Below, one piece after another: positions 1 to 64,000 of a DNA stretch of 64,000 nucleotides (its first letter is position 1; the number at the start of each line of letters is the position of its first letter). The notes below the pieces were generated by a model. The model was given only the letters and a program-made list of their open reading frames with translations, had not been told where the DNA came from and searched no databases. The DNA is from Salinilacihabitans rarus (GTDB lineage Archaea; Halobacteriota; Halobacteria; Halobacteriales; Natrialbaceae): contig NZ_CP100762.1 of the NCBI RefSeq assembly GCF_024296665.1, forward strand, positions 3,162,001 through 3,226,000. The letters are read 5' to 3'. The translations under genes and the position numbers were made by a program.

Positions 1-532
1 CTTGGAGTGCGGGGTTGCGCTCGATAAGGTCGAGATGGGCCGCGATCTCGAACAACTCGGAATCGACCAATCCGACGACTTTCTCGAAGTACTCATCGAC
101 CAGTGCGGCGCGTTCTGTTTCGGGTTTTTCGGCGAAGTAGGACTCGTAGTGGACGTTGACGTTTTCGAGGTTGTGGACGCTCCCGATGGCGTACTGGAAG
201 TTCGCCTCGCCGAGAAAGGCGTCGATGGCGTCCTCGTCGCGGGGGTCATAGTCGATCTCGACGGCGTCGTAGATTTCGATATCGTACGTCTCGCGCAACC
301 GTTCGATTGCCGACCGACGTCGTTCGTAGGTCAAATCGAAGGTGAACCCGATGTCGTTGCGAACCTCGATCATCGCGTCGCGCTCGGAAATGATGCAGTG
401 GTCCGAGATACCGATTCCCGAGAGGCCAGCCTCGCTGGCCGCCTCCACCATCTGACGGAGTAAGCGACCGTCAGAGTACATCGAATGGGCATGATAGTCG
501 TGATCGATCACGGACGTATCGGAGTTTAGCAC
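1..532 (-). CDS. PHP-domain phosphoesterase, 5' part (runs off left edge)
   Basis: The first 177 codons are visible, reading leftward from a GTG at 532-530. The N-terminus has the PHP metal motif DYHAHSMYSDG, then GIGISDHC, EIDYDP and IGSVHN, in the order seen in histidinol-phosphatase/PHP-family hydrolases. These use a di- or tri-metal centre for phosphoester hydrolysis. The C-terminal part, with the last metal ligands, lies outside the window. No his genes are nearby, so histidinol phosphatase is only one option; a general PHP phosphoesterase is equally possible. GTG is chosen because it directly precedes the conserved core and the ATG one base further upstream reads into a stop after two codons. 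Family firm, substrate unknown. Confidence 0.85.
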   Translation of the reverse strand, partial: MLNSDTSVIDHDYHAHSMYSDGRLLRQMVEAASEAGLSGIGISDHCIISERDAMIEVRNDIGFTFDLTYERRRSAIERLRETYDIEIYDAVEIDYDPRDEDAIDAFLGEANFQYAIGSVHNLENVNVHYESYFAEKPETERAALVDEYFEKVVGLVDSELFEIAAHLDLIERNPALQ

Positions 533-603
533 ATCCTGTTAACTAGTTGTTCCCTCACCTGTACTTACCGATTACTAACCCTCGCAGGTCGCCTCACAGT
601 CTG

Positions 604-630
604 TGCCACATTCACGCTTTCTATTCAGCA
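604..630 (-). repeat. 27-bp repeat, copy 1 (reverse orientation)
   Basis: Reads TGCCACATTC on the plus strand and ends TATTCAGCA. On the minus strand it starts TGCTGAATA, like the three other copies. It matches the copy at 2020-2046 at 24 of 27 positions. It lies in the 298-nt gap before the lipoprotein gene; apart from the two repeats and a TATA-like box I see nothing else in that gap. Confidence 0.75.
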
Positions 631-669
631 GATCTCGACCGAACTACCGAACTGTTGGCAGGAGGGGTA

Positions 670-696
670 TGCTGAATACAGAGGGTTGATGCAGCG
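670..696 (+). repeat. 27-bp repeat, copy 2 (forward)
   Basis: Starts TGCTGAATACAGAGG and continues to GATGCAGCG. It shares its first 15 bases exactly with the copy at 1458. It lies 39 bp after copy 1 and in the opposite orientation, so the two form an outward-facing inverted pair. Confidence 0.75.
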
Positions 697-794
697 AGAT
701 ACCTCTATTTATTCCACGCCATCCGTGTAGAATCATCCGAACAGTCGATAGGCCGCCACACTGTGTTCTTCGTTCGGCCTCTCCCCTTCAAAAG

Positions 795-802
795 GCTTAT
801 AC
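795..802 (+). promoter_or_regulatory. TATA-like box for the Tat lipoprotein gene
   Basis: GCTTATAC, preceded by the purine-rich AAAAG, lies about 32 nt before the ATG at 831. This is compatible with a very short 5' leader. Confidence 0.45.
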
Positions 803-830
803 TCAACCAGAATACGTCTCGTACATATCG

Positions 831-1301
831 ATGGAGTCACTGACTCGACGCCGCCTTCTTGCTGGCGGGACGCTTTCCATCCTGCCGATCTCGGGGTGTT
901 CTACCGCTGGAACGGAACCCGAGGGCAGCCAGACGAACCAGGCGCCACCTCTTGAGCGAATCCTGCTCCGATCGGACACGACCGAACCGGAGCAAGTCCA
1001 TCTTACGCTCGTCTACTTCCCTGCCGACGAACCAAAGCGGCGACCGGTGTGGACATCATACACGCTCCCCGCTTCGGGAGACGTTATCGAGATCACTGAT
1101 GTGGACGGACGTCCGGGCATCTATAGTCTCACTGCTCACGCCAGAAACCACGGGAACTACGAGGTCGTCTCGTTCGACTCGTACAGCGACGCTATCGGTG
1201 ATGAGCCGGTCCAGCTCGAAGTGGTCGTGAAAGCGTCCGGCGATGTCTGGGCCAATGTCAACCGAGCAGGCCAGGAGATCGCATTATCGGACTCCTCGTA
1301 G
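831..1301 (+). CDS. Tat-exported lipoprotein, function unknown
   Basis: A 156-residue protein. The N-terminus has a twin-arginine signal (TRRRLLAGG), a short hydrophobic stretch and a lipobox, LPISGC, with Cys23 as the probable lipidated residue. It should therefore be exported folded and anchored on the outer face of the membrane. The mature part begins with a Gln/Pro-rich linker. It then looks mainly beta-stranded, with no catalytic motif I recognise. It stands alone, flanked by 27-bp repeats at 604/670 and 1458, in the least conserved-looking part of the window. Only export and anchoring are supported. Confidence 0.8.
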   Translation: MESLTRRRLLAGGTLSILPISGCSTAGTEPEGSQTNQAPPLERILLRSDTTEPEQVHLTLVYFPADEPKRRPVWTSYTLPASGDVIEITDVDGRPGIYSLTAHARNHGNYEVVSFDSYSDAIGDEPVQLEVVVKASGDVWANVNRAGQEIALSDSS

Positions 1302-1606
1302 CACGGTACTAAAGACCATGACGGAAAAAGGACGGTATTTCGCCGCCCGGTACTGAACGATTCGATTCGTCGCTAGCTGACGGGCCTCAGTACTCGAGAC
1401 GCACCCTGTAAGCAGCACTGGTGCCCTCGACCTATCCAAGGGCTGTCAGAAACGCCCTGCTGAATACAGAGGATAAATGCAGCACGAGGATTGTTCGGGT
1501 CAAGCACTCAGAAGAAAACGGGCGGCGAGTAACACTGCAAATTGACCCTGGAATAATCGATTGTCCCGCCGAAGGAGAGTGGTACGGAGAACGACGACGC
1601 CGACGG
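1302..1606. other. Intergenic gap with one repeat copy
   Basis: About 305 nt without a convincing gene. A 79-codon reading frame from 1421 lacks haloarchaeal composition and a fold signature. The only recognisable element is the repeat copy at 1458-1484. Base composition is clearly lower in GC than in the neighbouring genes. Confidence 0.5.
1458..1484 (+). repeat. 27-bp repeat, copy 3 (forward)
   Basis: Starts TGCTGAATACAGAGG and ends AATGCAGCA. With the inverted copy at 2020-2046 it brackets a 589-bp segment whose outer ends both read TGCTGMATA inward. That segment contains a small membrane-protein gene. Confidence 0.75.
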
Positions 1607-1909
1607 TTACCCCCCAATAATAAACTCAAGATCAACGAAGGGTGCAGCGACCAGAATTAGTAATACGAGAATCCCCGCGAAGCGGAGTACGCCCGCCGAC
1701 TGTCGCCGGCTCTCGGGGAGGGACTCGGCGATTCCGGACAGCGCAGTTCCGACGACGATAAATAGTAACCACCGGGTTGCGCCAGCGTCACCGACGCTCC
1801 AGGCATACACGAACATGCACAAGAGGGTGAGCGACACGCCGAATTGAAAGAGTGCGAGGGGGCGACCTTGTGGCTCGTTGAACAGCACTTCGGTGATATA
1901 GGAGAGCAT
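1607..1909 (-). CDS. Small membrane protein, unknown function
   Basis: A 100-residue protein with three hydrophobic segments: about residues 19-38, 47-60 and 75-97. The frame is open further upstream, but the extension (47 more codons) is basic and crosses the repeat at 2020-2046. The start at 1909 (MLSYITEVLF) is therefore preferred. I recognise no family. It lies entirely inside the segment bounded by the inverted repeats at 1458 and 2020, so it could be cargo of a small mobile segment. No transposase is present. Confidence 0.55.
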   Translation of the reverse strand: MLSYITEVLFNEPQGRPLALFQFGVSLTLLCMFVYAWSVGDAGATRWLLFIVVGTALSGIAESLPESRRQSAGVLRFAGILVLLILVAAPFVDLEFIIGG

Positions 1910-2019
1910 AAGCGATGCGTTCCTGCTCAAGATACAAAATGATGTCTCGACGCACTCCTGGTAGAACGTCTGTCTCCCGGGCTTCGCGACTCGTCCGCCG
2001 GAGACTGGACATGACACCA

Positions 2020-2046
2020 TGCCACATTCGCGCTTTGTATGCAGCA
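2020..2046 (-). repeat. 27-bp repeat, copy 4 (reverse)
   Basis: Plus-strand reading begins TGCCACATTCGCGCTTTG and ends CAGCA. It matches copy 1 at 24 of 27 positions. Directly after it is another partial echo, TGCTGAAACA at 2051. Confidence 0.75.
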
Positions 2047-2210
2047 CGAGTGCTGAAACATATCACCAGAAGAGGGTTTCAACGGAGCGGCCTGTTCCTA
2101 TGGCCCGCGCCAGGTCTTCGACGCCGGCCGATAGCCGCGGGACGCTCGATCCGCGGGCGACCGCGCGACGCCGGGCCCGGACGAACGCGACCGAACCGCT
2201 CGGCCGGCCC

Positions 2211-2981
2211 TCAGGCGTTCTCCCAGATCCAGCGGACGGTGCCGTTCGAGACGGCCGCGGCGTCCCGGATGCGATCCCGCTGGGCGGCCACCGTCTCGTC
2301 GTCGTACTCGCTGGGGTCCTCGACGTCGTGCCACCGATCCTCGATCGCTTCGCGGGTCCGGTCGGCCAGCGTCCGGGTCAGATTTCGGACGTCGTCCTCG
2401 CTCCCGACGTCCTCGCTTGCGCCCGTATCGGCCGCGTCCGCGAAGTTCTCGTTCCACGTCTCGTCGAGCCACCGCTCGTACTCGGTGCGGACGTCGTAGT
2501 CGACGGCCTGTTCGACCTCCCGGCCCGCGTTGACGAGCGTCCCCGCGTCCTGCACGAAGTGCAGCGCCCGGCCGGTCTCGATGGCGGCTTCGACGTAGTC
2601 GCCGTCGTCGACCCGGCGTTTCGCCGCCGCCGCCTCGGTGGCCGCCTTCTCGTCGACGGTCCCGCCGTGTTCCCGCAGTCGGACGACCGCGTCGAGGACC
2701 TCGCAGACTCGATCCGGATACCAGCCGGGACAGTGGTACGGGTCGTCGTCGGGGTCGTCGGCGTACTCCTCGACCGTGTCGAGGTAGTCACACAGGCCGT
2801 TGTCCAGTTCGCCGCAGGCGTTCTCGGCGGCGAGTCTCGCCATCCGCCGGTGGGCCGAGGGGTCGGCCGCGGCGACGGGGGCGGGCGCCGTCGCGACGGC
2901 GACCCCGGCGAGGGCGCCGCCGGCCGCTCTGAGCACGCTGCGTCGGTTCGGTCGCGTCGCGGGGTCGTTCGAGTCGCCCAT
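2211..2981 (-). CDS. Tat-exported zinc phospholipase C-like protein
   Basis: A 256-residue protein. Residues 12-40 form a twin-arginine signal (NRRSVLRAAGG, a hydrophobic Ala/Val stretch, then VAAAD). The mature part is alpha-helical and contains GRALHFVQDAGTLVN (His141, Asp145). This resembles the H-x3-D zinc-ligand helix of the zinc-dependent phospholipase C/S1-P1 nuclease fold. Another possible ligand region is YHCPGW near residue 82. The protein is short for the family and I cannot see a full tri-zinc set, so it may be a divergent or inactive member. It is divergently oriented from the membrane protein at 3079. Confidence 0.6.
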   Translation of the reverse strand: MGDSNDPATRPNRRSVLRAAGGALAGVAVATAPAPVAAADPSAHRRMARLAAENACGELDNGLCDYLDTVEEYADDPDDDPYHCPGWYPDRVCEVLDAVVRLREHGGTVDEKAATEAAAAKRRVDDGDYVEAAIETGRALHFVQDAGTLVNAGREVEQAVDYDVRTEYERWLDETWNENFADAADTGASEDVGSEDDVRNLTRTLADRTREAIEDRWHDVEDPSEYDDETVAAQRDRIRDAAAVSNGTVRWIWENA

Positions 2982-3078
2982 CTCCTTTCGACGCTGACGT
3001 TCGGTGTTACTGATATATTAGTCCTCGCATCTTCGGTTCGATGACAAAAATTATGCCACGCGTCCGCCTAGCGCGACC

Positions 3079-3546
3079 ATGGCTACCGCTCGTCCCCGAT
3101 TCGCTTCCGGAATCCCGCCGTCGGTGACGTGGTCGCTGTCCGCGGGCGTCTACGCGTTCGTCTGTGCCACCGCACTGCTAGCGTTTCTGCTCTCCCCCGT
3201 AAGCCGCGCGCTGGGGCCGGGGCCGGCCGGCTACCGCGCGGCCGCGATGGCCGCTCCGGTCGCGGTCGTCGGCGCCGTCGTCTGGTGGGCGGTCGTCGAA
3301 CGACGGGGCGGGCGCGCGTACCCGCTCGGCGCGGCCTCCGGGCTGGCGACGGCGTTTCTCACGGTACTCTTCTGGGTCCTCGTGTACGCGGCCGTCTGGG
3401 GAGCGGGGTCGGTCCCGCGGACGGTCGACGTGGTCTCGCTGGCCGGATCGCTGATCGCGTTCGTCCTCGCGGTGACCCTCCCGGCGGGAGTCGTCGCGGG
3501 GGTGGCGTTGCTGTACGCCCGGCGACGGCTGGGCGGCGAGTCGTGA
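3079..3546 (+). CDS. Four-helix membrane protein, unknown
   Basis: A 155-residue protein with four strong hydrophobic segments, near residues 20-40, 55-73, 85-110 and 122-148, joined by short Arg-containing loops. There is no catalytic or transport motif that I recognise. The ATG at 3079 begins right after an AT-rich stretch (3010-3060) that would serve as promoter both for it and for the divergent gene at 2981. It converges on the SAM-hydrolase gene with a 33-nt gap. Integral membrane location is the only supported statement. Confidence 0.7.
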   Translation: MATARPRFASGIPPSVTWSLSAGVYAFVCATALLAFLLSPVSRALGPGPAGYRAAAMAAPVAVVGAVVWWAVVERRGGRAYPLGAASGLATAFLTVLFWVLVYAAVWGAGSVPRTVDVVSLAGSLIAFVLAVTLPAGVVAGVALLYARRRLGGES

Positions 3547-3579
3547 GGATCGCTGCCCCGCCTCGCCGACCGATTCGAG

Positions 3580-4335
3580 TCACCACGCCAGTTCGACCCG
3601 GTCGCCGACGTCGACGCCGAACGCCTCGTCGCCGCGACCCCGGTTGACCGCGAGTTCGACGTTGCCGTGGCTGCCGACGGTCACCAGCCGCGTTCCCGGC
3701 CGGACGCGGGCGTAGGCCGGTTCGACCGGCGCCCGCTCGCCGTTCACCTCGACCTCGTCCAGTCCCTCCAGCGTCTCGCCGGGGACGTTGGTGACGGTGT
3801 TGCCGAAGCCGTCGACGACCAGTACCTCGCCCTCGGCGCCGCCCGCTCGACTCCTCGACTCCGGAAACTGGAGGTCGTCGTACTCCTCGGCGGGAGTCGC
3901 GCGGTCGAGCGCTTCGAACCCGTCGACGCCGGCCTCGTGGACGGCCGCGGCGGCGGGCGCGAAGACGTCCCTGCCGTGGAAGGTGGCGCTGTCGGGGTCC
4001 TCGTAGGCCCACTCGTAGACCTCGATGTCCGCGTCCCCGGCGAGTTCGCGGGCCGCGGGCAGGAGGACGCCGTTGTCCGGGCCGACGAGCAGGTGCTCGC
4101 CCGCGCGGACGACGAGCGCGTTCCGGTCGGTGCCGACGCCGGGGTCGACGACGACGAGGTGGACCGCCGGCGGGAAGTACGGCAGTACCTCCCGGAGCCA
4201 GAACGCCGCCGCACGGACGTCCTGCCGGGGGAAGTCGTGGGCGACGTCGACGAGGCGGGCGTCGGTTCGGCCGAGGATCACTCCCTTCATCGCCGCGGGG
4301 TACGGCGAGCCGAAGTCCGACGAGAGCGTGATCAT
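3580..4335 (-). CDS. SAM hydrolase / SAM hydroxide adenosyltransferase family (DUF62)
   Basis: A 251-residue protein. Diagnostic motifs are SSDFGSPYPAAMKG at the N-terminus, VVVDPGVGTDRN near residue 70, GPDNGVLLPAA near 93 and the C-terminal FGNTVTNV region. Members of this fluorinase-related family split S-adenosylmethionine into adenosine and methionine using activated water. The start MITLSSDFGS at 4335 is used because family members begin this way; the frame is open nine codons further. It lies 55 nt downstream of nadM on the same strand and is probably co-transcribed. The physiological role of such enzymes in haloarchaea is not well understood. Confidence 0.9.
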   Translation of the reverse strand: MITLSSDFGSPYPAAMKGVILGRTDARLVDVAHDFPRQDVRAAAFWLREVLPYFPPAVHLVVVDPGVGTDRNALVVRAGEHLLVGPDNGVLLPAARELAGDADIEVYEWAYEDPDSATFHGRDVFAPAAAAVHEAGVDGFEALDRATPAEEYDDLQFPESRSRAGGAEGEVLVVDGFGNTVTNVPGETLEGLDEVEVNGERAPVEPAYARVRPGTRLVTVGSHGNVELAVNRGRGDEAFGVDVGDRVELAW

Positions 4336-4390
4336 AGACGAGAGGAGACGCCAGACCCTCAAAGGCGGTGCGGATCGCGACCCGGGTCCG

Positions 4391-4909
4391 TCACGCCCCG
4401 TTCGAGTCCGAGTCGCTGACCATCTGGATGCGTTCGATGCCGCCGATCTCCTCGACGACCTCGACGACCGCGTCCGGGACGAGGCTCCGCCAGTCGCCGT
4501 TGTCGATCATCCGCTCGCGCACCTCGGTTCCCTCCAGTACCTCCCGGTTGAACATCGGGGATTGGCGGATCTCGACGCCGGCCTCGTGGAAGAGCTGGAT
4601 GACCAGCGGGTTGTTCGAGTAGGCGACGTCGAAGTCGGGGCTCATGCTCTGGACGTGGCTCACCCAGACGGAGTTGCGTTCGAGGTCCTCGATGGGGACG
4701 GCGTAGGTGACGAGGTCGTAGTCGACCAGCGACTTCGTGATCATCATGATGCGCTCGCCCGCGGTAAACGGGTTGCGGACGGTGTGTGAGTCGCCGGCGC
4801 TGCCGATCCCGAGGACGAGTTCGTCGACGTCCTCGGCGATGCGCTCGACCATGTTGTGGTGGCCGTTGTGGTAGGGCTGGAACCGGCCGATGTAGAACCC
4901 CCGGGTCAT
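4391..4909 (-). CDS. nadM: Nicotinamide-nucleotide adenylyltransferase
   Basis: A 172-residue archaeal NadM that joins NMN and ATP to give NAD in the cytoplasm. The nucleotidyltransferase signature [11 protein letters not shown] (the HxGH motif) is at residues 8-18. The second ATP-site segment, [15 protein letters not shown], is near 120-135 and length is typical. The C-terminus ends in an acidic Ser/Asp tail. The ATG at 4909 is preceded by a TTAAG element about 27 nt upstream on the minus strand, consistent with a leaderless transcript. It is divergent from lonB with a 162-bp shared promoter region, and the SAM-hydrolase gene follows it. Confidence 0.93.
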
Positions 4910-5023
4910 ACTCGAAGCGTCGGGGTTCCCCGCCTTAAGCGTGGCGAGGTCGCCCGGACGGAACCGGCGAAATCTGCGGTTTCGCGCCCCCTGTGCGCCG
5001 TACAGCCACCGCGTGAAGGGAGA

Positions 5024-5032
5024 AAGTATATC
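5024..5032 (+). promoter_or_regulatory. TATA box of lonB, plus a ribosome-binding site at 5064-5067
   Basis: GAAAG followed by TATATC gives a good BRE/TATA pair about 44 nt before the ATG at 5072. That predicts a leader of about 15-20 nt. GGAG at 5064-5067, four bases before the start, can act as a ribosome-binding site, unlike most genes here. Confidence 0.6.
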
Positions 5033-5071
5033 AGTGGCAGTCCCTTCGGAACAGGTACCGAACGGAGTTCT

Positions 5072-7234
5072 ATGAGCAACGATACGAACGCTGACGACCC
5101 TCCCGAGGACGTCACCACGGAGGGGGATCCCGAGGAGGAACCCTCGGCGGGTGACCCTTCCGACGGGCAGGGCACGCACTGGTCCGCGATCGAGGACGAC
5201 GCCGAGAGCGACGGCGTCGAGGACCTCGGCCGTGACGCCGGTGACGACGAGTCGGCCGACGACGGGATCGGCGACACCGTCGAGGACCTCGGCAGCAACG
5301 TCGAGGTCGACCCGGGCGTCGAAATCGACGAGGAAGCCGAGGACGACCTCCTCGGCGGCTTGCAGATCGACTCGACCGCCGACATCGAAGTCCCCGACCG
5401 GCTCGTCGATCAGGTGATCGGCCAGGACGAGGCCCGCGACATCATCATCAAGGCGGCCAAGCAGCGCCGACACGTGATGATGATCGGCTCGCCCGGGACG
5501 GGCAAGTCGATGCTGGCGAAGGCGATGAGCCAGCTCCTCCCGAAAGAGGACCTCCAGGACGTCCTCGTCTACCACAACCCGGACGACGGCAACGAGCCGA
5601 AGGTCCGAACCGTCCCCGCGGGGAAAGGCGAACAGATCATCGAGGCCCACAAGGAGGAGGCCCGAAAGCGCAACCAGATGCGGTCGATCCTGATGTGGAT
5701 CATCATCGCGATCGTCATCGGGTACGCCATCATCAGCTCCGCCAACATCCTCCTCGGCATCCTCGCGGCCGGGATCATCTGGCTGATCTTCCGCTACACG
5801 AGCCGCGGGTCGGACGCGATGGTGCCGAACATGATCGTCAACAACGGCGATCAGCGCACGGCGCCGTTCGAGGACGCCACCGGCGCCCACGCCGGCGCGC
5901 TGCTGGGCGACGTCCGCCACGACCCCTTCCAGTCCGGCGGGATGGAGACGCCCAGCCACGACCGCGTCGAGCCCGGTTCGATCCACAAGGCCAACAAGGG
6001 CGTGTTGTTCATCGACGAGATGAACACGCTCGACATCCGCACCCAGCAGAAGCTGATGACGGCCATTCAGGAGGGCGAGTTCGCCATCACGGGTCAGTCC
6101 GAGCGCTCCTCGGGCGCGATGGTCCAGACCGAGCCCGTCCCCTGTGACTTCATCATGATCGCGGCGGGCAACCTCGACGCGATGGAGAACATGCACCCCG
6201 CGCTGCGCTCGCGGATCAAGGGCTACGGCTACGAGGTGTACATGGACGACACCATCGAGGACACCCCCGAGATGCGCCGGAAGTACGCCCGCTTCGTGGC
6301 CCAGGAGGTCGAACGCGACGGCCGCCTGCCCCACTTCACCCGCGACGCCGTCGAGGAGGTCATCCTCGAGGCGAAACGCCGCGCGGGACGGAAAGAGCAC
6401 CTCACGCTCCTGTTCCGGAACCTCGGCGGGCTGGTCCGCGTCGCGGGCGACATCGCCCGCGCCGAGGACGCCGAGTTCACGACCCGCGACCACGTCCTGC
6501 AGGCGAAAGATCGCTCGCGCTCGATCGAGCAACAGCTCGCCGACGACTACATCGAGCGCCGCAAGGACTACGAGCTGCAGGTCAACAAGGGCGGCGTCGA
6601 GGGCCGGGTCAACGGCCTCGCGGTCATGGGCGAGGACTCGGGGATCATGCTCCCCGTGATGGCCGAAATCGCGCCCGCACAGGGTCAGGGTCAGGTGATC
6701 GCCACCGGCCAGCTCAAGGAGATGGCCGAGGAGTCGGTCCAGAACGTCTCGGCGATCATCAAGAAGTTCTCCGACGTGAACCTCTCGGAGAAGGACATCC
6801 ACATCCAGTTCGTCCAGACCGGCCAGCAGGGCGTCGACGGCGACTCCGCCTCCATCACGGTGGCGACGGCCGTCATCTCGGCGCTGGAGGACATCCCGGT
6901 CGACCAGTCGGTCGCGATGACCGGGTCGCTCTCCGTGCGCGGGGACGTCCTCCCGGTCGGCGGCGTCACGCACAAGATCGAGGCCGCCGCGAAGGCCGGC
7001 TGTGACAGGGTCATCATCCCGAAGGCCAACGAACAGGACGTGATGATCGAGGACGAGTACGAGGAGATGGTCGAGATCATCCCGTGTTCGAACATCAGCG
7101 AGGTGCTCGACGTCGCGCTGATGGGCGAACCCCAGAAGGACTCGCTGGTCGACCGCCTCAAACAGATCACCGGCTCCGCGTTCGACAGTCAGGGGCAGGT
7201 CACCCGCGGCGGTTCGAGCCCGAGCCCGCAGTAG
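5072..7234 (+). CDS. lonB: Membrane-anchored ATP-dependent protease LonB
   Basis: A 720-residue archaeal Lon. An acidic N-terminal tail (residues 1-100) precedes the AAA+ domain with Walker A GSPGTGKS at about 138-145. Two transmembrane segments (about 207-243) are inserted inside the AAA+ domain, which tethers the hexamer to the inner face of the membrane. Walker B ([11 protein letters not shown]) follows near 310. The C-terminal protease has the Ser-Lys dyad: Ser592 in [10 protein letters not shown] and Lys635 in [14 protein letters not shown]. LonB is the main membrane protease of haloarchaea, controlling for example carotenoid-synthesis enzymes. A CAAX-type protease gene follows after 5 nt, suggesting one operon. 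Confidence 0.96.
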
Positions 7235-7239
7235 CGTCG

Positions 7240-8139
7240 ATGACCCAGTGGACGACGTTCGCCGGTCTGACGGGCGTCGTCCTCGCGTTGCTTCTCGCGC
7301 TCTCCGTTCTCACCCAGCGGGAGTTCGCGGCGTCCGAATCGTCCGGTCGAGAGCCATCGCCGACCGACCGCGTCTCGACCGGGTCCGTCCCCGGCCCCGC
7401 CGCCCCGGACCGGCCGGCAGACGCGCGGGCCGCGACGGGCCCGGACGCGGTTTCGGAGCGCGCCGAGGACGTCGGCGGACCGGGGAGCCGAGCCGACGGG
7501 GCCGCCGGGCCGTCGGCGACGGACCCCCGAAACCTCTCGACGGGGGCGCTGCTGGCGAACGTCGCGCTCTCGCAGGGGGTGTTCGCGGCGGTGTTGTTCG
7601 GGGCCGCGGTCTACACCGGCGTGCCGGCGGCGGCGCTCGGCATCTCCTTCGACGCGGCGTCTCTCGCGAACGACGTGGTCGTCGGGGTCGGCCTCGGCGC
7701 CGGGCTCTACGTGGCGAACGAACTCGGCGCGGCGGCGGCGAAGCGCCTCGGCGTCGACCACGACGAGGAACTCCGCGAGCTACTGGCGCCGGACTCCGCG
7801 GGCGGCTGGCTCGTCCTGTTGCTGGTCGTCCTGCCGGTCATCGCGGCCTTCGAGGAGTTCCTCTTCCGGGCGGCGCTGATCGGCGCGTTCTCGGCGGGCT
7901 TTGGCCTCTCGCCGTGGCTGCTGGTCGTCGGCTCGTCGGTCGCGTTCGCGGCGGGCCACGGGATGCAGGGGACCGCGGGCGTCGCCGTCACGGGGCTGCT
8001 CGGCCTCGTGCTGGGCGCGGCGTTCGTCCTCACCGGTAGCCTGCTGGTCGTGGTCGTCGCCCACTACCTCGTCAACGCCGTCGAGTTCGTCGTCCACGAG
8101 GGGCTCGGGATCGAGTGGGCCGCGACCACCGAAAGCTAA
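7240..8139 (+). CDS. CPBP/CAAX-type intramembrane protease
   Basis: A 299-residue integral membrane protein with about seven hydrophobic segments. A long Pro/Ala-rich hydrophilic loop lies after the first one (residues 25-90). The ABI/CPBP motif is visible: FEEFLFRAALIGAF near 205 (the EExxxR type), then AAGHGMQGTAG with a catalytic His and HYLVNAVEF near the end. These are the glutamate/histidine residues of Rce1-like intramembrane proteases. It starts 5 nt after lonB stops and is likely co-transcribed, forming a membrane-proteolysis pair. The substrate is unknown; prenyl-protein CAAX processing should not be assumed in archaea. Confidence 0.88.
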   Translation: MTQWTTFAGLTGVVLALLLALSVLTQREFAASESSGREPSPTDRVSTGSVPGPAAPDRPADARAATGPDAVSERAEDVGGPGSRADGAAGPSATDPRNLSTGALLANVALSQGVFAAVLFGAAVYTGVPAAALGISFDAASLANDVVVGVGLGAGLYVANELGAAAAKRLGVDHDEELRELLAPDSAGGWLVLLLVVLPVIAAFEEFLFRAALIGAFSAGFGLSPWLLVVGSSVAFAAGHGMQGTAGVAVTGLLGLVLGAAFVLTGSLLVVVVAHYLVNAVEFVVHEGLGIEWAATTES

Positions 8140-8164
8140 GGTCTCCGCCTCCGTTCGCCCGGGC

Positions 8165-8518
8165 ATGTCGACGAACTCGTTCGAGGACGTTCCGCCGTGG
8201 GTGCGGCGGGCGGTGCTCGTCACGATCGTTGCCTACTTCGCGCTGGTGATCTACGCGACCGCCACGGGCGACCCGGTGGCGAACCTGACGGCGGACGCGC
8301 TGTTCGGCGTCGTCGCGATCGGTATCGGCGGGATGCTCTTCCTGCGCGCGGCGGATCGGACGTCGCCGCTCGCGGCGGCGGGGTTCAGCCTGATCACCGG
8401 CGGCATCGCGCAGTTCGCGTGGGTCGTCTCGCGCGAACCGGCGTTCGAACTGCTCTCGACGATCGCCGTCCTCTTCGGGATCGGCCTCTACGCGTACGTG
8501 ATCTGGGCCGCGAGCTGA
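8165..8518 (+). CDS. Small four-helix membrane protein, unknown
   Basis: A 117-residue protein with a short hydrophilic head (MSTNSFEDVPPWVRR) and four hydrophobic helices covering residues 15-35, 42-60, 67-85 and 93-114. It follows the CAAX protease by 25 nt on the same strand, so it may be the third gene of the lonB operon. It is convergent with the alkyltransferase-like gene, and the two stop codons are directly adjacent (8518/8519). No family motif is recognised. Confidence 0.7.
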   Translation: MSTNSFEDVPPWVRRAVLVTIVAYFALVIYATATGDPVANLTADALFGVVAIGIGGMLFLRAADRTSPLAAAGFSLITGGIAQFAWVVSREPAFELLSTIAVLFGIGLYAYVIWAAS

Positions 8519-8995
8519 TCAGAGTTCCTCGAGCGACCGCAGTTTCTGTTCGACGGCCGGCGGGGCGGCGCTGGGGCCGTCCCGGACGCGGTGGTCGGGG
8601 ATCAAAATCGGCGCGGGGTTGCCGTCGAGGGCGGTGCGCACGAGGATGACGTCGTCGTCGTCCTCGGGGTCGAGGTCGGGGGTCATTCGGGCGAGCGCCT
8701 TCACGTCGACCTGCTCGCCGTAGGGGATGGTCCGGACGGTTTCGAGCACCCGGCGCTGGTCGGTCGGGACGGTGAGCGCGACCTGGACGTCGTCGAACGC
8801 CACCTCGTGGACGCCGTCGAGGTACTCGAAGATCCGTTCGAGTATCGGGTGGTCCGTCCCGGTGTCGGCGTCGTCGTCGGGATTCTCCGGGAACGAGACG
8901 CGCAGCACCCGTCCGCTCGCGACGCCGACCTGCACGAACCGTTCGAGGTACGGCGACTGCCGGGCGTAGATGCCCGCCTCCGATACGTCCTCCAT
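8519..8995 (-). CDS. Alkyltransferase-like (MGMT/Ogt-type) protein lacking the acceptor Cys
   Basis: A 158-residue protein whose C-terminal half aligns by eye with the O6-alkylguanine-DNA alkyltransferase domain: TIPYGEQVDVKALAR, then a DNA-binding region, then PAPILIPDHRVRDG. In active enzymes the last motif is IPCHRV with an alkyl-accepting Cys; here that residue is Asp134. The Arg-finger helix region is also shortened. It may act like ATL proteins, which bind alkylated bases without repairing them; those usually have Trp there. The start at 8995 fits a TATTCAAG box at 9022-9029; an in-frame ATG at 9007 would add four residues. It is divergent from trpC. Confidence 0.75.
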   Translation of the reverse strand: MEDVSEAGIYARQSPYLERFVQVGVASGRVLRVSFPENPDDDADTGTDHPILERIFEYLDGVHEVAFDDVQVALTVPTDQRRVLETVRTIPYGEQVDVKALARMTPDLDPEDDDDVILVRTALDGNPAPILIPDHRVRDGPSAAPPAVEQKLRSLEEL

Positions 8996-9060
8996 GTGGC
9001 TCCCCATGGCCGGGTCCGACTTGAATAGTTCGCCGCGGGACCGCCGCGTCGCAAGGCTTT

Positions 9061-9086
9061 TGTACACATGAGTACGTTGATGTACA
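9061..9086 (+). promoter_or_regulatory. Two TGTACA boxes in the trpCBA promoter
   Basis: TGTACA occurs at 9061-9066 and again at 9081-9086, exactly 20 bp apart (about two helical turns). They immediately precede the trpC ATG at 9090. The first overlaps the likely TATA region (CTTTTGTA), the second the probable transcription start. TGTACA is the TRP-box consensus bound by TrpY in Methanothermobacter, so a tryptophan-responsive repressor site is plausible. Confidence 0.6.
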
Positions 9087-9089
9087 ACA

Positions 9090-9859
9090 ATGAACTCCGA
9101 AACGGAGCTGGCACCGGCGGTGCGATCCATCATCGCGGCCGCCCGGGACCGAACGGGGGGCGAGCGCGTCGCCGTCGACGCGCGGCCGCTGGCCCCGGCG
9201 CTCGCGGCGGCGGCCGCCGACGGCCGCGCGCCGGTGATCGCCGAGGTGAAGCCGACGAGTCCGACCGCGGCGGGAACGCGTGCGGACGACCCCGTCGAAC
9301 TGGCCGCGGCGATGGTCGAGGGCGGCGCGGCCGCCCTCTCGGTGCTCACCGAACCGACGCACTTCGGCGGCTCGCCCGAGGCGCTGGCCCGGGTGCGCGA
9401 GGCCGTCGACGTCCCCGTGTTGCGAAAGGACTTCGTGCTGCGCGAGGAGCACCTCGACGTCGTCGCGGCGGACCTGATCCTGCTGATCGCCCGCTTCGTC
9501 GAGGACGACCTCGACTCGCTGCTCTCGGCCGCCCGCGAGCGCGGCTTCGAGGTCCTCGTCGAGGTCCACGACCGCGCGGAACTCCGGGCGGCGCTCGACG
9601 CGGGCGCGGATATCGTCGGCGTGAACAACCGCGACCTCGCCCGCCTCGACGTGGATCTGGAGACGTTCGAGCGGGTGGCGCCCCACGTTCCCGACGACGT
9701 CACCCTGCTCGCCGAGAGCGGTATCGCGACGCCCGCGGACGTCCGGCGGATGCGCGCGGCGGGCGCCGACGGCCTGCTGGTCGGGAGCGCGATCATGGAC
9801 CACGGCGCCGAGGGGAGCGACGTCCGCGAGAACACCCGGCGGCTGACGGAGGGGTCGGC

Positions 9860-9863
<4 letters not shown>
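9090..9863 (+). CDS. trpC: Indole-3-glycerol phosphate synthase
   Basis: A 257-residue TIM-barrel enzyme that closes carboxyphenylamino-deoxyribulose phosphate to indole-3-glycerol phosphate. Motifs are [14 protein letters not shown] (catalytic Lys and phosphate site), [26 protein letters not shown] and [12 protein letters not shown] followed by [10 protein letters not shown]. Length is normal. It starts at ATG 9090, four bases after the second TGTACA box, and overlaps trpB by GTGA at 9860-9863. It is the first gene of a trpCBA operon. The trpD/E/F genes are not in this window. Confidence 0.96.
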
Positions 9864-11103
<1,240 letters not shown>

Positions 11104-11107
<4 letters not shown>

Positions 11108-12006
11108 GCGAGCGCATCGACGCCGCCTTCGCGGACGGGCCGGCGTTCGTCCCCTACCTCGCGGCGGGCGACCCCGACTACGAGGCGTCGCTCGCGTACG
11201 TCGAGGCGCTCGACCGCGGCGGCGCGGACGTGATCGAACTCGGCCTGCCGTTCTCCGAACCGATCGCCGAGGGCCCGACCATCCAGGGTGCCGTCGTCCG
11301 CGCGCTCGACGCCGGGATGACCCCCGAGCGCTTCTTCGAGTTCGTCGCCGACCTCGACGTCGAGGCGCCGCTGGTCTGTATGACCTACTACAACCTCATC
11401 TACCAGTACTGGGGGAGCGCGGATCGGAGCGAAGCGAGAGCCGCGAACGCGAGCGGTGAAACCGCGAGCGAGGAGGGCCCGCGCCCGTTCGTCGAGCGCG
11501 CGGCCGAGGTCGGACTGGAGGGGTTCGTCGTCCCCGACCTCCCGGCCGAGGAGGCCGCCCCCCTCCGCGAGGCCTGCGACGAGTTCGGCCTCGACCTGAT
11601 CTTCATCGTCGCGCCGACGACCCGCGGCGAGCGCCTGCAACGGATCATGGACCGGGTGTCTGGCTACGTCTACGTGCAGGCCCGCCTCGGCACGACGGGC
11701 GCGCGCGACGACGTCTCCGACCAGACGGGGGCGAGTCTGGAGCGCCTGCGCGAGTGGGACGTCCCCAAGGCCGTCGGCTTCGGGATCAAGACCGGCGAGC
11801 ACGCCGAGCGAATCGTCGCCGCGGGCGCCGACGGGATCATCGTCGGCAGCGCCCTCGTGGATATCGTCGCCGAGGGTCACGAGGAGGGTCGTCCGGTCGA
11901 GGAGACCGCGACCCGTCTGGAGGCCCTCGCGCGGGAACTCGCCGCGGGCGCCGAGCGGGGCGCCCGCCGGCGAGGGGAAGATGCACCGGAACCAGAACAG
12001 CCATAA
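11104..12006 (+). CDS. trpA: Tryptophan synthase alpha subunit
   Basis: A 300-residue TIM barrel that cleaves indole-3-glycerol phosphate and passes indole to TrpB. It carries [28 protein letters not shown] (catalytic Glu; canonical members have PFSDP, here Glu), [12 protein letters not shown] and the phosphate-binding [13 protein letters not shown]. The segment after YYNLIYQYW is longer than usual: about 20 residues rich in Ala/Glu/Arg/Ser (residues about 104-125), encoded by low-complexity GAGCGAAGCGAG-type DNA. The C-terminus carries an extra charged tail. It is the last gene of trpCBA. Confidence 0.95.
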
Positions 12007-12032
12007 CCCACAGTTTGCTACTCTCTGGCACG

Positions 12033-12833
12033 ATGAACGCGAGCACCGGCATCGACGCGCGACTCGAACGGATCAGCACCGACGGCGCGTACCTGATCGT
12101 CCCGATGGACCACGGGATCACGATGGGCGCCGTCACGGGGCTGAAGGACATCGAATCGACGATCGACGGGGTGACACGGGGCGGGGCCGACGCGGTCCTC
12201 ACACAGAAGGGGATCGCCCCGCGGGTACACCCGAACAAGAACGGCGCCGGCTACATCGTCCACCTCAACGCCTCGACGACGATCGGTCCCGACGAGAACG
12301 ACAAACGCCCGACCGGCACCGTCGAGGAAGCCCTCCGCGCGGGCGCCGACGCCGTCTCCTTTCACATCAACGTCGGCTCCACGTACGAACCCGGACAGAT
12401 CGAAGCCCTCTCGGAACTCACCGGCGAGGCCGCCCGCTTTGGCGTCCCGGTGCTCGCGATGGCCTACGCGCGCGGTCCGGGCGTCGACTCCACCGACCCC
12501 GAGGCGCTCGGCCACGCCGTCCGCCTCGCCGAGGAGGTCGGCGCCGACGTCGTGAAGACGGGCTACAGCGGCGACGCGGAGAGCTTCGAGCACGTCGTCG
12601 AGTCGACGCGCCTGCCGGTCGTCATCGCCGGCGGCTCGCGCGGCACCGACCGCGAGACGATCGAGATGGTCCGCGGCGCGGTGGACGCCGGCGGCGCGGG
12701 CGTCTCGATGGGCCGGTCGATCTTCCAGCACGAGGAACCCGAGAAGATCGCCCGCGCGGTCTCGGCCGTCGTCCACGACGACCTCGACGCCGAGGCGGCG
12801 CTGACGGAAGCGGGATTGGCGCTCGAAGCCTGA
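12033..12833 (+). CDS. 2-amino-3,7-dideoxy-D-threo-hept-6-ulosonate synthase (AroA')
   Basis: A 266-residue class I aldolase of the fructose-bisphosphate aldolase/ADH-synthase family. It is the first step of the alternative archaeal shikimate route, using aspartate semialdehyde and a deoxyketohexose phosphate. Motifs are IVPMDHGITMG at the N-terminus, VSFHINVGSTYE, and the Schiff-base lysine segment DVVKTGYSGD, followed by AGGSRGTDRE and GRSIFQHEEPEKI. The gene lies 26 nt after trpA on the same strand. AroB' at 16781 and AroD at 21266 supply the next steps, which supports this assignment over a glycolytic aldolase. Confidence 0.9.
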   Translation: MNASTGIDARLERISTDGAYLIVPMDHGITMGAVTGLKDIESTIDGVTRGGADAVLTQKGIAPRVHPNKNGAGYIVHLNASTTIGPDENDKRPTGTVEEALRAGADAVSFHINVGSTYEPGQIEALSELTGEAARFGVPVLAMAYARGPGVDSTDPEALGHAVRLAEEVGADVVKTGYSGDAESFEHVVESTRLPVVIAGGSRGTDRETIEMVRGAVDAGGAGVSMGRSIFQHEEPEKIARAVSAVVHDDLDAEAALTEAGLALEA

Positions 12834-12834
12834 C

Positions 12835-13029
12835 CTAGCGGCCGACCGCGAACGACCGCGGGCGAACCGTCACCGACTCGCCGCAGTCGGGACACTCGTA
12901 GACGGTCCGATCGGGCTCCTCGCGGACGTCCCAGTCGCCGTCGGACTCGCTCTCGTGACCGCAGGAGGGACAGAACAGCGTTCGCTTTCGGTGCGAGCGG
13001 CCGCTGGAGGGCGGGAGGTCGGGAGTCAT
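12835..13029 (-). CDS. Small zinc-ribbon protein
   Basis: A 64-residue protein with two CxxC pairs: FCPSCGHESE (near residue 20) and YECPDCGESV (near residue 45). It has a basic N-terminus and a Pro/Arg C-terminus, so it forms one treble-clef or zinc-ribbon knuckle. Small proteins of this type are abundant in haloarchaea, but individual functions are mostly unknown. It lies antisense in orientation to, and just after, the AroA' gene and divergent from the SprT gene. Confidence 0.8.
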   Translation of the reverse strand: MTPDLPPSSGRSHRKRTLFCPSCGHESESDGDWDVREEPDRTVYECPDCGESVTVRPRSFAVGR

Positions 13030-13133
13030 AGCAACGGCGGTACGCGACGGGGAGTGAAAAGTACTGTCCGGCACGATCGATCGGGAGGGTTCCGATCGAA
13101 ACCTTGTCGTCGGCCCGCTCCGTGGTCGCGGCC

Positions 13134-13706
13134 GTGACCGACGGCGACGCACCGACGCTCGACGACGAGATCGTCGCCCGCGCCCGCATCCACGCCCGCG
13201 AGGTGCTCGCGGCCCACGACCTCGCCGTCGACCGCGACCGCCTCGAGTGGGCCGTCTCCGCCCGCGCGCGCCGCCGCGCCGGGGCCTGCCGGTGGGACGC
13301 CGACCGCGAGGTGGCGACGGTCGTCCTCTCGCGGGCCGCCTACGAGGCCTACGAGTGGCCGGCGTTCGCGGCCGTCGTCCGCCACGAACTCGTCCACGCG
13401 TGGGAGTTCCAGCGCTTCGGCGAGTCGGACCACGGCGAGCGCTTTCTCGACGCGGCGGCCGAACTCGACGCGCCGCGACGCTGCGCGCCGTTCGCCGCGC
13501 CGCGGTACGTCCTGCGGTGTCTCGACGCCGACTGCGACTGGCGGGCGCGGCGCCACCGGGCGTCGGCGCCCGTGAAGTCCCCGGGTCGGTACCGCTGTGG
13601 CGACTGCGGCGGGCGACTGGAGGTCGAGCACGTCGACAGCGGGCGGACGTGGACGTCCGCGGGCGGCTACGGCGGGGCGAAGTCCGCCCTCGGCGAGGAG
13701 TGGTGA
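13134..13706 (+). CDS. SprT-family zinc metalloprotease-like protein
   Basis: A 190-residue protein (from GTG 13134) with the zinc-protease motif HELVHAWEF (His84, Glu85, His88) followed by the third ligand region SDHGERF. A C-terminal zinc ribbon is formed by CLDADCDW and CGDCGGR. This is the architecture of SprT/Spartan-like proteases, which in eukaryotes remove DNA-protein crosslinks. The frame is open to TTG 13104 and GTG 13122, but VTDGDAP starts the acidic N-terminus typical of haloarchaeal proteins. It stands 54 nt before the gene at 13761 on the same strand. Substrate unknown. Confidence 0.85.
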   Translation: MTDGDAPTLDDEIVARARIHAREVLAAHDLAVDRDRLEWAVSARARRRAGACRWDADREVATVVLSRAAYEAYEWPAFAAVVRHELVHAWEFQRFGESDHGERFLDAAAELDAPRRCAPFAAPRYVLRCLDADCDWRARRHRASAPVKSPGRYRCGDCGGRLEVEHVDSGRTWTSAGGYGGAKSALGEEW

Positions 13707-13760
13707 CGGCCCGGCGGCCGCGACGATGGCTTTATTCGGCCGCCCTCGCCAGAGTCGGGC

Positions 13761-14408
13761 ATGGGAGTACTGGAGTTGCTGTTCGGTCGGACCGGCGACG
13801 ACCGGGACGACCGCTGTCGGATCCCCAGCGAGCACGACGAGGTGACCTACGTCGTCACGCGGGAGAGCCACGACGTCGCGTACGCGGTCGTCGTCCGCGA
13901 GGCCGAACTCGAGGCGCTTTCGTCGCTGCTCCGTGCCGACCGCGAGACGCCGTACGTCGAGGGCGACGGCGACGGTGCCGACGGCGCCGACGATGCGGCC
14001 CTCGCGTCGGCGCTCGAAGCCGCCTTCGACGACCCGTCCGTCGACGTCGGGGCGTTCCGCGAGCGTCTGGAGCGACCGCGGCGGGCCGCCGCGGCCGTCC
14101 TCGAGGCGTGGCGCGACCTCGGTATCGACGAGGTCGGCGTCGGCTACCTGCCGATCGGCGCCCACGCCGACCTCGCGGCGTTCGTCCAGGGCTGTCGGCG
14201 CCGCCACGAGCGCGAGGACGACCCGTTCACACTCCCCGAGGACGTCGAGCGGGTGGCCGCGCTGCTCGCGCGGATCAAGCGGGCGAGCGAGCGCCCCGAA
14301 AATCGCGTCGTCGTCAACCGGGAGCGCCTGCCGGTTCTCGACGGCGAGGAGGGGAGCGAGGACGAGGACGACGAGGACGTGCCGGGCGAGGACGCCGACG
14401 CCGAGTGA
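13761..14408 (+). CDS. Haloarchaeal protein of unknown function
   Basis: A 215-residue acidic, cytoplasmic-looking protein. It begins MGVLELLFGRTGDDRDD and has an alternating strand/helix middle (YVVTRESHDVAYAVVVREAELEAL). An Asp/Gly-rich insert lies near residue 75 and a helical segment near 100-180 (VLEAWRDLGIDEVGVGYLP). The tail is almost purely acidic. There are no transmembrane segments, cysteines or nucleotide-binding motifs. It follows the SprT gene closely and converges on the HAD gene with a 3-nt gap. I cannot assign a function. Confidence 0.7.
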   Translation: MGVLELLFGRTGDDRDDRCRIPSEHDEVTYVVTRESHDVAYAVVVREAELEALSSLLRADRETPYVEGDGDGADGADDAALASALEAAFDDPSVDVGAFRERLERPRRAAAAVLEAWRDLGIDEVGVGYLPIGAHADLAAFVQGCRRRHEREDDPFTLPEDVERVAALLARIKRASERPENRVVVNRERLPVLDGEEGSEDEDDEDVPGEDADAE

Positions 14409-14411
14409 CGC

Positions 14412-15080
14412 TCAGACGATCGTCTCGAACTCCGCGAGCGACGTCAGTTCGTAGGTGGGTTCGTGGTCGCTTCGCGGGCCGTGGCCGCGGTCGATCCACG
14501 CCGAGTGCATCCCCATCGCGTTCGCGCCGGCGACGTCGGCGTGCAGCGAGTCGCCGACGTGGACCGTCCGCGTGGGGTCGACGCCCAGCCCCGACAGCGC
14601 GCGTTCGAACGGCGCCGGATCGGGCTTCGGGTGGACGCCGTCGGCGGGGTCGGTGAAGACGGTCACGTCGAAGGCGTCGGCGATGTCGAGCGTCTCGAGT
14701 TTCTTCGTCTGGGTCTCCCGGCCGCCGTTGGTGATGAGGCCGACGGGCCCGACCTCGCGGGCGCGGTCGAGGGCCGCCCGCGCGCCGTCGCAAAAGCGGA
14801 CCGCGGTCGGGTCGACGGTTTCGAGGTAGGCGTCGGCGAGGGCCGGGGCGACGGCGGCGTCGGCGCCGGCCCGGTCGGCCGCCGCCTCGAAGAGGTACGT
14901 GTAGAACTCGCGGTCGGAGCCCGCGGTCGGCAACTGGGGGACGAGGTTCCGGAAGTCGGCGGGGCCACAGAAGGGGTCGACGCCGGCACGGGAGAACGCC
15001 CGGTCGAGCACCTCGCCGCGGGAGCGGGTCGGCTCACAGAGGGTGTGGTCGAGATCGAAACAGATCGCGCGCGGGGACAC
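14412..15080 (-). CDS. HAD-superfamily hydrolase
   Basis: A 222-residue haloacid dehalogenase-type phosphatase. Motif I is ICFDLDHTLCEPT (nucleophile Asp10, acid/base Asp12), motif II is GLITNGG near residue 126, motif III a Lys in KKLETLD, and motif IV is HVGDSLHADVAGANAMG near 185. A helical cap lies between motifs I and II (residues 17-105), as in subclass I phosphoglycolate-phosphatase-like enzymes. It starts with GTG at 15080. It probably dephosphorylates a small metabolite; the substrate cannot be told from the sequence. It is divergent from the CARF-like gene at 15187. Confidence 0.9.
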   Translation of the reverse strand: MSPRAICFDLDHTLCEPTRSRGEVLDRAFSRAGVDPFCGPADFRNLVPQLPTAGSDREFYTYLFEAAADRAGADAAVAPALADAYLETVDPTAVRFCDGARAALDRAREVGPVGLITNGGRETQTKKLETLDIADAFDVTVFTDPADGVHPKPDPAPFERALSGLGVDPTRTVHVGDSLHADVAGANAMGMHSAWIDRGHGPRSDHEPTYELTSLAEFETIV

Positions 15081-15186
15081 GGTTGCACTCTAGTACCGGC
15101 GGCAGGGCCCTGAACGTTTCGTCTCGACGGCTCGTTCGATCCTCTCGAATCGGTGCAATTAATCCGACCGGCGGATCTCTGGAGGT

Positions 15187-15981
15187 ATGGACGTCGTTCG
15201 ACGGGTACACGTCGTCCCTCTCGGCTGCGAGTACGACCGGATCCTCGAACCGGTCAGGGACCAGCGCGCCGACCTCGTCTACCTCCTCGAGGACGAGGCG
15301 GGCGAGACGCCGACCTACCGCGAGGACCTCCGCGCGGACCTGGAGTCGGTCGTCCCCGAGGTCCGGACGCGCCGGTGTGACCTCGGTGACGTCTACGCGG
15401 TGCTCGGCGAGGTGACGACCCTCGCCGCGCGCCACGCCGACGACCGGGTCTACGTCAACGTCTCCGGCGCCGGGACGATCCCCGCCATCGGCGCGACGAT
15501 CGCCTGTATGGACGTCTCGACCGACGCCACCGCCTACTACGTCGAGCCGGAGGGGTACGCCCACGACGGGACGGCCGAACCCGCCACCAGCGGCGCCGCC
15601 GACGTCGCGGAACTGCCCAGCTACCCGATCGACTCGCCGACGGCCGATCAGGTCGCGATCATGGGCTTTCTCGCGGAGCCGGCGGCGTGGGACGGCTTCG
15701 CCGACGGACGGACGGCGCCGCCGAAGAAGTCGGACCTCATCGAGTTCGCCCGGGACGAGGAACTGTCGTTCGTCGCCGACCGGACGCCGCCGGCGGACCG
15801 GCCCAGCGGCGAGGACAAGGGCGCGTTTCGCGTCCTCGACGCGCACGTTCTCGACCCGCTGACGGAGGACGGCTACGTCACCGTCGAGTCGATCGGTCGT
15901 CGCCGCGTCGTCGAACTGACCGAGCGGGGCGAGAACGCCTACCGGGCGTTCAGGCACAAACTGGAGTACGGCGAGACGTGA
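15187..15981 (+). CDS. HFX_2341/DUF6293-type regulator: CARF-like domain plus winged helix
   Basis: A 264-residue two-domain protein. The N-terminal Rossmann-like half (residues 1-125) has VHVVPLGCEYDRIL and YVNVSGAGTIPAIGATIA, matching the strand-loop and glycine-rich loop of CARF-like ligand domains. The C-terminal half (about 150-264) is a winged helix with a MarR-like ending (DGYVTVESIGRRRVVELTERG). Such proteins are annotated in haloarchaea as HFX_2341-family transcriptional regulators. GGAGGT at 15181-15186 abuts the ATG directly, too close for normal use. A CAATTAAT box lies about 28 nt upstream, so a leaderless start is more likely. No CRISPR genes are nearby. Confidence 0.82.
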   Translation: MDVVRRVHVVPLGCEYDRILEPVRDQRADLVYLLEDEAGETPTYREDLRADLESVVPEVRTRRCDLGDVYAVLGEVTTLAARHADDRVYVNVSGAGTIPAIGATIACMDVSTDATAYYVEPEGYAHDGTAEPATSGAADVAELPSYPIDSPTADQVAIMGFLAEPAAWDGFADGRTAPPKKSDLIEFARDEELSFVADRTPPADRPSGEDKGAFRVLDAHVLDPLTEDGYVTVESIGRRRVVELTERGENAYRAFRHKLEYGET

Positions 15982-16071
15982 GGAGGGTCGGAGGGGGCGT
16001 CAGCGGGGGCGGCCCGAAGCGATTCGACGCGTCGCGACGAGTTCTGCGGTCGGCGGACGCGGACGGGCGGG

Positions 16072-16620
16072 TCAGCCGTGGACCAGCGCGTAGAGCCGGA
16101 CGCCAAGCCGCGCCATCTCGAGGTCGCCCTCCAGACGCCGGAGGTGCGCCCGGAGTTCGTCGCCGTCGACCGTCTCGAGGGGCCGGCCAGCGAGGGCGGG
16201 CGCGGCGTCGGCGAGGACGCCGGGCGGCAGCCGCGGGGCGTTCGTCCGGCCGCGCTCCTTCGCGAGCAGGACCTCGCGGACGGCGTTGACGCCGCGGCGC
16301 AGCCGCGAGACCGCCTCGGGGCCGGCCGGCGGGCTCAGTTCCGCCCGGAGCAGTTCCTCCGCGCGGAGGGCGTCGCCGGGGTGGACGCCGAACGCCTCGC
16401 AGGCGTCCTCGAGGTCGAGGTCGACCCGTCCGCCCCGGCGGGCGGCCAGCCGCAGCGCGGCGACCACGGCCGCGCCGCGACCGCAGCGGCGCAACGCCGG
16501 CCCGCCGGCGCCGTCGAGCGCCGCGCGGGCGACGTCGCTCACGCCGTCGACGTCGAGCAGGCGCGCGGCCCGCTCGACGCCCCGTCCGTCCGCGTCCGTC
16601 GCGGCTTCGCTTCGAGCCAT
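16072..16620 (-). CDS. Helical haloarchaeal protein, unknown
   Basis: A 182-residue Ala/Arg/Leu-rich protein, predicted almost entirely alpha-helical. It has a repeated helix-turn pattern (ALRLAARRGGRVDLDLEDACEAFGVH) that vaguely recalls a cyclin-box/TFB-like or HTH repeat. There is no membrane segment and no metal-binding cysteine pair. An alternative ATG at 16644 would add MSPPHRNS. It is divergent from the AroB' gene across a 160-bp AT-richer region with TACTATCG repeats. Codon use and the conserved-looking helical core support a real gene; function unknown. Confidence 0.6.
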   Translation of the reverse strand: MARSEAATDADGRGVERAARLLDVDGVSDVARAALDGAGGPALRRCGRGAAVVAALRLAARRGGRVDLDLEDACEAFGVHPGDALRAEELLRAELSPPAGPEAVSRLRRGVNAVREVLLAKERGRTNAPRLPPGVLADAAPALAGRPLETVDGDELRAHLRRLEGDLEMARLGVRLYALVHG

Positions 16621-16670
16621 ACTGTTGCGGTGGGGCGGGGACATCTTGTTATCTTCTCTGAAAGTTTTGG

Positions 16671-16705
16671 TACTATCGTTACTATCGATACAGTCGTTAC
16701 TATCG
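16671..16705. repeat. Three TACTATCG octamers in the divergent promoter before AroB'
   Basis: TACTATCG occurs at 16671-16678, 16680-16687 and 16698-16705. The last two share the longer CGTTACTATCG at an 18-bp period. They lie in the AT-rich stretch between the divergent genes at 16620 and 16781, so they may be regulator sites. Confidence 0.5.
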
Positions 16706-16780
16706 GCCGTCGTCGCGCCGTTCCCGCCGCCGACTGCGCGATCCGCCACGTTCAAGCCGCTTCCCTCCGAGGATCGAGCC

Positions 16781-17956
16781 ATGACGAGAGCTGTCTGGAT
16801 CAAAGCCGACGGGGACGTCGGCGACTGGGACGCCCGGCGGGCGCGGATCACGGCCGCGCTCGAAGCGGGCGCCGACTGGGTGCTGGTCGACGAGACGGAC
16901 GTCGAGCGCGTCCGCGAACTGGGCGAGATCGGCGTCGCCGCGTTCCGGACCGACGGCGACGTGACGCTGATCGACGACGCGGAGGGCGAGGTCGGTCCGC
17001 GGCCGGACGCCGTCGTCGTCGGCAAGGGCGGCGAGGGCGACGGCACGATCGACCTCCCCGACGACTACTCGGGGTCGGCCGACCTCTCGGCGCTGCGCCG
17101 GGACGACGACGTCGACCGCGGCGTGTACGTCCGCATCCTCGGAACGGAGTACGAGGCGTTCGCCGAGGCCGCCGCGGCCGAGGCCGACCACACCATCGTC
17201 GTCGGCGAGGACTGGACGATCATCCCGCTGGAGAACCTCATCGCTCGCATCGGCGAGGAGACCGACCTCGTCGCGGGCGTCACGAGCGCCGAGGAGGCGA
17301 AGACGGCGTTCGAGACGCTCGAGATCGGCGCCGACGCCGTCCTGCTCGATTCGGACGACCCCGACGAGATCCGCCGCACCGTCGAGGTCCGCGACGAGGT
17401 CGCCCGCGAGACGCTCGACCTCGAGTACGCGGAGGTGCTGGACGTCGAACGCGTCGGCTCCGCCGACCGCGTCTGCGTCGACACCGCCAACCTGATGGAA
17501 CACGACGAGGGGATGCTCGTCGGCTCGATGGCCCGCGGACTGGTGTTCGTCCACGCCGAGACCGCCGAGTCGCCGTACGTCGCCTCCCGCCCGTTCCGGG
17601 TCAACGCCGGGGCCGTCCACGCCTACGTCCGCACGCCCGACGGCGGCACGAAGTACCTCTCGGAACTCCAGAGCGGCGACGAGGTGCAGGTCGTCGACCT
17701 CGACGGGAACACCCGGGAGGCCATCGTCGGCCGCGTGAAGATCGAGAAGCGGCCGATGTTCCGGATCGCCCTCGAAACGCGCGACGGCGACCACGTCGAG
17801 ACCCTCCTCCAGAACGCCGAGACGATCAAGGTCGCCACGGGCGACGGACGGACGGCGGTGACCGACCTCGAGGCGGGCGACGAACTCCTGCTCTACTACG
17901 AGGACACCGCGCGACACTTCGGCGAGGCCGTCGAGGAGAGCATCATCGAGAAGTGA
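16781..17956 (+). CDS. 3-dehydroquinate synthase II (AroB')
   Basis: A 391-residue archaeal-type DHQ synthase. It deaminates and cyclises the AroA' product with NAD to 3-dehydroquinate. Recognisable features are the N-terminal RAVWIKADGDVGDWDAR, VVVGEDWTIIPLENLIA near residue 145, EVLDVERVGSADRVCVDT and GMLVGSMARGLVFVHAET. The C-terminal beta domain (RPFRVNAGAVHAYVRTP to LLYYED) is typical. It is unrelated to bacterial AroB. The enzyme before it is encoded at 12033 and the one after it (AroD) at 20529-21266, so early shikimate steps cluster here though not in one operon. Confidence 0.93.
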   Translation: MTRAVWIKADGDVGDWDARRARITAALEAGADWVLVDETDVERVRELGEIGVAAFRTDGDVTLIDDAEGEVGPRPDAVVVGKGGEGDGTIDLPDDYSGSADLSALRRDDDVDRGVYVRILGTEYEAFAEAAAAEADHTIVVGEDWTIIPLENLIARIGEETDLVAGVTSAEEAKTAFETLEIGADAVLLDSDDPDEIRRTVEVRDEVARETLDLEYAEVLDVERVGSADRVCVDTANLMEHDEGMLVGSMARGLVFVHAETAESPYVASRPFRVNAGAVHAYVRTPDGGTKYLSELQSGDEVQVVDLDGNTREAIVGRVKIEKRPMFRIALETRDGDHVETLLQNAETIKVATGDGRTAVTDLEAGDELLLYYEDTARHFGEAVEESIIEK

Positions 17957-18000
17957 CCGCGCCGACGGCACCCGCGATATACAGCGTCTTTATAATGTCG

Positions 18001-18027
18001 GTCAGACTGACAAAATGTTTAATTAAT
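18001..18027 (+). promoter_or_regulatory. Palindrome and TATA box of the multicopper oxidase operon
   Basis: GTCAGACTGAC at 18001-18011 is a perfect odd palindrome, and flanking TGTC extends it on the left. It lies just upstream of TTTAATTAAT at 18018-18027, the most AT-rich block in the area. The box is centred 28 nt before an ATG at 18050, the expected spacing for a leaderless start there. Confidence 0.6.
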
Positions 18028-18049
18028 CTACTATGCGAAACTGATATTC

Positions 18050-18136
18050 ATGTCACAGTGTAAGTGTGTGTCGACGACAGGTAGTCCGAGTGAGAAGTTG
18101 CCGGGTCGGTTCGAGACGGACGGAGGGAGTCGCTGA
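18050..18136 (+). CDS. Predicted 28-residue CxC leader peptide before the copper oxidase
   Basis: A reading frame of 28 codons starts MSQCKCVSTTG and ends FETDGGSR. Its TGA overlaps the oxidase ATG (TGATG at 18134-18138). It starts 28 nt after the centre of a strong TATA box, so a leaderless transcript would begin on it. The CKC pair could bind copper or zinc. Codon choice is less GC-rich at third positions than in neighbouring genes. That could mean a leader peptide or a chance frame in the 5' untranslated region. Confidence 0.45.
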   Translation: MSQCKCVSTTGSPSEKLPGRFETDGGSR

Positions 18137-20001
18137 TGTTCGACCTGTCGAGGCGTCGGCTGTTGCAGACCGGTGTGGCGGTGGGCGCCGGCGGGCTGCT
18201 CTCGTCGAGTGTGGCGGCTGACGGGGAGCACTCGGACGGGGACATGGACATGGACATGCCCTCCTACGAGGAGCACTCCTCGCCGGAACTCGACAAGTAC
18301 GAACACGAGGTGCCGATTCCGGCGGAGCGAACCCCCGACGGGAAGCGCCGCGGCGCCACCTACCACGAGATTCCGGTCGAGGAGACGACACACAGCTTCC
18401 ACCCGGACCTCCCGGACACGACGATCTGGGGCTACGACGGCCAGTTCCCGGGTCCGGTCCTCTCGGCGCGCAAGGGCGAGCGCCTCGCCGTCGAGTTCGA
18501 CAACAGCGGCCTGCCCGACGAGCACCTGTTCAAGGTGGACACGAGCATCCACGGGACCACGTCCGAGAACTACGTCGACTACGACGGGCCCGTCCCGGAA
18601 GTCCGGCGTGTCACCCACTTCCACGGGCTCAAGGTCGACCCGGCGAACGACGGGCAGGCCGACATGTGGAGTTCCCCCGACGGGGTCACCGGGCCGCGAC
18701 ATGCCGGCCCCGTGCAGGAACTCCCGAACCGTCAGGACCGGCTGACGACGATGTACCACGACCACGCCCGCGGCATCTCCCGGCTCAACAACTACGCCGG
18801 GCTGGTCGGCCCCTACCGGATCAAGAGCGGACGGGAGCAGATGCTGAACCTGCCCGACGGCGAGTACGACGTCCCGCTCGTCCTCGCGGACCGCTCGTTC
18901 CTGGACGACGGGGAGCTCTACTACCCCGGCATGTTCATGGCGAACGTCGCCGGCGACGTCGCCACCGTCAACGGCGCCGCGTGGCCGTACATGGAGGTCG
19001 AACCGCGCACGTACCGGTTCCACATCGTCAACGTCTCGAACGGCCGGACCTACGACCTCTCGCTCGTCGAGGGCGAACCGGAGGACGACGGCGACCACCA
19101 CGGCGGCCACCACGGCGACTTGCCGGCGCTCCACCAGATCTCGGCCGGCCACGGGTTCCTGGAGGACGTCGTGACCATCAGCCCGCACGGGGACATGGAC
19201 TCGCTGGTGCTTGCGCCGTTCGAGCGCGCCGAGGTCGTCGTCGACTTCTCCGAGTACGCCGGCGAGACTTTCACCGTGACCAACGACGCCACGTTCCCCT
19301 ACGAGGGCGGCACCGGTCACGACGACCACGACGACGACGGTGGCATGGACCACGGGGACGACGACGGTGGCATGCACATGGACATGGACCATCCCGAGAT
19401 CGGCGAGATCATGCAGTTCCGGGTCGTCGACGAGGTCAGCGAGCCCGACACCAGCGCGGACCCGTCGGAACTGCGGCTCCCGAACCGCGGCGGGCCCGAC
19501 CCCGACGCCGCCGTCGAGACCCGACAGGTCACCATGCACATGGGCATGGACGACAACATGAACATGATCCACACGCTCGACGAGGAGCGCTGGGGTGACC
19601 CGATCGAGTTCAAGCCGCAACTCGGCTCGACGGAGATCTGGGAACTCAAAAACGACGACGACCACACCCACCCGATCCACCTGCACCTCGTCGAGTTCGA
19701 GGTCATCGAACGCGAGATGCACGCCGCGGACCACGAACCCGAGGGACCGCTGCCGAACGAGCGCGGCGGCGTGGACATCGTCAGGGTCAATCCCGGCGAG
19801 ACCGTCCGCATCGCCGTGAAGTTCGACGGGTACACCGGCAAGTTCCCGTACCACTGTCACATCCTCGAACACGAGGAACACGAGATGATGCGTCCCTTCG
19901 AGGTCGTCGCGGGTCCCGACGACTCGGACGACGACGGCCATCCGGGTCGCGGACGCGGTCAGATCCCCGGCCTACCCCTGGACCTGCCGTGGGGTAACTG
20001 A
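18136..20001 (+). CDS. Tat-exported multicopper oxidase (CotA/bilirubin-oxidase-like)
   Basis: A 621-residue extracellular oxidase. The Tat signal is SRRRLLQTGVAVGAGG. Copper-ligand motifs in order are THFHGLK (about residue 160), MYHDHARG (about 206), HTHPIHLHLVEF (about 510) and HCHILEHEEHEMM (about 573), the last holding the type 1 His-Cys-His-Met site. All four clusters are intact, so it should reduce O2 to water while oxidising phenols, bilirubin-type compounds or metals (Mn, Cu). It is rich in Met and His (GDMDMDMP, HDDHDDDGGMDHG), common in copper-handling oxidases. A second upstream cistron probably overlaps it at TGATG. Confidence 0.93.
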   Translation: MFDLSRRRLLQTGVAVGAGGLLSSSVAADGEHSDGDMDMDMPSYEEHSSPELDKYEHEVPIPAERTPDGKRRGATYHEIPVEETTHSFHPDLPDTTIWGYDGQFPGPVLSARKGERLAVEFDNSGLPDEHLFKVDTSIHGTTSENYVDYDGPVPEVRRVTHFHGLKVDPANDGQADMWSSPDGVTGPRHAGPVQELPNRQDRLTTMYHDHARGISRLNNYAGLVGPYRIKSGREQMLNLPDGEYDVPLVLADRSFLDDGELYYPGMFMANVAGDVATVNGAAWPYMEVEPRTYRFHIVNVSNGRTYDLSLVEGEPEDDGDHHGGHHGDLPALHQISAGHGFLEDVVTISPHGDMDSLVLAPFERAEVVVDFSEYAGETFTVTNDATFPYEGGTGHDDHDDDGGMDHGDDDGGMHMDMDHPEIGEIMQFRVVDEVSEPDTSADPSELRLPNRGGPDPDAAVETRQVTMHMGMDDNMNMIHTLDEERWGDPIEFKPQLGSTEIWELKNDDDHTHPIHLHLVEFEVIEREMHAADHEPEGPLPNERGGVDIVRVNPGETVRIAVKFDGYTGKFPYHCHILEHEEHEMMRPFEVVAGPDDSDDDGHPGRGRGQIPGLPLDLPWGN

Positions 20002-20006
20002 GCCGC

Positions 20007-20024
20007 CGGCGCCAGCGCCGTTTT
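20007..20024 (+). terminator. Hairpin-T terminator after the multicopper oxidase
   Basis: CGGCGC and GCGCCG pair around a two-base loop (20007-20020) and TTTT follows at 20021-20024, six bases after the stop codon. Confidence 0.6.
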
Positions 20025-20085
20025 CTCCGCGCCGTCGCTCGTTCCTTCCGATCTCCGTACGAGTCCGCGAGTCACGACCCGACAG

Positions 20086-20496
20086 TCAGCCGATCGTCTC
20101 CTCCTCGACGGGTTCCAGCCGGGTCGTACACCAGTGACAGAAGTCGAGTTCCTCGTCGACCTCGCGGCCGCAGTTGGGACAGGTCGGCCCGTCGGTCGAG
20201 CGCCGCGTGCCGGGGGTCAGTTCGAGCGCCCGGAAGGAGGCGTCGATCGCGGCGAAGAGGACGAGAAACGAGAGCGCGAACCGGTCGATCGACGTGGTCT
20301 CCTCGGAGACGACGTCCATCGCCGCCGCCATCGAGTCGGCGGCGGCGATCCCCTCGGTCGGCAGGAAGACGGCGACCGCGGAGACGTACAGTCCGGCGAA
20401 CAGCAGGGCGCGCACCCAGTCGCGCAGCAGGGCGTGTCCCGCGCCGGGGACGAGCACCGACAGCCCGCCGGCGGCGAGCGCGCGAATCCACCTCAT
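20086..20496 (-). CDS. Membrane protein with C-terminal zinc ribbon
   Basis: A 136-residue protein. The N-terminal half has two or three hydrophobic helices (residues 5-25, 28-48 and 73-90) with VLVPGAGHALLRDW between the first two. The C-terminus is a zinc ribbon, CPNCGREVDEELDFCHWC. This layout, short membrane anchor plus cytoplasmic zinc ribbon, recurs in haloarchaeal proteins of unknown role. It ends head-to-head with the oxidase terminator and lies 32 nt downstream of aroD on the same strand, so it may be co-transcribed with it. Confidence 0.75.
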   Translation of the reverse strand: MRWIRALAAGGLSVLVPGAGHALLRDWVRALLFAGLYVSAVAVFLPTEGIAAADSMAAAMDVVSEETTSIDRFALSFLVLFAAIDASFRALELTPGTRRSTDGPTCPNCGREVDEELDFCHWCTTRLEPVEEETIG

Positions 20497-20528
20497 TGTC
20501 AGTGTCTGGTACTCTCCACTCCGGCCGG

Positions 20529-21266
20529 TTAATACTCTCGCTTTGCCGGCGAGAGGCGATCGATCAGCGTCGACAGCGTCTCGAGGTCGTACTGGCCCGG
20601 CGCGGTCGCCTCGGCGGGATCGACGGGCGCGTAGCCGAGCTTCGAGCCGTAGACGGGCGCCACCGCGCGCGTGTGCCGGCCGACCTCGCCCATCGCCATC
20701 GTCGCCACCGTCTCGCCGTGGGCCGTCAGTTGCTCGGTCGCCGACAGCAACGCGAGCGTCTCCGCCCGCGTCTCCGCGGTGACGGCCAGTTTCGCCACGT
20801 CCGCGTGCGTTCCCGCCTCCGTCAGCGTTCGCACGAGTTCCGGACGGGGCGGCGTCCCCTCGAAGTCGTGGACCGACGCGACGACCGCCACGTCCCGGTC
20901 GCGGGCCGCGGCGAGGGCCTCGTCGGCGTCGCCGTCGCGGATCGAGGCGAGTTCGACGTCGATCGCCTCGACGGCGTCGAGGCGGGTCGCCTCGGCGAGC
21001 GTCGCGAGCCGATCCTCGTCGTCGGCCGCGCCGTCTCGCGGCCGTCGGCCGCTCGAATCGTCCGCGACGCTCCGTCCCGCGCCCCCTTCCCACGCCGCGC
21101 GGTTCGTCGCGAGGATCGGCAACGCGCCGTCGTACGCGTCGAGCGCCGCGAGCGGGTCGTCAGCGAGGTCCATCCGGAACTCGACGCAGTCGGCGTGCTC
21201 GCGGGCGCGCGGTTCGTCCGCGAGGTCGGCCGTCGACGCGGCGAGGCGAAACGAGTCGAACTCCAT
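20529..21266 (-). CDS. aroD: Type I 3-dehydroquinate dehydratase
   Basis: A 245-residue TIM-barrel enzyme converting 3-dehydroquinate to 3-dehydroshikimate by a Schiff-base mechanism. The catalytic His lies in [12 protein letters not shown] and the Schiff-base Lys in [13 protein letters not shown]. The C-terminal [13 protein letters not shown] loop is also typical. An Ala/Gly/Asp-rich insert around residues 60-85 is longer than in bacterial enzymes. It carries out the step after AroB' (16781-17956), so the window encodes three consecutive early shikimate enzymes. Upstream on the same strand is tfb, 54 nt away. Confidence 0.93.
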
Positions 21267-21320
21267 GGCTGTGCGCTCGCGGAGGGGACGGCGGGAGGAA
21301 AAACGGTCGTTTCCGGCGAG

Positions 21321-22295
21321 TTACGCCAGGCCGAGGTTCTCCTCGGCTTCGAGCAGTTCGTGGTAGCGGTTGCGGATGGTGACCTCGGAGATGTCGGCGA
21401 CCTCGCTGACGGCGGCCTGCGTGGTCTTCTCGTTGGTCAGCAGGGCGGCGGCGTAGACGGCCGCGGCCGCCAGCCCGACCGGCGACTTCCCCGAGTGGAC
21501 GCCCTTCTCCTTGGCGTTGCGCAGCAGCGAGCGCGCGCGGTGTTCGGCCTCGTCGGAGAGTTCGAGCCCCGAGGCAAAGCGGGGGACGTAGCTCTCGGGG
21601 TCGGCTGGCTGGACTTCCAGACCTAGCTCTCGCACCACGTACCGGTAGGTACGCGCGATCTCGTTTTTCTCGACGCGGCTCACGTCCGCGATCTCGTCGA
21701 GGCTACGCGGGACGCCGGCCTGGCGGGCGGCGGCGTAGACACAGGAGGTGGAGACGCCCTCGATCGACCGCCCCGGCAGGAGGTCCTCGTTGAGCGCCCG
21801 GCGGTAGATGACGCTGGCGGTCTCGCGGACGTTGTTCGGCAGGCCGAGCGCGCTGGCCATGCGGTCGATCTCGCCCAGCGCCTGCTTGAGGTTGCGCTCC
21901 TTGCTGTCGCGGGTGCGGAAGCGCTCGTTCCACTTGCGCAGGCGCTGCATCTTCTCGCGCTGGCGGGATCCGAGGGAGTTGCCGTAGGCGTCCTTGTTGC
22001 GCCAGTCGATGTTGGTCGACAGCCCCTTGTCGTGCATCGTGTTCGTCGTCGGGGCGCCGACGCGGGACTTCTTGTTCTTCTCGGCGGCGTCGAACGCGCG
22101 CCACTCCGGCCCGCGGTCGACGGACTTCTCGTCGACGACCAGTCCGCAGTCGTCACAGACGGTCTCGCCGTGTTCGTCGTCGGAGACCAGATGGCCCCCA
22201 CACTCCGGGCAGGCGAGGTCGCTCCCCTCGTCCTCCTCGGTTTTCTCGTTCGCTCGTTCGTTACGTCGTACTCTGGTGGATGGTGCGTTCGTCAT
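21321..22295 (-). CDS. tfb: Transcription initiation factor TFB
   Basis: A 324-residue archaeal TFIIB. The N-terminal zinc ribbon (CPECGGHLVSDDEHGETVCDDCG) is followed by the B-reader/linker GPEWRAFDAAEKNKKSRVG. Two cyclin-like repeats follow (about 125-215 and 220-320), each with the helix-turn-helix used for BRE contact, for example AALLTNEKTTQAAVSEVADISEVTIRNRYHEL. It recruits RNA polymerase to TBP-bound promoters. Haloarchaea carry several tfb genes with different targets, and this cannot be ranked among them here. Its promoter (22371-22380) predicts an unusually long leader of about 55 nt. Confidence 0.97.
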   Translation of the reverse strand: MTNAPSTRVRRNERANEKTEEDEGSDLACPECGGHLVSDDEHGETVCDDCGLVVDEKSVDRGPEWRAFDAAEKNKKSRVGAPTTNTMHDKGLSTNIDWRNKDAYGNSLGSRQREKMQRLRKWNERFRTRDSKERNLKQALGEIDRMASALGLPNNVRETASVIYRRALNEDLLPGRSIEGVSTSCVYAAARQAGVPRSLDEIADVSRVEKNEIARTYRYVVRELGLEVQPADPESYVPRFASGLELSDEAEHRARSLLRNAKEKGVHSGKSPVGLAAAAVYAAALLTNEKTTQAAVSEVADISEVTIRNRYHELLEAEENLGLA

Positions 22296-22370
22296 GCGAT
22301 GGCGGATGCTCCCGGGCGGAACCGTCGCAAAAGCCCGGAGGGATTCGTTGTCTACCCGGTTCAAAGGGCC

Positions 22371-22380
22371 AATATATAAA
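22371..22380 (-). promoter_or_regulatory. Strong TATA box of tfb
   Basis: On the minus strand this reads TTTATATATT, preceded by AAATT, about 80 nt before the tfb ATG at 22295. Unlike most genes here this implies a transcribed leader of about 50-55 nt. The leader could host post-transcriptional control. Confidence 0.6.
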
Positions 22381-22520
22381 AATTTCGGAAACCGTTGGAG
22401 AGGGCGGCTACAAACTGTATTTTCGTCCGTAATGGTATGAGGGATCACAACATTCAAGTGGGGAACTCGTGCCGGCGCCGAACCGCACGGATCAAGCCCT
22501 CCCCGTCCGAACGCGGCCGC

Positions 22521-23036
22521 ATGGACGTCGCAGTCGGGAGCGAGAACCCGGTCAAGGTGGCGGCGGTCGAACGGGCGTTCGAGCGGTTCGATCCGGCGGT
22601 GACGGCCGTCGGCGTCGACTCGGGCGTCCCCGAACAGCCGCGGTCGGTCGCCGAGACGGTCGCCGGCGCGGAGACCCGCGCGGCCCGCGCGCTGGCGGCG
22701 GCGGAGGCGGACCTCGGCGTCGGCCTCGAGGGCGGCGTCGCCCGGTTCGAGGGCGCGCCCGGCCTCCACCTGATCATGTGGGCCGCCGTCACCGACGGCG
22801 AGCGCGTCGGCCGCGGCGGCGGGCCGAGTCTCCGCCTGCCCGACCGGGTCGCCGCGCGGATCGAGGCCGGCGAGGAACTCGGCCCCGTGATGGACGACCT
22901 GCTCGGGACCGAGGACGTCGCCCGGAACGAGGGCGCCGCCGGCGCGCTCACCGCCGGCCTGACCGACCGCGAGGCCGCGCTCCGGGAGGCCGTCGCCTGC
23001 GCGCTCGGCCCCTTCGTGACGAACCACTACGGGTAG
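22521..23036 (+). CDS. YjjX-type inosine/xanthosine triphosphatase
   Basis: A 171-residue house-cleaning NTPase. It begins MDVAVGSENPVKVAAVERAF, the signature of the YjjX/DUF84 branch of the ITPase/Maf-like fold. Then come AETVAGAETRAARAL, GVGLEGGVARFEGAPGLHLI and DLLGTEDVARNEGAAGALT, which shape the metal and purine site. It hydrolyses non-canonical ITP and XTP to keep them out of nucleic acids. The frame is open upstream to 22395, but the conserved N-terminus fixes the start at 22521. It is divergent from tfb. Confidence 0.9.
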   Translation: MDVAVGSENPVKVAAVERAFERFDPAVTAVGVDSGVPEQPRSVAETVAGAETRAARALAAAEADLGVGLEGGVARFEGAPGLHLIMWAAVTDGERVGRGGGPSLRLPDRVAARIEAGEELGPVMDDLLGTEDVARNEGAAGALTAGLTDREAALREAVACALGPFVTNHYG

Positions 23037-23160
23037 CCGCGGCCGTCGATCCATCGCCGCCCGTTCGGACGCCACCGCGGCTGAGTAATCAGCACTTACC
23101 GTTTCGTCTCCGCCGGACGCGGCGGAAACGTTCGTCGACTCCTGACAGTCATCCGATCGA

Positions 23161-23262
23161 GCCGGTTAACCGGCCGTACCAACAGTCCGTTTCGAACCGG
23201 TTAGTACTCTCTTACCCAATCCCGAAACCGGGGGAAGGCGCCGCATTAACCGTGCGTACCAA
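23161..23262. promoter_or_regulatory. Palindromes and an 80-bp-spaced direct repeat upstream of the DUF7123-type gene
   Basis: GCCGGTTAACCGGC at 23161-23174 is a perfect 14-bp palindrome and AACCGGTT at 23195-23202 a second. TTAACCGGCCGTACCAA at 23166-23182 recurs as TTAACCGTGCGTACCAA at 23246-23262 (15 of 17 matching), ending about 35 nt before the ATG. They sit in a 260-nt gap with no gene. Confidence 0.55.
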
Positions 23263-23296
23263 ACCCCCTAAGTCTCGCGTCGTCGTCCGTACGACT

Positions 23297-23530
23297 ATGA
23301 GTTCCGCAATGGCCCCCGACCTCACGAGCAAACAGCGCCGGATCCTCCAGTACCTCCGGGAGAACGCCGCGACGAAGACCTACTTCAAGTCGCGGCTCAT
23401 CGCCGAGGAACTGGGAATGACGGCCAAGGAGGTCGGCTCGAACATCGCCGCCCTGCAACAGGGCGACGTCGACGTCGAGATCGAGAAGTGGGGCTACTCG
23501 TCGAGTACGACCTGGAAGGTCAGCGTCTGA
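23297..23530 (+). CDS. DUF7123-type single winged-helix protein
   Basis: A 77-residue protein that is essentially one winged helix-turn-helix: LTSKQRRILQYLRENAATK, the helices LIAEELGMTAKEVGSNIAAL, then a wing VEIEKWGYSSSTTWKV. Small proteins of this form are conserved across haloarchaea and grouped as DUF7123. DNA binding is a structural inference; targets are unknown. The gene has an elaborate upstream region with palindromes and a direct repeat, and a T6 tract 30 nt after its stop. It therefore looks like a single, individually regulated gene. Confidence 0.8.
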   Translation: MSSAMAPDLTSKQRRILQYLRENAATKTYFKSRLIAEELGMTAKEVGSNIAALQQGDVDVEIEKWGYSSSTTWKVSV

Positions 23531-23563
23531 GCGGCCGCCGCCGCTCGCGGAACGCCGGGACGA

Positions 23564-23569
23564 TTTTTT
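23564..23569 (+). terminator. T-tract terminator after the DUF7123-type gene
   Basis: TTTTTT follows a GC-rich stretch about 33 nt after the stop at 23530. T-rich tracts after GC-rich DNA are the usual archaeal termination signal. Confidence 0.5.
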
Positions 23570-23591
23570 CTGCCGTCGTCCGCGCCGAGAC

Positions 23592-24209
23592 TCAGTTCTC
23601 GTAGCTGAGCAGCGCGTCGGCGTTTCGGGCGAGTTCCGTCGCCCGGTCGTCGAACGAGTCGGCGTACCGGACGAGCAACAGGAGGACGGTCTCTGGACGC
23701 TCGACCGCGTAGCCGTCCTCGCGGGCGAGCAGGCCGGCGGCTTCGAGTTCGCCGGCGTACTTGCTCACCGTCGGCGCGGAGACGTCGAGGGACTCGGCGA
23801 GGTCGCTGGCGGTCGCGTCCGGGTTCGCGAGCAGTTCGATCAGCATCCCGCGGGGCGTAGCCCGGCGGAGGTACCCCAGCGCGTGCTTCTCGAAGTCGTC
23901 GAACCGGCCGGCGGGGACGAACCGCTTGTAGTCGCCGTCGCGGTAGCGCTCGACGACCCCGAGTTCCTCGAGGCGGCGAAGGTGGTGTTGGGTCTCGCCG
24001 GTGCCGAGCTGGAGGTCGTCTCGAATCTTCGAAAAGTGGGCGCCGGGCGTTGCCGAGAGGTAGCCGGCGATGGCGTCGCGGGCTTCGCTCCCGCCGGCGT
24101 CGGCGGCGGCGGGCTCGGAGAGGCCCGCAAGCGGTGCGGCCGCGCCGAGGGCGGCGAATCGGCGCAGAGTCGCTCGTTTCTTCTCGTCGACCCCCTCGGA
24201 GGGTTCCAT
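23592..24209 (-). CDS. Two-winged-helix regulator with signal-like N-terminus
   Basis: A 205-residue protein with two consecutive winged helices. The first (about 45-100) is ISATPGAHFSKIRDDL-like, with LGTGETQHHLRRLEELGVVERYR. The second (about 110-180) includes LLANPDATASDLAESLDVSAPTVSKYAGELEAAGLL. This is the ArsR/IclR-like layout common in haloarchaeal regulators. Residues 10-35 (KKRATLRRFAALGAAAPLAGL) look like a degenerate Tat or anchor segment, odd for a DNA-binding protein. The membrane may hold it on the cytoplasmic side. Targets unknown. It lies 67 nt downstream of the SPFH gene on the same strand. Confidence 0.78.
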   Translation of the reverse strand: MEPSEGVDEKKRATLRRFAALGAAAPLAGLSEPAAADAGGSEARDAIAGYLSATPGAHFSKIRDDLQLGTGETQHHLRRLEELGVVERYRDGDYKRFVPAGRFDDFEKHALGYLRRATPRGMLIELLANPDATASDLAESLDVSAPTVSKYAGELEAAGLLAREDGYAVERPETVLLLLVRYADSFDDRATELARNADALLSYEN

Positions 24210-24276
24210 ACTGGGCTCGTGTCGAGAGTAGGGGCCGACCCTAAAACGAGTTTCGCTCCGATTCGTTCGGCGATCC

Positions 24277-25428
24277 CTAGGCGTCCTCGGCGTCGACGCC
24301 GCCGTCGGTCTCGCCGGGCAGTTCCTCCTCGACCTCGACGTTCTCGCCGGCCTCGGCGATCTCGGTGGCGTCTTTGCCCTCCTTGATCGCCTGGGCCTGC
24401 TGTTCCATCGCTTCGAGGTCCATCTCGGCCTCCTCGTCGATCTCGCCGATGATCTCGGCGATGTCGTCGAGGCCGATCAGTTCGCGGGTCTCCGCGTCGA
24501 ACTCGAGACTGTCGAGTTCGGTGCCGTCCTCCTTGACGTCGCTGCCGGTGAGGTGCTTGCCGTAGCGGCCGACCAGCGACGACAGTTCCTGCGGGAGGAC
24601 GAACGTCGTCGACTCGCTCTGGCCGATCTCCGCGAGGGTGTCCATTCCCCGGTCGATGACGGCGCGCTCGCCCATCGACTCGGCCGACCGCGCCCGGAGG
24701 ACCGTCGAGATGGCGTCACCCTGCGCTTCGAGGATCTGGCTCTGCTTTTCACCCTGCGCGCGGATGATGTTCGACTGCTTGTCACCCTGGGCCTTCTCGA
24801 CGGCGCTGCGGCGTTCGCCCTGCGCTTCGAGGATCATCGCGCGGCGCTTCCGTTCGGCGGAGGTCTGTTGCTCCATCGCGCGCTGGACGTCCTTCGAGGG
24901 GTTGACCTCGCGGACCTCGACGGACTCGACGCGGATCCCCCACTCGTCGGTGGGTTCGTCGAGTTCCGTGCGGATGCGCGCGTTGATCTCCTGACGCTTG
25001 TTCAGCGTGTCGTCGAGTTCCATGTCGCCGAGCACCGCCCGCAGCGTCGTCTGCGCGAGGTTCGAGACGGCGGTCTTGTAGTCGTCGACTTCGAGGAACG
25101 CCTTCTTGGCGTCCATCACGCGGATGTAAACGACGGCGTCGGCCGTGACCGGCGAGTTGTCGCGCGTGATCGCCTCCTGTCGGGGGACGTCGATCGTCTG
25201 CGTCCGCATGTCGAACGTGTAGGTCTTCGAGACGAACGGGGGCACGGCGTTGATCCCCGGTTCGAGCAGTTTGCGGTACTCCCCGAACACCGTCAGCGCA
25301 CGCTTCTCGTACGCGTTGACGATCTCGATGGCGCTCAGCAACGCGAGGATCACGACGCCGAGTACGAGCGCGCCGATCACCAGGCCTAACTGGGCGGCTG
25401 CCTGCAGGAGTATGGGTTCCGGGACCAT
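24277..25428 (-). CDS. SPFH/band-7 (stomatin-like) membrane protein
   Basis: A 383-residue protein. One N-terminal transmembrane helix (residues 10-35) is followed by the SPFH domain (YEKRALTVFGEYRKLLEPGINAVPPF to NPSKDVQRAM, about 40-200). Then comes a long Ala/Glu/Gln-rich coiled coil with repeated AQGE/AQGD units (about 205-265), a short conserved block and an acidic tail. It resembles prokaryotic stomatins (slipins) that oligomerise in membranes. The NfeD-like gene 66 nt upstream is its classical partner; the pair is thought to organise membrane microdomains and protein quality control. Confidence 0.93.
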   Translation of the reverse strand: MVPEPILLQAAAQLGLVIGALVLGVVILALLSAIEIVNAYEKRALTVFGEYRKLLEPGINAVPPFVSKTYTFDMRTQTIDVPRQEAITRDNSPVTADAVVYIRVMDAKKAFLEVDDYKTAVSNLAQTTLRAVLGDMELDDTLNKRQEINARIRTELDEPTDEWGIRVESVEVREVNPSKDVQRAMEQQTSAERKRRAMILEAQGERRSAVEKAQGDKQSNIIRAQGEKQSQILEAQGDAISTVLRARSAESMGERAVIDRGMDTLAEIGQSESTTFVLPQELSSLVGRYGKHLTGSDVKEDGTELDSLEFDAETRELIGLDDIAEIIGEIDEEAEMDLEAMEQQAQAIKEGKDATEIAEAGENVEVEEELPGETDGGVDAEDA

Positions 25429-25494
25429 GTACCGGTCTTGCGGTGGTGAACGTAAAAGCGTTCCCTTACTTCATCGACACATTCGCCGGCGGCG

Positions 25495-26106
25495 TCACCC
25501 GGACTTCTCGGTCTCGGTCTCGGTCTCGGTCACCGACTCGCCGGCGTCGCCGCCGTCGCTCTCGCGGTCCTCTTCGGCCCGTTTGGCGGCCTCGCGGGCG
25601 AGCGCGCGGTCGATCTCGTCCTCTTCGAGCGTCTCCATCGAGGCGACCGTGAGGACGTTCCCTCCGCCGGGGTCGAGGACGATGATCTCCTCGCCCTCTT
25701 CGATGGTGCCGTTCGTCGTCCGCGCGCTGTAGTAGGGGGCGAAGCCGCCGCTGTCGAGTTTGACCTCGCCGCTGCGGGCGGTGATGGTCTCGGTGGCGTA
25801 CCCCGTCGAACCCGCGAGGGAGGCGGAGTCTCTCGTCTGTGCGGTTCCCTTTCCGCCGTAGATGTCGAACTCGCGGTAGACCCAGGTCGCCGCGCCGCCG
25901 ACGACGAGGGTTACCACGGCGAGCGCCAAGACTAACGAGAGGCCGCCCAGCACGGGACCCAACAGGAGACCGAACAGTCCCGCGCCGACCAGCGCGACGC
26001 CGATGACGACGAAGTGCGCCCCCGGTGAGAGCGCCTCCAGCGCCATCAGCACGAGTCCAGCCGCCAGCAGCAACAGCGGCAGGTTGTCGAAGAGGACCTC
26101 GACCAT
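25495..26106 (-). CDS. NfeD-family membrane protein
   Basis: A 203-residue protein. Three or four hydrophobic helices (residues 5-85) lead to a C-terminal OB-fold domain (ATETITARSGEVKLDSGGFAPYYSARTTNGTIEEGEEIIVLDPGGG, about 105-160). This is the short NfeD form without the ClpP-like protease domain. The end is a highly acidic Glu/Asp/Thr-rich tail encoded by GGTCTC-type triplet repeats near 25510-25530. It lies immediately upstream of its SPFH partner and is probably the first gene of that operon. Confidence 0.9.
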   Translation of the reverse strand: MVEVLFDNLPLLLLAAGLVLMALEALSPGAHFVVIGVALVGAGLFGLLLGPVLGGLSLVLALAVVTLVVGGAATWVYREFDIYGGKGTAQTRDSASLAGSTGYATETITARSGEVKLDSGGFAPYYSARTTNGTIEEGEEIIVLDPGGGNVLTVASMETLEEDEIDRALAREAAKRAEEDRESDGGDAGESVTETETETEKSG

Positions 26107-26164
26107 GGGCGACGCTAAGGTCTCGCCCTGATTAAAGCTACCGCGGTGGTATCACGACGCCCGC

Positions 26165-26473
26165 TCATCCGCCGACGGCCCCCGCCAGCCGTAACAGGAC
26201 GAGGACCGTCCCGAACACCCCGAGCAGCACGAAGATGGCGTTCTCGAGGGTCGGCTCTTCCGGTTCGACCGGCGCCGAACTCGGCTCCGGCGCGTACGGG
26301 TCGGGCCCCTCGCCCCACTCGTCGTCCTCGTTCGGGTCGTCCGTCGAGTCGGTCCGGTCGCGTCCTCGCTCGTCGGTCGCCGGCCACCGGGAGTCGTCCG
26401 GCGTCGCCTCCGACTCCGTCGTCGGATCGACGCGGTGGTCGTCGGCTCCCGACCCGGACTCGTCTCCAGCCAT
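26165..26473 (-). CDS. Small acidic protein with C-terminal membrane helix
   Basis: A 102-residue protein. About 70 residues of disordered Asp/Glu/Pro/Ser-rich sequence (DESGSGADDHRVD onward) precede the conserved-looking PEEPTLENAIFVLLGV. One transmembrane helix at the very C-terminus (about 80-100) ends in GAVGG. It is a tail-anchored type protein, of a kind widespread in haloarchaea and often listed as a DUF. The start at 26473 is preferred to an in-frame ATG nine codons upstream. It lies downstream of pyruvate kinase on the same strand, across a probable terminator. Confidence 0.7.
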   Translation of the reverse strand: MAGDESGSGADDHRVDPTTESEATPDDSRWPATDERGRDRTDSTDDPNEDDEWGEGPDPYAPEPSSAPVEPEEPTLENAIFVLLGVFGTVLVLLRLAGAVGG

Positions 26474-26498
26474 GTCAGTGGGTACTGGCGCCGTCGAC

Positions 26499-26503
26499 AA
26501 AAA
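26499..26503 (-). terminator. T5 terminator after pyruvate kinase (minus strand)
   Basis: The minus strand reads CCGCGGG then TTTTT about 22 nt after the pyruvate kinase stop. This marks a likely end of its transcript. Confidence 0.45.
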
Positions 26504-26525
26504 CCCGCGGTCCGTTCCCGGGTCG

Positions 26526-28283
26526 TCAGTCGCGGGCCGCCGGATCGTCGATGTTCCCGCCGTAGACGACGCCGCGCTCGCCGTCGATCGTGACGGTCGT
26601 CCCGACCGACACCTCCGTGAGGTCGGCGTCGCCGACCATCGGGACGTCCATCTCGCGGGCGACCAGCGCCGGGTAGCCGGTCATCCCCGGACGGGCGTCG
26701 ACGATGCCGGCGATCTTCGTCAGGTCGCCGTCGAACTCGGCGTCGAACTCGGCGTCGAGGACGACGATCGCGCCGTCGGGCACCGCCGAGAGGTCGCCGT
26801 CGGTCGGCTTCGCGACCGGGCCGGCGGCCCGGCCGTCGACGACGACCCGGCCCGTCGCCAGCGCCTCGGCGGCGACGTGGACTTTCATCATGTTCGTCGT
26901 GTTCGCCCCCTCGAGTTCGGTCATCATCCCGCAGAGGACGACCACCGTGTCGCCGCTGTCGGCGACGCCGGCGTCGAGCGCCGACTGGACCGCCTTCTCG
27001 ACGACCTCGCCGGCGCCCTGGTCCGAAACTTCGGCGTACAGCGGCGTCACTCCCCACGAGAGCGCGAGTCGCCGGCGCACCTCGTGGCTCGGCGTCGAGG
27101 CGACCACCGGGACGCCGGACCGGTACTTCGCGACTTTCAGGGCGGTGTAGCCGGACTCGGTCGCCGCCACGACCGCGTCGGCGTCGATGTCCCGCGCGAG
27201 GTACCGCGCCGACCGCGCGAGGGCGTCGGTGCGGGCCTCGCCCGCGAGCGGCACCCGCTGTTCGAGCACCTCCGCGTACTCCCCGGAGGACTCGACCTCG
27301 CGGACGATGCTGTCCATCGTCTCGACGACCCTGACCGGGTGGTCGCCGACGGCCGTCTCCGCCGACAGCATCACCCCGTCGGTGCCGTCGAGCACCGCGT
27401 TCGCCACGTCGGAGGCCTCCGCGCGGGTGGGCCGGCGGGCGTGGACCATCGAGTCGAGCATCTCCGTCGCCGTGATGACGGGGACGCCCGCGTTCCGGCA
27501 GGTCCGGATGATCCGCTTCTGGATCATCGGCACGTCCTCCATCGGACACTCGACGCCGAGGTCGCCGCGGGCGACCATCACGCCGTAGGCGGCCTCGACG
27601 ATCTCCTCCAGGTTCTCGACCGCGCCGGCGCGTTCGATCTTCGCGACGATCGGAATCTCGGCGCCGAACTCCTCTAGCACCTCGCCGACCGCGTAGACGT
27701 CGTCGGCGTCGCGGACGAAACTCGCCGCGACGAAGTCGACTTCCTTCTCCGCCGCGAGTTTCAGGTCCTCGCGGTCGGCCTCGGTGACGACGTCGAGGTC
27801 GAGGTCGACCCCGGGGACGTTGACGCCCTTCCGGCCGCCGAGTTCGCCGCCCGTGTCGACGCGGGCGCGGACGTCCCCGTCCGCGACGTCCAGCACCGTC
27901 GTCTCGATCAGTCCGTCGGCGAGCAGGACGCGGTCGCCCGGTTCGACCTGGTCGATCGACAGCGAGAGGCCGACCTCCTCGGGGGTGGCCTCCTCGCCCT
28001 CGACGAAGGTGATCTCCGATCCCGTCTCGAGGTGTACCGTCTCGCCGTCGGGCAGCGGCGCGGTCCGGATCTCCGGCCCCTTCGTGTCGAGCATGACCGC
28101 GATCGGCCGCCCGGTCGCCTCGTCGACGCCTCGGACCCGGTCGACGAGTTCGGCCCGGTCCTCGCGTGTCCCGTGGCTCGCGTTCAACCGGGCGACGGAC
28201 ATCCCCGCCTCCGCCAGCCCACGGATCGTCGACCGGTCGTTCGACGCCGGCCCCAGCGTACAGACGATCTTCGCGTTTCTCAT
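26526..28283 (-). CDS. pyk: Pyruvate kinase with extra C-terminal phosphohistidine-like domain
   Basis: A 585-residue enzyme converting PEP and ADP to pyruvate and ATP. It has the N-terminal barrel (MRNAKIVCTLGPASND, MLDTKGPEIRT), the active-site segment VAKIERAGAVEN and MVARGDLGVECP. The alpha/beta C-domain with the allosteric region follows. Beyond the normal end (about residue 470) comes an additional domain like the mobile swivelling domain of PEP synthase. In it the phosphohistidine position of TSH is occupied by Tyr537 (GMTGYPALVARE). Some bacilli have a similar extension. The start at 28283 matches the conserved N-terminus. Confidence 0.95.
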   Translation of the reverse strand: MRNAKIVCTLGPASNDRSTIRGLAEAGMSVARLNASHGTREDRAELVDRVRGVDEATGRPIAVMLDTKGPEIRTAPLPDGETVHLETGSEITFVEGEEATPEEVGLSLSIDQVEPGDRVLLADGLIETTVLDVADGDVRARVDTGGELGGRKGVNVPGVDLDLDVVTEADREDLKLAAEKEVDFVAASFVRDADDVYAVGEVLEEFGAEIPIVAKIERAGAVENLEEIVEAAYGVMVARGDLGVECPMEDVPMIQKRIIRTCRNAGVPVITATEMLDSMVHARRPTRAEASDVANAVLDGTDGVMLSAETAVGDHPVRVVETMDSIVREVESSGEYAEVLEQRVPLAGEARTDALARSARYLARDIDADAVVAATESGYTALKVAKYRSGVPVVASTPSHEVRRRLALSWGVTPLYAEVSDQGAGEVVEKAVQSALDAGVADSGDTVVVLCGMMTELEGANTTNMMKVHVAAEALATGRVVVDGRAAGPVAKPTDGDLSAVPDGAIVVLDAEFDAEFDGDLTKIAGIVDARPGMTGYPALVAREMDVPMVGDADLTEVSVGTTVTIDGERGVVYGGNIDDPAARD

Positions 28284-28425
28284 ATCGGAGGCTACAGACA
28301 GGAGCGGCAAAAAGGTACTCGACTTACTCGTCTCCGAGTTCCTCTTTGGACGAAGTGGCTCGCCCCGCGGACGGCGGGGAGACGCCGGCCCAAACGTTTT
28401 GCGCGGGCCCGGGTTACCCCCGGCC

Positions 28426-28713
28426 ATGCCCGCGTACGTCTCGCTCGTCGACACCGCCGACCGCGACGTCCAGAACGCCCAGGAACTCGCGTCGATCTGG
28501 GGCGAGATCCGGACGGAGTTCGAGGAGCACGAGGCCGAACTGGTCGACTCCTACGCGATCCTCGGCGAGCACGACTTCCTCGTGATCTTCGAGGCGCCCG
28601 ACCGCGAGGCGGCGTTCAGGTCGGCGCTGACGCTGCGCCGGCACGACCTCTCGGCCCAGACGATGGCGATCGTCGACACGGCCGACTTCGCCCACTACGT
28701 CGACGATATCTGA
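28426..28713 (+). CDS. GYD-domain protein
   Basis: A 95-residue ferredoxin-like-fold protein: MPAYVSLVDTADRDVQNAQ, a helix (ELASIWGEIRTEFEEH), YAILGEHDFLVIFEAPDREAA and ALTLRRHDLSAQTMAIVD. This matches the small GYD family, dimeric alpha/beta barrel proteins whose biochemical role is not known. The gene is divergent from pyruvate kinase and its stop (28713) lies two bases before the metG stop on the other strand. Confidence 0.8.
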   Translation: MPAYVSLVDTADRDVQNAQELASIWGEIRTEFEEHEAELVDSYAILGEHDFLVIFEAPDREAAFRSALTLRRHDLSAQTMAIVDTADFAHYVDDI

Positions 28714-28715
28714 GC

Positions 28716-30797
28716 CTACCGGACCCGCTCGCCCGGAACGGCGTCGCCGTGGGTCGTCAGCAGGTCGGCCTCCTCGCCGGCCGCGAGGACCATTCCGTTG
28801 GACTCGTAGCCGAACAGTTCGGCGGGTTCGAGGTTCGCGACCACGACGCACTTCTTTCCGGCCAGTTCGTCGAGGTCGTGTAGTTGCTTGATGCCCGCGA
28901 CGATCTGGCGGGTCTCGAAGCCGACGTCGACCTCGAGGCGCGCGAGTTCGTCCGCGTCCTCGATGCCCTCGGCTACTTCGATGCGGCCGACGCGGAGGTC
29001 GACGTCCTGGAAGTGTTCGAAGTCGATCCGGTCGTCGGTCAGCGGTTCGAGTTCGTCGGTCACGCCCTCGTCTTCGTCCGCCGTGGCGTCGTGGCTTTCG
29101 GTTTCCGTCTCGTCCGCGCTCGCCTCCTCGACGCGCGCTTCGAGTTTCGCCTCGAGTTCGGCGACGCGGTCGTCCTCGATCTTCTCGAAGAGTTCGTCCG
29201 GTTCGTCGAACGTCCGCGGCGGGGCCGCGAGGGCGGCTTCGAGGCCCGCGTCGGCGACGTCGCCCTCCTCGCCGAGTTGCTCCCACAGCGCCCGCGCCTT
29301 GCCGGGCGCGATCGGTTCGAGCAGGACGGCGACGGCCTTGGCGATCTGGACGCAGTCGCGGATGACCCGCGCGGCCGTCTCGGGGTCGTCGTCGACTAAC
29401 TTCCAGGGCTCGTTGCGCTGGATGTACTCGTTGCCGAACCCCGCGAGGCGCGCGGCGGCCCCCCCGACGCCGCGCAGCGAGTAGTCGTTGACCGCCTCGC
29501 GGAACTCGCCGACGGCGCCCTCGATGCGCTCGCGGACCTCCTCGGAGACCGCGGCGTCCGGCGTGCCGTCGTAGTTGCGGTGGGCGAACAGCAGCGACCG
29601 GTACCAGAAGTTTCCGATCGTGCCCACCAGTTCGCCGTTGACCTTCTCCCGGAACGCCGACCACGAGAAGTCGACGTCCTGCTGGAGGCCGCCCGTGGTC
29701 GTCAGGTAGTACCGCAGGAGGTCGGGGTGAAAGCCCTCGTCGAGGTACTCTTTCGCCCAGATGGCGCGGTTGCGACTCGTGGAGAGGCCCTTGCCGTTGA
29801 TCGTGATGAAGCCGGTCGCGGCGATTCCCCGGGGTGCGTTGTAGCCGGCCCCTTCGAGCATCGCCGGCCAGAAGATGGTGTGGTGCTGGATGATGTCCCG
29901 GCCGATGACGTGGACGATCTCGCCCTCGTCCGTCCAGACCTCCTCCCAGTCGTACTCGTCTTCGCCGACGCGCTCGCTGTACTGTCTGGTCGAGGAGATG
30001 TACTCGATCGGGGCGTCGACCCAGACGTACAGCACGAGGTCGTCGCCGTCCTCGCCGGGGTAGTCGATCCCCCAGTCCATGTCGCGGGTGATACACCAGT
30101 CCTGGAGGCCGTCCTCGATCCACTGGCGGGGCTGGTTGCGCGCGTTCGACGTCCCTTCGAGGTCGTCCAAGAACTCGGTGAGGTACTCCTCGAACTCGGA
30201 GACGCGGAAGAACTTGTGGGCGCGCTCGCGGTACTCCGCGGGGTTGCCGGTGATCGAACTCCGCGGGTCCTCGACCTCGCCGGGTTCGAGGTGGCGCTGA
30301 CAGCCCTCGTCGCACTCGTCGCCGCGGGCCTTCGCGCCGCAGTAGGGACAGGTCCCCTCGACGTAGCGGTCGGGGAGGTACTGGTCGGCCTCGGGATCGT
30401 AGGCGACCTGGATCTCCTTCTCGTAGACGTAGCCCTCCTCGTCCAGCGTGCGGACGATCTCCGTCGTGAGTTCGGTGTTGGTCTCGTCGTGGGTGTGGCC
30501 GTAGTTGTCGAACTCGACGTCGAACTGCGGGAACGTCTCCCGGTACTGTTCGTGCCAGCGCAGCGCGAACTCCTCGGGGTCGATCCCCTCCTGTTCGGCG
30601 TTGACGGCCACGGGCGTGCCGTGCATGTCCGACCCGCAGACGTAGATCGACTGCTGGCCCAGCGTGTTCAGGGCGCGGTTGAACGCGTCCGCGCCGATGT
30701 ACCCGCGGAGGTGACCGATGTGCAGGTCGCCGTTGGCGTAGGGCAACCCGCAGGTCACGACCGCGGGGCGGTCCGTCGGAAACTCGTCGGTGCTCAT
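28716..30797 (-). CDS. metG: Methionyl-tRNA synthetase
   Basis: A 693-residue class I synthetase with the HIGH motif in DLHIGHLRGYIGAD and a zinc knuckle (CPYCGAKARGDECDEGC, about 150-165). The KMSKS equivalent is KGLSTSRNRAIW near residue 335, followed by the helical anticodon domain. An acidic linker (about 540-575) leads to a C-terminal EMAP-II/Arc1p-like tRNA-binding domain (DLRVGRIEVAEGIEDADELARL). All parts expected of an archaeal MetRS with fused dimerisation domain are present. It converges on the GYD gene. Confidence 0.97.
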   Translation of the reverse strand: MSTDEFPTDRPAVVTCGLPYANGDLHIGHLRGYIGADAFNRALNTLGQQSIYVCGSDMHGTPVAVNAEQEGIDPEEFALRWHEQYRETFPQFDVEFDNYGHTHDETNTELTTEIVRTLDEEGYVYEKEIQVAYDPEADQYLPDRYVEGTCPYCGAKARGDECDEGCQRHLEPGEVEDPRSSITGNPAEYRERAHKFFRVSEFEEYLTEFLDDLEGTSNARNQPRQWIEDGLQDWCITRDMDWGIDYPGEDGDDLVLYVWVDAPIEYISSTRQYSERVGEDEYDWEEVWTDEGEIVHVIGRDIIQHHTIFWPAMLEGAGYNAPRGIAATGFITINGKGLSTSRNRAIWAKEYLDEGFHPDLLRYYLTTTGGLQQDVDFSWSAFREKVNGELVGTIGNFWYRSLLFAHRNYDGTPDAAVSEEVRERIEGAVGEFREAVNDYSLRGVGGAAARLAGFGNEYIQRNEPWKLVDDDPETAARVIRDCVQIAKAVAVLLEPIAPGKARALWEQLGEEGDVADAGLEAALAAPPRTFDEPDELFEKIEDDRVAELEAKLEARVEEASADETETESHDATADEDEGVTDELEPLTDDRIDFEHFQDVDLRVGRIEVAEGIEDADELARLEVDVGFETRQIVAGIKQLHDLDELAGKKCVVVANLEPAELFGYESNGMVLAAGEEADLLTTHGDAVPGERVR

Positions 30798-31198
30798 ATG
30801 CGTGTGCTGTCGGTGGCGGGCGTAAAAGCCGCCGGTTTCGTTCGGGGTGCAATACCTGCCGCTTTCGGCGTTCGGCTCCGGTCGCGCCGGGTTTCGCCGC
30901 CGCGCGAGGACCGTATGACCGGCCGCGGTCGCGGCGCTCCTCCCGGTGACGGCGCTATCGCTGCATGCGCATAGAACGAGCGGGAGCGGGAGTACGCGCC
31001 GTCGTCACGGGCGGGGATAGCGCGGCCGTCGACAAAAGCGTTGCCGAACGCGCCGACTCACAGTCGTTCGGAAATCGGTATATTTTCGGGCTGGAAGTTG
31101 ACACGTCCGGTCGAGTGCGGACGGATATGTGACGAACGTTCGTTGCACAGTCGAGAAACCAGAGGGCTTTTGCTAGTCGATCCCCCCCGGCACGGATA
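30798..31198. other. 401-nt regulatory gap between metG and the NSS transporter
   Basis: No convincing gene is visible. The metG-proximal part is GC-rich. From 31075 the DNA is more AT-rich and holds a perfect palindrome ACGAACGTTCGT at 31132-31143. An inverted repeat CGTCCG/CGGACG lies at 31104-31123, with TATA-like segments at 31078-31086 and 31166-31174. The last is 29 nt before the transporter ATG. Confidence 0.5.
31132..31143 (+). promoter_or_regulatory. 12-bp palindrome upstream of the NSS transporter
   Basis: ACGAACGTTCGT is a perfect palindrome about 25-30 bp upstream of the TATA-like GCTTTTGCT (31166-31174). The position suits an activator or repressor site. Confidence 0.45.
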
Positions 31199-32566
31199 AT
31201 GAGTAGCGAAGTCACGCGGGAGACGTGGGCGTCCCGGGCGGGGTTCATCCTCGCCGCCGTCGGGAGCGCCGTCGGCCTCGGGAACGTCTGGCGGTTCCCG
31301 TTTCAGGTGGCCCAGGAGGGCGGCGGCGCGTTCCTCGCGATCTACCTGCTGTTCGTCCTCACCGTCGGCTTCCCCGCGATCCTCGCCGAGTTCGTCGTCG
31401 GTCGACACACGAAGCGCAACCCGGTCAGCGCCGTCGCCGAACTGGGCGGCGGCGCGTGGCGGTACGTCGGCTGGATCTTCGTCGTGACCGGCGTCATCAT
31501 CCTCTCGTACTACAGCGTCGTCGCCAGCTGGACGCTCCGGTACGTCCTGTTCGGCCTCGGCGACGGCTACGTCAGCGACGTGGCCGCCGCGGGCGCGCAG
31601 TTCGACGCGGTCGCCACCGGCCTCGACGCCGTCGGCTTCCACGCGCTGTTCATGCTCGCGGCGATCACCGTCGTCGCCGCGGGCATCGAGCGCGGGATCG
31701 AACTCACGGTGAAGGTGATGGTCCCCGCGATCGTCGTCGTCGCCGTGGGGATGGCGGTCTACGCGTTCACCCTCGACGGCGCCGGCGCCGCCTACGCCTA
31801 CTACCTCGCGCCGGACGTCGAGGTCATCGCCGCCGACTGGCGCAGCATCCTCCCCGCCGCGGCCGGACAGGCCTTCTTCACCCTCTCGCTGGGGATGGGG
31901 ACGATGGTCACCTACGCCTCCTACCTCGGGGAGGACCGCAACCTCGCGGCCGACGGCGCCGTCATCGTCGGCCTCGACACGCTGATCGCGCTCGTCGTCG
32001 GCCTGATCGTCTTCCCCGTCTTCTTCACCGCCGGCGTCGACCCCGCAGACCCCGGCCCCGGCGCGATCTTCGTCGGCCTCACGTCCGCGTTCGCCGACGT
32101 GCCGTTCGGCCGCCTCGTCGGACTGGCCTTCTTCGTCACCGTCGCCGTCGCGGCGCTGTCGAGTGCGATCAGCATCCTTGAGGTCGCCGTCTCCTTCCTC
32201 GTCGACGAGCGGGGGATCGACCGGAAAGTCGCCACGCTCGGCGTCGGCGGCGGCGTCTTCCTGCTCGGAGTCCCCAGCGCGCTCGACCTCGTCCTGCTCG
32301 ACCTCTTCGACACGTTCGCCGACCGGGTCCTGCTGGTCGCCGGCGCCTTGCTGCTCGTCGTCCTCGTCGGCTGGCTCGCCGCCGACGTCGCCCGCGAGGA
32401 ACTCGAAAAGGGCATCGGCGACCTCGGTCCCTACGGCGACGCCTGGATCTGGCTCGTCCGACTCCCCGTCGCGATCACGCTGGTCGTCGCGCTCGTGCTC
32501 GGGGTCTCCGAGTACGTCGAGTTCCTCACCGGCGACTTCGCCGACTGGCTCGCGGCGTTGCGCTGA
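31199..32566 (+). CDS. Sodium-dependent transporter (NSS/SNF family)
   Basis: A 455-residue integral membrane protein of the neurotransmitter:sodium symporter family. The N-terminal sodium/substrate signature GSAVGLGNVWRFPFQVAQEGGGAF is obvious. TM6-TM8 features such as AFFTLSLGMGTMVTYASYL and FVTVAVAALSSAISILEV follow. About eleven transmembrane helices fit the length, as in bacterial LeuT-like homologues. It probably imports an amino acid with Na+; the substrate cannot be told. The start lies 29 nt after a TATA-like box. A DUF2892 gene follows convergently. Confidence 0.94.
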   Translation: MSSEVTRETWASRAGFILAAVGSAVGLGNVWRFPFQVAQEGGGAFLAIYLLFVLTVGFPAILAEFVVGRHTKRNPVSAVAELGGGAWRYVGWIFVVTGVIILSYYSVVASWTLRYVLFGLGDGYVSDVAAAGAQFDAVATGLDAVGFHALFMLAAITVVAAGIERGIELTVKVMVPAIVVVAVGMAVYAFTLDGAGAAYAYYLAPDVEVIAADWRSILPAAAGQAFFTLSLGMGTMVTYASYLGEDRNLAADGAVIVGLDTLIALVVGLIVFPVFFTAGVDPADPGPGAIFVGLTSAFADVPFGRLVGLAFFVTVAVAALSSAISILEVAVSFLVDERGIDRKVATLGVGGGVFLLGVPSALDLVLLDLFDTFADRVLLVAGALLLVVLVGWLAADVAREELEKGIGDLGPYGDAWIWLVRLPVAITLVVALVLGVSEYVEFLTGDFADWLAALR

Positions 32567-32574
32567 CGCGGCCG

Positions 32575-32790
32575 TCAGCGGCTACACGTGTCGACGCCGA
32601 CGATCTGGTACAGCAGACACGACCGGGTCGCGCCGGTCGCGACGAGGACGACCCCGACGACCAGCGCGACGGCGCCGACCGCCGTCCCGACGGCGAGGGC
32701 GTCGGCGAGGGCGGCGACGCCGACGAGGAGGAGGAGCGTTCCGATCGCGAATCGTGCGAGACGGTCGAATTCACCGACGTTTGTTTCCAT
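32575..32790 (-). CDS. DUF2892 (YgaP-like) membrane protein, copy 1
   Basis: A 71-residue protein: METNVGEFDRLARFAIGTLLLL, then two hydrophobic helices (15-33 and 37-56), then TRSCLLYQIVGVDTC. This is the DUF2892 pattern: an amphipathic start, a helical hairpin and a C-terminal C-x3-Y/L-LGVDT motif with conserved Cys. In bacteria the domain is often fused to rhodanese (YgaP). Here it is a stand-alone protein with Cys57 and Cys69. A second copy lies at 59524-59793. It converges on the NSS gene. Confidence 0.85.
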   Translation of the reverse strand: METNVGEFDRLARFAIGTLLLLVGVAALADALAVGTAVGAVALVVGVVLVATGATRSCLLYQIVGVDTCSR

Positions 32791-32838
32791 ACGGGCAACA
32801 GTCGGAACCGCTATCGTAAATGATTTTTCCCGGCCCGC

Positions 32839-33924
32839 TCAGTCGTCGCCCGAGACCGCCGCCCGGGGGCGAGCGGCGAGGCGGTCGACGTCGGCGACGA
32901 ACGCCTCCAGCATCTCGCGGGTGACGTGGGGCATGCAGACGACGCGCAGTTCGCCCGATCCGGTCCGCGAGATGCGCCACCCCTCGGCCCGCAGCGCCTC
33001 GAACGTCTCCGTCGGCAGGTCGGCGGCGACCAGCGGCAGCGTCGGCTCGACGACGTCGTACCCGCGGTCGGCGAGGGCGGCGGCGAGCCACTCGGCGTTG
33101 GCCCGCGCGCGCTCGTAGCCGGCGGCGTACCCGTCGGGCCACAGCGCCTCGATCGCCGCGACGGCGCTGGCGACGCCCGCGCCCGAGCGGGTGCCGGTCA
33201 GCGTCGCCTGCGAGGTCGATTCGAGGTAGGGCGTGTCGACCGCGAGTTCGTCCAGCAGCGACTCCTCGCGGACGAGCAGGCCGCCGGCGGGGATGGCGGC
33301 CTGCCCCATCTTGTGGGGGTCGATCGTCATCGTGTCGACGGGGGCGTGCTCGAAGTTCCACTCGTAGTCGGTAAAGGGGAGGACGAACCCGCCCCACGCG
33401 GCGTCGACGTGCAAGAGCGCGCCGACCTCGCGGGCGATCGCGCCCAGTTCGGGGATCGGGTCGACGCGGCCGTACTCCGTGGAGCCGGCGACGCCGATCA
33501 CGGCCGCGGTGTCCTCGTCGACGGACGCGCGGACGGCCTCGACGTCGGCGCGTCGGTCGTCGTCGGTCGGGACGATCCGCAACTCGACGCCCAGCACGTC
33601 CGCGGCCTTGTGGAAGCTGAAGTGGCCGGATTCGGGCATGACGACGTTCGGCGTCGCGCCGTCGGCGCGCTCGCGGGCGATCCGCGCCGCCTGGAGGTTC
33701 GCCTCCGTGCCGCCGCTGGCGACGTAGCCCGCCGGTTCCCCGAGGCTGGCGATCTCGCCGAGGAGGGCGACGGCCTCCTCTTCGAGCGCCGCGACCCGCG
33801 GGTAGGTGCCGGGGTCGCCGGGATTCGTCGCGAGAAACCGTTCGGCCGCCTCGCGCGCCGCCGGGTGTGGTTCGGTACACATCGAGGAGAGCACCCGGTC
33901 GAACGCCTGCGGCTCGGCCTGCAT
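32839..33924 (-). CDS. mfnA: MfnA-type tyrosine/L-aspartate decarboxylase
   Basis: A 361-residue PLP-dependent group II decarboxylase. The cofactor lysine is in [16 protein letters not shown], and [14 protein letters not shown] supplies the Asp that contacts the pyridine nitrogen. [15 protein letters not shown] and the C-terminal [20 protein letters not shown] are also typical. Archaeal homologues make tyramine (methanofuran) or beta-alanine from aspartate. As haloarchaea lack methanofuran, the likely role here is beta-alanine for coenzyme A. It is divergent from the glycosyltransferase at 34086. Confidence 0.92.
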
Positions 33925-34085
33925 ACGAACGACGAGTACGGTCCGACGTTTATTCGTTGCGTTTGACGTGCGGAGAAACCGGCCGCGCGTGGATCGGAGC
34001 GGTCGACTCGACGGGAGCGGCCGGCGACTCGCGGCGGAGGCTCGATTACAAAAAATCCATAACGCGATGATTTCGAACGTGAAAC

Positions 34086-35378
34086 ATGCGCCTGCTTCCG
34101 TCTCGCCTCCTCGAACGCGCGGGGACCGCCGTCGGCGTCGCCGTCCTGTCGATCGTCGGACTCCTCCACGGGACGGACGTACAGCGGTTGACGATCGACC
34201 TGTTCGTCGTCACCGTTCGCTTCGTCTTCCTCGAAGCGCTCTCGGCGGTCGCCGCGTTCACGCTGTTCGTGGCGCTCACCGGCGCGTTGCTCGTCCGGGA
34301 GGTGTGGACGCCGCGGGACGCGGTCGAACCGGTCGCCGAGGGGCCGCCGCTGACGGCGATCGTTCCGGTCTACCGCGATCACCGGGTGCTGGATACGAGC
34401 GTCGAGAGCCTCGTCGAGAGCGCGTACGACCCCCTCGACGTGGTCGTCGTCGTCGAACCGAACGACGACGCGACCCGCGAGCGCGCTCGCGAACTCGCGA
34501 GCGCCCACGACGCGGTCGAGGTGCTCGTCAACGGCGACCCCGGCTCGAAAGCCGGGGCGATCAACTACGCCGTCCGCGAGACCGACGCCGAGAACGTCGC
34601 CGTCTTCGACGCCGACGAGTGGATCGCCCCGGCGTTTCTCGCTCACGCGATGGGCGCGCTGGCAGACGGGGCGGACGTCTTCCAGGGCCGGCGGGTGCCG
34701 CGCCCGAACGGGGTCGTCGAGACGGTCGCCTACTGCGAGCGGATCGTCTTCCACGCCAGCTACAAGCTGGTCGAACTGTTCGGCTTCACGAACTGCCGGA
34801 GTTCCTCGACGGTGATGACCCGGGAGGCGTTCGAACGGGTCGACGGCTACGACGACGTCCTCACCGAGGACCTCGACTTCGCGCACGCTTGCTACCGCGA
34901 GGGACTCGACGTGCGGCAGGCCCGCCAGTGTACGAACACGATGGAGGCGCCCCACACGCTGGCCGACCTCTGGGGGCAGCGAAAGCGCTGGCGCGTCGGT
35001 CAGATCGAGGTGCTGCACGCGACGGTCGGCGACCTGCTCCGCGGGCGGATCGGCCGGCGCGGCCTCCTCTCGCTCGGCCGGATGTGTTCGAGCCTGTTCG
35101 GCAGTCTGGTGACGCTCGTGCTCGCCTCGAAACTGCTCTTGCTGCTCGTCCTCGACGTCGAGTCCGCGTTCCTGATCCCGTTTACGGTCCTCGTCGCGAC
35201 GATCGGACTCGTCGCGTGGCGCGACGCGAGGGACGTCCGCATCGACGGCCTCCGCTGGAGCGTCCTCCTCGCGCCGCTGCTGTACCCCGCGTTCGGCATC
35301 CTCACGCTGAAGTCGCTGCTCGAGTACGGCCTGACCTGGGACGGACGCTGGTACCGCGTCGAGAAGACGGGGGCGTGA
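34086..35378 (+). CDS. Family 2 membrane glycosyltransferase
   Basis: A 430-residue protein. Two N-terminal transmembrane segments (10-30 and 45-72) precede a GT-A domain: [29 protein letters not shown], then the metal-binding [27 protein letters not shown] and [13 protein letters not shown] (the QxxRW motif) follow. Three more membrane helices close the C-terminus. The architecture is that of processive GT2 enzymes (cellulose/hyaluronan synthase-like), acting at the inner membrane face on a polysaccharide or lipid-linked glycan. No other glycan genes are adjacent. It converges on ppsA. Confidence 0.9.
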
Positions 35379-35396
35379 CGGTCGGCGCGGCCCCCG

Positions 35397-37730
35397 TCAG
35401 CGGATCGACTCTAACAGCAGTTTCTGCTCGACGCGTTTGACCTCGTGCTGGACGTCGCGGACGGCGTCGATGTTCGCCGAGATGGAACTGACGCCCTCGT
35501 TGACGAGAAAGCGGACCATCTCGGGTTTGGAGCCGGCCTGCCCGCAGATGCTCGTGTCGACGTCGTGTTCGCGGCAGGTCTCGATCACGTCGCCGATCAG
35601 CCGCAGGACGGCCGGGTGGAGTTCGTCGAACCGGTCGGCGACGTTCTCGTTGTTACGGTCGACCGCGAGCGTGTACTGGGTGAGGTCGTTCGTCCCGAAG
35701 GAGGCGAAGTCGATGCCCGCCCCGGCCATCTCCCCGACCGAGAGCGCCGAGGCCGGCGTCTCGACCATCACCCCCCAGGTGCGCTTGTCGGGGTCGATGC
35801 CGGCCTCGGTCATGAGGCGCCTGGCCCGGTAGACGTCCTCGGCGTCGTTGACCAGCGGGAACATGATCTCGACGTTGTCGTAGCCCATCTCGTAGAGGCG
35901 GCGGAACGCCTCGAGTTCGTAGGCGAAGACCTCCGGCCGGTCGAGCGAGCGGCGGATGCCGCGGTAGCCGAGCATCGGGTTGTGCTCGTCGGGTTCGTCG
36001 GCGCCGCCTTCGAGTTCGCGGAACTCGTCGGTGGGGGCGTCGAGGGTGCGCACGCGGACGGGCCGGGGGTAGAACTCGTCGGCGACCGTCCGGACTCCCT
36101 CGACGAGTTCGCCGACGTAGGCGTCCTCGCCCTCGTCGGCGACGAACTTCGCGGGCGTCTTGCCGAGCGAGAGGATCATGTGCTCGATCCGTAGCAGGCC
36201 GACGCCGTCGGCCCCGGTCGCCGCGGCGCGCTGGGCCGCCTCCGGGATCGAGACGTTCACCTTCACCTCCGTCGCCGTCATCGGCTTGACCGGCGCCTGC
36301 GGGCGGACCTCCTCGACGGGTTCGCGCTCCTCCTCGGGGGTCCGGACACCCTCGAGGACGGTCCCCCTGTCGCCGTCGATCGTGATCGGCTGGCCGTCTT
36401 CGAGGGCGTTCGTCGCGTTCTGCGTGCCCACGACGGCGGGCACCCCGAGTTCCCGCGAGACGATGGCGGCGTGGCTGGTCATCCCCCCTTCGTCGGTGAC
36501 GATGCCCGCGGCGCGTTTCATCGCCGGCACCATGTCCGGCGTCGTCATCTCGGTGACGATGATGTCGCCCTCGGCGACCTTGTCGAGTTCGTCGAGTTTC
36601 CGGACGATCTTCGCCTCGCCGCCGGCCGTGCCCGGACTGGAGCCGAGGCCGTCGACGAGCACGTCGCCACGCGAGTCGCGAGCGCCGCGCTCGTCGCCCG
36701 CCTCGGCGGTCTGGACGCCGCTGCCGTCGGCGATCCCGCGGTCGGCCTCCTCGACGTCGAAGCCGACGTCGCCGTCGTCGGCGTCGCCGATCGTCGTGAT
36801 CGGCCGCGACTGGAGCATGAACACGTCGTCGCCGACCATCGCCCACTCGACGTCCTGAGGGGTCCCGTAGTGGTCCTCGACGCGCTCGCCGAGGTCGACG
36901 AGGCGGTCGATCTCGTCGTCCGAGAGGACGCGCTCGGTGCGTTTCCCCTCGGACACTTCCCGCTCGACGGTCTCGCCCGTCTCCTCGTCTTTGACGTGCA
37001 TCACCTTCTTCTCGGCGACGGTGGCGTCGACCGAGCGGTCCTCGCGGTCGACGACGTAGTTGTCCGGCGAGACGGCCCCGGAGACGACGGCCTCGCCCAG
37101 CCCCCACGCGGCCTCGAGGATCATCGTCGGGTCGCCCGTCGAGGGGTGGCTCGTGAACATCACGCCCGACTTCTCGGCGTCGACCATCCGCTGGACGACG
37201 ACGGCGATGTCGACGACGGAGTGGTCGAACCCCTTCTCCTGACGGTAGTAGATCGCCCGCTGGGTGAAAAGCGAGGCCCAGCACCGGCGCACCCGGTCGA
37301 GCAGGTCCTCCTCGGTGACGTTCAGGAACGTCTCCTGCTGGCCGGCGAAGGAGGCGTCCGGGAGGTCCTCGGCCGTCGCCGACGAGCGGACGGCGACGAA
37401 CGCCTCCTCGTCGTCGTCGCCGACCTCGCGGTAGGCCTCGAGAATCTCCTCGCGTACCTCGTCGGGGAACGGCGTCTCGAGGATCAGTTCCTGTGCGCGC
37501 TCGGCCGCCTCGGCCAGCGCGGCCGAGTCGTCGGCGTCCACGTCGACCGCCTCGAACAGCGCCTCGTCGACCCCCGCCTCCTCGATGAACGATCGGTAAG
37601 TCCCGGCCGTGACGACGAACCCGGGCGGGACGGGCAACCCGGCCGCTGTGAGTTCGCCGAGGGAAGCACCCTTGCCGCCGACGGTCTCGAGGTCGTCGGC
37701 GTCTATCTCCTCCAGCCAGAGTACAGCCAT
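35397..37730 (-). CDS. ppsA: Phosphoenolpyruvate synthase
   Basis: A 777-residue enzyme making PEP from pyruvate and ATP for gluconeogenesis. It has the N-terminal ATP-grasp (TVGGKGASLGELTAAGLPVPPGF; VRSSATAEDLPDASFAGQQETFL) and the swivelling domain with catalytic His420 in GGMTSHAAIVSREL. The C-terminal PEP/pyruvate barrel has LRIEHMILS, NPMLGYRGIRRSL and SICGQAGSKPE with the acid/base Cys. An unusual Ala/Glu/Arg-rich insert (about 360-385) precedes DVLVDGLGSSPG. Start 37730 (MAVLWLEEIDADD) is conserved. The window also holds the opposing enzyme, pyruvate kinase. Confidence 0.96.
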   Translation of the reverse strand: MAVLWLEEIDADDLETVGGKGASLGELTAAGLPVPPGFVVTAGTYRSFIEEAGVDEALFEAVDVDADDSAALAEAAERAQELILETPFPDEVREEILEAYREVGDDDEEAFVAVRSSATAEDLPDASFAGQQETFLNVTEEDLLDRVRRCWASLFTQRAIYYRQEKGFDHSVVDIAVVVQRMVDAEKSGVMFTSHPSTGDPTMILEAAWGLGEAVVSGAVSPDNYVVDREDRSVDATVAEKKVMHVKDEETGETVEREVSEGKRTERVLSDDEIDRLVDLGERVEDHYGTPQDVEWAMVGDDVFMLQSRPITTIGDADDGDVGFDVEEADRGIADGSGVQTAEAGDERGARDSRGDVLVDGLGSSPGTAGGEAKIVRKLDELDKVAEGDIIVTEMTTPDMVPAMKRAAGIVTDEGGMTSHAAIVSRELGVPAVVGTQNATNALEDGQPITIDGDRGTVLEGVRTPEEEREPVEEVRPQAPVKPMTATEVKVNVSIPEAAQRAAATGADGVGLLRIEHMILSLGKTPAKFVADEGEDAYVGELVEGVRTVADEFYPRPVRVRTLDAPTDEFRELEGGADEPDEHNPMLGYRGIRRSLDRPEVFAYELEAFRRLYEMGYDNVEIMFPLVNDAEDVYRARRLMTEAGIDPDKRTWGVMVETPASALSVGEMAGAGIDFASFGTNDLTQYTLAVDRNNENVADRFDELHPAVLRLIGDVIETCREHDVDTSICGQAGSKPEMVRFLVNEGVSSISANIDAVRDVQHEVKRVEQKLLLESIR

Positions 37731-37907
37731 CTGTATCTGCGTGGACACCGCTGTGGCTAAAGAACTTTGCGAACGATGCATATAAATTCGAACTCGAAAC
37801 CGAATCAACTCGAAATATTACATCGCCGACGGCGCCGGGTCGGGCCGCTTCTGGCTCGAATTCGTTCCGTCACAGGGGTTATTACAGTTCGCGGAGTGGT
37901 CGCTGAC

Positions 37908-38399
37908 GTGAACGCACGCGAGGCGCTGAAGTGGATGGTACTGTATCGCACGATCGCAACCGGGTCGTTTCTGGCCGGTCTCCTGTCGGTCGCCGCCGGA
38001 CTGGTTCTGGGGCTCGACGGCGGCCCCCTCGCGTTCGTCGCCGACCCGTCGGCGGCGCTCGCGGACGCCGACGGCACGGTCGTCGTGGCCTTCGCGCTCC
38101 TCGGCTTCGTCGTCTGGCAGGGCGGCAAGACGCTGGCGCTTTTCCTGACGCTCCCGCGGGCGGCCGGACGCGCCGCCGCCGAGGAGTTCGACGTCTCTCA
38201 CCTCAAAAGCGACCTCCTCCAGGGGCTCGACGAGCGGCTGACGGCGATGGAAGAAGACGTCCGGGAGACCCGCCGGCACGTCGCCGGCCCCCGACGCGAG
38301 GGGACCGCCGACGGGTCCGAGTCGCCGTCCCGGCAGTCGGCCGGCGCGGGTGGGTCGACAGCGACCCGCGACGACGGACAGTCCGATCCCCTCCCCTGA
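37908..38399 (+). CDS. Membrane protein, unknown
   Basis: A 163-residue protein from GTG 37908 (VNAREALKWMVLYRTIATGSFL). Two hydrophobic helices lie at about 15-35 and 55-80, then an amphipathic/coiled segment (FDVSHLKSDLLQGLDERLTAMEEDVRETRRH) and a disordered Ser/Gly-rich end. The frame is open further upstream but the AT-rich promoter DNA at 37760-37830 argues against an earlier start. It is divergent from ppsA and convergent with the PhzF gene. No family recognised. Confidence 0.6.
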   Translation: MNAREALKWMVLYRTIATGSFLAGLLSVAAGLVLGLDGGPLAFVADPSAALADADGTVVVAFALLGFVVWQGGKTLALFLTLPRAAGRAAAEEFDVSHLKSDLLQGLDERLTAMEEDVRETRRHVAGPRREGTADGSESPSRQSAGAGGSTATRDDGQSDPLP

Positions 38400-38405
38400 C
38401 CGCGT

Positions 38406-39305
38406 TCAGGCCTCCAGAATCTCGTCCTCGTCGTCCGGCGGCACGGCCAGCGTCCCGTCCAGCGACGTCACGCCGCGGCCGCCGACCCTGACGCCGCCGT
38501 CCAGTCGGACCCGGACGAGCCCCGGCCGGTCGACGTAGTGGCCCTGTTCGAGGCGGAGTTCGTCGGGCGCGTCGCCGTCGAACGCGCCGTAGCGGTCGAG
38601 GTAGGCCGCGACCGCGCCGCTTGCCGTCCCCGTTACCGGGTCCTCGGGGACGCCGGCCGCGGGGACGAACGCCCGCCCGTGTAGCGTCGAGTCGGCGTCG
38701 AGCGCGTCGAACGTGAACAGGTAGACGCCGACGGCGTCGACCGACTCCGAGAGGGCTTCGATCGCCCCGAAGTCGGGGTCGGCCCCCCCGACGTCCGAGA
38801 GGTAGGTGATCGGGACCGCGAGGAACGGCAGTCCGGTCGAGGTGACCGCCAGCGGGAGGTCGGCGCTCGCCCCTTCGAGGGCCACCCGGTCGACGCCCAG
38901 CGCAGCGGCGACGCGGTCGTACCCGAGGTCGACCTCGCGGATCGTCGGCGCGTCCTGGTTCATCCAGACCGTGCCGTCGGTCTCGACCTCGATTTCGAGG
39001 ACGCCCACGTTCGTTTCGAGGGTCGTGGTGCCCGGTTCCAGCCCCTCGTCGTGGAGGTGAGCGAACGACCCGATCGTCGCGTGCCCGCAGAGGTCGACCT
39101 CCTGAGTGGGCGTGAAGTACCGGATCCGACGGTCGGCGCGGTCGCTCGACCGGAGGAAGGCGGTCTCGCTGACGGCCATCTCGGCGGCGATCGCTTGCAT
39201 CTGTTCGTCGGACAGGCCGTCGGCCCCGGGGACGACGCCGGCGGGGTTGCCCGCGAGCGGTTCGTCGGCGAACGCGTCCACCTGCAGGGCGCGGATCGTC
39301 TGCAT
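38406..39305 (-). CDS. PhzF-family isomerase/epimerase
   Basis: A 299-residue protein with the duplicated diaminopimelate-epimerase-like fold: LQVDAFADEPLAGNPAGVV, the catalytic-Glu segment MAVSETAFL, VDLCGHATIGSFAHL and, in the second half, EDPVTGTASGAVAAYLDRYG followed by LEQGHYVDRPG. Many such proteins are broad small-molecule isomerases of unknown substrate; phenazine synthesis is not implied, as no phz genes are present. Start 39305 is fixed by the conserved N-terminus. It is divergent from the PRTase at 39467. Confidence 0.92.
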   Translation of the reverse strand: MQTIRALQVDAFADEPLAGNPAGVVPGADGLSDEQMQAIAAEMAVSETAFLRSSDRADRRIRYFTPTQEVDLCGHATIGSFAHLHDEGLEPGTTTLETNVGVLEIEVETDGTVWMNQDAPTIREVDLGYDRVAAALGVDRVALEGASADLPLAVTSTGLPFLAVPITYLSDVGGADPDFGAIEALSESVDAVGVYLFTFDALDADSTLHGRAFVPAAGVPEDPVTGTASGAVAAYLDRYGAFDGDAPDELRLEQGHYVDRPGLVRVRLDGGVRVGGRGVTSLDGTLAVPPDDEDEILEA

Positions 39306-39466
39306 ACCGTCGGCGTCGGCGGGGGAGGGCATCAATCCAGCGTCGTCGGCCGGGCGCGTCGACCGCCGGCCGCGAGGCGGGCGGTTACCGCTCCCGCGGC
39401 ACAGGGGCGTTTCACCCCACTTAAGAGGGCGGCGGTCCTCGAACCCCACTAGGTGGAGACCAGACC

Positions 39467-40162
39467 ATGTCCGAACTCCCGGACGATTTCAAGTGTACGA
39501 TCACCAACTGGGAATACATCTACAGCCTGTGCCGGGACGTCAGCGGCGAGGTCAGACGCGACGCGTTCGAACCGGACGTCGTCGTCGCCCTGGCGCGGGG
39601 CGGGTGGTTCGCGGGCCGGTGTCTCTGTGACTTCCTCGGACTGGACGACCTGACGAGTCTGAAGATGGAACACTACGTCGGCACCGCCGCGAAGTCCGGC
39701 GAGCCGACGGTCCGCTACCCGATGCCCGAGGGGAGCGTCGAGGGAAAGGACGTCCTCATCATCGACGACATCGCCGACACCGGCGGCTCGATCGAGCGCG
39801 CCCACGAGTACGTGACCGACCGCGACGCGGGCGAGGTGCGCACCGCGACCCTCCAGTTGCTCCAGACGAGCGAGTTCGAACCCGACTACATCGGCGAACG
39901 CCTCGAAGACTGGACCTGGGTCGTCTACCCGTGGAACTTCATCGAGGACATGGTCGACCTGATCGCGGGCGTCATGGAGAAAGCCGACGCGGAGACGTTC
40001 ACCGCCGACGACGTCCGATACTACCTCAACGAGTACCACCAGATCGAGCGCATCGAGATGGAGATCGCCCAGCCCAACCGCCTCCCCGAGGTGCTCACCG
40101 AGATGGAGCGCCGCGACGTCGTCGAGCGGGCCGCCTCCGGCGAGTGGACCCTCGCCGAGTGA
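39467..40162 (+). CDS. Purine-type phosphoribosyltransferase
   Basis: A 231-residue PRTase. The PRPP-binding motif is DVLIIDDIADTGGSIERA, and VVVALARGGWFAGRCL is the N-terminal pyrophosphate loop region. A C-terminal helical extension with winged-helix flavour (MERRDVVERAASGEWTLAE) is longer than in simple HPRTs. Haloarchaeal proteins like this are usually annotated as hypoxanthine/xanthine or nicotinate-like PRTases; salvage of a purine base is the likeliest role. The 78-residue protein gene follows 73 nt later. Confidence 0.85.
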   Translation: MSELPDDFKCTITNWEYIYSLCRDVSGEVRRDAFEPDVVVALARGGWFAGRCLCDFLGLDDLTSLKMEHYVGTAAKSGEPTVRYPMPEGSVEGKDVLIIDDIADTGGSIERAHEYVTDRDAGEVRTATLQLLQTSEFEPDYIGERLEDWTWVVYPWNFIEDMVDLIAGVMEKADAETFTADDVRYYLNEYHQIERIEMEIAQPNRLPEVLTEMERRDVVERAASGEWTLAE

Positions 40163-40235
40163 GGACGCCGCCGCGAGCGCGTGCCGGATAGTAGTTCGCG
40201 CAAGATTCTCCTCCCGACCAGCGTGACGTCCGACG

Positions 40236-40472
40236 ATGAACGTCCACGAGGTGGACCTCGTCGACACGTGCCTGCAGGCGGTCCGCTACGAGCGCGGGGA
40301 GCGGTACGACCCCGCGGCCGACGAGCACTTCGCGGCCTACGACGACCTCGACGAGTTCTTCGCGACCGCCGGGCCCCGGGTCCGGACCGACGTCGGCCGC
40401 GAACTGTTCGAGGACGCCCGCGAACGGTACGAGGCGGCCAAACGCGACCGCGACGGGGATCGCGACCGCTGA
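40236..40472 (+). CDS. Small acidic protein, unknown
   Basis: A 78-residue protein, MNVHEVDLVDTCLQAVRYERG onward, mainly helical with many Asp, Glu and Arg and no membrane segment. Its stop lies one base before the histidine kinase stop on the other strand. The composition is haloarchaeal and third-position GC is high, so it is probably a real gene. Possible RBS-like or TATA elements upstream are weak. No function can be given. Confidence 0.6.
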   Translation: MNVHEVDLVDTCLQAVRYERGERYDPAADEHFAAYDDLDEFFATAGPRVRTDVGRELFEDARERYEAAKRDRDGDRDR

Positions 40473-40473
40473 C

Positions 40474-41679
40474 CTACCCGCTGGTGGGCGCCGGGAACGG
40501 GAACGGTCCCGGACCGTCGGGGATCGTAAAGGAGAACATCGCGCCCTCGCCGGGGACGGAGTCGACGCGGATCTCGCCGCCGTGGCGTTCGACGATGCGT
40601 TTGCACATCGCGAGGCCGATCCCCGAGCCCTCGTGCTCGTCGGCCGCGTGGAGGCGCTGGAAGAGGCCGAAGATGCGCTCTTGCTCGTCGGGGGCGATGC
40701 CGATCCCCCCGTCGCGCACCGCGATCAGCCACCGCGCCCCCGCGCGCTCGGCCGAGACGTGTACCCGCGGCGGCCCGTCGGCGTATTCGAGCGCGTTGCC
40801 CACGAGGTTCTGGAACACCTGCCGTAGCTGACCCGCGTCGCCCTCGACGGTGGGGAGGGGAGCGGCGACGACCTCGGCGCCGGTCTCCCCGATCTTCACC
40901 CGCAGGTCCGCGAGCGCCTCCGCGAGCACGCCGTCGAGGTCGACCGACTCGAACGGCTCGCCCTGCGTCTCCACGCGGGAGTACGCGAGCAGGCCCTCGA
41001 CGGTCGCGCGCATGCGGTCGGCGCCGTCGACGGCGTACCCGAGAAACTCCCGGCCGTCGGCGTCCAGTTCGTCCCCGTACCGCCGGTCGAGCAACTGGAG
41101 GTAGCTCGACACCATCCGCAGGGGCTCTTGCAGGTCGTGGCTGGCGGCGTAGGCGAACTGTTCGAGGCGCTCGTTCGAGCGCTCTAGCTGGGTCACCGCG
41201 GCTTCGAGTTGCGCCTGCGTCCGTCGCAGTTCCTCGTTTCGCCGCTCGACCTCGTGGGCCCGCTTCAGCGTCTCGTTCTGCCGTTCGAGTCGCCGCGCGT
41301 GCGTGGTCGCCCGGGCCTCGTGGACGCCGACCAGCAGGCCGGCGACGGAGCCGGTAGCGAGCGAGACCTCGATCGTCCCGAGCGCGAAGTCGACGCTCAC
41401 GCCCGGGTGGAGCACCCTGAGGACGATGACGGCGAACATCACGGCGACGCCGCCGACCCCCCACGCCACGATGCGCGCGTGGAGGTCGGTGTCGATGTCG
41501 CTGTCGGGTAACCACCGCCCGATGTACACCAGCGCGAGCCCCGGGCCGCCGATCAACACGAGGTCGAGGGCGACCCGGAGGGCCAGCCCCTCGTCGGCGA
41601 GTCCGCGCGCCGTCTGGCCCACCGCGATTGTGATCGACAGGAGCCCCAGCGCGGCGATGAGGTGGGGCCAACGGAACAT
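40474..41679 (-). CDS. Membrane-bound sensor histidine kinase
   Basis: A 401-residue kinase. Four transmembrane helices (about 5-25, 33-53, 70-88 and 100-122) form the sensor. A coiled coil (RRLERQNETLKRAHEVERRNEEL) connects to the H-box FAYAASHDLQEPLRMVSSYL (phospho-His about 185). ATP-binding boxes follow: QVFQNLVGNALEYA (N), DGGIGIAPDEQERIFGLFQRLH (G1/F, with DGG instead of the usual DNG) and GSGIGLAMCKRIVERHGG (G2). There is no PAS domain and no adjacent response regulator, as is common in haloarchaea. The signal is unknown, presumably membrane-related. Confidence 0.92.
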   Translation of the reverse strand: MFRWPHLIAALGLLSITIAVGQTARGLADEGLALRVALDLVLIGGPGLALVYIGRWLPDSDIDTDLHARIVAWGVGGVAVMFAVIVLRVLHPGVSVDFALGTIEVSLATGSVAGLLVGVHEARATTHARRLERQNETLKRAHEVERRNEELRRTQAQLEAAVTQLERSNERLEQFAYAASHDLQEPLRMVSSYLQLLDRRYGDELDADGREFLGYAVDGADRMRATVEGLLAYSRVETQGEPFESVDLDGVLAEALADLRVKIGETGAEVVAAPLPTVEGDAGQLRQVFQNLVGNALEYADGPPRVHVSAERAGARWLIAVRDGGIGIAPDEQERIFGLFQRLHAADEHEGSGIGLAMCKRIVERHGGEIRVDSVPGEGAMFSFTIPDGPGPFPFPAPTSG

Positions 41680-41779
41680 CCTCCGCCGGTACGCGGTATC
41701 GGAGTATCAACTCCTCGGTCCGGGCCGACGAGGGCCGTTCTGACGTGTCGACGGCCCGACGCCGCCGGGGGCGGGCCGC

Positions 41780-43294
41780 TCAGTCGTCGACGGACGCCGC
41801 GGGAGCCGTCGGTTCGGGCTCCTCGGGCTCCTCGGGCTCCTCGTCGACGATCGACCCCTTCCACGTGCCGCGGGTGAACCAGGCCGTGGCCGCGATTGCG
41901 CCGACGACGTCGCCGACGACGACGCCGAGCCAGATGCCGGTCGTCGCCCAGCCGGCGACGAACACGAGCAGGTAGGTCGCCGGCACGCGGGCGACCCAGA
42001 GGGTCACGACCGAGAACGCCAGCGCCGTCTTCGTGTTGCCCGCGCCACGGAACGCGCCGAGGAGTACCTGCAGGACCCCCATGAAGACGAACATGGCCGC
42101 GGCGAACCGGAGGTAGGTACTCCCGTGGGCGAGCGTCGCGGCGCGGCCCTCGGTCTCGGCGGTGAGGAAGACGCCGACGATCGGTTCGGGGAACGCGAAC
42201 GCGATCAGCGCGCCGCCGAGCATGATCGCCGCGATCGTTCCCGAGGCGAGCCACGTCGCCCGCTCGGCGCGGTCGGGTTCGCCGGCGCCTAAGTTCTGGC
42301 CGACGATCGTGTCGGTCGCCTGTCCCATCCCCATCGCCGGGAGAAACGCCAGCGAGATGAGTCGGTTGCCAAGCCCGTAGGCGGCGACGACCGCGGGCGG
42401 GAACGTCGAGACCATCGCCGTCAGCGTGATCATCGCCAGCGAACTCATCGACTGCTCTATCGCCGTCGGCACGCCGAGGCGAACGATCTTCGAGACGTAC
42501 TCGAACCGGGGCACGAGGTGGTCGACCTCGATCACGGGGCCGGCGTCCGTGTAGAACAGGACGTAGAGTCCGATGACCGTCGCAACCGCCCGCGAGAAGA
42601 CGGTGGCGATCGCCGCCCCCTCGACGCCGTAGCCCCCGAACCCGGTGACGGCGTACAGCGCCGCCGTCAGCGCGTCGAGGCCGAGCCAGCCGAACAGCGG
42701 GTTGTCGGCGAAGCCGAAGATGAGGATCGGGTCGATCAGGACGTTGACCGCGACGCTCACCGCCATCACGCGCATCGGCGCGCGGGTGGTGCCGTAGCCG
42801 CGCATCAGCGAGACGAAGACGAAGAAGCCAAACAGGAACGGCATCCCGAGGAAGAACACCCGCATGTAGTCGGCCGCCAGCGGCACGATCCGGGCAGCCG
42901 TCTCGGGGTCCGCCGGCAGCAGGTCGAGCATCAAGCCCGTGACGAGGAAGCCGACCAGCCCGAGCGCGACCGCGACCAGCGAGATAAACGAGAGCGTCTG
43001 GCCGGCGATCAGCCCGCCCTCGCCGCTGTCGGCGCCGGTGTGCTGGGCGACGAGGATGGCGCCCGCGGCCGTGAAGCCGCCGCCGATCGAGATCAGAAAG
43101 AAGATCAGCGGAAACGCGAGGCTCAGCGCGCCGACGGCGTCCGGCGAGAGCGCACCCAGCCAGAACGTGTCGCCGACGTTGTAGGCGACCTGCAGCAGCT
43201 GGATGACCACGAGCGGCCACGCCAGCCTGAACATCGGGCGGACGAGGTCCCCCTCCGTGAGGTCGGCCTCGCCCGCGTCCCCCGCGGAAGGCAT
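41780..43294 (-). CDS. MATE-family efflux pump, copy 1
   Basis: A 504-residue transporter with twelve predicted helices in two related halves. The first begins LVRPMFRLAWPLVVIQLLQVAYNVGDTFWLG and the second near FEYVSKIVRLGVPTAIEQSM. MATE-specific segments include VGQNLGAGEPDRAERATW and LLGAFRGAGNTKTALAF. It should export organic cations or drugs against Na+ or H+. The acidic C-terminal tail (EEPEEPEEPEP) comes from CTCCTCGGG repeats near 41820-41850. It is related to the pump at 57931-59433. It is divergent from the MTA phosphorylase. Confidence 0.93.
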   Translation of the reverse strand: MPSAGDAGEADLTEGDLVRPMFRLAWPLVVIQLLQVAYNVGDTFWLGALSPDAVGALSLAFPLIFFLISIGGGFTAAGAILVAQHTGADSGEGGLIAGQTLSFISLVAVALGLVGFLVTGLMLDLLPADPETAARIVPLAADYMRVFFLGMPFLFGFFVFVSLMRGYGTTRAPMRVMAVSVAVNVLIDPILIFGFADNPLFGWLGLDALTAALYAVTGFGGYGVEGAAIATVFSRAVATVIGLYVLFYTDAGPVIEVDHLVPRFEYVSKIVRLGVPTAIEQSMSSLAMITLTAMVSTFPPAVVAAYGLGNRLISLAFLPAMGMGQATDTIVGQNLGAGEPDRAERATWLASGTIAAIMLGGALIAFAFPEPIVGVFLTAETEGRAATLAHGSTYLRFAAAMFVFMGVLQVLLGAFRGAGNTKTALAFSVVTLWVARVPATYLLVFVAGWATTGIWLGVVVGDVVGAIAATAWFTRGTWKGSIVDEEPEEPEEPEPTAPAASVDD

Positions 43295-43436
43295 TACGAA
43301 CCGAAATAGTCCCCCAGCTACTTGAACGCTCGTAGTGGGTGATATCACTCCACACGGGAACTGTCACGATCGATTCAGTTACACGGCACCGACCGAACCC
43401 GCACCGTTTACGTCGCCTCCGGCGCGAGACGACGAC

Positions 43437-44291
43437 ATGACAATCGGCGTCATCGGCGGAAGCGGAATCTACGAGGCACTGCCGCTGGAGAACACCAGAA
43501 AGGAGACGGTCTCGACACCCTACGGCGATCCCAGCGAGGCGATCACGCTCGGCGAACTCGCCGGCCGCGAGGTGGCGTTTCTCCCCCGACACGGCGAGGA
43601 CCACCAGCACCCGCCCACCGACGCCTCCTACCGGGCGAACATCTACGCGCTGAAGTCCGTCGGCGTCGACCGCGTCATCGCCACGAACGCCGTCGGCAGT
43701 CTGCGCGAGGACCTGCCCCCGCGGACGCTCGTGATCCCCGATCAGATCTTCGACCGGACCAAACACCGCCAGCCCACCTTCTTCGGCGACGGGATGGTCG
43801 TCCACATGGGCTTTGCCGACCCCTACTGTCCGGCCATGGTCTCCCACCTCGCCGCGTCGGCCCGCGAGGCGGCCGACGCCGACGTCGAGGAGCGCGGCAC
43901 CTACGTCTGCATCGAGGGACCCCAGTACTCCACGCGCGCCGAGAGCGAGTTCTACCGCTCGCAGGGCTGGGATATCGTCGGCATGACCGCGATTCCCGAG
44001 GCGAAACTCGCCCGCGAGGCCGAACTGAGCTACGCGACGGTCGCCGGCGTCACCGACTACGACGTCTGGAAGGCGGACAGCGAGGTCACCCTGGAGGAGG
44101 TCCTCGAGAACGCCGCGGCCAACCAGGAGGCGATCAACGACGTGATCGAACACGCCGTCCGCACCATGCCCGCGGACTTCGAGAGCGAGGCGTGGTCGGC
44201 CCTCGAAGGGACGATCAACACCCCCGCGGAGGCGATTCCCGAGGAGACCCGCGAGCGCGTCGAGTTGCTGGCCGGCGAGTACCTGGAGTGA
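43437..44291 (+). CDS. mtaP: 5'-methylthioadenosine phosphorylase
   Basis: A 284-residue purine nucleoside phosphorylase-type enzyme. The N-terminus MTIGVIGGSGIYE, the phosphate-site FLPRHGEDHQHPP and IATNAVGSLREDL are typical. GPQYSTRAESEFYRSQGWDIVGMTAIPEAKLAREAELSYATVAGVTDYDVW carries the MTAP base and ribose site (quoted by key residues: TRAES, GMT, TDYD). It phosphorolyses methylthioadenosine, a by-product of SAM chemistry, to adenine and methylthioribose-1-phosphate. The start matches the conserved N-terminus. Confidence 0.93.
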   Translation: MTIGVIGGSGIYEALPLENTRKETVSTPYGDPSEAITLGELAGREVAFLPRHGEDHQHPPTDASYRANIYALKSVGVDRVIATNAVGSLREDLPPRTLVIPDQIFDRTKHRQPTFFGDGMVVHMGFADPYCPAMVSHLAASAREAADADVEERGTYVCIEGPQYSTRAESEFYRSQGWDIVGMTAIPEAKLAREAELSYATVAGVTDYDVWKADSEVTLEEVLENAAANQEAINDVIEHAVRTMPADFESEAWSALEGTINTPAEAIPEETRERVELLAGEYLE

Positions 44292-44428
44292 GCGGCGTCG
44301 CGGGACGCGAGAGCGGGCGTCGCTCCCCGCCCCGGTCACGCGGCGAGCCGACCGACGCCCGAGCGGCGGGCCCGCGCGGACGGCACAGGGGGTTTTTGCC
44401 CGCGGCGGTGGTCCATCGGTCCACCGGT

Positions 44429-44602
44429 ATGACGACGGGCGACGGGACACGGCCGGGTGCGGCCAGATGCGACAACTGCGGTACGATCGGCGCCGTGCGC
44501 GTCCTCCCGGACGGTCGGCTCCGGTCGCTCGGCGGGTCGACCTTCTGTCCGTGCGAGACCCCCGAGTTGCAACTCCTCGAGGCGGACCTCGACGAGGAGT
44601 GA
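44429..44602 (+). CDS. Small zinc-finger-like protein
   Basis: A 57-residue protein with two cysteine pairs, ARCDNCGTIG (near 13) and TFCPCETPE (near 39). The spacing is C-x2-C ... C-x-C, so it is probably a single zinc site. It resembles the many haloarchaeal small CPxCG-type proteins, several of which have regulatory roles, but none is recognised here. It follows MTA phosphorylase by 137 nt. Confidence 0.7.
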   Translation: MTTGDGTRPGAARCDNCGTIGAVRVLPDGRLRSLGGSTFCPCETPELQLLEADLDEE

Positions 44603-44607
44603 CGCCG

Positions 44608-45084
44608 TCACGGCCCCGGTCGGGAGCGGTCGGTGACGAGGGTCGCGTCACCCTCGCTCTCGTCCGCCGCGTGCCGCCGACCGTCGCTCTCCCCGTCGAG
44701 ACAGGCCGGACAGTACGCGTTCTCGCCCCACTCGGGGACGGCGACGGTCGTCCCGAACAGGACGCGTCGCTTCGCGTAGCGGCGGTACTCGCCGCCCTCG
44801 GCGGACCGCCCGCACTCGTCGCAGGTGCGACCGGGGTCCGCGATCCGCGCCCGGTCGACCTCGCGTCGGGTCCCGATCACGTACACCGGGTGGGTCGACG
44901 CCGCCGCGGCCTGCCAGCAGACCAGCAGGCCCGCGACGAACGCGAGCGCGCCGACCCACCAGTAGCCGAGCAGCGTCGGGGCGAAGAACAGCGAACTCAG
45001 GATCCACCCCCACAGCAGCGCGAAGCCGACCCTGTCGGCGACGCGACGAAGCCGCCGGTCGAGACTGCGCGGGCGCCCGCTCAT
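44608..45084 (-). CDS. Membrane-anchored Cys-cluster protein B (tandem paralogue)
   Basis: A 158-residue protein. Two hydrophobic helices (about 18-40 and 44-63) precede a domain RTCDECGRSAEGGEYRRYAKRRVLFGTTVAVPEWGENAYCPAC. Two CxxC pairs bracket a conserved RRYA/VLFG/EWGxNxYC core. The upstream neighbour at 45081 has the same layout and motif order. The two overlap by four bases (ATGA type), so they are a translationally coupled duplicate pair. A zinc-binding domain on the membrane face is the inference; the function is unknown. Confidence 0.75.
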   Translation of the reverse strand: MSGRPRSLDRRLRRVADRVGFALLWGWILSSLFFAPTLLGYWWVGALAFVAGLLVCWQAAAASTHPVYVIGTRREVDRARIADPGRTCDECGRSAEGGEYRRYAKRRVLFGTTVAVPEWGENAYCPACLDGESDGRRHAADESEGDATLVTDRSRPGP

Positions 45085-45581
45085 CGGTCCAGCGCCCGGT
45101 CGAGTTCCCTGGCGGCGCTCTCGTCGGATTCGAACACGCGTCCGTTCGCGGACCGCGGGTCGACGCCCGGCCCGCCGCCCGGGCGGGCGCAGTCGAGGCA
45201 GTAGTCGTTGACGCCCCACTCCAGCGTGTACAGCGGGACGCCGAGGACGACGAACTGGCGGGCGTACCGTCGCCTGAGCCCCTGCGTCGTCCGCTTCCCA
45301 CACTCCGTGCAGTGCTTCCGGGGACCGTCGAAGGTGTCCTCGTCGACGCGGTGCTCGACGCCGAAGGCGTCGGCCGGGTACAGCGGCAGGGTCCGGCCCG
45401 TCGCCGTCGCGACCGCGGCGATCGCCGCGAGGAGCATTCCGAGGGGGACCCCCCACCCGGGCCCCAGCGCGAGCGCCGGCGCGACGAGCAGGCCGACGAG
45501 GAGGGCGAACGCGAGCGCGATCCGGAGGACGGCGAACGTCGCCGCGCGGACGCGGAAGGCGACGTCCTCTGGTCTCGTCAT
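45081..45581 (-). CDS. Membrane-anchored Cys-cluster protein A (tandem paralogue)
   Basis: A 166-residue protein. Two hydrophobic helices (about 15-35 and 40-62) precede KHCTECGKRTTQGLRRRYARQFVVLGVPLYTLEWGVNDYCLDC, then a disordered tail (GGGPGVDPRSANGRV). The core motif (CxECGK ... RRYAR ... VLG ... EWGxNDYCxxC) is the same as in protein B downstream. That shows duplication and divergence, because identity outside the motif is low. Both probably bind zinc and sit at the membrane. A hetero-oligomer of A and B is possible but not shown. Confidence 0.75.
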   Translation of the reverse strand: MTRPEDVAFRVRAATFAVLRIALAFALLVGLLVAPALALGPGWGVPLGMLLAAIAAVATATGRTLPLYPADAFGVEHRVDEDTFDGPRKHCTECGKRTTQGLRRRYARQFVVLGVPLYTLEWGVNDYCLDCARPGGGPGVDPRSANGRVFESDESAARELDRALDR

Positions 45582-45671
45582 CGGTCGTACAGTTCGAGGG
45601 GGCGGGCTATATCCTTTCGGTGCTCGCCGGCCCGTCGCCTCGGGGGCCGTGGCACCCGCGGCGCCGGCCGC

Positions 45672-46685
45672 TCAGTCCGCCAGCGCCTCCTCCGGGTCCG
45701 CCTCGACGGTCGCCCGCCGGACCCAGAGGTCGCCGAACAGTTCGTCCTGTTCGAGGACCACGCGGCCGCGGTGGGCGAGAAACAGCAGCGCCAGGTACGT
45801 CATCACCCGCGAGCCGCCGATACCCTCGATCTCGGCGTACAGCACCTCCTCGCGGCCGTTCTCGTAGTGGCGTTCGAGTTCGCCGTCGACGTCGTCGATG
45901 ACGGCCTCGATGTCCTCCTCGTGGGCGGTGTGGGTGACGTCGTCGGCCGTCGGTTCGTCGTCGACGCGGAGGTCGTCGCCGGAGTGGTAGCTGAGTTCCT
46001 GCATCCCCCGGCCGTAGCCGTGCGGGGAGTCGCTCGTGTCGTAGCTGCGGGACTTCTTCCACCACGAGTTGCGTTCGGCATCGCGGAGTTCGTGGACGAG
46101 TTCGTCCAGCGTCTCGGGCTTCCCGCGGGCGTGCTTGCGTTCGAGGCGGCGCTCCATCTCCGCTTCGAGGTTCTCGACCGGGTCGAACCCCGACCCCGGG
46201 CCGGCGTCGTCGGCCGCGCCGTCGTCGACGAACGGCGCCTCCCACGGCGGCAGTTCCGCCTCCTCCTCGGGTTCGTCGGGGGTGAACAGTTCGTCGCTTT
46301 TCATCCGCAGGAGGACGCTCGCGTAGAACAGCGCCCGCCCCGACGTACGCAGGTCCGTCTCGTCGAGTGCCGCGAGGAACTTGTCGGTGACCCGCACGAC
46401 GTCGATGTCCCACGGGTCGATCTCGCCGTCTTTCGCCAACTGGACGAGCAGTTCGACGGGTTCGACCTCCTCGTCGACTTCCGAGTCGTCGTCTTCCGGG
46501 TCGTCGTCTTCCGGGTCGTCGCCGACGAACGCGAACGTCCCGGACTCGGCCCCCGGCCGCTCGCGGTCCTCGTGGCCGGCGATCTGCAGCGGGACGTCGT
46601 CGCCGTCGTCGCCGTCTCGCGGGTCGCTTCGCTCCCCGCTCGCGTCCCCCGGGGCACGTCGCGGCTCGCTTTCCTCGCTAGTCAT
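45672..46685 (-). CDS. scpA: Segregation and condensation protein ScpA
   Basis: A 337-residue kleisin. After a disordered acidic N-terminus (about 1-70) comes the conserved EPVELLVQLAKDGEIDPWDIDVVRVTDKFLAAL, then ALFYASVLLRMKSDELF. The C-terminal winged-helix ends in VMTYLALLFLAHRGRVVLEQDELFGDLWVRR. It bridges the SMC heads. It overlaps the smc gene by 8 nt and is translated in the same operon. No ScpB is seen nearby, as expected for many archaea. The N-terminal acidic stretch is encoded by short GC-rich repeats (46590-46680). Confidence 0.93.
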   Translation of the reverse strand: MTSEESEPRRAPGDASGERSDPRDGDDGDDVPLQIAGHEDRERPGAESGTFAFVGDDPEDDDPEDDDSEVDEEVEPVELLVQLAKDGEIDPWDIDVVRVTDKFLAALDETDLRTSGRALFYASVLLRMKSDELFTPDEPEEEAELPPWEAPFVDDGAADDAGPGSGFDPVENLEAEMERRLERKHARGKPETLDELVHELRDAERNSWWKKSRSYDTSDSPHGYGRGMQELSYHSGDDLRVDDEPTADDVTHTAHEEDIEAVIDDVDGELERHYENGREEVLYAEIEGIGGSRVMTYLALLFLAHRGRVVLEQDELFGDLWVRRATVEADPEEALAD

Positions 46686-49600
46686 CCGCCGGCACCTCCG
46701 CCCCGTCGCTCAGGTCGATGCCCGTCACCGCCGAGACGTTGTCCTGTTGCATCGTCACGCCGATCGCCCGCTCGGAGCGGTCGAGCATCGCCGACCGGTG
46801 TGAGACGACGACGAACTGGGCGTCGCCGGCGAGTTCGTCGACCATCTCGCCGACGCGCTCGGCGTTGACCGCGTCGAGGAAGGCGTCGACCTCGTCGAGC
46901 GCGTAGAACGGCGCCGGGTTGTACCGCTGGATGGCGAAGATGAAGGCGAGCGCGGTCAGCGACTTCTCGCCGCCGGACATCGCGTCGAGGCGCTGGATGG
47001 GCTTGTCACCCGGCTGGGCCTTCATCGTCAGCCCGCCGTCGAACGGATCGTCCTCGTTCTCGAGGTGGAGGCTGCCGGTCCCCTCCGAAAGCTTCTCGAA
47101 GATTTCGGTGAACTGCTCGTCGATCTCCTCGTAGGCGGCCATGAACGTCTCCTTCTTCTGGGTCTCGTAGCGTTCGATCCGCTCGCGGATGCCGTCGGCC
47201 TCCTCGACGAGCGTCGCCTTCCCCTCTTCGAGTTCCTCGAGGTCGGCGCGGACCTCGTCGTACTCGTCGATCGCGAGCATGTTCACCGGTTCCAGGGCCT
47301 CCATGTCGGCTTCGAGTAACTCGACCATCTCGACGACCGTGTCGTGGTCGGGCACGTCCTCGGGGTCGTACTCGCCGACCTCCGCTTCGAGTGACTCGAT
47401 CTCCCACTCCAGGGCCTCCGCGCGCTCGCGGGCCGACTCGAGTTTGCTCTCGACGCCGTTGACCCGGTCGGCCTGCTGGTCGCGGGCCGTACGCGCCTCC
47501 CCGAGTTCCTCCTTGAGGTCGGCGCGCTCGTCTTTCAGCTCCGTCAGCTCCGCTTCGAGTTCCTCGACGGCCTCGCGTTTCTCCGCGAGCGCCCCGCGGT
47601 GGTCTTCGATGGCCTCCTCGTACTCCTCGATGCGCTCCTCGTACTCGGCCGTGCGGTTCTGGGCCGTCTCGATGTCGTCGTGGAGCTCCTCGATCGCCTC
47701 CTCGGCGTACTGCTTCTCGAGGCCGAGTTCGTTCAGCTTCGCGTCGAGTTCGTCGATGCGCTCCTCGCGCTCGTCGATCTCGTCGTCGAGGTCCTCGATG
47801 CGCGCGGTCAGCTCCGGGATCTTCGAGTCGGCGAGTTCGGCCTCGAGGTCGGCGATGTCGGCCTCGATCCCCTCTATCTCCTCGGTCTTTTCCTCGATCT
47901 CCGCGGAGATCTCGGTCATCCGCTCGTCGACGTCCTCGCGTTCGGCCTCGAGTTCCGCCAGGTCGGCTTCGAGCCCCTCGATATCGCCTTCGATCCGCTC
48001 GCGTCTGTCGTCGAGTTTCTCGATCTCGGTCTCGATCGAGCGCACCTCGTCGGCGGCCGCCGTCCGGCGGTCGCGGGCGTCGTCGAGGCGCTCCTCGACG
48101 CCGCGGAGGTCCTCGCGGATCGACTCCCGCTCGTCCTGTAGCTCGGTGATCCGCGTGGCGACACGCTCCAGTTGGCCCTCCCCGCCCCCGGAGAAGGAGT
48201 ACCGCGACCCCGTCCGGGAGCCGCCGGTCATCGCGCCGGACTTCTCGACGAGGTCGCCGTCCAGCGTGACCATCCGGTAGTCGCCCATGTACGCCCGGGC
48301 GGTCTCGATGTCCTCGACGACGAGGGTGTCCCCGAGGACGTACGAGAAGACGCCGGCGTACTCCGCGTCGAACTCGACGAGGTCGTAGGCGAAACCGACG
48401 ACGCCCGGATCGGACGGCGCCGACGGCAGCCCCCGCTCGCGCATCTCCGTGAGCGGGAGGAACGTCGCCCGGCCGGCGTTGCGCGATTTCAGGTACTCGA
48501 TGCACTGCTGGCCGATCACGTCGTCGTCGACGACGACGTTCGCCAGCCGGCCGCCGGCGGCCGTCTCGCAGGCGACGGCGTACTCGCCGGGGACGCTGCC
48601 CAGCTGGGCGACCGCGCCGTGGACGCCGTCGATCCCCGAGTTCAGGATCGTCGTCACCGCCCGGCCGAACGAGGAGTCGCCGCTCTCGCCCGCCTTCGCC
48701 TCGAGTTCGGCGTACTCCTGTTGTTTCGCCTGGAGTTCGTCCTCGACGTCCTCGAGGTCGGCCTGCAGCCGCCGCTTCTCCTCGGTGAGGTCCTCGACGA
48801 CCGCGGCGATGTTCTCGCGGTTCGCCTCGGCCTTGCGGCGTTCGCGCTCCAGATCGGCCCGCTCGTTCTCGATCTCCGGCAGTTCGGCGCGTTTCTCCTC
48901 GATCGCGTCCTCGGTCTCGCTGGCCTCGTTCGACCGGCGGCGGGCCTCGTCGAGCAGGCGGTCCTGCTCGCGCTGGAGGTCGTTGCGTTCGGTCTTGGCC
49001 TCTTCGAGGGCCGCCTTGCGATCCTGCAGTTCGGCTTTCACCTCGTCGTACTCGGTGTCGACCGCCTCGATCTCGCGTTCGAGCTCCTCGCGTTTCGCCT
49101 CGCGCTCCTGGACCTCGGTTTTCACGGAGGCCTTCTCGAGTTTGAGTTCGCGCATCTCGTCGGCGAGTTCCTCGACGCGCTCTTGCTTGCGGTCGATCGC
49201 GACGAACGCCTCCCGGCGGTTCGACTCGGCCTCCTCGATGCGCTCCTCGGTCGCCTCGATGCGGTCTTCGAGCCGCGAAATCTCGCCTTTGACCTCCTCG
49301 ATCTCGCTTTTGATCCGGAGCTGTTCGTCCTCGCCTTTGCGTTCGATCTCGGCGTTCAGGTCCTCGAGGTCCTCTTCGAGCCGGAGTACCTTCCCCTGGC
49401 GCTCGTCGAGTTCGCGCTGAAGCTCCGCGAGTTCGCCCTCCAGCGAGTCGACGTTCCCCTCGACGCGGGCGAGTTCGTCGCGTTTGTCCTTGAGTTCGCT
49501 CGCCTTCAGGAACCCCTCGTACTCCTCTTTCTCCCGGCGGAGCCGGCGGTAACGCATCGCCGTCCGCCGCTCGTCCGCTAACTGGTCGAGACGCTCGCGT

Positions 49601-50253
49601 TTCTCCTCGATGCGCAGCGTGGCCTCGTCGATGCGCTCCTGGACGACTTCGAGTTCCTCGAAGGCGTCTTCCTTCTTGTCGTCGAACTCCGCGACGCCGG
49701 CGATCTCGTCGACGATGCCCCGCCGGGAGCCCGGGGTCATGTTGATGATCTCGGTGACGTCGCCCTGCATGACGACGTTGTACCCCTCGGGGGTGACGCC
49801 GGCCTGCGCGAGCAGGTCCTGGATGTCCGAGAGGTTGACCGAGCGGTCGTTGAGGTAGTAGTAGGAGTAGTAGTTGTCCTCGGTGCGCTTGATCCGCCGG
49901 CGGATGCGGATCTCGTCGACGTCGCCGACGTCCTCGCTGCCGGCGGCGTTGACCACCTGTCCCCGCGAGAGCGTCCCGTCGGCGTTGTCGAGGACGACCT
50001 CGACGCTCGCCTCCCGGGGGCCGGCGGTCGCGTCGCCGTCTTCGTGACCGGGGTTGTAGATGAGGTCGGTCAGCTTCTCCGCGCGGATCCCGCGGGTCCG
50101 GGCGAGCCCCAGCGCGAACAGCACGGCGTCGATGATGTTCGATTTGCCCGAGCCGTTCGGCCCCGTGACGACGGTGAAATCCTCGTAGAACGGGATCTTC
50201 GTCTTGCGGCCGAAGCTCTTGAAGTTGTCCAGGACGAGCGACTTGATGTGCAT
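46678..50253 (-). CDS. smc: Chromosome segregation ATPase SMC
   Basis: A 1191-residue condensin subunit. Walker A (GPNGSGKSNIIDAVLF) is at about residues 32-47. A coiled-coil arm follows to about 500, then a glycine-containing hinge (about 515-660: FGRAVTTILNSGIDGVHGAVAQLG and GEYAVACETAAGGRLANVVVDD). The return coiled coil leads to the ABC signature SGGEKSLTALAFIFA and Walker B PAPFYALDEVDAFLD near 1120. Full length, no breaks. Operon order on the minus strand is small coiled-coil protein (50320), smc, scpA. It acts in chromosome folding and segregation. Confidence 0.97.
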   Translation of the reverse strand: MHIKSLVLDNFKSFGRKTKIPFYEDFTVVTGPNGSGKSNIIDAVLFALGLARTRGIRAEKLTDLIYNPGHEDGDATAGPREASVEVVLDNADGTLSRGQVVNAAGSEDVGDVDEIRIRRRIKRTEDNYYSYYYLNDRSVNLSDIQDLLAQAGVTPEGYNVVMQGDVTEIINMTPGSRRGIVDEIAGVAEFDDKKEDAFEELEVVQERIDEATLRIEEKRERLDQLADERRTAMRYRRLRREKEEYEGFLKASELKDKRDELARVEGNVDSLEGELAELQRELDERQGKVLRLEEDLEDLNAEIERKGEDEQLRIKSEIEEVKGEISRLEDRIEATEERIEEAESNRREAFVAIDRKQERVEELADEMRELKLEKASVKTEVQEREAKREELEREIEAVDTEYDEVKAELQDRKAALEEAKTERNDLQREQDRLLDEARRRSNEASETEDAIEEKRAELPEIENERADLERERRKAEANRENIAAVVEDLTEEKRRLQADLEDVEDELQAKQQEYAELEAKAGESGDSSFGRAVTTILNSGIDGVHGAVAQLGSVPGEYAVACETAAGGRLANVVVDDDVIGQQCIEYLKSRNAGRATFLPLTEMRERGLPSAPSDPGVVGFAYDLVEFDAEYAGVFSYVLGDTLVVEDIETARAYMGDYRMVTLDGDLVEKSGAMTGGSRTGSRYSFSGGGEGQLERVATRITELQDERESIREDLRGVEERLDDARDRRTAAADEVRSIETEIEKLDDRRERIEGDIEGLEADLAELEAEREDVDERMTEISAEIEEKTEEIEGIEADIADLEAELADSKIPELTARIEDLDDEIDEREERIDELDAKLNELGLEKQYAEEAIEELHDDIETAQNRTAEYEERIEEYEEAIEDHRGALAEKREAVEELEAELTELKDERADLKEELGEARTARDQQADRVNGVESKLESARERAEALEWEIESLEAEVGEYDPEDVPDHDTVVEMVELLEADMEALEPVNMLAIDEYDEVRADLEELEEGKATLVEEADGIRERIERYETQKKETFMAAYEEIDEQFTEIFEKLSEGTGSLHLENEDDPFDGGLTMKAQPGDKPIQRLDAMSGGEKSLTALAFIFAIQRYNPAPFYALDEVDAFLDAVNAERVGEMVDELAGDAQFVVVSHRSAMLDRSERAIGVTMQQDNVSAVTGIDLSDGAEVPADD

Positions 50254-50319
50254 CTTCGTTGCGGGCCCTCCGTGCAGCGTCGGTCGACGGATCGCAGCCG
50301 TCGCGGCGGTCCGCGGCGG

Positions 50320-50640
50320 TTAGGCGACGATAATGTCGTCGACGCCTGACTCTTCTTCGTCCTCCTCGTGGCGCTCGTCGCCTTTATGAGCTTCGGCCGT
50401 CGCCTCCGCCACGTCGTCCGGTTCGGCCTCCAGCGACTCGGCCACCTCGTCGGCCTCGTCGGCCTCGTCGGCCTCGCCCGCCCGCCGCTCGGGGACCCGC
50501 GTCGGCGTCTCGGCGTCGAGCGCCGCCTCGAGGACGCGAATGCGCTCTTTCGCCTCGACGAGTTCCTCGGTCAGCCCTTCGACCGTCGACTCCAGTTCCG
50601 CTACGGTGGACTCGAGTCGTTCGACGCGATTTTTCGACAT
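50320..50640 (-). CDS. Coiled-coil acidic protein upstream of smc
   Basis: A 106-residue protein. Residues 3-45 form a clear heptad coiled coil (RVERLESTVAELESTVEGLTEELVEAKERIRVLE, quoted by its Leu/Val heptads). Then come an acidic, Ala/Glu-rich disordered part with an EADEADEADE repeat and a conserved-looking C-terminus, GVDDIIVA. It lies 66 nt upstream of smc on the same strand behind a good promoter and is the first gene of the condensin operon. A similar small gene (DUF7518-type) is annotated next to smc in other haloarchaea. A role with SMC is guilt by association. Confidence 0.8.
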   Translation of the reverse strand: MSKNRVERLESTVAELESTVEGLTEELVEAKERIRVLEAALDAETPTRVPERRAGEADEADEADEVAESLEAEPDDVAEATAEAHKGDERHEEDEEESGVDDIIVA

Positions 50641-50662
50641 ACCTACTAGGGCCCCGTCTCGT

Positions 50663-50706
50663 CACTTAAACGTACGTCAGACAGATATACGTTCTCTGTC
50701 ACGTAC
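50663..50706 (-). promoter_or_regulatory. Promoter and large inverted repeat of the condensin operon
   Basis: On the minus strand TTTAAGTG (50670-50663) is centred 27 nt before the ATG at 50640, so the transcript is probably leaderless. Just upstream is an interrupted palindrome: GTACGT-CA-GACAGA (50672-50685) and TCTGTC-ACGTAC (50695-50706) around a 9-bp centre. The arms match at all 12 paired positions apart from the CA interruption. This suits a dimeric regulator. Confidence 0.6.
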
Positions 50707-50983
50707 AGTTCTCCGGGGCGTGTGGCTTCGGCCCGTGCCGGGACCGTCACCGTATCGAGAACGTTACTCGCGAAAGCGGCGCGTACGGCGGGCCGGGGGA
50801 GTCGGAGGCGAGTTGCGGTCGCCCGCCGTCGCCGACACCGGTCGACGACGGTTCGGTTCTGACGACTGTCGTCCGCGCGGGACCGTCACGGCGAGTATCG
50901 ACGTACTACGTTTCTGAGCTTCTTCGACGCCTGAGTTCACTCGGTAATGACTAAACTGGGCGTCCGGCGTGGACACGGGTACG

Positions 50984-52096
50984 ATGGCTCGAGAACCCGC
51001 GCGCCTCCCGCGCTCGGACGGCCCGGACGCGACGACGGACCCACGCGAGACGAGTCGAACGCTGGCGACGACCGAGTCGGGCCACGAGGTCGCCGTCCTC
51101 GAGACGATCCAAGCGATCGAGCGCGAGCGCTGGAACGCCGTCGTCGACGCCTCCCCGCGCGGGACCGTCTTCCACCGCTACGAGTGGCTCGACGCGATCG
51201 AGACCGCGCTGGGGTACGCGCCGAACCACCTCGTGGTCAGGAAAGACGGGAACCCGATCGGCGTCTTCCCGAACTTCGTCGTCGACCTGCCGACGGTGCC
51301 GGTGCGGCGGCTGACGTCGATCTACCCCGGGTTCGGCGGGCCGCTGGCGACGACCGACGTGGCGGAGACGCTCTCGCTGCTGACCGACGCCGTCCCCGAC
51401 CTCTGTACCGGCAGGACGGTCGTCCACGAGATCCGTGCGTCCAACGCGGACTACCTCCGGTACGGCGACCACCTCCGCTCGCGGGGGTACCGGCCGGCCC
51501 GTCTCGGCTGTCGGTTCGTGATCGACCTCACCCGGGGCTACGAGGCGATCCGCGACGGGATGAGCAGGACGCGACGGAAGGGCATCCGGCGGGGAACGGA
51601 AAACGAGTACGAAATCGTCGAGGAGGCGGTCACGCCCGAGAACCTCGCGCGGTTCCACCGGGTGTACGAGCGCCACATGGAGCGCGTCGGGGGCGAGACC
51701 TACCCGCTCTCGTTCTTCGAGGCGCTGCTGGGGATGGAGTCGCGGCTCCTGTTGCTCACGATCCGGATCGAGGGGGAGTACGCGGGCGGCTTCCTCGAAC
51801 TGCTCGACGAGGAACAGTCGTCGGTGCACGGCTTCTTCGCCGCCGTCCCCGAGGAGTACTACGAGTACCACGCCTCGGAACTCCTGTACGACCACGTGAT
51901 CCGGTGGGGGATCGACCGCGGCTACGAGACGTACGACTTCGGCGGCTCGGAGGCGGACTTCGAGAGCGGCGTGTTCCGGTTCAAGGAGAGCTTCGGCGGC
52001 CGACTGGTCCCCAACGTCTACTGGGAGCGCGACTGCAGTCGGGTGTGGAACCTGCTCGACGCCGGCCGCTCGCTCTACTGGCGACACTCGAAGTGA
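50984..52096 (+). CDS. FemAB/GNAT-type aminoacyl- or acyl-transferase
   Basis: A 370-residue protein from ATG 50984; an in-frame GTG at 50969 is an alternative. The fold is the duplicated GNAT of the FemAB/BioF2-like group: an N-terminal half with GTVFHRYEWLDAIETALGY and PVRRLTSIYPGFGGPLAT, and a C-terminal half with RHMERVGGETYPLSFFEALL. The C-terminal half ends with YDHVIRWGIDRGYETYDFGGSEADFESGVFRFKESFGG. Bacterial relatives add amino acids to cell-wall peptides. Archaea have no peptidoglycan, so a transferase acting on a surface glycan or lipid is only inferred. It stands alone, with gaps of more than 340 nt on both sides. Confidence 0.85.
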   Translation: MAREPARLPRSDGPDATTDPRETSRTLATTESGHEVAVLETIQAIERERWNAVVDASPRGTVFHRYEWLDAIETALGYAPNHLVVRKDGNPIGVFPNFVVDLPTVPVRRLTSIYPGFGGPLATTDVAETLSLLTDAVPDLCTGRTVVHEIRASNADYLRYGDHLRSRGYRPARLGCRFVIDLTRGYEAIRDGMSRTRRKGIRRGTENEYEIVEEAVTPENLARFHRVYERHMERVGGETYPLSFFEALLGMESRLLLLTIRIEGEYAGGFLELLDEEQSSVHGFFAAVPEEYYEYHASELLYDHVIRWGIDRGYETYDFGGSEADFESGVFRFKESFGGRLVPNVYWERDCSRVWNLLDAGRSLYWRHSK

Positions 52097-52539
52097 GCCC
52101 GAGTCGGGGTCGACGCGGTTCCGACCGGTAGACGATCGGGACGAGCGGCACCCAGTACGATCTCGCGTTGCTCGTCGACCTCCGTGATGGTCCAGTGAGG
52201 CGCTGTCGACGTCGTCGAGCACAAACACTCGAGCCAGTTTTCGACCGGCGAATCGCCGTACTGAGAAGGTAACGCCGCACCGACGGCGGGTATCGACGCA
52301 GTCGATCGTCGACTTTCGGTCTTCTATTGCCGGCGTGGCATGTTAGCGTCGCTCCACCCGTTTCAAGACGACGTTTTGCCGACGAACTCCCCCTCGAAGA
52401 TGGGCCGACGATTCCGGAAGTCAGGCGTGATCGCGGCCACACGGCTGACGACTCGTTCAGCGACGACGGCCGTCCCGGTCCGCACCACCTCCGCGTCGGC
52501 AGTCGAACGTACGGCAAAAAGGACGAACCGCCAATCAGG
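52097..52539. other. 443-nt gap without recognisable genes
   Basis: GC is lower than around it and no reading frame with haloarchaeal codon use is visible on either strand. It contains a probable terminator for the minus-strand surface-protein operon (AAAAA at 52516-52520, T5 on that strand). Tetranucleotide-rich TCGA palindromes occur near 52285-52315. I see nothing else. Confidence 0.4.
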
Positions 52540-53289
52540 TCAGTGGCGCCGTCTACCGAGCGCCGTTCCGACGATCGCGATCGCAGCGATCGCTGTCGCG
52601 ATTCCGAATCCCGGCTGGGGCTCCACGCCGCTCGTCTCCGCCGGCGTGACGACGGCTTCGTACCCCTCGAGCGAGGTACTCGAGTTCCAGACGAGGCGCC
52701 GATCGTCTCGGTCGGTCGGCGCCGGTGTCGCGCTCTCGAGCGCATACCCCTCCGGGAGGTGCACGACGACGGTTCGGTCGGGCGCGAACCCGGTGGCGAA
52801 CGGCTCGCCGAGGGTCAACCGATCGCCCTCGACCGCCGCGAGGGAACGCCAGGTCGCCGAAACGGTGACGATACCGCGCTCGTTCGCCTCGTCGACCTCG
52901 AACGAGACGTCGGCGTCTTCGAGCGTCATCTCGCGGTCCGTCTCCTCGGTCGCTTCCGCCGCGACGGCTCGCAATCGGCGTTCGGTTCGGTTTTCGAGTC
53001 GCTCCCGTTTCGTCTCGTTCTCTCGGAGTGACTCGAAGGCGTCCCGGTCGGTCTCGGATTCGAGGTCGAAGCCGACGGTGACGGAGGTCGTCGCGTCGCC
53101 GTCGGCTTCGAGATCGACCACGAACGCGGAGTCCGTCGGCTGTGACGCGTCGTCCGTGGTCGCCGCGCGAGCGCCGACGCCGCCGATCACGCTCCCGAGC
53201 AGGACGACCGCGACGAGCGCGGCGGTCAGCGTTCGCGGAACGAGCGACGGCGAATCGGTTCGCCGAGCCCGGTCAGTCCGCCGATTCAT
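52540..53289 (-). CDS. Exported surface protein with C-terminal anchor, shares a domain with the HTH protein at 55053
   Basis: A 249-residue protein. A signal peptide (TALVAVVLLGSVIGGVGARA) precedes a beta-rich domain containing a helical insert (ESLRENETKRERLENRTERRL) and NERGIVTVSATWRSLAAVEGDRL. FATGFAPDRTVVVHLPEGY follows, then a C-terminal hydrophobic helix (GIATAIAAIAIVGTALGRRRH) like a cell-surface sorting anchor. The motif order TVSATW..LAAV.GD...G..FA.GF recurs in the ectodomain of the divergent regulator at 55053-56198. It starts inside the end of the gene at 53273-54886 (17-nt overlap), so both are one operon. Confidence 0.75.
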   Translation of the reverse strand: MNRRTDRARRTDSPSLVPRTLTAALVAVVLLGSVIGGVGARAATTDDASQPTDSAFVVDLEADGDATTSVTVGFDLESETDRDAFESLRENETKRERLENRTERRLRAVAAEATEETDREMTLEDADVSFEVDEANERGIVTVSATWRSLAAVEGDRLTLGEPFATGFAPDRTVVVHLPEGYALESATPAPTDRDDRRLVWNSSTSLEGYEAVVTPAETSGVEPQPGFGIATAIAAIAIVGTALGRRRH

Positions 53290-54886
53290 CGTCGTCTTCG
53301 TCGTCCGTCTCATCACCGTCGGATTCCGATTCGACTTCGGTCTCGTCGTCCTCGCCGTCTTCTTCGTCTTCGCCGTCTTCGTCGTCCTCGCCGTCCTCGC
53401 CGTCCTCGTCGCCGTCTTCGATCACCTCTCCGTCGGGGCCTAGTTCGAGTTCGGTCTCGAGTTCGCCGCTGACGACCTCGATCTCGAGTTCGTCCTCGCC
53501 GTCGGAAAGCTCGAACGGGAACGACGCCGTACCGCTCTCGTCGGTGGTGCCGTTCCAGCCGTCCGTGGTCACCGTGGCACCCGAGACGGGCTCCCCGTCG
53601 AACGTCACGGCGATCGTCACGGTTCCGTTTTCGACCGTCGCGTTCGCCCCGAACCGCGAGTCGTTCTCGCGCTCGTCGTCGACGTCGAATTCGAGTTCGG
53701 CGTCGGCGTCGCCGTACTCGGCTTCGACGTCGACGTCTCCGCTGGGCAGAGCGACGGTGATCGTGCCGTCGTCGTTCGTTTCGCCGACCGACTGGTCGTC
53801 GACCGTGACGGTCGCGCCGGGTGCCGGCCGTCCGTCGGCGAGCACGACGAGCGTCACCTGTTCGCCCGGGTTCGGCGTCCCCTCGTCGACGAGGACGACC
53901 AGCCGCGTATCGCCGTCTTCGCCGTCCTCGTCGTCATCTTCGTCGTCGTCCTCGTCGTCATCTTCGTCGTCGTCCTCGTCGTCACCTTCGTCGTCGTCCT
54001 CGTCGTCGTCACGCGCAGCGATCTCTTCCTCGAGGGCGACGACGGTTCCGCTCTCGCCGTCGACGCTCACTTCGGCTTCGCCGACCTCGGAACCCGTGAG
54101 GACGAACTCGAACTCGTAGAGTCCGTCGTCGGTCTCCCCCTCCTCGACGATCCAGGTTCCGTTCGCATCCGAGAGGGCGTCCTCGGCGACGGCGAGCGCG
54201 TCCGACTGGCTGATCGCCAGCGTCCCGTTGCCGTCGTGTGGCCGCTCGAACTCGCGGCTTCGCTCGCCGTCCTCGCTTTCGACCTCGATCGACACGCCGT
54301 CGTCGACTTCGACCTCGACTTCGCCGCGTTCCTCGCCGGTGAACTGCCGGAGGAGCGCCCCGGACCCAGCGCCCGTCAGTTGCGTCGCCGACGCTTTCTC
54401 GTCGGCCAGCGCCGTCTCGTTCACGCCGGCCGCGGCGAGTTCGTAGTCGTCGACCTCCGCGGCTCGTTCCTCGAGTCGGTCGTAACTCTTCACGATGCCC
54501 TGTGCGCGGGCGTTCAGCGACGCGAGCCGCTTGGCGTACGCCGACTTGTCGAGTTCGCCGTTCCGGTAGGCCTCCGTGGCGGCCTCGTACTCCGCCCGAA
54601 GCGCCGCCGAGCGGTTCTCGAGAGCCGCCGCGCGGTCCGCGATCGCCGCCGCACGGGCGCTCTCGTTGCCGCGTTCCATCCGTTCGTCGAACGCGGTGTT
54701 CTCGAATTCGGTACGAACTTCGTCGCTCGTGGCGGTGACGACCGTCGACAACTGCGCGCCGGCGGTGACGTCGACGCCATCGTCGCCCTGTCGATCGTCA
54801 GTCGACGCCCCGGCGACGACCGCCGGGCCGACCATGCTCGTACAGAGCAACGCGGCCATCGCGACGAGTAGGATTGATCGTCTCAT
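53273..54886 (-). CDS. Large exported acidic protein with PepSY-like and Ig-like domains
   Basis: A 537-residue secreted protein. The order is: signal peptide (SILLVAMAALLCTSMVGPAVVAGA), a helical domain (about 40-185), a PepSY-like unit (DALAVAEDALSDANGTWIV ... VSVDGESGTVVALEEEI, about 205-265) and an Asp/Glu-only linker (about 295-325). Two Ig-like repeats follow (GEQVTLVVLADGRPAPGATVTVDD; VTIAVTFDGEPVSGATVTTDG), then a long acidic tail. No C-terminal anchor is visible. Asn-x-Ser/Thr sites suggest N-glycosylation. It is the first gene of a minus-strand operon with the surface protein at 52540, divergent from the regulator at 55053. The linker coding DNA is a 24-bp tandem repeat. Confidence 0.75.
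   Translation of the reverse strand: MRRSILLVAMAALLCTSMVGPAVVAGASTDDRQGDDGVDVTAGAQLSTVVTATSDEVRTEFENTAFDERMERGNESARAAAIADRAAALENRSAALRAEYEAATEAYRNGELDKSAYAKRLASLNARAQGIVKSYDRLEERAAEVDDYELAAAGVNETALADEKASATQLTGAGSGALLRQFTGEERGEVEVEVDDGVSIEVESEDGERSREFERPHDGNGTLAISQSDALAVAEDALSDANGTWIVEEGETDDGLYEFEFVLTGSEVGEAEVSVDGESGTVVALEEEIAARDDDEDDDEGDDEDDDEDDDEDDDEDDDEDGEDGDTRLVVLVDEGTPNPGEQVTLVVLADGRPAPGATVTVDDQSVGETNDDGTITVALPSGDVDVEAEYGDADAELEFDVDDERENDSRFGANATVENGTVTIAVTFDGEPVSGATVTTDGWNGTTDESGTASFPFELSDGEDELEIEVVSGELETELELGPDGEVIEDGDEDGEDGEDDEDGEDEEDGEDDETEVESESDGDETDDEDDDESAD
53926..53997 (-). repeat. Tandem 24-bp repeat encoding an acidic linker
   Basis: Three copies of a 24-bp unit (starts CCTCGTCGTCATCTTCGTC on the plus strand) lie end to end at 53926, 53950 and 53974. 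The first two are identical and the third has one change. They encode DDDEDDDE-type linker in the gene above. In-frame copy-number change could lengthen or shorten the linker. Confidence 0.85.
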
Positions 54887-55024
54887 CGTCGATCCGGTCT
54901 CTCTCCGGGACCGACATAAACCGTCGTCACCGTTGTCGCGATTTCCGTCGAGTTGCACGACTTCCCCGTCTCCGTCGGACGTTTGTGCCGGATTGCAGCG
55001 GTTTGCAAGCGGTCGGTCAGCACG

Positions 55025-55030
55025 CTTATA
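55025..55030 (+). promoter_or_regulatory. TATA-like box for the membrane HTH regulator
   Basis: CTTATA is centred about 25 nt before the GTG start at 55053. The transcript is therefore probably leaderless. The 166-bp space to the divergent surface-protein gene (ATG at 54886) must hold both promoters. Confidence 0.55.
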
Positions 55031-55052
55031 CTGCCCCTCTCGAAACTGTCAC

Positions 55053-56198
55053 GTGAGCGTGAGAGTCACGACTGATCGAGTCGTCGTGGTCGTTCTCGTC
55101 GTGGCGGCCGTCCTCTCGCTCGCTCCCGTCGGGACCTCCGCTGCTCCCGCTTCGGACGGGACCACCCGGGCTGCGGTCGAGGACGTACCCACGGCTGACA
55201 CGACCGTCACACGAATCGAGGTCGCGGCCGACGGGTCGGCCCGCTGGTCGGTGACGGTCCGAACGCGACTCGAGGACGACGCCGACGTCGCCGACTACGA
55301 GGCCTTCCAGGAGCGATTCCGTGCCGACCGGGAGGCGTACGCCGATCGGTTCGAACGGCGCATGACCGGCGTCGTCTCGAACGCGGCGGACGCGACCGGG
55401 CGGAACATGACCGCAACGGAGTTCCGCGTGCGGACGTCGATCCAGGAGGTCCCGAGACGGTGGGGCGTCGTCACCTACTCGTTCACCTGGACGAACTTCG
55501 CCGCCGTCGACGGAGAGGCCGTCGTCGTCGGCGACGTGTTCGAGGGCGGGTTCTACCTCGACGACGACGACAGCCTCCAACTCGTGCCGCCCCAGGGGTA
55601 CGTGGCGACGTCGGTCTCGCCGTCGCCGGACGAGGTCGACGGCACGACGGCAGTCTGGATCGGCCCGGACAACTTCGCCGCCCGGCAACCGACCGCCCGC
55701 TTCGAGCCCACAGAAGCGAGCGACGGTTCGGACGGTTTCGGCCTCGGTCCGGTCGGGTCCGCGATCGTCGATGGCGGGGCCGTCCCCGTCGGCCTCGTCT
55801 TGGCCGTCGTGATAGTGGCCGTCGGCGTCTCCTTCGCGCGGCAGCGTGGCGTCGTCGCCCCGGTCGCGTCTCGGCTCTCGTCACCCGAGTTGGCGTCCGA
55901 ATCCGCCGACGCCGACGCCGACGCCGACGACGACGACGAGGCGGCGGGCGACGCCGGGCAGCCGAGCGAACCGATCGGGCGGGCGCCGTCGCCCGACCTC
56001 GCGACCGACGACGACCGGGTTCTGGCGCTGCTCGAACGCAACGGCGGCCGAATGCGACAGGCGACTATCGCCGAGGAACTCGAGTGGTCCGCCTCGAAGA
56101 CGTCTCGAGTCGTCTCCAGGATGGCAGACGAGGGCACCGTCGAGAAGCTTCGAGTCGGTCGCGAGAACGTCATCGACCTCTGCGAGGGGGACGACTGA
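55053..56198 (+). CDS. Membrane-anchored winged-helix regulator with an extracytoplasmic sensor domain
   Basis: A 381-residue protein starting at GTG 55053. A signal/anchor (VVVVVLVVAAVLSLAPVG) precedes an ectodomain (about 30-240) with the same motif series as the surface protein at 52540. The clearest stretch is GVVTYSFTWTNFAAVDGEAVVVGDVFEGGF. Then come one transmembrane helix (VGLVLAVVIVAVGVSFA, about 255-272), an acidic linker and a C-terminal winged helix (LLERNGGRMRQATIAEELEWSASKTSRVVSRMADEG). The topology places the sensor outside and the DNA-binding domain inside. It probably regulates the divergent operon and perhaps itself. Confidence 0.82.
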   Translation: MSVRVTTDRVVVVVLVVAAVLSLAPVGTSAAPASDGTTRAAVEDVPTADTTVTRIEVAADGSARWSVTVRTRLEDDADVADYEAFQERFRADREAYADRFERRMTGVVSNAADATGRNMTATEFRVRTSIQEVPRRWGVVTYSFTWTNFAAVDGEAVVVGDVFEGGFYLDDDDSLQLVPPQGYVATSVSPSPDEVDGTTAVWIGPDNFAARQPTARFEPTEASDGSDGFGLGPVGSAIVDGGAVPVGLVLAVVIVAVGVSFARQRGVVAPVASRLSSPELASESADADADADDDDEAAGDAGQPSEPIGRAPSPDLATDDDRVLALLERNGGRMRQATIAEELEWSASKTSRVVSRMADEGTVEKLRVGRENVIDLCEGDD

Positions 56199-56275
56199 CC
56201 CGACCGCCGAGCCGTCGATCGGCGGGCCGCCCCATCCCGTTACGCTTTACCCCGCCGAAGCCGAACCGGGGCGCA

Positions 56276-57760
56276 ATGACCGCGCAAACCGCCCAGCGGG
56301 GCGACCTCGTCACCGTCATCGGCCTCGAGGTCCACGTCCAGCTGGAGACGAACACCAAGATCTTCTGTGGCTGTCCGACCGAGCCGGCCGAGGAGCCCAA
56401 CGTCAACGTCTGTCCGGTCTGTCTCGGGCTGCCCGGCTCCCTGCCCGTGCTCAACGAGGCGGCCGTCGAGGCCGCGGTGAAAGTCGGCAAGGCGATCGAC
56501 GCCGACATTCCCGAGGAGACCCGCTTCCACCGGAAGAACTACTACTACCCCGACCTGCCGAAGAACTTCCAGATCACCCAGTACGACGAGCCGATCTGTC
56601 GCGACGGCGAACTCGAGATCTCCGTCGAGGGCGAGCGACACACGGTGACGATCGAGCGCGCCCATCTGGAGGAGGACCCGGGGAGCCTCCAGCACGTCGG
56701 CGGCGGCATCGACGCCGCCGACTACACGCTCGTCGACTACAACCGCGCCGGCGTCCCGCTGATGGAGGTCGTCACCGCGCCGGACTTCCGCTCGCCGTCG
56801 GAGGTGCGGGCGTTCCTCGCCGAACTCGAGGAGGTACTCGAGTATCTCGGCGTCTTCGACGCCTCCCGGGACGGCAGCCTGCGCGTCGACGCCAACCTCT
56901 CGATCATCGACGCCGACGAAGTGGGCGACGACGGCGAGATCGGCTCCGAGGCGCTGGCGGCGGCCAACCGCACCGAGGTCAAGAACATCTCGAGCCACAA
57001 GGGCGCGGAGAAGGCGCTGGCCTACGAGGAGACCCGCCAGCGAAACGCCGTCCAGCGCGGCCGCGCGGTCGAACAGGAGACTCGCCACTGGGACGAGGCC
57101 AAGGGGGTCACCGTCTCGATGCGCTCGAAGGAAGCCGAGAAGGACTATCGCTACTTCGAGGAGGCCGACCTCCCGCCGCTGCGCGTCTCCGGCTGGAAGG
57201 AGGAGATCGAGATCCCGGAACTGCCGCGGGCCCGCCGCGAGCGCTTCAGCGAGGAGTACGGCCTGAGCGAGGAGGCCGCCTCGAAGCTCACCTCCACCAA
57301 GCAGGTGGCGGACTTCTACGAGGACGTCGCCAGCGCGTTCGACCCCGACCTCGCGGCGACGTGGGTCGCCGACGAACTGCTGGGCGAACTCAACTACCGC
57401 GACATGGCGATCACGGACCTCGAAGGTCGCCTCGACGAGGTGACCCGGCTGGTCGAACTCGTCGCCGACGACGAGATCACGGCCAAGAACGCGAGGGAGG
57501 TCGTCCTGCGGGGGATGCTCGACGACGGCGACGACCCCGATACGATCGTCGAGCGCGAGGGCCTCGGCAAGACCGGCGCGGACGAGGTCGAGGCGGCCGT
57601 CCGCGAGGCCATCGAGGAGAACCCCGACGCCGTCGCCGACGTCGAGGCCGGCGAGGACGGCGCGATCAACTTCCTCGTCGGTCAGGTGATGCAAAAGACC
57701 GGCGGCAGCGCCGATCCGGGCGACGTGAACCAGTTGCTCCGGGCGGAACTGGAGTCGTAG
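56276..57760 (+). CDS. gatB: Asp/Glu-tRNA amidotransferase subunit B
   Basis: A 494-residue kinase/tRNA-binding subunit of GatCAB, which converts misacylated Asp-tRNA(Asn) (and Glu-tRNA(Gln)) to the amide. The cradle domain begins VTVIGLEVHVQLETNTKIFCGCP and has the zinc CxC...CPVC. Then come NYYYPDLPKNFQITQYD, YNRAGVPLMEVV, DANLSI and, near the end, the tail domain (VADELLGELNYR to the C-terminus). It lacks the AspRS-like insert of archaeal GatE, so GatB is the better call. GatA and GatC are not in the window. It follows the HTH regulator by 78 nt but is probably independent. Confidence 0.95.
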   Translation: MTAQTAQRGDLVTVIGLEVHVQLETNTKIFCGCPTEPAEEPNVNVCPVCLGLPGSLPVLNEAAVEAAVKVGKAIDADIPEETRFHRKNYYYPDLPKNFQITQYDEPICRDGELEISVEGERHTVTIERAHLEEDPGSLQHVGGGIDAADYTLVDYNRAGVPLMEVVTAPDFRSPSEVRAFLAELEEVLEYLGVFDASRDGSLRVDANLSIIDADEVGDDGEIGSEALAAANRTEVKNISSHKGAEKALAYEETRQRNAVQRGRAVEQETRHWDEAKGVTVSMRSKEAEKDYRYFEEADLPPLRVSGWKEEIEIPELPRARRERFSEEYGLSEEAASKLTSTKQVADFYEDVASAFDPDLAATWVADELLGELNYRDMAITDLEGRLDEVTRLVELVADDEITAKNAREVVLRGMLDDGDDPDTIVEREGLGKTGADEVEAAVREAIEENPDAVADVEAGEDGAINFLVGQVMQKTGGSADPGDVNQLLRAELES

Positions 57761-57930
57761 GCGTCGGACGCGAGCGGGTTACTTTTCGGCAGATCGGCCG
57801 CCAGCCGAGCGCGCGAGGTCGCCGCCGAGCGGGTGACGGGGTTCGACCACGCGGCGACCTGCTGGAGGCGGGCCGGGAGTCGGGCGACGACGGCCGGGCG
57901 AGCGACTCCGGCGACTGAGCGGCGGGTCGA

Positions 57931-59433
57931 TCAGTCGTCGACCGTCTCCGACTCGCTCCCCGCCTCCGCGGCCGGGACGTCCGGCGGGCCCGGCGCCCGC
58001 TCTTCCTCGATCACGCCCTCCTCCCAGTCGCCGGCGCGGAACCAGACCGCCGCGACGACGAACGTGGCGTAGGCGCCGACGGCGAACGCCCACCAGATAC
58101 CGGTGACGCCCCAGTCGAGCGCGGAGACGGGGCCGACGACCGGGAGCGTGGCGGTCCACGCGAACGCGAGGACCAGCGCCGTCGGCACCCTGAAGATCCA
58201 CCGCGAGAGAACGGACAGGACCATCGCGACCTTCGTGACGCCGGCGCCCCGGAACGCCCCCTGAATCACCATCACGCCGCCGAAGAACGCCCACGACGGC
58301 GCGATGATCCGCAGGAAACCGATCCCCTCGGCGATCACCGCGGCGTCGTCGACGAAGACGCCGATCGCCGTGGCGGGGAACGCGACGACGAGGGCGGCGG
58401 CCGCGGCGAGTGCCAGCATGGTGCCGCCGGTGGCGACGTGGGTGACCGTCCGCGCGCGGTCGGGCGTCCCGGCGCCGAGGTTCTGGCCGACGCCGGTCGC
58501 GGTCGCCTGGCCGACGGCGCCCGAGACCGACCACGTCACCGACATCAGGCGGACGCCGATGCCGTAGGCGGCCGTGGCCGCCGGGCCGAAGCGGGCGACG
58601 AAGCCGGCCATCACGACGGCGGCGAAACTGCGCGCCCAGCCGTCGAGCGTCGCGGGGTAGCCGACGCCGACGAGGCTGTGCAACACCGGCGGGTCGGGGT
58701 CGAGGTCGCCGACGTGCAGTTTCACGCCGAACCCGCCCCGGAGCAGGACGTAGATCCCCGCGGCCGTAGCGAACCCGCGGGAGACGAACGTCGCGACGCC
58801 GGCCCCGCGGGTGCCCATCTCGGGGAAGAAGAACGTCCCGACGTACGGGATCGAGAGCCCCCACCCGAGGATGAGAAACGGGTCGAGGACGACGTTCAGC
58901 CCGGCCGAGAGCACCATCAGCCACATCGCGGTCTTGGTGTCGCCGGCGCCCTGCAGGGCGGCGCGAAAGGCGAAAAAGAGGAACGTGAACGGCAGCGCGA
59001 GGAAGATGACCTCGACGTAAGCCAACGCCTCGACGAACACCTCCCCGCGGGCGCCGATCAGCGCCAGCAGTTCGTGGCGGAAGGCGAGGCCGAGCGCGGC
59101 GAGGGCACCCGAGACGACGAGCGTGAGCAGGATCGTCTGGGCGACGACGTTGTCGGCCGCGCGGTCCTCGCCGGCGCCGACGTGCTGGGAGACGAGCGCG
59201 ATGGTCGCGGCGGTGATCCCCATCGCCGTCGAGACGAACATCCACGACAGCGGGAACATCAGCGAGACGGCGGCGACGGCCTCGGCGCTCACCCGGCCGA
59301 CCCAGAACATGTCGGCGAGGTTGTAGACCGTCTGCAGCAGGTTACCGAGCACCAGCGGCCACGCTAGCCGGAGGAGGTTCGGCGGGATCGCTCCCGTCGT
59401 CATGTCGACCCGCTTGCGCTCGGCGTCGGCCAC
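57931..59433 (-). CDS. MATE-family efflux pump, copy 2
   Basis: A 500-residue, twelve-helix transporter starting at GTG 59433 (VADAERKRVDMTTGAIPPNLLRLAW). It carries the same landmarks as copy 1: VYNLADMFWVGRVS, VGQNLGAGTPDRARTVTHV, ALQGAGDTKTAMW and IQGAFRGAGVTKVAM. An internal ATG at 59403 is an alternative start. It likely exports cationic compounds with Na+ or H+. The two copies are only moderately alike and sit 15 kb apart, so they are old paralogues rather than a recent duplication. The C-terminus is acidic. Confidence 0.93.
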   Translation of the reverse strand: MADAERKRVDMTTGAIPPNLLRLAWPLVLGNLLQTVYNLADMFWVGRVSAEAVAAVSLMFPLSWMFVSTAMGITAATIALVSQHVGAGEDRAADNVVAQTILLTLVVSGALAALGLAFRHELLALIGARGEVFVEALAYVEVIFLALPFTFLFFAFRAALQGAGDTKTAMWLMVLSAGLNVVLDPFLILGWGLSIPYVGTFFFPEMGTRGAGVATFVSRGFATAAGIYVLLRGGFGVKLHVGDLDPDPPVLHSLVGVGYPATLDGWARSFAAVVMAGFVARFGPAATAAYGIGVRLMSVTWSVSGAVGQATATGVGQNLGAGTPDRARTVTHVATGGTMLALAAAAALVVAFPATAIGVFVDDAAVIAEGIGFLRIIAPSWAFFGGVMVIQGAFRGAGVTKVAMVLSVLSRWIFRVPTALVLAFAWTATLPVVGPVSALDWGVTGIWWAFAVGAYATFVVAAVWFRAGDWEEGVIEEERAPGPPDVPAAEAGSESETVDD

Positions 59434-59523
59434 TCGTGGGATCGTCGCGGGGCGGCCCCAAAAGAGCTCTCCCTCCCGTCCGGGGTTGCCGGGGGCCGCG
59501 CGGCGGTTCCCGGACCAGAACCC

Positions 59524-59793
59524 CTAGCTCGGCCGCCGCGCCGAGACCTCGTCTACCGGGTCGGACGACTCGTCGGCCGCGCCGCGGTAGGTGTCGATTC
59601 CCAGCAGCCGGCTGAGGACGCACGTCCGCAGGAGGCCCGTCGCGAGGACGACGGCACCCGCGACGAGCGCGACTGCGGCGGGGACGGTTCCAATGGCGAC
59701 GACCCCGGCGAGGGCCGCTACTCCGACGACGATCAGGACCGGCCCGACGACGAGGCGCCAGGTCCGGTCGAATCCACCGACGTTCTTCTTCAC
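59524..59793 (-). CDS. DUF2892 (YgaP-like) membrane protein, copy 2
   Basis: An 89-residue protein from GTG 59793: (V)KKNVGGFDRTWRLVVGPVLIVVG, a two-helix hairpin, then RTCVLSRLLGIDTYRG and a charged tail. It is the paralogue of 32575-32790 (shared pattern NVGxFDR..R..G.LL.VGVAALA and C-x3-LGxDT). Unlike copy 1 it has only one Cys, in RTCVL. It lies 90 nt upstream of the MATE gene on the same strand. Stand-alone DUF2892 proteins have no firm function. Confidence 0.83.
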   Translation of the reverse strand: MKKNVGGFDRTWRLVVGPVLIVVGVAALAGVVAIGTVPAAVALVAGAVVLATGLLRTCVLSRLLGIDTYRGAADESSDPVDEVSARRPS

Positions 59794-59998
59794 GGGTATC
59801 ACTCCGCGTCCGAGAGACGCGTGAGGGGGGTACGCCGCCGCGGGAGATAACCTCGCCGCCGCGACGGCCGCCTCGCGAGCGCGACGCGCACGCCGCGCAC
59901 ACCCGCGCTGTCGTGTGATTTCGTGCGAAAACGTTATCCGACCCTCGGCCGTAGCCGGCGACGATGACCGAGGCTCGAGGAGCGCGAGGTGACCCGCC

Positions 59999-62521
59999 GT
60001 GGAGCTGATAATCACGGAGAAGGACAACGCCGCGCGGCGGATCACGGACATCCTCAGCGGCGGGTCGATGGACGCCAGCCGGGAGAACGGCGTCAACGTC
60101 TACGAGTGGGGCGGCAAGCGGTGCGTGGGGCTGTCGGGCCACGTCGTCGGCGTCGACTTCCCGCCGGAGTACTCCGACTGGCGGGACGTCGAGCCGGTCG
60201 AACTGATCGACGCCGAGATCGAGAAGACGCCGACGAAGGAGAACATCGTCGCGACGCTGCGGATCCTCGCGCGGCAGGCCGACGCGGTCACCATCGCGAC
60301 CGACTACGACCGCGAGGGCGAACTCATCGGCAAGGAGGCCTACGAGATCGTCCGGGACGTCAACGAGGACGCCCCCATCCGGCGGGTGCGCTTCTCCTCG
60401 ATCACGGAGAACGAGGTCCAAAACGCCTTCGCCGAACCCGAGGACCTCGACTTCGACCTCGCGGCCGCCGGCGAGGCCCGCCAGATCATCGACCTGATGT
60501 GGGGGGCGGCGCTCACGCGCTTTCTCTCGCTGTCGGCGGGGCAACTCGGCGAGGACTTCATCTCCGTCGGCCGGGTCCAGTCGCCGACGCTGAAGCTGAT
60601 CGTCGACCGCGAACACGAGATCGAGGCGTTCGAGCCCGAGACCTACTGGGAACTGTTCGCCGACCTCGTCAAGGAAGGCGAGTCCTTCGAGTCCCAGTAC
60701 TTCTACCGCGACGGGGACGACAACGAGGCCGAGCGCGTCTGGGACGGAGACGCCGCCGAGGCGGTCTACGAGACGCTCTCGTCGGCGTCGGCGGCGACGG
60801 TCGTCGACGTCAACCGCCGGACGCGCACCGACGCGCCGCCGGCGCCGTTCAACACGACGCAGTTCATCCGCGCGGCAAGCGCCGTCGGCTTCTCGGCCTC
60901 GCGGGCGATGTCGATCGCCGAGGACCTCTACACCGCCGGTTACATCACCTACCCGCGAACGGACAACACGGTCTACCCCGACGACCTAGAGCCCGAGGAC
61001 CTGCTCGACGAGTTCGTCGGCCACCCGACGCTCGGCGAGTCCGCCGAGTCGCTGCTGGAGGCCGAGGAGATCGTTCCCACGGAGGGCGACGAGGAGACGA
61101 CCGACCACCCGCCGATCCACCCGACGGGCGAGATTCCCGTCCGGGGCAACGACGTCGACGAGGACGAGTGGACGGTGTACGAACTCGTCGTTCGGCGTTT
61201 CTACGCCACCGTCGCGGAGGCGGCCGTCTGGGAGCACCTCAAGGTCGTCTCCGAGGTCGACGGCGAGCGGCTGAAGGCCAACGGCAAGCGCCTGCTCGAG
61301 GCGGGCTACCACGAGGTCTACCCCTACTACAACACCTCCGAGAACTACGTCCCGGCCGTCGAGGAGGGCGAGGAACTGGCGATCACCGACGCCGAGATCG
61401 AGGAGAAGGAGACCCAGCCGCCCCGCCGGTACGGCCAGTCGCGGCTCATCGAGACCATGGAGAAGATGGGCATCGGGACGAAGGCGACCCGCCACGAGAC
61501 CCTCCAGAAGCTCTACGACCGCGGCTACGTCGAGGGCGACCCGCCGCGGCCCACCCGGCTCGCGATGGCGGTCGTCGAGGCCGCCGAGAACTACGCCGAC
61601 CGCGTCGTCAGCGAGGAGATGACCGCTCAGCTCGAAGCCGACATGAGCGCCATCGCGGGCGGCGAGGCGACCCTCGAGGACGTCACCGACGAGTCCCGGG
61701 AGATGCTGGAGACGATCTTCGAGGAACTGGCCGACTCGCGCGAGGAGATCGGCGACCACCTGCGGAAGTCGCTCAAGGAAGACAAGCGCCTCGGCCCCTG
61801 CCCCGAGTGCGGCGAGGACCTGCTCGTCCGGCGTAGCCGCTACGGCTCGTACTTCGTCGGCTGCGACGGCTACCCCGACTGCGAGTACACGCTGCCGCTG
61901 CCCTCGACGGGCAAGCCGCTGATCATGGACCGCGAGTGCGAGGAGCACGGTCTCAACGAGGTGAAGATGCTCGCCGGCCGCAACACGTTCGTCCACGGCT
62001 GTCCGCTCTGCAAGGCCGAGGAGGCCGGCGAGGGGCCGATCCTCGGCGACTGTCCGGAGTGTGGGGAGAGCGCAACGTCGGAGACGTCACGAGACGGTGA
62101 CACAGTCGACGAAGGCGGCGAACTCGCGATCAAGACCCTCCGGAGCGGCTCGCGGCTCGTCGGCTGTACGCGCTACCCCGACTGCGAGTACTCGCTGCCC
62201 CTGCCCCGTCGCGGCGAGATCGAGGTCACCGACGAGCGCTGTGAGGAACACGACCTGCCCGAACTCGTCGTCCACAGCGGCGACGAGCCGTGGGAACTGG
62301 GCTGTCCGATCTGCAACTACCGGGAGTTTCAGGCCCGCGAGAGCGAGTCGGGGTCGGACCTCGAGAGCCTCGACGGCATCGGCGCGAAGACCGCCGAGAA
62401 GCTGGCGGCGGTCGGCATCGAGAGTATCGATGATCTGACCGACGCCGATCCCGAGACGGTCGCCGCCGACGTCGACGGGATCAGCGCCGACCGCGTCCGG
62501 AGCTGGCAGGCCAACGCCTGA
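59999..62521 (+). CDS. topA: Type IA DNA topoisomerase I
   Basis: An 840-residue enzyme that relaxes negative supercoils. It has the TOPRIM domain (ELIITEKDNAARRI; ATDYDREGELIGKEAY) and core with ITENEVQNAF and VGRVQSPTLKLIVDRE. The catalytic tyrosine is Tyr318 in GYITYPRTDNT. QSRLIETMEKMGIGTKATR follows, then three C-terminal zinc ribbons (starting CPECGEDLLVRRSRYG, near 600-770) and a helix-hairpin-helix domain (LDGIGAKTAEKLAAVGIESI, about 785-840). It starts at GTG 59999, fixed by the conserved MELIITEKDNAA N-terminus. A 14-codon frame ends inside its first codons. Cytoplasmic, nucleoid-acting. Confidence 0.96.
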   Translation: MELIITEKDNAARRITDILSGGSMDASRENGVNVYEWGGKRCVGLSGHVVGVDFPPEYSDWRDVEPVELIDAEIEKTPTKENIVATLRILARQADAVTIATDYDREGELIGKEAYEIVRDVNEDAPIRRVRFSSITENEVQNAFAEPEDLDFDLAAAGEARQIIDLMWGAALTRFLSLSAGQLGEDFISVGRVQSPTLKLIVDREHEIEAFEPETYWELFADLVKEGESFESQYFYRDGDDNEAERVWDGDAAEAVYETLSSASAATVVDVNRRTRTDAPPAPFNTTQFIRAASAVGFSASRAMSIAEDLYTAGYITYPRTDNTVYPDDLEPEDLLDEFVGHPTLGESAESLLEAEEIVPTEGDEETTDHPPIHPTGEIPVRGNDVDEDEWTVYELVVRRFYATVAEAAVWEHLKVVSEVDGERLKANGKRLLEAGYHEVYPYYNTSENYVPAVEEGEELAITDAEIEEKETQPPRRYGQSRLIETMEKMGIGTKATRHETLQKLYDRGYVEGDPPRPTRLAMAVVEAAENYADRVVSEEMTAQLEADMSAIAGGEATLEDVTDESREMLETIFEELADSREEIGDHLRKSLKEDKRLGPCPECGEDLLVRRSRYGSYFVGCDGYPDCEYTLPLPSTGKPLIMDRECEEHGLNEVKMLAGRNTFVHGCPLCKAEEAGEGPILGDCPECGESATSETSRDGDTVDEGGELAIKTLRSGSRLVGCTRYPDCEYSLPLPRRGEIEVTDERCEEHDLPELVVHSGDEPWELGCPICNYREFQARESESGSDLESLDGIGAKTAEKLAAVGIESIDDLTDADPETVAADVDGISADRVRSWQANA

Positions 62522-62522
62522 C

Positions 62523-63128
62523 TCAGCCGTCGAGGACGCGCTCGACGGCGTCGACGAACTCCTCCGGCTCCTTCACGCCGATCTCCTGCCACCGCTTCTC
62601 GCCGTCCCCGTCGACGACGAGCGCGACCGGGTAGCCGACGACCCCGTGCTGGCTCGCCAGCCCCGGCGTCGGATCGTAGCCGACGGGCCAGGTTCCGCCG
62701 TGGCGGTCCCACCAGTCGGCGAGTTCGGCGGGCGGGACGGCGTCGGGGGTCTGGTAGGTGACCGAGAGGAACTGCACCTCGTCGTCGATGCGCTCTCGTG
62801 CCTCCGCGAGGCGGGGCATCTGTGCCTGACAGTTCCCACAGCCGGTGACGAAGAACTCGACGAGGGTGGCGGGGGCGTCCCCGGGAACGCGCACGAGCCC
62901 GCCGTCGCTGCCGGGGGCCTCGACCGTCTCGACCGCGACCGAGCCGTCGGCTTCGATCCCGCCGCCGACTGCGGTCTCGTCGTCGGTCCCGTCGCCGTCG
63001 TCGCCCCCGCCGTCCGGGTCCGACGCGGCGCCCGTCGCGAACGAGGGGAGCCCGCGGACCATCACCGCGCCGCCGCCGACGAGGACGCCGGCGCTGGCGA
63101 GGCCCGCGAGCGCGTCGCGCCGTCTCAC
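62523..63128 (-). CDS. Tat-exported TlpA/ResA-like thioredoxin
   Basis: A 201-residue protein. The Tat-like signal (RRRDALAGLASAGVLVGGG) precedes a disordered Asp/Gly linker (about 35-60) and a thioredoxin fold with FFVTGCGNCQAQMPRL. The CxxC is CGNC, the active-site Cys pair at about residues 97-100. The cis-Pro loop is GVVGYPVALVVD. Membrane-outside TlpA-type proteins reduce or shuffle disulfides, often for cytochrome c or copper-centre assembly. It starts at GTG 63128, converges on topA (one base between the stops) and is divergent from the FNT gene. No cytochrome genes are near. Confidence 0.88.
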   Translation of the reverse strand: MRRRDALAGLASAGVLVGGGAVMVRGLPSFATGAASDPDGGGDDGDGTDDETAVGGGIEADGSVAVETVEAPGSDGGLVRVPGDAPATLVEFFVTGCGNCQAQMPRLAEARERIDDEVQFLSVTYQTPDAVPPAELADWWDRHGGTWPVGYDPTPGLASQHGVVGYPVALVVDGDGEKRWQEIGVKEPEEFVDAVERVLDG

Positions 63129-63334
63129 GGCCGCTCACCTCCCCCGCTCGTCGGGGCCGTCCCCGCGGCGGGACGCGTCGATCGACCTCGGCGGACGTGC
63201 ATACACGGCCCTACGACGTCCGATCAAAAGTCTCCACTGGTTCGGCCGCCGTCGCGGCGGGGTCGGTCGGGATCGTTCGTGCGGAACGTCGTAGATGGCA
63301 AACGCTTAGGCGTTCGGCCCGTCTGATCCCGACA

Positions 63335-64000
63335 ATGATCGAATCCGAGGACCCCGACGAGGAGACGTCCGTTCGGGACGCGGTCGATCGGTCCAGAAGC
63401 GGCGCGCCCGCCGCCGGCGCGGTCGTCCGCGACCGGTTCTCCTCGGACGAGGTCTTCCAGCGCATCGTCGCCGCGGCCGACGAGGAGATCACCTCCGGCA
63501 GCCGCGAACTGTTCTTCAGCGGCCTCGCCGCCGGCTTCGCGATCACGATCACGTTCCTGCTGTACGCCTCGCTGTACGCCTCGACCGGGGGCGACCCGAT
63601 CCTCAGCGCGCTGCTGTACCCGCTGGGGTTCGTCTACATCATCATCGGCGGCTACCAGCTCTACACCGAGAACACGCTGCCGCCGGTGGCGCTGACCCTC
63701 GAACGGCTGGCGAGTATCCCCGCGCTGTTGCGCCACTGGTCGATCGTGCTCGCCGGCAACTTCACCGGCGGCGCCCTCGGCGCGGCCACCCTCTCGTGGG
63801 GCGGGGTCTTCTCGCCGGAGGCGGCGACTGCGGCGTTCGACATCGCCCAGCACGGCGTCGAGACCGGCTGGTGGGACCTGTTCTTCAAGGCCGCCTTCGC
63901 CGGCCTGATCGTCGCCGGCGTCGTCTGGGTCGAGTACGCCGCCCGCGACACGATCTCGCGGCTCGTCGTCGTCTACCTCGCGTTCCTCGCGATCCCGCTC
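63335..64000 (+). CDS. Formate/nitrite transporter-family channel, 5' part (runs off right edge)
   Basis: The first 222 codons are visible. After a hydrophilic N-terminus (about 1-60, longer than in bacterial FocA) come the FNT hallmarks: ELFFSGLAAGFAITITFLLYASLY, LGFVYIIIGGYQLYTENTL, RHWSIVLAGNFTGGALGAATL and WWDLFFKAAFAGLIVAGVVWVEY. These correspond to transmembrane helices 1-5. FNT pentamers carry formate, nitrite or hydrosulfide. The N-terminal extension with a RSGAPAAGAVVRDRF segment resembles FNT members of unassigned substrate. The C-terminal helix lies beyond the window. Confidence 0.9.
   Translation, partial: MIESEDPDEETSVRDAVDRSRSGAPAAGAVVRDRFSSDEVFQRIVAAADEEITSGSRELFFSGLAAGFAITITFLLYASLYASTGGDPILSALLYPLGFVYIIIGGYQLYTENTLPPVALTLERLASIPALLRHWSIVLAGNFTGGALGAATLSWGGVFSPEAATAAFDIAQHGVETGWWDLFFKAAFAGLIVAGVVWVEYAARDTISRLVVVYLAFLAIPL

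What the first reader, a model, noticed from the sequence alone, without database searches (positions are those of the whole stretch)
52540..56198. Divergent surface-protein/membrane-regulator module sharing one ectodomain
The surface protein at 52540-53289 and the regulator at 55053-56198 have the same extracytoplasmic domain (GxVTxSxTWxxxAAVxGD, then a GF-containing segment). The first ends in a membrane/sorting anchor, the second in a transmembrane helix and a DNA-binding winged helix. Between them, divergent from the regulator, lies a large secreted protein with PepSY-like, Ig-like and acidic linker parts. A sensor sharing its ligand domain with a surface protein could sense by competition, heterodimer formation or decoy.
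Basis: partly seen in the sequence, partly recalled or inferred. Interest (0 to 1): 0.7.

Follow-up and report, generated by a model that had tools for sequence, protein, structure and literature searches.

The report
Haloarchaeal membrane regulator with ectodomain twin
A widespread but unstudied set of neighbouring genes in salt-loving archaea encodes a membrane-spanning gene regulator, a secreted protein and, in many cases, a surface protein with the same outer domain as the regulator; DNA repeated every 10 bases in front of them looks like the switch, so the set may be a self-regulating sensor of the cell envelope.

Summary
A (52540-53289, -) and C (55053-56198, +) share Pfam DUF7345; A ends in a PGF-CTERM-like anchor, C in a transmembrane helix plus DUF7343 winged helix. 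B (53273-54886, -) is a secreted helical-bundle/PepSY/Ig-like protein. The unit is conserved. In 50 Halobacteriales genomes 65 of 79 DUF7096 (B-type) hits lie within 3 kb of a DUF7345 gene, usually divergent from a C or in tandem behind one. A is an optional third gene; where A and B both appear (6 cases) A is on B's strand. All 33 A ectodomains sampled form one clade apart from 64 C ectodomains, yet A and C distances run in parallel (Mantel r 0.79) and the unit has moved as a block. So A is an old specialised paralogue, not a recent truncation. It recurs across genera, and its unit appears to change with C's recognition helix. Best reading: C is a membrane-anchored one-component regulator of the B-A operon, acting at the array; A probably modulates C or shares its ligand. 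Ligand, sign of regulation and A-C contact are unproven. No paper found names these families.

The parts
52540..53289 (-). Gene A: surface protein, signal sequence + DUF7345 ectodomain (about 52744-53118) + PGF-CTERM-like anchor (about 52546-52623); ATG at 53289, an in-frame GTG at 53316 is possible
53273..54886 (-). Gene B: secreted protein; helical bundle with DUF7096 similarity (about 54338-54748), PepSY-like domain (about 54014-54322), acidic linker, two Ig-like domains (about 53684-53902 and 53441-53650), acidic tail; overlaps the start of A by 17 bp
55053..56198 (+). Gene C: membrane-anchored regulator; signal sequence, DUF7345 ectodomain (about 55200-55709), TM helix (about 55791-55847), disordered charged linker, DUF7343 winged helix (about 55998-56180); GTG start
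54930..55009 (.). Candidate operator: direct-repeat array, TT[TG]C core on the + strand; best block TTGT/TTGC/TTGC at 54983, 54993, 55003, further cores at 54942 and 54953 (11 bp apart). Degenerate in the window copy; defined by comparison with orthologues
54914..54922 (-). TATA-like element of B (GGTTTATG on the - strand), about 28-36 bp upstream of the B start codon
   Evidence: read directly
55025..55033 (+). TATA-like element of C (CTTATACTG), about 20-28 bp upstream of the C start codon, as in a leaderless transcript
   Evidence: read directly

Best explanation
A-B-C is a dedicated membrane-anchored one-component regulatory unit of the haloarchaeal cell envelope. C is a type I membrane protein: an outside DUF7345 sensor domain, one TM helix, a flexible linker and a cytoplasmic winged helix. 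Several winged helices bind cooperatively, on one face of the DNA, to the 10-bp-phased array next to the B (and, in divergent units, C) core promoter. They thereby control the B-A operon, and C itself where divergent. B and, where present, A are the outputs: a secreted multidomain protein and a membrane-anchored DUF7345 protein. A probably feeds back on C by binding the same outside partner or ligand, or by pairing with C's ectodomain. Shown: domain make-up, homology, conserved gene linkage, co-divergence, conserved array. Inferred: that C binds the array, that it activates (from the position just upstream of TATA), the topology, and the A-C relation. Unknown: the stimulus.
For: Domains of A, B and C. 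DUF7345 in 115 of 117 genomes of the order. 65 of 79 DUF7096 hits lie within 3 kb of a DUF7345 gene, with 44 divergent and 15 tandem C->B relations; A on B's strand in all 6 cases where both were called. Window-type unit in many genera with unrelated flanking genes. A and C are separate clades with parallel distances, Mantel r 0.785, 0 of 5000 permutations as high; shared transfers, e.g. the unit of Natronorubrum thiooxidans groups with Halorubrum in both A and C. Array: 37 exact TTKC-N6-TTKC-N6-TTKC triples in 1.4 Mb of loci against 0, 1, 0, 1, 0 at spacings 8, 9, 11, 12, 13; expected 0.3 by composition; nearly all in B/C intergenic DNA. Lag 10 is the best self-match lag in 16.5 of 22 divergent and 23.5 of 40 tandem B/C regions, flat in 500 other intergenic regions. 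In the tandem loci with exact triples (L072, L077) the array keeps its orientation to B. Unit follows C's recognition helix by inspection: WSASKTSR with TGCAAAC, WSKSKTSR with CGAAACG, WTDAKTSK with GAAAACGGC/GTTGAACGGC, WTEAKTSQ and similar with GTTAATCCGG. No excess of the array genome-wide over the reversed control, so it looks like a local operator.
Against: The window's own array is weak: lag-10 self-match reached by 91 of 2000 shuffles. No binding, expression or interaction data. A is absent from many units, so C and B work without it. DUF7094-type units have the same C/B layout but no 10-bp array (10 loci). Linked genes co-diverge without touching, so the Mantel result shows a shared history, not contact. 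The helix/unit match is qualitative and confounded with phylogeny.
Confidence: 0.6

Rival explanations
1. Borrowed binding module: A is a structural or ligand-binding envelope protein, and C uses a paralogous copy of the same domain only to read the amount of that ligand. A does not act on C. This would work like RsgI anti-sigma factors, whose outside domains include CBM3 modules of the same family as in the cellulosome components.
For: A is a single old clade with its own invariant residues. Precedent read in PMC4711584.
Against: A is found almost only inside C/B units or next to decayed ones, more than a general surface protein needs.
Confidence: 0.35
2. The repeats are not C's operator: they are phased A/T steps giving DNA curvature, or the site of another regulator.
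For: 10 bp is close to one helical turn and AA/TT steps recur in the unit. DUF7094-type C genes lack the array. No binding data.
Against: Strand asymmetry (TTKC 113 on the C strand, 16 on the other), specific GC bases in the unit, no signal in 500 other intergenic regions, and a unit that varies with C's recognition helix.
Confidence: 0.2
3. A and C share a domain by ordinary paralogy and stay together only because an operon is inherited as a block; A has no functional relation to C.
For: Co-divergence and joint transfer follow from linkage alone. A is lost in several units.
Against: A has stayed with B/C in two different gene orders and across several families, in a block whose other neighbours change.
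Confidence: 0.15

Closest known systems
Membrane-bound one-component regulators: ArnR/ArnR1 of Sulfolobus; CadC and ToxR of bacteria (as described in PMC13286277, PMC5430869, PMC7496328)
   Same: One polypeptide joins an outside domain, TM and a DNA-binding HTH; ToxR works with a partner protein outside (ToxS)
   Different: ArnR and ToxR/CadC have the HTH at the N-terminus; here a MarR-like winged helix is C-terminal on a type I protein. The 10-bp-phased operator and an anchored paralogue of the sensor domain were not seen in what I read of them
RsgI anti-sigma factors of Clostridium thermocellum (PMC4711584)
   Same: The membrane sensor carries outside domains of families (CBM3, GH10) also present in secreted components
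   Different: RsgI is an anti-sigma factor; C has its own DNA-binding domain, and DUF7345 has no known ligand
BlaR1 with beta-lactamase (own knowledge, not tested)
   Same: Sensor head homologous to the protein whose expression it controls
   Different: BlaR1 acts by proteolysis of a repressor; no such parts seen here
DUF7096-DUF7094-Fn3_arc / DUF7345-DUF7343 divergent pair, nearly universal in haloarchaea (e.g. L084)
   Same: Same C architecture and same divergent layout with a DUF7096 protein
   Different: No A gene, no 10-bp array in the 10 loci tested, and the B protein there has DUF7094 and Fn3_arc in place of PepSY and Ig-like parts

Membership tests
DUF7345 (PF24036) | Profile match over the curated cut-off, A and C | tested here: met
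   A 83.5, C 120.4 bits against 27.5
DUF7343 (PF24034) winged helix | Profile match in C | tested here: met
   99.7 bits against 27.6; predicted fold MarR-like by Foldseek
DUF7096 (PF23379) | Profile match in B | tested here: met
   34 bits against 27, partial (profile 65-182 of 208); short B proteins of tandem units are mostly below the cut-off
DUF7096-DUF7094-Fn3_arc protein | DUF7094 domain present in B | tested here: not met
   No DUF7094 hit in B; Fn3_arc below its cut-off, unlike L084
PGF-CTERM / ArtA substrate | TIGR04126 over its cut-off | tested here: not met
   18.5 bits against 24.5; the motif PGF-TM-RRR is visible
PGF-CTERM / ArtA substrate | Archaeosortase A encoded in the genome | tested here: met
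   TIGR04125 E 4.8e-97
Membrane-anchored one-component regulator (functional class) | Ectodomain, TM helix and DNA-binding domain in one chain | tested here: met
Membrane-anchored one-component regulator (functional class) | Signal-dependent DNA binding | not testable with these tools
   needs protein and DNA experiments
ToxR/CadC family | N-terminal cytoplasmic winged helix, C-terminal periplasmic domain | tested here: not met
   Order is reversed in C: ectodomain first, MarR-like winged helix last

The most novel reading that the evidence does not exclude
A closed homeostatic loop across the archaeal membrane: C polymerises along a helically phased operator array from the membrane, and A, made by the operon that C controls, is an anchored decoy of C's own sensor domain that titrates the ligand or caps C's ectodomain.
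Probability: 0.3. Interest if true: 0.8.

Novelty: new variant of a known kind. Interest (0 to 1): 0.6.

Why it matters
Little is known of how haloarchaea sense the state of their envelope. This unit gives a nearly universal, unnamed family of membrane regulators a predicted operator, a predicted target operon and a testable feedback partner, so the question can be put to a genetic model such as Haloferax, where DUF7345 occurs.

Tried and rejected
Solved relatives by sequence: none convincing. Foldseek of C: FMO-protein hits have TM about 0.17 and rmsd about 14, so rejected; LppM (2nc8, TM 0.44 by target length, rmsd 6.9) is at most a weak lead for the ectodomain; the winged helix matches MarR-type folds. 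Foldseek of B: generic Ig/Fn3 matches only. FlaG hit to A (E 0.08) not pursued as evidence. Genome-wide regulon from the array: no excess over the reversed pattern in 50 genomes, one unexplained exact hit in the own genome. Array in DUF7094-type units: absent. Papers naming DUF7345/7343/7096/4897: none. CsmR (hvo_1209) looked at; nothing in the passages read links it to this family. Viral profile hits are weak and not used.

Full report
What is there. The window holds three genes between a FemAB-like gene and gatB. A (52540-53289, -) is a 249-aa protein with signal sequence, DUF7345 domain and a PGF-CTERM-like end. B (53273-54886, -) lies upstream of A and its end overlaps A's start by 17 bp. 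C (55053-56198, +) runs divergently from B and has signal sequence, DUF7345, TM helix and DUF7343 winged helix. A and C ectodomains are 32% identical over 184 aa. AlphaFold places C's ectodomain (residues about 50-219) and winged helix (about 319-376) with block pLDDT mostly above 95 and a helix at 247-265 in between. B folds as a helical bundle, a PepSY-like domain and two Ig-like domains, with disordered acidic linker and tail. A was not modelled; its fold is inferred from sequence homology.

The own genome has seven DUF7345 genes: five C-type and two A-type. The second A-type locus (L078) has B and A, five 10-bp repeat units upstream of B, and in place of C only a broken frame that still matches the winged helix (42 bits).

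How widely is it conserved? DUF7345 occurs in 115 of 117 genomes of the order; among 14 control genomes only Haloferax volcanii has it. In 50 genomes 65 of 79 DUF7096 hits are within 3 kb of a DUF7345 gene; 44 of the relations are divergent, 15 tandem C->B, 3 tandem B->C. A few sites of 6 kb in about 3 Mb would give less than one such neighbour by chance (my estimate). A-type genes are rarer; where both A and B were called, A is on B's strand (6 of 6). Named loci from GTDB genomes show the window-type unit (A and B on one strand, C divergent) in Natrinema, Halorubrum, Salinibaculum, Halorientalis, Halomicroarcula, Haloparvum, Halosegnis and others, with different flanking genes, and a tandem C-B-A form in Natronolimnohabitans, Natronorubrum and a Halococcaceae genome. 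Gene calls there come from a script of mine trained on the window; it fails on some genomes of other composition.

History of the two ectodomains. In a tree of 97 domains all 33 A and all 64 C fall on opposite sides of one branch with support 100 (quick method, SH-aLRT). The A-C split is therefore older than the spread of the unit: A did not arise by cutting down the neighbouring C in each genome. Pairwise distances in 31 loci with one A and one C correlate with r 0.785 (0 of 5000 permutations) and the nearest neighbour agrees in 16 of 31. Both trees put Natronorubrum thiooxidans (Natrialbaceae) with Halorubrum, and Halorientalis with Halobellus captivus and Halorubrum saccharovorum, which points to transfer of the whole unit. 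Of 29 window-type C rows 22 have A in the locus (counted by me from the tree). About fourteen positions are conserved in both types (for instance G61, A63, R117, M119, G138, W146, A150 and W202 in C), while others switch: C has F149, D161 and F208 where A has L, E followed by PF, and L.

The operator-like array. The B-C intergenic DNA of divergent units carries TT[TG]C on the C strand repeated every 10 bp: 56 pairs at distance 10 against 1 at 9 and 2 at 11, and 113 cores on one strand against 16 on the other. Exact triples: 37 in 1.396 Mb of loci, 0.3 expected by composition, and 0, 1, 0, 1, 0 at spacings 8, 9, 11, 12, 13; nearly all lie between B and C. Tandem units have repeats with the same 10-bp lag between C and B; where exact triples occur there (L072, L077) they keep their orientation relative to B. 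A composition-free self-match test gives lag 10 as best in 16.5 of 22 divergent and 23.5 of 40 tandem regions, while 500 other intergenic regions of the same loci show no preference. The repeat unit appears to go with C's recognition helix. This was judged by eye, and both follow phylogeny, so it is support and not proof. The window's copy is degenerate and would not stand on its own. Genome-wide there is no excess of the triple pattern over its reverse. I infer a local operator read by C. In the window it sits between the two TATA-like boxes, a position that suits an activator of both genes.

Mechanism. Shown here: homology, linkage, co-divergence, array. From known biology: outside domain plus TM plus HTH in one chain is a membrane one-component regulator, as for ArnR, CadC and ToxR (PMC13286277, PMC5430869, PMC7496328). 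Inferred: C reads an envelope signal and drives B-A. A carries a diverged copy of C's sensor domain on the outside of the membrane, so a shared ligand, a decoy role or pairing with C are all possible. The sharing of a sensor domain between a membrane regulator and secreted components has a precedent in RsgI (PMC4711584).

Verdict. The unit is a conserved, so far unnamed haloarchaeal regulatory module; its most useful new feature is the phased array, which makes the regulator-target relation directly testable.

Noticed in passing
L078 (own genome C1:1075000-1089000), about 6789-9300: Second A/B pair with a five-unit 10-bp array upstream of B but only a broken remnant of a C winged helix; possibly controlled by another C in trans.
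   Followed up: partly
L084 and L009-L038: DUF7094-type C/B units lack the 10-bp array; most of the intergenic regions extracted share an element like GGATRGAAAGCGTTTT near C.
   Followed up: partly
L088, L090, L092, L100, L103, L110, L112: A proteins of Halorubrum-type units end in a (L/A)PTP-TM-WRR/WQR-like tail without PGF; a different anchor or sorting signal.
   Followed up: no
own genome C1:1844606-1844629 (L167): The only exact TTKC triple in the own genome, at a locus with no DUF7345 gene in the stretch fetched; may be chance.
   Followed up: no
window 50320-50640: DUF7518 coiled-coil protein directly upstream of smc; the same pair is seen in L070.
   Followed up: no
G045:C1:2581721-2581764 and G022:C1:2388318-2388351: Overlapping TTTC arrays with 10-bp period, not near a listed DUF7345 hit.
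   Followed up: no
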